Positions 1-23,875 of a stretch of DNA of 23,875 bases are shown one piece after another (within the stretch, counting starts at the first letter, position 1; the number at the start of each line of letters is the position of its first letter). Made by a program: the position numbers and the translations under genes. Source of the DNA: a virus; the IMG/VR virus record IMGVR_UViG_3300013014_000133, positions 1 to 23,875 of that record; one strand, 5' to 3'. The notes below the pieces were generated by a model that had not been told where the DNA came from, did no database searches, and saw only the letters and a list, made by a program, of their open reading frames with translations.

Positions 1-504
1 AGAATTTTAAAAGATAAATTCGATTTGTTTGATTATTGGTGTCCTGATTGTTTGAATCCTGCACCGACACATACCCCAACTCCAACACCTACCCCTACTC
101 CAACTCCGACACCAACTCCAACACCTACCCCTACTCCAACTCCGACACCAACCCCAACACCTACCCCTACTCCGACACCAATACCTTGCTTAGCAACACA
201 CCCGTACTTATCTTCATATTTAAGTTTTTCTACCAATCAATACGGTAATTTTTCAAATAATTATTCGTTGGCTTGTAGTTCGTTGTTGTGTTTATCTGCC
301 GGAACATGTAATACCAATGGAGCAATTAATCCTATGCACATTGATACTCCACAAATTCAAGTTGGTACGGTGTTCTATAGTGGACCTACGACATGTAATT
401 ACTATGGTATGACAGGATTTTATATCGCACAAAACGGAGCAAACTATGTATTAATAAGTATTTCGAATGGAATTGTTACTCAAGTATTAAATAATTGTTC
501 ATAA
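1..504 (+). CDS. Thr-Pro repeat virion-type protein, 5' partial
   Basis: The reading frame is already open at base 1, so the true start lies upstream and at least 167 residues are visible. After a short segment containing two cysteines comes an uninterrupted run of about 18 Thr-Pro dipeptides (bases 73-180), a stiff extended linker. The C-terminal ~105 residues form a Cys-, Ser-, Tyr- and Asn-rich domain that ends in a Cys-Ser pair and looks beta-rich. Thr-Pro linkers joining beta-rich domains are common in phage fibre and decoration proteins, so a virion surface or adhesin-like role is inferred. A TTG at base 25 could be read as a start, but nothing supports it. No specific family is recognised. 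The next gene begins 18 bases downstream on the same strand. Confidence 0.65.
73..180 (+). repeat. 36-nt tandem repeat encoding (Thr-Pro)n
   Basis: A 36-base unit built from six Thr-Pro codon pairs occurs at 91-126 and 127-162 with a single mismatch (act/acc). Half-units flank it at 73-90 and 163-180. The array keeps the reading frame and encodes about 18 Thr-Pro pairs. Such an array can change length by slippage or recombination, which would alter linker length in the protein. Confidence 0.9.
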
Positions 505-522
505 ACTACATAAGAAGAAAAA

Positions 523-876
523 ATGGAATTTTTTATAAATCAAAACTCTACATTACCAATTTTAAAAATGGAACCAGTCGTGGACGGTAGAAGTGACTCT
601 TATAAAAATATTATAGAAATTTTAGATAATGCAATTATTCGTTTTTCAATGAAAGACGAAAAAAATGGAATACAAAAAATATTTATGAACCAAGCTTATA
701 TTGTCGAGAAATTAAAAAATAACCCCGATAGTCCAACTGAATATTATTTATACTACAAATGGACTGCAAACGATACAAAAATAAAAGGTAGGTTTATAGG
801 TGAATTTTCCATAGTTTTACAAAATGGAGAATTGATTTCACCAATTAGAGAAAATCTTTATATAAACATCGTTTGA
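523..876 (+). CDS. Small virion-type protein, BppU N-domain-like
   Basis: This 117-residue protein is soluble and predicted beta-rich. It has the pattern of the small domain found in phage baseplate/tip and upper-baseplate (BppU N-terminal) proteins: an N-terminal strand, an 'IIRFSMKD' segment, a central Asn/Ile strand, then a Tyr-Lys-Trp...Asp-Thr...Gly...Glu-Phe signature ('YYKWTANDT', 'GRFIGEFSI') and a closing 'Pro-Ile-Arg-Glu-Asn' strand. The assignment rests on this pattern only. It lies 18 bases after the Thr-Pro gene and probably shares its transcript. The start is ATG with an A-rich upstream and no Shine-Dalgarno. Its TGA stop overlaps the -35 box of the polymerase promoter. A structural role is inferred; treat it as hypothetical if strict. 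Confidence 0.6.
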   Translation: MEFFINQNSTLPILKMEPVVDGRSDSYKNIIEILDNAIIRFSMKDEKNGIQKIFMNQAYIVEKLKNNPDSPTEYYLYYKWTANDTKIKGRFIGEFSIVLQNGELISPIRENLYINIV

Positions 877-901
877 CATTAAGACAAGACATTTTTATAT
901 T
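873..901 (+). promoter_or_regulatory. Sigma-70-like promoter for DNA polymerase
   Basis: TTGACA (873-878), a spacer of exactly 17 bases, then TATATT (896-901). This is a perfect -35 and a near-consensus -10 of the bacterial housekeeping type. Predicted transcription starts near 908, giving a leader of roughly 58 bases before the polymerase ATG. The -35 overlaps the TGA stop of the preceding gene. If the host is a Bacteroidota member, its primary sigma factor prefers a different consensus, so activity is not certain. Confidence 0.55.
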
Positions 902-966
902 TATTAAAAAAGGGAAACCACAACATAGTTTGTGAGAATAATAACCCAAAATTAATAATATAAAAT

Positions 967-3795
967 ATGGTTCCACAAGAAGAAATTGAACGCTTTTTAT
1001 TAGGCGAAGACGACGAAAAATATATCGTATCACTCGAATACGATTACAAATCATCTAAAATTTATAAAGTAATCCAAGACCCTGTTAAGGGTAAATTATT
1101 ACGCCCCGACACATTTATTCCATTTGCTTGGGTCGGTGACTTGAAAGGTAAAAACTTTTACAAGAACGACAAACACGCACAAAAACGAGCAATGAGTGAA
1201 AATGGTATTATCATAGAAAAACTTGATACTCACGATGACGAACGTTTAGAAAACGGATTGAAGTATTTAGTTAAAACAACCAAATCATATTCCAACCTTG
1301 TAAACTTCTTTAAGGGTGGTGGATTAGACCCATGGGGTAGAGATAATACAGACTCAATTCAAATATTATCACCCGTAGAACAATACTTAATTCAAAAAAG
1401 TAAAAGACTATTCAAAGGTTTTGACGAATACGATGAAATCCACAGATTTGTATTCGATATTGAGACCACAGGTCTTGACCCTAAAACAAGTAAGATATTC
1501 TTGATAGGGATGAAAGACAATCGTGGTTTTCTAAAATTATTATCAGCACAAAATGAAGATGAAGAACGACAAATGATTGTCGACTTCTTTAAGACTATTG
1601 ATGAGTTAAAACCATCTTTAATTGGGGGTTACAACTCAGCATTCTTTGACTTTCCATTTATTTTGAAAAGAGCTGAGATATTAAAAGTTAATATCAAAAA
1701 AATCTGCAAGACCTTACATCCTGATTATACACTAAAACAAAAAGATGGTATTTTAAAGTTGGCGAACGAAATGGAACCATACGTTCAGACTCAGATGTGG
1801 GGATATAACATTGTGGATATTGCACACGCAGTTCGTAGAGCACAAGCAATCAACTCAGACATTAAGAGTTGGTCTTTGAAGTATATCACCAAATTTATTG
1901 AAGCTGAAAAACCAAATCGTGTTTACGTTGAGGGGGATAAGATTGGTAAAATCTATTTTGATAATCTTGAATATTGGATGAACAAAGAAAACGGAGCTTA
2001 TAAAAAAGTTGGGTTTGATTCAAAAATAGATGAAATCTGTAAAAGAAGAGATGATGTTTATAAATTAGTTACGGGTTCAAAAATTATTGAGGACTATTTG
2101 GACGATGACCTTTATGAAACGATGATAGTTGATGAACAGTTTAATCAAGCAAACTTCTTATTGTCTAAACTTGTACCAACAACATATGAAAGACTTTCAA
2201 CTATGGGAACTGCGACATTATGGAAAATGATTATGGCCGCATGGTCATATAAACATAATTTAGCATTACCAAGAAAATTAGAAAAAAGAAAATTTACAGG
2301 AGGTCTTTCTCGTTTGGTACAGGTTGGGTTCTCTAAAAACGTATTGAAACTTGACTACTCTTCACTATATCCATCTATTCAGTTGGTTCACGATGTGTTC
2401 CCTAAGTGTGATGTGACAGGAGCAATGAAAAGTATGTTAAAGTATTTCCGTGATACTCGTATTAAATACAAGAACTTAGCAAGTGAATATAAATCTATTG
2501 ACCCAAAACTTGCGATTTCTTACGACAGAAAACAATTACCAATTAAAATCTTTATCAACGCATTCTTTGGTTCATTATCAGCACCACAAGTTTTTCCGTG
2601 GGGTGATATTGATATGGGTGAACAGATTACTTGCACAGGTAGACAATACCTACGTCAAATGATTATGTTCTTTATGAAAAGAGGTTATGTTCCTCTCGTA
2701 ATGGATACGGATGGTGTAAACTTCGAAACACCACAAGATAGAGAAGAGTATAAGTATATTGGAAAGGGGTTGAACGGATTGGTTAAAGAAGGTAAGGAAT
2801 ATATTGGAGCAGAAGCTGATGTGGCAGAATACAATGATTTATTTTTACGAGGTGAAATGGGCTTGGATATTGACGGTGTTTGGCCATCAACAATTAATGT
2901 GGCTCGTAAAAACTATGCACTTCTTACAGATAAGGGTAAAGTAAAACTCACAGGTAATACAATTAAATCTAAAAAACTTCAAACGTATGTTGCTGAGTTT
3001 TTGGACAAAGGTCTTCGAATGTTATTGGACGGTAAAGGTGGTGAGTTTTTAGATTTCTACTACGAATATGTGGACAAACTTTATAACAGACAAATTCCTT
3101 TGGCAAAGATTGCAAACAAAGCTCGTGTTAAACAATCAATAGACGATTATAAAGTTCACATTACTAAAACAACAAAGGCTGGAAATATGATGTCCCGTCA
3201 AGCACACATGGAACTTTTGATTAAAGAAGGTAAAAATCCTGGTCTTGGTGATACAATCTTTTATGTTAATAATGGTGAGAAGAAATCACACGGAGACGTT
3301 CAAAAGAAAAAAGATGAATTGGTTTTAAATTGTTATTTGATTGATGAACGTGATATAGAAATGAATCCTGATTTATTAGGTGAGTATAATGTTCCAAGAT
3401 ATTTGGCAGCATTTAACAAAAGAATTGAACCATTACTTGTTGTTTATAAACCTGAAATCAGAGAAGACATTTTAATTGAAGACCCAAAAGATAGACCTAT
3501 CTTTACTAAGTCCCAAACTGAATTAGTACGTGGTTACCCCATGAAAGAAACCCATCAAGATACGTTAGAAGAAGTATTAACTCTATCTGACATGGAATTA
3601 ACGTTTTGGAAAAACGTAGGTATTGACCCTTACTATATGTATTTAGATGGTACTGTTGATTTAGTGGATGTTGATTGGGTTGAAAACAACAAAAAGTTAA
3701 TGGAAGAGTTTGTCGTACAACAAAAAAAGGTGGATATTGATGAATACTTTGAATTTGATGTGGATGGGGATTTAATGGCTCTTAGTTTCGACTAA
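967..3795 (+). CDS. Family B DNA polymerase (T4 gp43-like)
   Basis: This 942-residue replicative polymerase with 3'-5' proofreading copies the phage genome. T4 gp43 is 898 residues. The exonuclease domain shows Exo I 'FDIETTGLD' with Asp164 and Glu166, and Exo II 'GGYNSAFFDF' near 220-229. The region near 383-389 (Tyr...Asp) is the likely Exo III. The polymerase domain shows motif A 'LDYSSLYPSI' near 462-471, with catalytic Asp463. Motif B is 'KIFINAFFG' near 527-535, and motif C is 'MDTDG' near 579-583, with two Asp and Gly where Ser is usual. A Lys-Asn-Tyr (KxY-type) motif follows. The ATG is preceded by an A/T run and no Shine-Dalgarno. A sigma-70-like promoter lies upstream, and a terminator hairpin spans the stop codon. 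The stop overlaps the convergent gene by 4 bases. Confidence 0.95.
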   Translation: MVPQEEIERFLLGEDDEKYIVSLEYDYKSSKIYKVIQDPVKGKLLRPDTFIPFAWVGDLKGKNFYKNDKHAQKRAMSENGIIIEKLDTHDDERLENGLKYLVKTTKSYSNLVNFFKGGGLDPWGRDNTDSIQILSPVEQYLIQKSKRLFKGFDEYDEIHRFVFDIETTGLDPKTSKIFLIGMKDNRGFLKLLSAQNEDEERQMIVDFFKTIDELKPSLIGGYNSAFFDFPFILKRAEILKVNIKKICKTLHPDYTLKQKDGILKLANEMEPYVQTQMWGYNIVDIAHAVRRAQAINSDIKSWSLKYITKFIEAEKPNRVYVEGDKIGKIYFDNLEYWMNKENGAYKKVGFDSKIDEICKRRDDVYKLVTGSKIIEDYLDDDLYETMIVDEQFNQANFLLSKLVPTTYERLSTMGTATLWKMIMAAWSYKHNLALPRKLEKRKFTGGLSRLVQVGFSKNVLKLDYSSLYPSIQLVHDVFPKCDVTGAMKSMLKYFRDTRIKYKNLASEYKSIDPKLAISYDRKQLPIKIFINAFFGSLSAPQVFPWGDIDMGEQITCTGRQYLRQMIMFFMKRGYVPLVMDTDGVNFETPQDREEYKYIGKGLNGLVKEGKEYIGAEADVAEYNDLFLRGEMGLDIDGVWPSTINVARKNYALLTDKGKVKLTGNTIKSKKLQTYVAEFLDKGLRMLLDGKGGEFLDFYYEYVDKLYNRQIPLAKIANKARVKQSIDDYKVHITKTTKAGNMMSRQAHMELLIKEGKNPGLGDTIFYVNNGEKKSHGDVQKKKDELVLNCYLIDERDIEMNPDLLGEYNVPRYLAAFNKRIEPLLVVYKPEIREDILIEDPKDRPIFTKSQTELVRGYPMKETHQDTLEEVLTLSDMELTFWKNVGIDPYYMYLDGTVDLVDVDWVENNKKLMEEFVVQQKKVDIDEYFEFDVDGDLMALSFD

Positions 3796-3804
3796 GAGTT
3801 TTTT
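3779..3804 (+). terminator. Intrinsic terminator at the end of the polymerase gene
   Basis: A perfect 8-bp stem (ctcttagt / actaagag) closes a TTCG tetraloop and is followed directly by six T. It acts rightward, ending the polymerase transcript. The 5' arm and loop encode the last polymerase codons. The stem also covers the last codons of the convergent gene. Read leftward, no T-tract follows, so it should not stop the minus-strand transcript. Confidence 0.8.
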
Positions 3805-4124
3805 AATCCGTCTGAAGATAATATATACCAGTAATTTCCGACTTTTTTAAACTCAACGCACGAACCTTTAGTTAATTCAACTTCTTCATATTGTTCATCA
3901 ATTAATGAGTCTCCCTTTACTAAAACATTCGTCATAGATTTTACAACAACGTGGTCGGTATTTGATGAATTTAACAAAAGTTCACAATTTTCAACACCCG
4001 AAACAATGATGACATATTCACCGTCAGTTTCATAATAAGAGTTAGAAACTATTGCAGAATCTGATGTTTCAACTCTATTACCATTAATTATTCTAATTGA
4101 AGGGATAGATTTAAATACTGACAT
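3792..4124 (-). CDS. Small beta-rich protein of unknown function
   Basis: This 110-residue protein has no transmembrane segment. Short alternating hydrophobic stretches ('EYVIIVSGVENCELLL', 'HVVVKSMTNVLVKGD') suggest a beta-helix or beta-sandwich. It ends in an aromatic segment, 'NYWYILSSDGLKNS'. This resembles small tail or fibre-associated domains in phages, but no named family is recognised. It is the last gene of the leftward block, 7 bases after the neck gene. Its TAG stop lies within the polymerase terminator hairpin and overlaps the polymerase stop by 4 bases. The start ATG has only a T-run and AT-rich DNA upstream. Confidence 0.7.
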   Translation of the reverse strand: MSVFKSIPSIRIINGNRVETSDSAIVSNSYYETDGEYVIIVSGVENCELLLNSSNTDHVVVKSMTNVLVKGDSLIDEQYEEVELTKGSCVEFKKVGNYWYILSSDGLKNS

Positions 4125-4131
4125 AAAAAAA

Positions 4132-5253
4132 TTATATGATATTATAAGGACTTGTAAATGCTCTAAATTTCAAGGCTTTGTTCAAGTTTTCAGCTTGTAA
4201 AGCTTTTTGCTCCATTTGTTTTTCAGGTCTTAATCTTTCAAGTCTAGTTTTTAATTCTTCCCACAACATAGTCTTTTCATCTTTGGCTTCAGTATTTAAA
4301 CTTTGCCACTCTAAGGTTAATTCACTATCAGGAGTCTTTAAACTACCACTATACTTACCTCTTACTTTTGCCAAAGTTTCTTTACAATACGCAGTAAACC
4401 ATCTTCTAACCCAAGTTTTTGCTGGCGAGTTTAATTCGTCCCATCTCATTTCATCAATTGGAACATCAGAAGGAAGTCTAACAACGTCAGGATTTTTTGC
4501 TAAACAATCATCTCTATCAAAAGTATCATAATACCAATACCATACTTTGTATTTTTGATAAGCAATATTTCCAAAATCAAATTTTCCTCCAGGTACATTC
4601 ATTAAATGTAATGCCTTTTTTCCTTCAGGAAGCGCTGTAATTCTATAAGTTAAATCACCTGTTATAATTCTTCTTTTCATTTGAATGTCAGCCATTCTAA
4701 GTAAAATATCAAAGGCTGGTGTAATAAAATAATTTCCTGTTGTTCCCATTTGAGAAAATCCTGCTCCACCACCTAAACCAATACCACCAAATCCACCAAA
4801 ACCTCCCATAAACGGGTCAAAATATGCTGCGTCTAATTCAGAACGAGAAAACCATAATATTTCATTAACTTCGCGACCTGCAGGTATTTCATATATTTGT
4901 TGATTTGCAACTAAATCGATATAATCTTTTTTCAATACATAATCACCACCAGCTTGTAATCCCACAATTTTTGAATATGCGTAAGTATATTGAGTTTCCC
5001 AATCCATACTTCTTGTAGTAAAGGCTCTTGTTAGTGATTGCTCATCTAAATTCAAACCATTCAAAGAAGACCATTGAGCCTCAATCAACCAATCGTTTAC
5101 ATGTTGTGCGTAATCCTGAATAGATAATTCTAATAATGAATCCATCATTTCATCTTCTAATTCAACACTACGAATAGGGGCACCTAAAAGATTTTTTATT
5201 CTTTTATATAATTTACTTCTTTCAGGTTCGGTGATAATTACAGTAGTTGCCAT
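4132..5253 (-). CDS. Neck / head-completion protein (T4 gp13-like)
   Basis: This 373-residue protein probably belongs to the head-tail connector. The N-terminal ~60 residues are helical with a 'LLGAPIRSVELEDEMMDSLL' stretch and a following 'Tyr-Ala-Gln-His', the layout of gp13-type neck proteins in T4-like phages. A 'Y...IPAGREVNEILWF' strand region follows. Next comes a Gly-rich, Phe-rich insert near 149-168 ('GGFGGFGGIGLGGGAG'), probably a flexible loop. The C-terminal third has 'WVRRWFTAYCKETLAKVRGK' followed by a charged helix, also typical of the family. It starts 24 bases after the superoxide dismutase gene on the same strand. The family call is by pattern recognition; a structural role is more certain than the exact gp number. 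Confidence 0.6.
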   Translation of the reverse strand: MATTVIITEPERSKLYKRIKNLLGAPIRSVELEDEMMDSLLELSIQDYAQHVNDWLIEAQWSSLNGLNLDEQSLTRAFTTRSMDWETQYTYAYSKIVGLQAGGDYVLKKDYIDLVANQQIYEIPAGREVNEILWFSRSELDAAYFDPFMGGFGGFGGIGLGGGAGFSQMGTTGNYFITPAFDILLRMADIQMKRRIITGDLTYRITALPEGKKALHLMNVPGGKFDFGNIAYQKYKVWYWYYDTFDRDDCLAKNPDVVRLPSDVPIDEMRWDELNSPAKTWVRRWFTAYCKETLAKVRGKYSGSLKTPDSELTLEWQSLNTEAKDEKTMLWEELKTRLERLRPEKQMEQKALQAENLNKALKFRAFTSPYNII

Positions 5254-5277
5254 AAGTTTTTATTATATAAATATAAT

Positions 5278-5997
5278 TTAGTTGTTAAGTTTAGACTGAG
5301 TAGAATACAAATCATTAACAAATCCCCAATTAACCACTTTCCAAAAATTAGATACGTACTTGTCTCTTAGATTTTTGTATTTTAAATAATAGGCGTGTTC
5401 CCAAACATCAAGACCTAACAAGGGGTAACCTTTTTCTTCTTGATTATCCATTAAGGGATTGTCTTGATTTGCGGTGGTTACAATTTTCAATCTATTTTTA
5501 TCTGTAAGAATCAACCATACCCAACCTGAACCAAAACGAGATTTGGCGGCGTCTTCAAATTCTGTTTTAAATTTTTCAAATGAACCGAAAGTCTTTTCTA
5601 TTTTACTTTTGATGGGGTCGTCTAACTTTTGTTTTTTAGGCGACATCATTTTCCAAAACAACGCATGATTAAATGCGCCACCACCATTATTTCTAACTAT
5701 TGTATTAAAACTTGAAATGTCAGATATAATTTGTTCTAAGTCTAAATCTTTACCACTTATTTTTTCTAATTCTTTATTTAATTTATCAACATAACCTTTG
5801 TAATGTTTGTTGTAGTGAGTTTTCATTGTTTCACTATCAATAAAAACTTCTAAAGAATCATATTCATAAGGTAATTTATCTATACTTATTTTTTTTATTT
5901 CATTAATTAGATTAGTTTTTTGTGCTGAATCAATTTCTAACAACTGTTCTATTTTGTGAATTTTCTTTAAATAACTTTCAAAAATATTATTCCCCAT
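5278..5997 (-). CDS. Superoxide dismutase, Mn-type (Fe/Mn family)
   Basis: This 239-residue enzyme would convert superoxide to oxygen and hydrogen peroxide. All four metal ligands are visible: His61 ('MKTHYNKHYKGYV', with gateway Tyr69), His111 ('NNGGGAFNHALFW'), and Asp197 and His201 in the signature 'DVWEHAYY'. The 'GGG' before His111 and the Gln in 'ANQDNPLM' (Gln178) are the pattern of Mn enzymes such as E. coli SodA rather than Fe enzymes. An N-terminal extension of about 40 residues is helical and charged, with no signal peptide. The product should therefore be cytoplasmic or packaged in the virion. It sits between the helicase and neck genes, 12 bases after the helicase stop. A TATTTATA octamer lies 4 bases upstream of its ATG. 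Confidence 0.93.
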   Translation of the reverse strand: MGNNIFESYLKKIHKIEQLLEIDSAQKTNLINEIKKISIDKLPYEYDSLEVFIDSETMKTHYNKHYKGYVDKLNKELEKISGKDLDLEQIISDISSFNTIVRNNGGGAFNHALFWKMMSPKKQKLDDPIKSKIEKTFGSFEKFKTEFEDAAKSRFGSGWVWLILTDKNRLKIVTTANQDNPLMDNQEEKGYPLLGLDVWEHAYYLKYKNLRDKYVSNFWKVVNWGFVNDLYSTQSKLNN

Positions 5998-6009
5998 GAT
6001 ATATAAATA

Positions 6010-8904
6010 TCATCGATTACCAGAAATTAAATTTAACATTTCTTCTATTGTTGACGCTTCATCAAACATATCGTCACCCATTACTGTTGAGATAATTTTC
6101 TTTTTTCTATTTAAGATGTCGTAAATTGCACCTTCTATTGTATTTTCAAAAAGAGGATAATAAACTGATGTTGAATTTTTTTGACCAATTCTATGTGACC
6201 TATCCTCTGCTTGTGAGTGTTCAGCAGGAACAAAAGATAAATCATTCATAATAACGGCTTCGGCAGATGTTAAAGTAATACCAACACCAGCAGCCTTTAA
6301 GTTTCCAACAAATACTTTGATTTTATCATTTGTTTGAAACTCATCAACCGCATTTTGTCTGTGAAACTTAGAACAACTACCATCTAAATAAACCGCAGAT
6401 TTACCAAAGTGATTATAGATTTGATTTAACGTATCTGTAAAATTTGTAAATATAATAACCTTTTTACCTTGTTCTATAATGTTCTCCGCTAACTCGATTG
6501 TGTTATTAATTTTTTCTTGTGCGATTACTTTTCTTACTTTCATTAGTTTACCAAACTGAATTGTAAGTGACGATGACTCTTCAGGGTTTTGGTCATACCA
6601 ATCAAAATATTCACCCATTAATTCTTCGTAGTCTTTTGATTTTAGCCTTAAATAAACAGGTGTAATAATTTTTTCAGGTAAATCTAAAACTTCTTCTTTT
6701 AATCTTCTTAGAATATGTGTTGAGGTTCTTTCTCTTAATTCGTCAAGATTAGATGCTCCTGTAACGTTCCATACCTTTCTTTTCCCAACACTAAATTGAA
6801 ATCCATTACAATATCTTATGGCGTAAGCCATCCAATTTGCGGCAACAGGACTTCCAACGATATTTAATAAGTTATAATAATTCATTGGTCTTGATGTCAT
6901 TGGTGTTCCCGACAATAACCAAACCCTATTTGATTTACTTGCAATATCGTTAGCGATTTTTGTTCTTAAAGCTTTTGGATTAGCAATTACATGAGCTTCA
7001 TCCATGATTACTAAATCAAAATCAATTTTCATTATTTCTGATTTATCTTTTTCTTTGGCGTCATGGAAATTTTTTAGAATGTCGTAGTTCACAATAACAA
7101 AATCATGTTTATCTGAAAATTTCTTACCTTCTGCGATATAAACAGACCTATCTGAATAATTTGCAATCTCTTTTTGCCAATTTATTTTTAAAGATGCGGG
7201 ACAAATTATTAATATTTTTTTTGCACCTGTTTCTAAAGAAGCGATAATTGTAGAAGTGGTGTTATGTGTTACAATACAATGTTCTGTAACATATAGTTTA
7301 TCAGGAGCATCAACCGATATACAAACACTTTCTTCAAAACCAACTTTTTCAATATTTTTAATATATCTTCCGGTGGGGTATTTTTTTGGTTCAATGTATT
7401 TGTTAGCCTTTCGTTTTAATCTGAACGGATTCATACCCTTTGGTAATTTAATATTAACTCTATAAGCTAACTTACCTTTCTTTTTTTCACCCTTATAAGT
7501 ATATGTTGGGATACAAGTTTTGACTCTTGCAACTCCTCCTAATGTTTGTACTACTTCAACAACATCATTACAAAGTTGTTTTGATGTTGTACAATAATCA
7601 GTCCCAATAAAACTATTACCATTATACATACAATGCCCGTCAGTATCCATTAACCCTTGTAAAATTGATAATCTATTTTCAACTGATGAAAACTTGTATA
7701 TGTCGGGAATAAATTTAGTGTCTGACCCACATCCCATCAAGTTTAAATTTTTTAAAATTTGTATAACTTCATTTGTGTAACCATCGATTTTAGTTATTCT
7801 ATAACTGTATCTTGAATTTTTTTGTTTAACTATTTGTGAATTTTTTGGTAATGCGGTTTCAATATAACCCACAATTTCATCGTCTTTTGTTGTAAAATTA
7901 ATATTTTTTTGTGTTATACCACCATCACCTAATGTAAGTCCTAACAAATAAGGGTCAATCATAAGATTATCATTTCGTTCAAATTGTATTGGTTTCACTA
8001 TTGGGATTTGCCATTTATTATTTCCGTTTGGTGATTTATAATAAGTTTCAATTTCATATTCCTTATTTTTATTATGGTTAATGCCTTTAACTTTAATTTT
8101 ACCTCCCTCATACATTTGTTTTGTTGATAAAACTAAAGATTTTTTTAATCTTTCGTTTTTTCTATTTTTACCGTAATTAGGGGATGAAACAGACCATAAA
8201 TGTTCATCTCCTGATAAAATTGAAAACCCGTCATTAAATGTAATTTTATATGTTTCCTTAAACCCTTGTGGAAATACACCTATTACATTATGGGATTTAC
8301 CATCACTACCAATAACCTTATCACCAATTTTTATATCACCAATTTTTTTAGTACCTTTAGGTGTATAAACAGGCGTATTGACCGGTAAAAACTTACCCAA
8401 ACCCATGTCATCGGCCAAAATAAACTTTTTATTCCTTACGAGTTTTTCGATTGCCTCTTTTTGATGTTCCATGGGTGGTCTATGGGTGTATTTGTCATAA
8501 TCAATTGAAATGTTTTTAACTTCATTATCTTTTAGTAACGCTGATTTTGGCATCCAAAAGTCGTGTAAAGTTTCACCTGAAAAGATTTTACCCCAAATAT
8601 GATACGCCTTATCCTTTTCAACTAACAACTTTTCAACATATATTTCAGAAGGTTCTTTGGTATACATTTTATCTTCCATCAGTTTTTTACCAAAATATGA
8701 ATCTAACTTGACCCATTTTTTTGCAACTTTTGGTTGTGTTGTGTTATAATTATTGATATAATCCGCCTGAGGTCTTGTGGGTACGAAAGACTTACTGTTC
8801 TCTTTTTTGTGTTTTAAATTAAGGATATAGTTATTTGACCCTTCATAATCATCTAATATTAAAAGGGCTTTTGATTCGGGTGTTTTAGGCACAAAATCTT
8901 CCAT
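6010..8904 (-). CDS. SNF2-family DNA helicase/translocase with intein
   Basis: The precursor has 964 residues; excision of the intein would leave 587. The mature protein is a superfamily 2 SNF2-type ATPase. Walker A is 'DDMGLGK' joined to 'TTST' after splicing. DEAH box 'VIMDEAH', motif III 'LLSGTP', motif V 'AAGVGITLT' and motif VI 'EDRSHRIGQ' are all present, and the end resembles SMARCAL1-type enzymes. A role in remodelling forks or recombination intermediates, as UvsW does for T4, is inferred. The start chosen is the ATG at 8904: an in-frame extension to 9111 exists, but it overlaps the divergent gene at 8960 and encodes a low-quality sequence. The upstream region is A/T-rich with no Shine-Dalgarno. 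It leads the leftward block helicase-SOD-neck-small protein. Without splicing, the ATPase would lack an intact P-loop. Confidence 0.93.
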   Translation of the reverse strand: MEDFVPKTPESKALLILDDYEGSNNYILNLKHKKENSKSFVPTRPQADYINNYNTTQPKVAKKWVKLDSYFGKKLMEDKMYTKEPSEIYVEKLLVEKDKAYHIWGKIFSGETLHDFWMPKSALLKDNEVKNISIDYDKYTHRPPMEHQKEAIEKLVRNKKFILADDMGLGKFLPVNTPVYTPKGTKKIGDIKIGDKVIGSDGKSHNVIGVFPQGFKETYKITFNDGFSILSGDEHLWSVSSPNYGKNRKNERLKKSLVLSTKQMYEGGKIKVKGINHNKNKEYEIETYYKSPNGNNKWQIPIVKPIQFERNDNLMIDPYLLGLTLGDGGITQKNINFTTKDDEIVGYIETALPKNSQIVKQKNSRYSYRITKIDGYTNEVIQILKNLNLMGCGSDTKFIPDIYKFSSVENRLSILQGLMDTDGHCMYNGNSFIGTDYCTTSKQLCNDVVEVVQTLGGVARVKTCIPTYTYKGEKKKGKLAYRVNIKLPKGMNPFRLKRKANKYIEPKKYPTGRYIKNIEKVGFEESVCISVDAPDKLYVTEHCIVTHNTTSTIIASLETGAKKILIICPASLKINWQKEIANYSDRSVYIAEGKKFSDKHDFVIVNYDILKNFHDAKEKDKSEIMKIDFDLVIMDEAHVIANPKALRTKIANDIASKSNRVWLLSGTPMTSRPMNYYNLLNIVGSPVAANWMAYAIRYCNGFQFSVGKRKVWNVTGASNLDELRERTSTHILRRLKEEVLDLPEKIITPVYLRLKSKDYEELMGEYFDWYDQNPEESSSLTIQFGKLMKVRKVIAQEKINNTIELAENIIEQGKKVIIFTNFTDTLNQIYNHFGKSAVYLDGSCSKFHRQNAVDEFQTNDKIKVFVGNLKAAGVGITLTSAEAVIMNDLSFVPAEHSQAEDRSHRIGQKNSTSVYYPLFENTIEGAIYDILNRKKKIISTVMGDDMFDEASTIEEMLNLISGNR
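7261..8391 (-). mobile_element. Class 3 intein with LAGLIDADG homing endonuclease
   Basis: This in-frame insert of 377 residues lies between Lys171 and the Thr that completes the helicase P-loop. Block A starts at Phe1 ('FLPVNTPVYTPKG'), with no Cys or Ser nucleophile. Block B is 'LSGDEHLWSV' with His64 and Trp66. LAGLIDADG motifs are 'LLGLTLGDGG' near 149-158 and 'ILQGLMDTDG' near 243-252, indicating a homing endonuclease. Block F is 'SVCISVDAPDKLYV' with Cys357. Block G is 'IVTHN' with Thr375, His376 and Asn377, followed by extein Thr. Trp at B:12, Cys at F:4 and Thr at G:5 form the signature of class 3 inteins, which splice through the block F cysteine. Both endonuclease motifs keep an acidic residue, so homing may still be active. 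Confidence 0.92.
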
Positions 8905-8959
8905 AGTATAATAAAATATAATAAAATTCAAGAAAAAATCAATTAAAGTATTTATAGGT
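8905..8959. promoter_or_regulatory. Divergent promoter region between helicase and gene at 8960
   Basis: These 55 bases are almost wholly A/T and separate two divergent start codons, so they must drive both directions unless transcription enters from outside. Leftward, TTGATT (8942-8937), a 16-base spacer and TATATT (8920-8915) make a plausible promoter, though the leader would be only a few bases. Rightward, the octamer TATTTATA (8949-8956) lies 3 bases before the ATG. On the other strand this octamer reads TATAAATA, the T4 late-promoter core. Direction and activity are unproven. Confidence 0.35.
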
Positions 8960-9475
8960 ATGACACAACCTAAAGTTCCAATAACAAGATTAAATAAGTT
9001 TTTTGCAGAAGAAGACTTCAATTTAGATATAAAAATGGGAAGAGAATGGTTAGAGGGGGATATGAACTTCACTTTAGTTTTATATAAAGTTGATAGACAA
9101 AAAACCAACAACGACGATGTATATGGTGAAGCATTAAAAGGTGGGATACAATTTTTACCACCAATAGAATTTAAAGGTTTGGTTAAAATAGAGGCCCCTG
9201 CAAACCAAGACTATGGCTCAACAAAATTAGAACAGTTAGAGCCGGGTAATTTAACTGTTAGTGTTTATCAAGATTATTTAGATGATTTAGAAATTGATAT
9301 AGAATATGGTGATTATATTGGGTATTATGAAACAGAAAGTAGAGTTAGATATTATAGTGTGGTAAATGATGGTAGGGTGTTTACCGACAATAAACATACT
9401 TATGCTGGTTATAAAAGATTTTATAGAACAATTCTTGCAACCCCTGTCACCAATAATGAATTTGAAGGAATTTAA
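8960..9475 (+). CDS. Neck / head-closure-type structural protein
   Basis: This acidic, Tyr-rich protein has 171 residues. It has an N-terminal helix, then the segment 'DDVYGEALKGGIQFLPPIEF', then alternating strands rich in Asp, Glu and Tyr ('DIEYGDYIGYYET', 'RVRYYSVVNDGRVF'). In T4-like phages the 'YGE...' segment and this beta-rich layout fit head-closure/neck proteins of the gp14 neighbourhood. The position between the gp13-like gene and the sheath agrees, but T4 gp14 is larger (256 residues), so the number is not firm. It starts at an ATG only 3 bases after a TATTTATA octamer and is followed by the next gene after 7 bases, so the two are co-transcribed. Confidence 0.5.
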   Translation: MTQPKVPITRLNKFFAEEDFNLDIKMGREWLEGDMNFTLVLYKVDRQKTNNDDVYGEALKGGIQFLPPIEFKGLVKIEAPANQDYGSTKLEQLEPGNLTVSVYQDYLDDLEIDIEYGDYIGYYETESRVRYYSVVNDGRVFTDNKHTYAGYKRFYRTILATPVTNNEFEGI

Positions 9476-9482
9476 TTAAATT

Positions 9483-10715
9483 ATGGCTTTTCCAAAACAA
9501 GTAAAAAAACATTTACCTTTAATTCCACAAAAGTATGGTGTGGAAAGAAGAGAAGAAATGCTTGAAGACATAACAAGACATGGAACGTTTTTACCAAAAG
9601 GAGTATTACATGCCGATTTGGATAGAGGATTTTTAGATTTTGTTAAAGACAAATTGGAATTAGTTGTTGATGAAAAAAAAGTACCGTTGATTGATAGAAT
9701 TATAACCAATCAAAATTGGATGCAATTTACACAAACATGGAATTTTCAAGATTTAGATAAAAATATATCATTACCTTTTTTAGCAATTGTAAGAACACCT
9801 GAAGTTAAACCAGGAAAATATGTTGGCGGTAAATTTAATGTCCCTGAAAAACTTAGAATTAATTATTTTACAGTACCAACATGGGATGGACAAAGAAAAG
9901 GTGCTGATGTCTATAAAGTTCCACAACCTGTTGCTGTTGATATTGTTTACAATTTAAAGTTGTTTTGTAATCGAATGAGAGAAAACAACGAGTTTAACAA
10001 AATTGTTATGCAAACATTTGCATCCGCTCAATCCTATACTCAAATAAATGGACACTATATGCCAATAATGATGGAAGAAGTGTCCGATGAGTCAGTAAAA
10101 GATTTAGAAAAAAGAAAATACTACATTATAAATTACAAGTTGACACTACAAGGGTTTTTATTAGATGAAGAAGATTTTCAAGTTTCTCCCGCAATATCAA
10201 GATATATGACGATGTTTGAAGTAGATACAAAAATTAAAACTAGACGAGTTGAAATTGAACCTCCACGACCCGACAACTTTGATTTTGATTTTACTTTTTT
10301 ACCTGGAGTAACACAATTATCTGAAGTTTTTAGATACACAGCAGATTTAAAAGTTGTTGAATTGCAAAATTTATCAAGTTGTTATAATTTTAATTATACC
10401 GCAACGACAAACAACACTTTAAATTTTGTAACATGTAATAGTGGACCATCAATTATATCAGGAATAACAAGTGGTAATACAGGTACTATTTGTGTTCAAG
10501 GTGGTACTTTCCCCGTATTTTCAAACCCAACAGGTGCAACAACAAATTCAACAACATCTTGTGGTAGTGCATTTTCTGTTTATATAAATGGTCTTTACAT
10601 AGGTGATGATTTGGATGTGATTCAAGTTAATGATGGAGACTCTCTATTAATAAAGGTATATAAAAGTTTAATTACTCAAACATCAGTAATTAAAACTGTC
10701 GCCTATTTTGTTTAA
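9483..10715 (+). CDS. Tail-completion / sheath-terminator-type protein with extra C-terminal domain
   Basis: This protein has 410 residues. The first ~260 form the phage core: 'IDRIITNQNWMQFTQTW', 'YFTVPTWDGQRKGADVY', then 'PQPVAVDIVYNLKLFCNRM' and 'YYIINYKLTLQGFLLDEEDF'. This order resembles tail-completion or terminator proteins that cap the tube and sheath below the neck (T4 gp15/gp3 neighbourhood). Residues ~290-410 look different: Ser/Thr/Asn/Gly-rich with paired Cys ('FVTCNSG', 'TICVQGG', 'TSCGSAF'), likely one or two beta-sandwich domains exposed on the virion. Its TAA stop overlaps the convergent small gene by 4 bases. The gp number is inference; the structural role is likely. Confidence 0.5.
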   Translation: MAFPKQVKKHLPLIPQKYGVERREEMLEDITRHGTFLPKGVLHADLDRGFLDFVKDKLELVVDEKKVPLIDRIITNQNWMQFTQTWNFQDLDKNISLPFLAIVRTPEVKPGKYVGGKFNVPEKLRINYFTVPTWDGQRKGADVYKVPQPVAVDIVYNLKLFCNRMRENNEFNKIVMQTFASAQSYTQINGHYMPIMMEEVSDESVKDLEKRKYYIINYKLTLQGFLLDEEDFQVSPAISRYMTMFEVDTKIKTRRVEIEPPRPDNFDFDFTFLPGVTQLSEVFRYTADLKVVELQNLSSCYNFNYTATTNNTLNFVTCNSGPSIISGITSGNTGTICVQGGTFPVFSNPTGATTNSTTSCGSAFSVYINGLYIGDDLDVIQVNDGDSLLIKVYKSLITQTSVIKTVAYFV

Positions 10716-10870
10716 TCTTCACCGTATATATCTTTAGGTTTACTGCAAGTTTTAATTATCAAATTTTCTAAAAACTTATACAGTTTCAAACCATTTTTTT
10801 CACAGTAAGTTTTTAATACTAAATGGGCATCATCAGATATTTTAATGTTTTTAATTTTTTTATTTTTCAT
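10712..10870 (-). CDS. Small ribbon-helix-helix-like protein
   Basis: This 52-residue ORF has a basic N-terminus ('MKNKKIKNIKIS'), then 'DDAHLVLKTYCEKNGLKLYKFLENLI' and a polar tail. A basic beta-strand followed by two helices around an Asn-Gly turn is the layout of MetJ/Arc-type ribbon-helix-helix DNA-binding proteins. Small proteins of this kind in phages are usually transcriptional regulators. The ATG has an A/T-rich upstream. Its TAA overlaps the convergent gene's TAA in a shared TTAA. A perfect 8-bp inverted repeat lies about 20 bases upstream and could be its operator. The codon-by-codon translation is clean and the gene fills the otherwise empty gap before the sheath gene. Confidence 0.72.
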   Translation of the reverse strand: MKNKKIKNIKISDDAHLVLKTYCEKNGLKLYKFLENLIIKTCSKPKDIYGED

Positions 10871-10886
10871 AATAATTTAAGGTGAG

Positions 10887-10912
10887 AAAAAAGGCAGAAT
10901 TTTGTCTGCCTT
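10887..10912 (-). terminator. Inverted repeat with leftward T-tract; terminator or operator
   Basis: A perfect 8-bp inverted repeat (aaggcaga / tctgcctt) has a 6-base spacer. Read leftward the stem runs into a T-tract, the form of an intrinsic terminator. Read rightward no T-tract follows. It lies just upstream of the small minus-strand DNA-binding gene rather than after a gene. It could therefore block antisense transcription from the sheath region, attenuate the small gene, or serve as that protein's operator. Confidence 0.6.
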
Positions 10913-10959
10913 ATCAGATAAATATATTATTGTCAATAGTTTTTTGCAAAAATTCAATG

Positions 10960-10967
10960 TATTTATA
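10960..10967 (+). promoter_or_regulatory. TATTTATA octamer upstream of sheath gene
   Basis: This copy of an octamer recurs just upstream of several genes in this window. It lies 33 bases before the sheath ATG. A weak TTGCAA (10944-10949), 16-base spacer and TATAGA (10966-10971) overlap it and could be a housekeeping-type promoter. The perfect 12-base palindrome TTTTTGCAAAAA (10941-10952) sits beside it. The sheath gene is separated from upstream transcription by a minus-strand gene, so a promoter is needed here. Confidence 0.4.
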
Positions 10968-11000
10968 TAGAAAACATAAAAAACTAAAACATAATTTAAA

Positions 11001-14000
11001 ATGGCATCTAGTAATAAGGTTTTCGTCTCACCTGGTGTTTACACTTCAGAAAGAGATTTAACTTTTGTTGCACAAAGCGTTGGTGTAACAACTTTAGGTA
11101 TTGTCGGTGAAACCATTCAAGGTCCCGCATTTGAACCTATTTTCATAACAAACTTTGACGAATATCAAGTTTATTTTGGAGGGACAAGTCCTGAAAAATT
11201 TGTAAATACACAAATACCAAAATATGAATCGTCATATATTGCAAAGGCTTACTTAAGTCAATCAAATCAATTATTTGTAACAAGAATACTTGGATTATCA
11301 GGTTATGATGCAGGTCCATCTTGGTCGGTTGTTACTATTGCAAACCCAAATCCTGCAACAATATCAGCAACAGGAAATACGACAGGTATTACATTAAACT
11401 TTACAGGAACAACGGGTACTAGTGGAAATATTACAATTACAAGTATTCCGTCACAACTAAGTGCCGATTTTAATAGGACATACACAACTTATAACGGAGG
11501 AACTTCAACATTAAATGCAGATTTTCAAAACTTTATTTCTACTAACGTTAATAGATTTAGTGTGAGTGCATCTACTTCAGGAAAAACTGCAATTTATTGG
11601 GGTACTCTAAGTGCGAATACACTAACATATGTGTCAGGGTCTTCAGTGAATACTGTAACTGCAACTTCTGAAACATTCGGAGTGAATAACGTTAATTTAT
11701 CTTTAGCTAATCTTTCGGCGGGAACAAATGACACATGGTATTATGCATTATTTGATTATAACAAAATTCAAAGTGTTGGTTCGTATTATGGATACGGATT
11801 CGGAGCCTCAATCGGAGCGATGTCATCTCTTGGTGGAGGAGTGTTCTCAGGAAGATGTAATATTGGTATGACATTCTACTCAGGTTCACCTTATAGTCAA
11901 TGGGATGATTTAGTTGTATCAACACTACGTTCAAGAGGTCTTACCACATATTCTTCAACACAACACGGACCACAATATTGGGTTACAGGAACAAGTGACG
12001 TTCAAATGGTATGTACTGGTACATATTCAGCAGTTACAAGTGACCCATATTCTACTTTTGTAATATCAGGTATTACATATGATTCTGAAACATTTAGTTT
12101 TGAAACCTCAATGTTGTCTACAAATTCTAACTACATGTCAAGTTTATTTGGTAAATCAAATTTTGCAAAAGATAGAAACGAAGTTCCAATTTTTGTTGAG
12201 GAAATTTACCCAAGTTTATTAAATTCGGGATATAACAATAGTAAAATTAGAGGTTTGTATTGTGATTTAATTGAATTAGATAGTGCCGAATCATTAAATA
12301 CTGAAACTATTGGTTTCTATTTAGAACAATATCAAACACCTAAAACACCTTACTTAGTGTCTGAACTAAGAGGTAATTTGGTTTATAAGTTATTTAAATT
12401 TGTATTGATTTCTGATGGTAACGCAGCTAATAGACTTGTAAAAATATCAATAGGTAATGTATCTTTCACTAACAATACTTTTGACGTGTTTGTTAGAGAC
12501 TTTTATGATACTGACCAAAACGTAAGAGTAATAGAAAGTTTTACAAACTGTTCATTAGACCCTTCACAAAATAACTTTATAGCAAATAAAATTGGTACTT
12601 CTAACGGTGAATATCAAGTAAAATCTAAATACTTAATGATTGAAATGGCTGATGAAGCACCAACAGACGCACTTCCTTGTGGGTTTGAAGGTTACATCAT
12701 GAGAGAATACTCAAATGCAACACCTCCATTTGTTATATACAAAACAAGATATTTAAAGGCGGGTGATGAAATTGACAATCCTCCTTTTGGTTCTGCAAAC
12801 GGTGGTGATAATATTAGAATTTCATCAGGTGAAAATGTTAGAAGAGCATACTTAGGTATTTCTAATATCACAGGAGTTGATTATGATTTCTTTGAATACA
12901 AAGGTAAACAACTTCCTACAAATATCGCAACTGATACTACAGGTCCTGATTGGGGTTATATAACAAAAGGGTTCCACTTAGATAGTGGTGCTACTATTGT
13001 AACTATTTCTAACGCTTATGCTACTTCAGGTCAGTCAGCGTTTGAAGTGGGTGCGGGTTCATTCTCGAGCGAACCTTTAGACAGTGATAATCCTTATTAC
13101 AACTTAAATACAAGAAAATATACTTTATATGCTTATGGCGGATTTGATGGTTGGGATATTTATAGAGCGTCAAGAACAAACGCAGATACATTCGCGTTAG
13201 GTCAGACAGGATACAAACAAGGAGCAGCAGCTTCCGCAACGTATCCTACAGCATCAGGTTGGGGTGCGTTCAAACAAATTTCAGGACCAAACCAAGAGAC
13301 TTGGGCAAACACTGACTACTACGCTTACAAATGGGGTCAATCAACATTCTCTAATCCTGAATCTACAAATATAAATGTGTTTGTTACACCAGGAATTGAC
13401 TATGTAAACAACAGTAACTTAGTTGAAGATGCGGTTAATTTGATTGAGGAAGATAGAGCAGATTCAATTTACATCTGTACTACACCTGACTTTAACTTAT
13501 TCTTACCTTCTTACCAAAATATAGAAGAGGGGTTAATTTATCCTCAACAGGCGGTTGACAACTTAGAAAATATAGGTATTGACTCTAACTACACAGCTAC
13601 TTATTATCCTTGGGTATTAACAAGAGATACTGTTAATAACACTCAAATTTATCTTCCACCTACGGCTGAAGTTACTAAAAACTTAGCATTGACAGACAAC
13701 ATCGCATTCCCTTGGTTCGCATCAGCGGGTTACACGAGAGGTCTTGTAAACGCAATTAGAGCGAGACGTAAGTTGACACAAGAAGATAGAGACACATTAT
13801 ATAAAGGTAGAATCAACCCAATTGCAACTTTCAATGATGTTGGTACAGTAATTTGGGGTAATAAAACTCTACAAATTAGAGAATCTGCACTTGACAGAAT
13901 CAATGTTAGAAGATTATTACTACAAGCTCGTAAGTTAATTTCAGCGGTGGCAATTAGATTGTTATTTGAACAAAATGATGACAAAGTAAGACAAGACTTC

Positions 14001-14204
14001 TTAGATTCAGTAAATCCAATTTTGGATTCAATTAGAAGAGACCGAGGTTTGATTGACTTTAGAGTTACAGTTTCAAATACACCTGAAGATTTAGACTCAA
14101 ACACTCTTACAGGTAAGATTTTCTTGAAACCGACAAGAGCGTTAGAATACATTGACATCGAGTTTGTTATTACACCAACGGGAGCATCATTTGACAACGT
14201 ATAA
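11001..14204 (+). CDS. Contractile tail sheath protein (T4 gp18-like), enlarged
   Basis: This protein of 1067 residues polymerises around the tail tube and contracts on infection. T4 gp18 has 659 residues. The N-terminus 'VFVSPGVYTSERDL' and 'TTLGIVGETIQGPAFEP' are the classical sheath start. The C-terminal ~165 residues carry the conserved core: 'FPWFASAGYTRGLVNAIRA', 'INPIATFNDVGTVIWGNKT', 'ALDRINVRRLLL' and 'EYIDIEFVITPTGASF'. Between ~110 and ~400 lies a long Ser/Thr/Gly/Tyr-rich insert ('TTGITLNFTGTTGTSGNITI') that looks like extra surface beta-domains. The family is certain and the size is unusual. A TATTTATA octamer precedes the gene, and a strong terminator hairpin follows the stop by 5 bases. 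Confidence 0.95.
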   Translation: MASSNKVFVSPGVYTSERDLTFVAQSVGVTTLGIVGETIQGPAFEPIFITNFDEYQVYFGGTSPEKFVNTQIPKYESSYIAKAYLSQSNQLFVTRILGLSGYDAGPSWSVVTIANPNPATISATGNTTGITLNFTGTTGTSGNITITSIPSQLSADFNRTYTTYNGGTSTLNADFQNFISTNVNRFSVSASTSGKTAIYWGTLSANTLTYVSGSSVNTVTATSETFGVNNVNLSLANLSAGTNDTWYYALFDYNKIQSVGSYYGYGFGASIGAMSSLGGGVFSGRCNIGMTFYSGSPYSQWDDLVVSTLRSRGLTTYSSTQHGPQYWVTGTSDVQMVCTGTYSAVTSDPYSTFVISGITYDSETFSFETSMLSTNSNYMSSLFGKSNFAKDRNEVPIFVEEIYPSLLNSGYNNSKIRGLYCDLIELDSAESLNTETIGFYLEQYQTPKTPYLVSELRGNLVYKLFKFVLISDGNAANRLVKISIGNVSFTNNTFDVFVRDFYDTDQNVRVIESFTNCSLDPSQNNFIANKIGTSNGEYQVKSKYLMIEMADEAPTDALPCGFEGYIMREYSNATPPFVIYKTRYLKAGDEIDNPPFGSANGGDNIRISSGENVRRAYLGISNITGVDYDFFEYKGKQLPTNIATDTTGPDWGYITKGFHLDSGATIVTISNAYATSGQSAFEVGAGSFSSEPLDSDNPYYNLNTRKYTLYAYGGFDGWDIYRASRTNADTFALGQTGYKQGAAASATYPTASGWGAFKQISGPNQETWANTDYYAYKWGQSTFSNPESTNINVFVTPGIDYVNNSNLVEDAVNLIEEDRADSIYICTTPDFNLFLPSYQNIEEGLIYPQQAVDNLENIGIDSNYTATYYPWVLTRDTVNNTQIYLPPTAEVTKNLALTDNIAFPWFASAGYTRGLVNAIRARRKLTQEDRDTLYKGRINPIATFNDVGTVIWGNKTLQIRESALDRINVRRLLLQARKLISAVAIRLLFEQNDDKVRQDFLDSVNPILDSIRRDRGLIDFRVTVSNTPEDLDSNTLTGKIFLKPTRALEYIDIEFVITPTGASFDNV

Positions 14205-14209
14205 TAAAT

Positions 14210-14237
14210 GTGGGGGGTCGCTCCCCCACTTATTTTT
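14210..14237 (+). terminator. Intrinsic terminator after sheath gene
   Basis: A 7-bp GC-rich stem (gtggggg / cccccac) has a 6-base loop and is followed by TTATTTTT. It begins 5 bases after the sheath stop codon. In such AT-rich DNA this G/C block stands out and should end the abundant sheath transcript, or reduce read-through into the next genes. Confidence 0.88.
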
Positions 14238-14251
14238 AAAATATAAATAAA

Positions 14252-14389
14252 ATGAAAATTAAAAAGAAAGTTATTAAAGAGTCAGTTGGAATCAAAGATT
14301 GGTCGGACAAAACTTATTCCACAAAAAAACAAAATGTAGTTTTAACTGAATCTCAGTTAGAAAAACTTTTAGAAAAACTTCAAAAATAA
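14252..14389 (+). CDS. 45-residue basic/amphipathic ORF coupled to next gene
   Basis: This ORF runs from an ATG directly after TATAAATA to a TAA whose last base is the first base of the next gene's ATG (TAATG), a layout typical of coupled translation. The product has a Lys-rich N-terminus ('MKIKKKVIKES'), a middle 'IKDWSDKTYSTKKQ', and an amphipathic C-terminal helix 'LTESQLEKLLEKLQK'. No family is recognised. The coupling and the coding-like composition argue that it is real. It may be a partner or leader for the HAD-like protein downstream. Confidence 0.65.
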   Translation: MKIKKKVIKESVGIKDWSDKTYSTKKQNVVLTESQLEKLLEKLQK

Positions 14390-15279
14390 TGGATATTAAA
14401 GGGTATGTTAGAAAATTTGTTCAACAAAGATTGAACGAAGGATTTGATGATGTTGGTAGACCTGACTTAAAATATTATGCATTTGATTGGGATGACAATA
14501 TTTTATTCATGCCAACTTCTATTTTGGTTATGGATGAAGACGAAAACGAAATACCCATGTCAACAGAAGACTTTGCAGAGTACAGAGAAAAAATTGGTTT
14601 TGAACCATTTATGTATAAAGGTAAAAGAATCGTTGCATTTTCTATTGGGGCATTTAAAAACTTCAAAGAGTTTGGAAACAAAAGATTTATTATTGATTCT
14701 ATGGTTGCAAAACCCGGTCCGTCTTGGTCTGATTTTGTGGAATGTATAAATGGTGGGTCGGTTTTTTCTATAATTACGGCCAGAGGTCATAGTCCTGAAA
14801 CATTAAGAGAGTCCGTTTACAACTTAGTAATGAGTAACAAAAACGGAATAGACTCAAGAGAATTAGCTAGAAATTTATACAAGTATCGAGAAATAGGAAA
14901 CAAAGTTAAAGCGGACACTACTGTTAAGGCGTTGTCACCATCAGAACTTAATGACTATTTGGACTTATGTAAATTTGAACCCGTGTCTTTTAAAAAGGGG
15001 AATGCTTCTAATCCTGAACAAGCAAAATTTGACGCATTAAAACAATTTATATCTTATTGTAAGAGTTTGGCAAGTGAATTAAAAAGTCGTTACGGGGTCG
15101 AGGGCAGTCCTATGTTTAAAAATGATGTTGAATTTAATTCAAGTTGGGAACCTTATATTGGTTTTTCAGATGACGATTTAAGAAATGTTGAAAAAATTAA
15201 AGAATTATTATCTAGTGAGTATGAAGAATTACCTTTAAACTTATATTTAACAAAAGGAGGAAATAAAGTTAAATACTAG
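14389..15279 (+). CDS. HAD-fold phosphatase-like protein
   Basis: This 296-residue protein has haloacid dehalogenase-type motifs. Motif I is 'YAFDWDDNILFMPT', with Asp33 as nucleophile and Asp35 as acid/base. Motif II is 'FSIITARGHS' near 127-135. A motif IV-like acidic cluster is 'IGFSDDDLRNVEKI' near 257-270. A basic residue for motif III is likely in the 206-222 helix. HAD enzymes of phages remove phosphate from nucleic acid ends, nucleotides or proteins; the substrate here cannot be told. A long insertion between motifs I and II (cap region, ~45-120) is present. It is translationally coupled to the small ORF before it and lies between the sheath and tube genes, where T4 has no such gene. 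Confidence 0.75.
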   Translation: MDIKGYVRKFVQQRLNEGFDDVGRPDLKYYAFDWDDNILFMPTSILVMDEDENEIPMSTEDFAEYREKIGFEPFMYKGKRIVAFSIGAFKNFKEFGNKRFIIDSMVAKPGPSWSDFVECINGGSVFSIITARGHSPETLRESVYNLVMSNKNGIDSRELARNLYKYREIGNKVKADTTVKALSPSELNDYLDLCKFEPVSFKKGNASNPEQAKFDALKQFISYCKSLASELKSRYGVEGSPMFKNDVEFNSSWEPYIGFSDDDLRNVEKIKELLSSEYEELPLNLYLTKGGNKVKY

Positions 15280-15340
15280 TTTCTAGTTATAGAATAAATT
15301 TAAAATAATTGAAAGTAAATACAAAAAATAATTTAGTAAG

Positions 15341-15348
15341 TATTTATA
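15341..15348 (+). promoter_or_regulatory. TATTTATA octamer upstream of tail tube gene
   Basis: This copy lies 34 bases before the tube ATG, almost the same distance as the copy before the sheath gene (33). The 103-base gap between the HAD-like gene and the tube gene is otherwise A/T-rich with no strong -35. A promoter for the highly expressed tube protein is expected here; the octamer is the best candidate element. Confidence 0.4.
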
Positions 15349-15382
15349 GTAAAATAAAATAAAAATTAAAAAATAAGAAAAC

Positions 15383-15871
15383 ATGGCTGATTTATTAATG
15401 AGAATGCCGTTTCAGTACGAACCAAAAAAGAAAAATAGGTTTATACTAACATTTGACTCTAGTTTGGGTATTAATTCATGGTACGTTGAAAAAGCGTCAA
15501 GACCATCAATTAAAATCGACACAAAAGAAATTAAATTTTTGAATACACAAACTTATGTTGCTGGTTTTTTCAATTGGGAGTCTATTAAAGTTACTCTAAG
15601 AGACCCAATCGGACCATCTGCATCACAGGCGGTAATGGAATGGGTTCGTTTACACGCCGAATCTGTAACAGGACGTATGGGTTATGCCGCGGGTTACAAA
15701 AAAGATGTGAACTTAGAAATGTTAGACCCAACAGGAGTTGCGGTAGAAAAGTGGATATTACAAAACTGCAGTTTAGAAGATGCAAGTTTCGGTGATGTTG
15801 GATATGGTGATGCGGAACTCGCAACAGTTGAGATGACTTTAAGACCTGATAGATGTATATTGGTATACTAA
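15383..15871 (+). CDS. Tail tube protein (T4 gp19-like)
   Basis: This protein has 162 residues, matching T4 gp19 (163). It forms the inner tube around the tape measure and is enclosed by the sheath. Diagnostic stretches are the start 'MADLLMRMPFQYEPKKKNRF', the 'WYVEKASRPSIKI' strand, 'FNWESIKVTLRDPIGPSASQ', 'AVMEWVRLHAESVTGRMGYA' and the C-terminal 'DVGYGDAELATVEMTLRPDR'. Loss of the usual Ser/Thr-rich inserts seen in its neighbours is notable: this is the least decorated structural protein here. It is followed by a clear terminator 25 bases after the stop. Confidence 0.93.
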   Translation: MADLLMRMPFQYEPKKKNRFILTFDSSLGINSWYVEKASRPSIKIDTKEIKFLNTQTYVAGFFNWESIKVTLRDPIGPSASQAVMEWVRLHAESVTGRMGYAAGYKKDVNLEMLDPTGVAVEKWILQNCSLEDASFGDVGYGDAELATVEMTLRPDRCILVY

Positions 15872-15895
15872 AATTTTAAAAATAAAATTATAATT

Positions 15896-15921
15896 AATCC
15901 CATCAATAGATGGGATTTTTT
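15896..15921 (+). terminator. Intrinsic terminator after tail tube gene
   Basis: A perfect 9-bp stem (aatcccatc / gatgggatt) with a 4-base AATA loop is followed by TTTT and then an A/T-rich tract. It should separate high-level tube transcription from the chaperone and tape-measure genes. Confidence 0.87.
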
Positions 15922-15962
15922 ATTTACAATAATTTTATTCAAAATATTTTTAAAATAAAACT

Positions 15963-16715
15963 ATGGACGAATCAGCAAAATATGGGCAAATGGATTTTAA
16001 TTTGCCACATGACGTAATAAAATTACCATCACAAGGTATATTTTACAAACCAAAAAAAGAAACTATTAAAGTGGGGTTTTTAACCGCACAAGATGAAAAT
16101 ATTTTGATGTCACAAAATAACGATAAAGAAGGGATTATTTATTCATTACTTAGACAAAAAATATATGAACCTGGATTTAACATTAATGATATGTTAGATT
16201 GTGACGTTCAAGCAGTTTTAATTTTTTTAAGAAACACATCTTTTGGTTCTGAATATAATTTCACAGTTACTGACCCAAGAACAAACAAAACTTTTGAAAC
16301 AACTGTTCTTTTAGATGAGTTGGATTACAAACCGATTGAAGAAAAACCTGATTTTGAAGGGTTATTTTCATACGTACTACCAAAATCTAAAAAAGAGGTT
16401 AAGTTTAGACTTTTAACAATTGGAGACCAAAAAGAGTTGGACAAATTTAATTCTCAATATCCGGCCGGCATGACCGTACCTATTGCAACAAAAAAATTAG
16501 AAAAACAAATTGTAGAAATTGATGGCGTTAAAGACCCACTTCAAATTGTAAAGTTTATTAATCAAATGCCAATATCAGATGCAAAAGACTTTAGAAGATT
16601 TGCATATAAATGTGAACCAAAAATCGATTTACAAAAAGTAATTCAAACCCCGTCTGGAGAAAAAGTGACTATTGATGTTACTTTTGGGGTGGAGTTTTTT
16701 CGCCCTTTCTTCTGA
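15963..16715 (+). CDS. gp26-like baseplate/tail-assembly chaperone
   Basis: This 250-residue protein has the pattern of the T4 baseplate protein family that includes gp26 (Pfam 'T4 base plate protein'). It starts with 'IKLPSQGIFYKPKKETIKVG', then 'LTAQDENILMSQN', 'LLDCDVQAVLIFLR...SFGSEYNF' and 'VLPKSKKEVKFRLLTIGDQK'. It ends with 'IDVTFGVEFFRPFF', where the family's Phe-Phe-Arg-Pro closing is visible. The Cys pairs of some family members are absent. Its place between the tube and the tape measure is that of the tail-assembly chaperones (lambda G/GT position). A second frame overlaps its last 38 bases and extends for another ~50 codons, suggesting a frameshifted longer product. Confidence 0.8.
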   Translation: MDESAKYGQMDFNLPHDVIKLPSQGIFYKPKKETIKVGFLTAQDENILMSQNNDKEGIIYSLLRQKIYEPGFNINDMLDCDVQAVLIFLRNTSFGSEYNFTVTDPRTNKTFETTVLLDELDYKPIEEKPDFEGLFSYVLPKSKKEVKFRLLTIGDQKELDKFNSQYPAGMTVPIATKKLEKQIVEIDGVKDPLQIVKFINQMPISDAKDFRRFAYKCEPKIDLQKVIQTPSGEKVTIDVTFGVEFFRPFF

Positions 16716-16860
16716 TTATCAAAAACATCTTTTAGACGAAATATATTATTTGGTCAAGTTCGCAAGATTTTCTTATCGAGACATTATGAGTATGCCAACA
16801 TATGAAAGAAAGTTCTTCATTAATAAGTTGATTGAAGAAAATAAAAAACAACAAGAATAA
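16675..16860 (+). CDS. Downstream overlapping frame of tail chaperone (likely frameshift extension)
   Basis: The frame is open from 16669 (after a TGA at 16666-16668) to a TAA at 16858-16860. It encodes 'SSDYQKHLLDEIYYLVKFAR', then 'FSYRDIMSMPTYERKFFIN' and a charged tail, clearly protein-like and helical. An independent start would be the ATG at 16675, but its first residues ('MLLLGWSFFA') are only the shifted reading of the upstream gene. Relative to the upstream gene, the frame is reached by +1 or -2. The six T at 16695-16700 followed by CGC suit either: tRNA-Phe on TTT can slip +1 to TTC or -2 to TTT. The fused product would be about 300 residues. It ends 20 bases before the tape-measure ATG. 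Confidence 0.7.
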   Translation: MLLLGWSFFALSSDYQKHLLDEIYYLVKFARFSYRDIMSMPTYERKFFINKLIEENKKQQE

Positions 16861-16880
16861 TATTTATCAAATAAAACTAT

Positions 16881-18902
16881 ATGATGTTTTTAAATTATAC
16901 CGACCCTTTTGCTGCTGGTACTGGTGGTCCGGGTAGTACTTTTACGAATTACGCCGACATTACAGAGTATGGTGTAAGACTGAAATCTGCTTCAGAAGCT
17001 GCTTTTGATTTAGGAAGAATTGAAAAATACTTTAAAACTATTAATACTAAGGCTGTTTCATTGAATACTGAAATAGGTTTAGGTATAAAATCGAATGTAG
17101 CGGAACTACAAAAAACATTAAATGAGGTCTATAATGAAGGTATACAATATGGTATATCTTGGGATGACGCATCAAAATTACTGTCAGGTATTCAAGGTCA
17201 AATGGGTCGTTTAATACCAACAACCGCTGAAAACACTAAAAACGCATTAATTTTTGGAAAGGCAATTGGTGAAACTCCTGAAAACGTTGCCAAACTTGTT
17301 GCAGGAATGACTGAGTATGGGATTACCCAAAGTAAGTCAATAGAAATCATGAACAAAGTTGCTGCGACTGCCAGAGCTTCGGGAGTAGATGCAAAAAAAC
17401 TAACCGCTACTGTATCTAGCAACATTCAAAAAGCACAAATATACGGGTTTAAAAATGGTGTTGAAGGTTTAACAAAAATGGCCGCTCAAGCACAACGTGT
17501 AGGTTTAAGTTTAGATACAGCACAAAAAACAGCAAACCTAATCTTGGATGGTGGTCCCGAAAAGGCCGTGGAAATGGCTTCTAAATTACAAGCATTAGGT
17601 GGTAATATTGGTGCATTAGGTGACCCCTTTCAATTAATACACATGTCAATGTATGATATGGAAGGACTTCAAGACCAAATTATTAAAGCATCATCAGCAG
17701 CTGTAGAATTTAACGAAACTACAGGTGATTTTAAAATTGGTGGTGAGGAAATGTTGAGATTAAGACAACAAGCCGATATTTTAGGTCTATCTTATGAAGA
17801 CGTTGCTAAAGGAGCAATCAATGCCAGAAAAGAACAAGAAATAATGTCCAAAGGGATTGATTTTAGAGGTTTAACTGAGGAACAAAAAGGGTTAGTTTCA
17901 AGTTTAGCGGAAATTGGACCTGGAGGTAAAGTATCTATAGACTTACCAGGTTTTAATGAAGGTGCAAGCGAGTTAGGTGACTTACTAAAAGACCCAGCAT
18001 TTATGGCTGAATTAAAAAAGTACGGTGAAAATTTAGAATTAGCAGAAGACCCACAAGCATTACAAACGGCAATGTTACAAAACGCAAAAGACCAACTAAG
18101 TGTTGAAGAACAACAACTAAACACATTAGTAAAACTCGCAAACCAAGGTATTGAAGGTGTGGGTTCAAAGGGTTTTGATGCAATTCAAGCGTTGACTAAA
18201 ACAACTATGTATGACGCAAATAGTGGGTTTAATGATTTATTTACATCAATAAAAAATTCTAGTGTAGATTTGGGTCAAAATTATAAAGAGGCATATGCAA
18301 ATTTAACTACTTTATTTAAAACAGGAGTGATAGACCCATTAATTACTAGTGTTACTTCAGCAATCAACACGCTAAACAATATGTTGATAAATTTAAAAAC
18401 TAGTGGAATAGATATTACACCTACACCCGCACTTGATGCATTTGTACCTGCAGGTGGAGGAAAAATGGTTACGGGTTCTTTTGGTAAATTTTTGGGAGAC
18501 ACTAAAGATGATATGTTACTTTCTCCTGGAATTGGAGATTTTTTTAACAAATATAATGAATCCGAAAATATTTTAAAATCAATCGGAAGTCCTAAAACAG
18601 GAGGAGATTTATCTTTATTATATAAAAACGCCAATGCTCAACCATCACAAAATTTAGTTGACTTATTAACAAAATCTTCTTCATTTTCACCAACTAATAC
18701 AGAAATAACTCAAAAAGTAGAAATAGGGGGTAAAACTGAAATTACTTTAAACATCAACACAAATATACCACAAAATCTAATAAACGAAGTTTTAAATACC
18801 GCTCAATTGAAAGATACGATTATGTCCACAGTCAATACTAGATTAAGTGCTGAATATTCAGATAAATTATCAAATGCATTTATTACTCAAAAAAGAGGAT
18901 AA
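16881..18902 (+). CDS. Tape-measure-type tail protein
   Basis: This protein has 673 residues and sits directly after the tail-chaperone pair. It is mostly helical, rich in Ala, Lys, Leu and Gly, with repeated hydrophobic helices ('NVAKLVAGMTEYGITQSKSI', 'VEGLTKMAAQAQRVGLSLD'). A Pro/Gly-rich patch follows near 510-530, and the C-terminus is 'TLNINTNIPQNLINEVLN'. This is the profile of tape-measure proteins, which set tail length and leave through the tube on infection. T4 gp29 has 590 residues. ATG at 16881 or 16884 could start it; the first is used. A TATTTATC element lies 12 bases upstream. Confidence 0.75.
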   Translation: MMFLNYTDPFAAGTGGPGSTFTNYADITEYGVRLKSASEAAFDLGRIEKYFKTINTKAVSLNTEIGLGIKSNVAELQKTLNEVYNEGIQYGISWDDASKLLSGIQGQMGRLIPTTAENTKNALIFGKAIGETPENVAKLVAGMTEYGITQSKSIEIMNKVAATARASGVDAKKLTATVSSNIQKAQIYGFKNGVEGLTKMAAQAQRVGLSLDTAQKTANLILDGGPEKAVEMASKLQALGGNIGALGDPFQLIHMSMYDMEGLQDQIIKASSAAVEFNETTGDFKIGGEEMLRLRQQADILGLSYEDVAKGAINARKEQEIMSKGIDFRGLTEEQKGLVSSLAEIGPGGKVSIDLPGFNEGASELGDLLKDPAFMAELKKYGENLELAEDPQALQTAMLQNAKDQLSVEEQQLNTLVKLANQGIEGVGSKGFDAIQALTKTTMYDANSGFNDLFTSIKNSSVDLGQNYKEAYANLTTLFKTGVIDPLITSVTSAINTLNNMLINLKTSGIDITPTPALDAFVPAGGGKMVTGSFGKFLGDTKDDMLLSPGIGDFFNKYNESENILKSIGSPKTGGDLSLLYKNANAQPSQNLVDLLTKSSSFSPTNTEITQKVEIGGKTEITLNINTNIPQNLINEVLNTAQLKDTIMSTVNTRLSAEYSDKLSNAFITQKRG

Positions 18903-18939
18903 AAATTAAGCTATGTCTATTTATAAAATAAACAAATAA

Positions 18940-21900
18940 ATGGATAGTCCACTTTCATTTAACTCTTCTGAAAACTTTAGAAAAAGATTATTAACACGAA
19001 ATCTTAAACCATATCGTGTTGACGGAACATCTTTTGGCGAATCTTTCCAAAATAAAGAATTTCAAATTGTAGATTATTCTGTAAAAGACTCTGAAGAAAT
19101 TTCTAAAATTGGTGATATACAGGAAAAAGATTTATATAAACAAAATAAATATGGTCCTGATAATAGTAACTCCACCTACGGAGATATGGTCAATATTAAC
19201 ATTAACCTTAATGTTGAAACTAATTTTGGTTTATATGGTTTTAAAAACTCAATCAATTCTAAGTTAGAAAAAATTGGAGATGGACAAGAAAAATTATTGT
19301 ATGTAAATAACATTTACGGGCCAACAGAATTTGCAACATCATACGGTAATACCATAGATATTAACAAAAATTTACAAACAGAAACAAATAAAGGTAAATA
19401 TGGTTACCCTTTAACAGTTGGTAGTGATTTAGAAAAAATTGGTGATACAAAAGAAAAAGAATTAATTGTAACAAACCTTTATAAACCACTTAACACAAAT
19501 GACCGTGGTTTTGGTGATACTGTATGGTACATTAATAATAATCAAACAATTCAATCAAGAGGAGAAGGTGAATATAGTATCTCGGACACAATAAATAGTT
19601 TTTTAGATAGTATAGGAAACCAACAAGAAATTTTATCTAAAGTAAGAAATGCGTATAAAAATTCAGCGATTAATGGTTTTGGTACACCTGTTTATTCAAT
19701 TAATGATTTAAAACCTTTTGTAACAAATGGACAAGGTGAATATACTATTGCCGATACAATCAACAGTTTTTTAAATTCTATTGGTAATCAACAAGAAATT
19801 GCGTTAAAAGTATTAAACGTTTATAAAAATACTAGTAATAATGGTTTTGGAACACCTGTTTATAGTATTCAAAATAACCAAGTTATTCAAACTGTAGGTG
19901 CGGGAGAGTACAATATTTCTGATACTGTAAACAATAGATTAGAAACAAACGGTAATGATAGGGAAGTTATTTTAAGAGTTTTAAATAAATATACACCCGA
20001 CGCATCCACTCCAGGGTACGGAGCGACAAAATATTCAATTAATAACATATTATCTTTAGGTTCAAATGAAGGTGAATATGGTTTCCCTGATACAGTAAAT
20101 AGCGAATTAGAAATTGAAGGTGAAACTGACAGACCTATCTTATTTGCTATAAATCAATATGGGCCTCAAAATCAACCAACGGACTCAGTAGACATAAATA
20201 AAAATTTCCAATCAAATCCTAATGAAGGTGAATATGGTTTTCCTGATACAGAAAATAGCCAGTTAGAAATTAAAGGTGAAACCGATAGACCCATATTATT
20301 TGCTATAAATCAATATGGCCCCGAACAAGGGCAATCACAAACTACTGTAGTTCCAAATTTAAATTTACAAACAAACGCCAACGAAGGTAACTATGGTTTT
20401 CCTGATACACTAGACAGTGAATTAGAAATCAAAGGTGAAGTTGAAAGACCTTTTTTATTTAGTGTAAATCAATATAACCCTGAAAATCAACCAACAGATT
20501 CAGTAGACATCAATGTAAATTTGGGTAAATTGTCAAATGAAGGTGAATATGGTTTTCCCGATACTAAAGGTAGTGGATTAGAAGTTATTGGATTTCAAAA
20601 AGAACAAGAGGCATATGTTAGAAATAAATATGTAACAGGCGATGGGGACTATGATGTAATAACAATTGATGAAATTATACCAACAAGTTATGGAAGTGCA
20701 TATGCATATTCATTAACACCTTTAAATTTTATACCTTCAACCTATAGACCTATTAATATATTATTAAGCGACAACCCAAGAGGTTCTGATGGTACTTTGT
20801 CACAGGATTCCGCATTAGCGGGAATTGGTGCAAGACAATTAAAAAAAGAATATAAGTATAGAATTGCAAGTGAGTTGTTGTCTCAAACTTTAGGTAGAGT
20901 TAATGCTCTTGACTCATCGGTTGACCCCGATAGTGGTGAAATATCAGTAAAACCAAACCTTAACCCATTTGACGCAGCAGGAATAATATCAGGAAATATT
21001 CCGTTATTAGCTAGAAATTATACAATTACATCACCTGAATCATTAGTTGGAAGAGCGTTGAATTTTACAGCTAAAATAGCAGGATTATATTCACCGTATT
21101 CCATTATAGTTGGAGAATATTTTGACTACCCAAATAAACGTATGTTAAATAGACTTGTTGAAAACCCTGTTGAAGTTGTGACAAGTACTGTTATGGGAGC
21201 AATTAGAACAATAACAGGTCAAAAAAACAAAAGAGGGTCTGAACTTTTTTTAGCCAACACATCTAACGCAACAAGAAGTCTATTGTTTGGGCAATTGTTT
21301 TATAATTTATATAGACCTGATTATAGAGGTCTAACTTTAAGAAGACCTTCTTTATTTGCCCCATCCCCTGAATTTTATGGTGGTGGTAATTCTGATGATA
21401 TATTTTCTACTTTAATATCTCCAGTTAATGCTCAACCCTTAGACAGGAACGGAGAACCTAGTGGTGCACCTGTTTACTCAGTGGGTGAAATAGGAAAGTA
21501 TTTTGAAGGTGAAGCGTTTCAAAATTATAAATTTGGACTTAATTCTAGAAATTATATAGATGGTACGACACCTTTAGCGGGTGGATTTACATGGTCTTCT
21601 AAAAAATCATATTTTAAAACGGGACAATTGGCGGGTCCTGAAGGAAAACAAAGATTTGGTGAAAGTAACGTATTTACAAAAAATTATGAGTCGGCGTTCA
21701 AAGATACTGAGTCTTGGAAAATAGAAGAAAACAATGTATGGAGAGACGGTTCAATTTTAGACACAACTCAAAAAATTGTTGATTCTGCAGATAGGTCAGG
21801 AATTAGAAAATTAGAACACGTTGGTACTGCGATAAATCAAATATCTAAAGTTTTTAACGATGGGTATGTTGAAATGACAAAAGGTTCTCGAGTTATTAGA

Positions 21901-23875
21901 TATACTTCAAAAAACTCAGTAGGTAGTACAGACAGTACAATAAAAGGATATGAATATTGTAGATTATTCACAAAAGATGTCCCTTTTACAAATTATTCAC
22001 AACTACAAAAAACGGACGGTAATATTAGAAATTATACCTATTCAGTTTTAGATAATACATATAACCTTAATATTGCACCATTTAATGATAAAAACGGACA
22101 ATCGTCAAATATTATTAATGGTCAAGTTAAAAAATATATGCTTTCTTTAGAGAATTTGGCTTGGAGAACATCGAACAAACCTGGTTTTACCGTACAAGAT
22201 TTACCGGCTTGTGAAAGAGGACCGAATGGAGGTAGAATTATGTGGTTTCCACCATATAACTTAAGTTTTGATGAACAATCATCAGCAAAATTTGACCCAA
22301 ATGAGTTTATAGGTAGGCCAGAACCAATATACACATATCAAAATACTGAAAGAAGTGGGTCAATATCTTTTGACATAATTGTTGACCACCCTTCTATCTC
22401 AAACATTTTGGTGGACCAAGAGTTAAAAGACGTTAAACCTGAATCAGAATTGAAAAAAGTTATGGATTCATTTTTTGCCGGATGTTTAAAATATGACATT
22501 TATACATTAGGTCAAAGATTTGCATCTCTAGCTCCACAAGATATTCAAACAGCAATTCAATTAATAAAATATCCTGAACAAGCAACAACCATTGTAAAAG
22601 AAACACCTGACCCCGAACCTGTAAAAGAAGAAATTGTAAAAACAACGCCACCAGAAACTGAAACAAAAATCTCAGACCCTAAGTATCAAGAAATATTTTT
22701 GTTTTTTGAAAATGCTCAACCTAACGATTCAAGTAGTTCAACAACAAGTAAAGATTTTGAATATTGGTATAATGAATATGTGTCAAATAAAACATTATAT
22801 GACACAACAAAACCACTTAATAAAGTTTTTAAATATAGTGACGCAAATAAAGTGGCTCTTAACACAACAATAACCCCTACTTTTTCATTAACTGAATACG
22901 TTGACACAAGAAAACAAACTCTTAGTGGATTTTTTGATAATATATTACAAGAGTTTAATGATTTGAAAGAGTTTTTAAGTGAAGTATTTAAAGTTTTAGA
23001 CTCAGGTGGAGAAGTCACTTTTGACTTATTGGCAACTGCCAGCTCAACAAATACTAGTGGTAATCAAAATTTATCTGAAAGAAGAAACGATGCGGTTTTA
23101 AAGTTTATTGAAAAGTTTACAGTAAACAATAAAACTTTAAAATCATTTATAGATTCAGGAAAACTAAAAATAAGTGCTAAAGCAACAGGTTCAAGTGCCG
23201 CAATTCAAGACCCTAAATATTCACAAATTGATTGTACCAAACCATTTAAATCACAATACGAAGAAGGAATTTATTCTGTACAGGCAATGGCATGTAGAAG
23301 AGTAAAAATTGAAAAAATTGTATATAAACCAGGACCGCCCGCAAAATCAGAAACACCACCTTCACAAGTAGAGTCTGCTGCTCCAAACCCTACCGCAGCT
23401 GAAAGTACGGCACCGAAACCAACACCACAAAACCAAGTAATTGACAACTTTAAACAAACACCACAATATAAAGATTTGGCGAAAAAAATATTAAGAAGGT
23501 TACTTACAGAGTGTAATTATTTTCAAATGGTTAAAGAGACAAATCCATTTATTTATGACACAATTAGAAGTAAGTTTCAGTATTTTAATCCTGTTTTCCA
23601 TTCTATCACTCCTGAAGGTCTAAACTCAAGATTAACATTTTTACAACAATGTGTAAGACCAGGAGATACAATTCCAACCGTTTCACAAAATGCTGCAGGA
23701 ACATATAGTTTAGATTATAACGACGCCTTCAATAGTGCATTTGGAGCTCCTCCTGTTTTGGTATTAAGGATTGGTGATTTTTTCCACACTAAAATAATAC
23801 CTGATAGGTTAGATATAAAATATGAACTTAATTCAAATATACCGTTAGATTTGAATCCCGAAGGAATAGGTGTCC
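18940..23875 (+). CDS. Giant baseplate-type protein with tandem repeats and OmpA-like domain, 3' partial
   Basis: The frame starts at ATG 18940 and is open to the window end: at least 1645 residues. Order: N-terminus (~1-45); nine to ten tandem repeats of ~52-58 residues (~48-567); a middle part with 'MWFPPYNLSFDEQSS' and 'EFIGRPEPIYTYQNTERSG', a stretch typical of large T4-like baseplate/tail proteins (~1100-1150); a Pro/Glu-rich linker (~1215-1250); an OmpA-like domain (~1357-1463) with 'NQNLSERRNDAVLKFI' and closing 'ACRRVKIEKI'; a Pro/Ala linker; and a last part with 'VLVLRIGDFFHTKIIPDRL'. A role in the baseplate or tail tip contacting the cell wall is inferred from domains and from its place after the tape measure. 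The start is preceded by a TATTTATA octamer (18918-18925). Confidence 0.8.
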   Translation, partial: MDSPLSFNSSENFRKRLLTRNLKPYRVDGTSFGESFQNKEFQIVDYSVKDSEEISKIGDIQEKDLYKQNKYGPDNSNSTYGDMVNININLNVETNFGLYGFKNSINSKLEKIGDGQEKLLYVNNIYGPTEFATSYGNTIDINKNLQTETNKGKYGYPLTVGSDLEKIGDTKEKELIVTNLYKPLNTNDRGFGDTVWYINNNQTIQSRGEGEYSISDTINSFLDSIGNQQEILSKVRNAYKNSAINGFGTPVYSINDLKPFVTNGQGEYTIADTINSFLNSIGNQQEIALKVLNVYKNTSNNGFGTPVYSIQNNQVIQTVGAGEYNISDTVNNRLETNGNDREVILRVLNKYTPDASTPGYGATKYSINNILSLGSNEGEYGFPDTVNSELEIEGETDRPILFAINQYGPQNQPTDSVDINKNFQSNPNEGEYGFPDTENSQLEIKGETDRPILFAINQYGPEQGQSQTTVVPNLNLQTNANEGNYGFPDTLDSELEIKGEVERPFLFSVNQYNPENQPTDSVDINVNLGKLSNEGEYGFPDTKGSGLEVIGFQKEQEAYVRNKYVTGDGDYDVITIDEIIPTSYGSAYAYSLTPLNFIPSTYRPINILLSDNPRGSDGTLSQDSALAGIGARQLKKEYKYRIASELLSQTLGRVNALDSSVDPDSGEISVKPNLNPFDAAGIISGNIPLLARNYTITSPESLVGRALNFTAKIAGLYSPYSIIVGEYFDYPNKRMLNRLVENPVEVVTSTVMGAIRTITGQKNKRGSELFLANTSNATRSLLFGQLFYNLYRPDYRGLTLRRPSLFAPSPEFYGGGNSDDIFSTLISPVNAQPLDRNGEPSGAPVYSVGEIGKYFEGEAFQNYKFGLNSRNYIDGTTPLAGGFTWSSKKSYFKTGQLAGPEGKQRFGESNVFTKNYESAFKDTESWKIEENNVWRDGSILDTTQKIVDSADRSGIRKLEHVGTAINQISKVFNDGYVEMTKGSRVIRYTSKNSVGSTDSTIKGYEYCRLFTKDVPFTNYSQLQKTDGNIRNYTYSVLDNTYNLNIAPFNDKNGQSSNIINGQVKKYMLSLENLAWRTSNKPGFTVQDLPACERGPNGGRIMWFPPYNLSFDEQSSAKFDPNEFIGRPEPIYTYQNTERSGSISFDIIVDHPSISNILVDQELKDVKPESELKKVMDSFFAGCLKYDIYTLGQRFASLAPQDIQTAIQLIKYPEQATTIVKETPDPEPVKEEIVKTTPPETETKISDPKYQEIFLFFENAQPNDSSSSTTSKDFEYWYNEYVSNKTLYDTTKPLNKVFKYSDANKVALNTTITPTFSLTEYVDTRKQTLSGFFDNILQEFNDLKEFLSEVFKVLDSGGEVTFDLLATASSTNTSGNQNLSERRNDAVLKFIEKFTVNNKTLKSFIDSGKLKISAKATGSSAAIQDPKYSQIDCTKPFKSQYEEGIYSVQAMACRRVKIEKIVYKPGPPAKSETPPSQVESAAPNPTAAESTAPKPTPQNQVIDNFKQTPQYKDLAKKILRRLLTECNYFQMVKETNPFIYDTIRSKFQYFNPVFHSITPEGLNSRLTFLQQCVRPGDTIPTVSQNAAGTYSLDYNDAFNSAFGAPPVLVLRIGDFFHTKIIPDRLDIKYELNSNIPLDLNPEGIGV
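19081..20640 (+). repeat. Nine to ten coding tandem repeats, 52-58 residues each
   Basis: Units begin with a Gly-x-Tyr motif at 19225, 19393, 19567, 19735, 19903, 20071, 20227, 20386 and 20542, with a more divergent first unit before 19225. Spacings are 56, 58, 56, 56, 56, 52, 53 and 52 residues. The shared pattern is Gly-Glu-Tyr-x-(Phe/Ile)-x-Asp-Thr, then Ser-x-Leu-Glu, Gly-(Asn/Glu), Arg/Gln-Glu, Asn-x-Tyr-Gly-Pro and an Asn-rich strand. The last four ('GEYGFPDT' units) are nearly identical and so recently duplicated. Earlier units have diverged to 'GEYSISDT' type. Confidence 0.92.

Follow-up and report, generated by a model that had tools for sequence, protein, structure and literature searches.

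A phage SNF2 helicase with a probable mobile class 3 intein and predicted LAGLIDADG homing endonuclease in its Walker A motif

In a 23,875-nucleotide stretch of viral DNA, referred to as the window herein, we found a phage SNF2-family helicase gene whose Walker A motif, judging by its sequence, very probably harbors a class 3 intein that is mobile and contains a LAGLIDADG homing endonuclease. Our analysis demonstrates that the insertion is exact and that the class 3 residues are present, and it provides a predicted fold, evidence of purifying selection, and the trace that a recent transfer left. The intein is a new example of a known, unusual chemical type, and SNF2-helicase inteins are already known in cultured phages; among the open-licence papers listed by our searches, none dealt with class 3 inteins from the SNF2 helicases of uncultured phages. 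Through this window, an uncultured phage lineage joins the hosts known for class 3 inteins. The window also appears to document clearly, in nature, one transfer between phages that differ by 22-28% in their neighboring genes. Coordinates are collected in Table 1.

Table 1. Features of the helicase gene and its intein, in window positions.
Feature	Position	Strand	Basis
SNF2-family helicase gene, 964-aa precursor, ATG at 8904	6010..8904	-	Pfam and PHROG
N-extein, 171 aa, Walker A ADDMGLGK at its end	8392..8904	-	translation; empty-site relatives
Predicted class 3 intein with LAGLIDADG endonuclease, 377 aa	7261..8391	-	alignments; AlphaFold2 model, mean pLDDT 90.1
C-extein, 416 aa and stop, begins TTST; +1 Thr at 7258-7260	6010..7260	-	translation; empty-site relatives
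Phe1, intein position 1, no nucleophile	8389..8391	-	translation
His64, block B:10	8200..8202	-	MAFFT alignment; His in 232/232 loci
Trp66, block B:12	8194..8196	-	HMMER and MAFFT alignment; Trp in 217/232 loci
First LAGLIDADG motif LLGLTLGDG, residues 149-157	7921..7947	-	translation; alignment
Second LAGLIDADG motif LQGLMDTDG, residues 244-252	7636..7662	-	alignment; Pfam LAGLIDADG_3
Cys357, block F:4, presumed initiating nucleophile	7321..7323	-	Cys in 224/227 loci having a residue there
Thr375, block G:5	7267..7269	-	Thr in 227/227 loci having a residue there
His376-Asn377, blocks G:6-G:7	7261..7266	-	translation; alignment
Probable co-conversion tract, C-extein DNA common to L005, not to the empty backbone L084	6757..7260	-	informative sites

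The host protein was identified as an SNF2-family helicase from the presence of both the SNF2 and the Helicase_C domains (Pfam SNF2-rel_dom, E 1.7e-27; Helicase_C, E 2.1e-17), and PHROG 62, DNA helicase, matched the precursor with an E of 4.7e-104. The minus strand of 7261-8391 encodes 377 residues, from F1 to N377, that are free of stops and in frame within the 964-residue ORF, and the helicase reading frame is unbroken on either side. The insert sits between GLGK and TTST. Among the best 80 helicase loci of 211 stretches, which include some near-copies, 71 have the empty site GLGK/TT, 8 carry an intein, and 1 is truncated. The proposal in the first-pass annotation that this segment is an intein in a phage SNF2-type helicase was thereby borne out, with boundaries exact to the base. 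We saw a single insert in the window's helicase ORF; some relatives (L021, L022, L053, L057, L058, L263, and L266) carry two inteins per ORF. With a cut-off of E 0.001, the NCBIfam model intein_Nterm (TIGR01445) matched nothing within the window, so this model misses the helicase intein.

Pfam LAGLIDADG_3 matched intein residues 240-299 (E 9.9e-9), and both endonuclease Asp residues are present. The two motifs, each with its acidic residue, and the match of the modeled fold to PI-SceI mark this region as a predicted LAGLIDADG homing endonuclease. The LAGLIDADG intein also looks to have moved recently between phages, as suggested by comparison with related contigs. Its DNA showed 0/1,131 differences from contigs L004 and L005, whose helicase exteins are 92-96% identical to those of the window and whose neighboring genes are 72-78% identical. 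Meanwhile, L084, which carries the empty allele, is >97% identical to the window in those neighboring genes. Over the first 500 nt of the C-extein, 63 of 64 informative sites agree with L005, the putative donor type, and farther on the backbone dominates; the shared tract stops ∼500 nt into the C-extein, well within the gene. Contig L002 repeats this mosaic at 62 of 64 sites, and L004, too, is a mosaic close to the junction, with counts of 32 and 31 among 64 sites. We found no clear co-conversion tract 5′ of the insertion, the first 100 nt having 6 donor-like sites, 12 backbone-like sites, and 3 that are neither. Separately, in their exteins L004 and L005 resemble the window much more than in their neighboring genes, so exchange or stronger conservation may have affected the helicase gene as a whole. 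As the contigs were assembled from metagenomes, a chimera could arise in principle, though the mosaic recurs in L002.

These observations bear on whether the intein is instead old and vertically inherited, with no recent mobility and with its identity to L004 and L005 arising from exchange of the helicase gene, from strong constraint, or from assembly error. The nearness of the L004 and L005 exteins, purifying selection on the intein, and the metagenomic origin of the contigs fit such a history. Nevertheless, we consider it very unlikely since an intein without a single difference lies within exteins that diverge by 4-8%, intein dS is lower than C-extein dS in 9 of 10 comparisons, the shared tract ends inside the gene, and the mosaic is repeated in L002.

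Selection on the intein was evident in all 11 comparisons, with dN/dS of about 0.10-0.29, and values were likewise well below 1 in the C-extein. That the intein is splicing-dead, retained just for its endonuclease in a helicase dispensable to the phage, would have precedents: relatives L067-L069 are degenerate, being free-standing 385-residue ORFs with Gly for the F:4 Cys and Asp for the last Asn, and PMC3196547 describes a dead class 3 intein. For the window this is highly improbable, as every splicing residue is intact, the helicase frame is intact on both sides, and both the intein and the C-extein are under purifying selection.

Turning to the class of the intein, position 1 is Phe, in keeping with the claimed absence of an N-terminal nucleophile. 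When we aligned 68 inteins with MAFFT at three settings, Trp66, Cys357, and Thr375 fell in the columns of the Trp, Cys, and Thr of all five class 3-type reference rows inspected (M. kyorinense DnaB-1, Ghost gp214, Makemake TerL, PhiPA3 gp233, and Alice gp175). Comparators for class 3 came from mycobacteria (a DnaB-1 intein and the structures of MchDnaB1 and MsmDnaB1) and from mycobacteriophages (the TerL and gp214 inteins). One of the three settings displaced the F:4 column in four of six class 1 rows shown and left the class 3 rows in place. HMMER pairing with MchDnaB1 (6rix) agreed with the MAFFT columns, with the C-terminal stretch alone contributing 1 bit only. Because Cys357 is the sole invariant Cys in 22 aligned relatives, its placement is not due to chance. 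Thus, the three residues that the first-pass annotation had named as the class 3 trio are at the positions given, and the check it had suggested, block alignment against class 3 inteins, left none of them outside the B:12, F:4, and G:5 columns.

The 232 loci scored in Table 1 comprise 80, 80, and 56 from sequence searches and 16 from phage records. The 56 were taken from 79 later loci, leaving out 22 repeat contigs and the truncated L268; among the phage-record loci, ESh36 is probably class 1 and incomplete, and Alsa_3 is incomplete. The junction reading used 75 of 80 loci, with L066, L067-L069, and L075 having no readable junction. In the 168 relatives distinct at 90%, we found Cys at F:4 in 165/166, Thr at G:5 in 166/166, and Trp at B:12 in 157/168, counts that show conservation within the family since these relatives were collected by similarity to the helicase intein. 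A class 2 intein, in which there is no position-1 nucleophile, Thr+1 attacks the N-terminal junction directly, and Cys357 is structural only, would share a non-nucleophilic position 1 according to PMC3196547, but can hardly be what we have here, given these F:4 and G:5 marks and the statement in the same paper that class 2 inteins were known solely in KlbA as of 2011. Class 3 membership of the helicase intein is supported by every sequence criterion named beforehand; its signature reads Phe1, His64, Trp66, Cys357, Thr375, the terminal His-Asn, and a +1 Thr. A class 1 reading was rejected on Phe1, which takes the place of Ser, Thr, or Cys as the initiating nucleophile; among class 1 relatives of the gp41-1 type, all 23 loci examined (of 79 collected) carry a Cys1.

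We also built a tree of the splicing domain after masking the signature columns, and in it seven conventional class 1 inteins separated with support of 97/93. Class 1 gp41-1 landed on the class 3 side, a placement that is not significant, and grouping all eight class 1 rows together was not rejected (p-AU 0.342); with gp41-1 so placed, the tree alone is no proof of class. We put no weight on branching order within the class 3 side, since the tree draws on 117 columns across 69 rows, its long class 1 branches come together, and the bootstrap had not settled. In comparisons of the predicted structure, the top-ranked entry consisting of a splicing domain only was class 3 MsmDnaB1 (6bs8; Z 18.7, 1.4 A over 123/125), and the whole-length model matched PI-SceI with a Z of 27.2. 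However, class 1 Prp8 inteins (Z 17.3 and 17.1) came within 1 of class 3 MchDnaB1 (18.1), and class 3 AceL NrdHF (Z 14.6) ranked under many class 1 entries, so structural ranking is likewise no proof of class.

Phe at position 1 had been called unusual. It is indeed uncommon, occurring in 7 of 161 distinct relatives beside Ala (98), Gly (19), Cys (12), Ser (10), Leu (5), Met (4), Val (2), Asp (2), Ile (1), and Gln (1); 7 of the 168 rows were unreadable there and the rest were read by pattern, with the single Ile and Gln being pattern calls. The residue changed at least 21 times on the intein tree, a count that left out L168, whose junction reads GKS, and entered Ghost and Makemake as Ala with guessed intein starts, these two inteins having no GK junction and gaps at position 1 in the MAFFT alignment. 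Because position 1 varies so freely, Phe1 is neither unique nor remarkable for the mechanism.

By analogy with its class, Cys357 would attack the Lys-Phe1 bond and hold the N-extein as a block F thioester, from which the N-extein would pass to Thr+1. Cyclization of Asn377 would then join the exteins, restoring GLGK-TT and hence the ATPase site. The footprints described above suggest that the endonuclease may cut the empty GLGK/TT allele of a co-infecting phage and that the gap may be repaired off the intein allele, with ∼500 bp of flank copied along.

Relatives with both Cys1 and Cys at F:4 exist. In L052 and L054, which have Phe for Trp at B:12, the signature differs from that of gp41-1 only at F:4, and in the splicing-domain tree gp41-1 forms a pair with the LW81 PhoH intein (Cys1, Ile, Cys, Thr). 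On the relationship of class 3 to class 1, PMC3196547 and PMC7664689 disagree. A family with a free position 1 and some double-nucleophile members is useful material on this relationship. We doubt, but entertain, that the class 3 inteins of phages and class 1 inteins of the gp41-1 type form a single lineage in which one class can turn into the other, the helicase-intein family holding natural in-between forms; if this were true and such forms could splice through one nucleophile or the other, the contested path from class to class would become open to direct test.

Among known systems, class 3 inteins had been described in the first-pass annotation as a small group, a view outdated by a 2020 count of 1,701 in NCBI nr, 82.5% with LAGLIDADG motifs, given in PMC7891396, which counts as class 3 those without Cys at position 1 and with Cys at F:4. 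The Deinococcus radiodurans Snf2 intein likewise has an SNF2 host and a class 3 mechanism according to PMC3196547. The mycobacterial DnaB-1 class 3 inteins resemble the helicase intein in their predicted splicing-domain fold, in lacking a nucleophile at position 1, in having Trp at B:12, Cys at F:4, Thr at G:5, and THN, and in an N-extein with a terminal GK, given as SVGK in the MchDnaB1 paper and reading GVGK in M. kyorinense. They differ in being mini-inteins without an endonuclease, in a bacterial replicative helicase, with 27-28% identity by structural alignment. PI-SceI, a class 1 intein by its chemistry and from yeast VMA1, shares a HINT domain with an inserted LAGLIDADG endonuclease at 15-17% identity. 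The best PDB sequence match was gp41-1 with grafted WCT residues (6riz, E 1.1e-13); gp41-1 itself, class 1 and from phage gp41, shares the Thr at G:5 but has Cys1, Phe at B:12, and Asp at F:4, is split, and was compared as a piece without endonuclease. Lastly, the SNF2-helicase inteins of the cultured Pseudomonas phages PhiPA3 (gp233) and PS119XW, Brevundimonas phage Papperlapapp, and Erythrobacter phage L02 share SNF2 and Helicase_C above Pfam cut-offs, LAGLIDADG_3, a site after GK, and the WCT residues. Those of PS119XW, Papperlapapp, and L02 are 34.8-35.7% identical to the helicase intein. All four phages belong to other phage groups, and position 1 in their inteins is Ala, Ser, Met, or Gly where the helicase intein has Phe.

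The virus record is no longer than the window itself (23,875 bases) and carries phage genes for DNA polymerase B, a head-tail adaptor, tail sheath, tail tube and baseplate hub. The first-pass annotation had placed an insert in the helicase gene, and we found it there in frame; the SNF2 domain match spans residues 147 to 758 because the insert sits within it. To survey the insertion site, viral contigs were searched with the C-extein only and the best 80 of 211 relative-encoding stretches were analyzed. Of these helicase loci, several of which are near-copies and thus amount to fewer than 80 independent cases, 71 read GLGK/TT (slash, junction) without an insert, eight hold the intein ending THN/TT and one starts too late to judge. 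The insert is optional, with exact borders. The window also contains an Fe/Mn superoxide dismutase gene, which comes immediately after the helicase gene in this tailed phage, and an ORF bearing a long Thr-Pro repeat; no PHROG matched either of them at E ≤ 0.001.

Coordinates of features in the window
Feature	Position	Strand	Description
SNF2-family helicase ORF	6010-8904	-	964 residues; SNF2 and Helicase_C domains
Intein	7261-8391	-	377 residues, flanked by ADDMGLGK and TTSTII
Fe/Mn superoxide dismutase gene	5278-5997	-	
Thr-Pro repeat ORF	25-504	+	

The intein has Phe1, His64, Trp66, Cys357, Thr375, His376 and Asn377, followed by Thr+1. When 68 inteins were aligned with MAFFT under three settings, its His, Trp, Cys, Thr, His and Asn shared columns in every setting with those of five reference inteins (M. 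kyorinense DnaB-1, Ghost gp214, Makemake TerL, PhiPA3 gp233 and Alice gp175). Trp66, Cys357 and Thr375 thus fall in the class 3 columns, as had been proposed from the sequence. In the class 1 rows, B:12 was Phe, Val or Met, F:4 was Asp (Val or Thr under one setting) and G:5 was Val, Ala, Ser or gapped; gp41-1 was the exception at G:5, with Thr. HMMER pairing to MchDnaB1 was concordant, matching Cys357 to Cys124 (numbering after PMC5222942 and PMC7664689), although the C-terminal stretch alone gave 1 bit.

Upon scoring 232 loci, we observed His at B:10 in all 232, Trp at B:12 in 217, and, among the 227 loci having a residue there, Cys at F:4 in 224 and Thr at G:5 in 227. Removal of near-copies at 90% left 168 loci, with Trp in 157, Cys in 165/166 and Thr in 166/166. 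Nine of the 15 loci without Trp have Phe, a variant already known, since PMC7891396 gives 6.1% deviation at B:12. Position 1, scored in 161 relatives, was Ala (98), Gly (19), Cys (12), Ser (10), Phe (7), Leu (5), Met (4), Val (2), Asp (2), Ile (1) or Gln (1), and changed at least 21 times on a tree of 59 rows. In contrast, gp41-1-type class 1 inteins had Cys1 in 23/23 loci examined (79 fetched). A free position 1 with a fixed Cys at F:4 is, at the level of sequence, what class 3 chemistry would predict. The three loci lacking this Cys are a single degenerate ORF in three contigs (L067-L069). This 385-aa ORF stands free of any helicase extein, has Gly at F:4, Cys at B:12 and Asp for the last Asn, and retains LAGLIDADG motifs; it looks like an intein turned lone endonuclease.

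An AlphaFold2 model from 22 relatives (mean pLDDT 90.1, pTM 0.88) best matched PI-SceI over its whole length (1ef0: Z 27.2, 3.6 Å, 337 residues). Among splicing-domain-only entries, class 3 MsmDnaB1 was top (Z 18.7, 1.4 Å, 123 residues), followed by MchDnaB1 (18.1), class 1 Prp8 inteins (17.3/17.1) and gp41-1 (17.0/16.8); the class 3 AceL NrdHF intein (14.6) scored lower than many class 1 entries. Since Z differences under 1 are ties and a class 3 intein ranks low, this ranking does not settle class. A tree of 69 splicing domains (117 columns; position 1 and the three signature positions were masked) set apart, at 97/93, seven class 1 inteins of the conventional kind: three from Mycobacterium kyorinense and four that are second inteins of helicases. 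The remaining 62 include the window intein, the reference inteins of mycobacteria (DnaB-1) and of mycobacteriophages (TerL and gp214), and class 1 gp41-1 as well, which adjoins LW81 PhoH at 90/77. Forcing all eight class 1 rows together was not rejected (p-AU 0.342). The tree supports a likely kinship of the window intein with class 3 references; by this p-AU, the place of gp41-1 beside them is not statistically significant.

The strongest evidence for mobility is DNA identity. Intein DNA shows 0 differences in 1,131 bases from contigs L004 and L005 (donor type), while their exteins are 92.2-95.7%, upstream DNA 72.2-72.7% and downstream DNA 78.0-78.2% identical to the window. The empty-site backbone L084 is 97.3% identical in the upstream and 97.6% in the downstream neighbours, with its N- and C-exteins at 93.8% and 93.0%, respectively. 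At sites differing between L005 and L084, the window matched L005 at 63/64 over the initial 500 nt of C-extein DNA, and matched L084 at 39/51 in the remaining helicase and 249/258 beyond it, with the switch near 6745-6757. Two further empty backbones agree (tract 62/66 and 61/65), and contig L002 has the same mosaic, with two differences in the intein. On the N-extein side, we looked for a clear co-conversion tract and saw none. Because the intein is identical while exteins differ by 4-8%, we read the tract as probable homing, in one direction or the other, with one-sided co-conversion of ~500 bp. Taken whole, the helicase differs less between the two phage groups than neighbouring genes do; it may have been exchanged or be more conserved, which complicates the homing reading. 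An old, vertically inherited intein, its identity owed to helicase-gene exchange, constraint or assembly error, would fit the closeness of the donor-type exteins to the window's, yet we consider it very improbable beside homing with co-conversion. Intein dN/dS was about 0.10 to 0.29 against the window in 11/11 relatives. Its dS was below that of the C-extein in nine of the 10 relatives having one (exception, L019), in comparisons that all share the window and include some dS near saturation.

Some helicase relatives hold two inteins, a class 3 intein at Walker A and a second elsewhere, either in motif VI (AEDR/C; L053, L057, L058, L263 and L266) or by the DEAH box (DE/CH; L021 and L022, ending VSN). 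The second inteins have Cys1, their block F reads VYDL (Asp at F:4) and their +1 residue is Cys; they are class 1 as judged from these residues. Loci L052 and L054 combine Cys1, Phe (B:12) and Cys (F:4), L330 (LW81 PhoH) has Cys1 with Ile, and L332 (JA-1 TerL) has Ala1 with Asn; these may be intermediates between the two classes, 1 and 3. One 162-kb phage contig (G010, the record of locus L024) matches the intein in three places.

In the public records, the intein-bearing helicases of Papperlapapp (L324), Alice (L328) and PS119XW (L336) are labeled, respectively, as a helicase, as a DNA helicase or DarB-like antirestriction protein and as a hypothetical protein, with no mention of an intein in the rows listed. 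According to PMC3196547, class 3 inteins form one clade of proposed phage origin, with D. radiodurans Snf2 mentioned. PMC7891396 counts 1,701 in NCBI nr, 82.5% with LAGLIDADG, so they are now common and no longer the small group described in the first-pass annotation. Its finding is nonetheless correct and well placed, with modest novelty; the transfer footprint, double-intein relatives, degenerate free-standing copies and possible gp41-1 link go beyond it. Inteins with class 3 residues also occur in SNF2 plus Helicase_C proteins of the cultured phages PhiPA3 (gp233), PS119XW, Papperlapapp and Erythrobacter phage L02; Alice gp175, whose intein has these residues, shows Helicase_C without an SNF2 match. 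None of the 1,389 phage records that matched the C-extein reached 60% identity at its best place (27.7-31.4% in the 15 rows listed), and the window adds an uncultured phage group to the known class 3 intein hosts.
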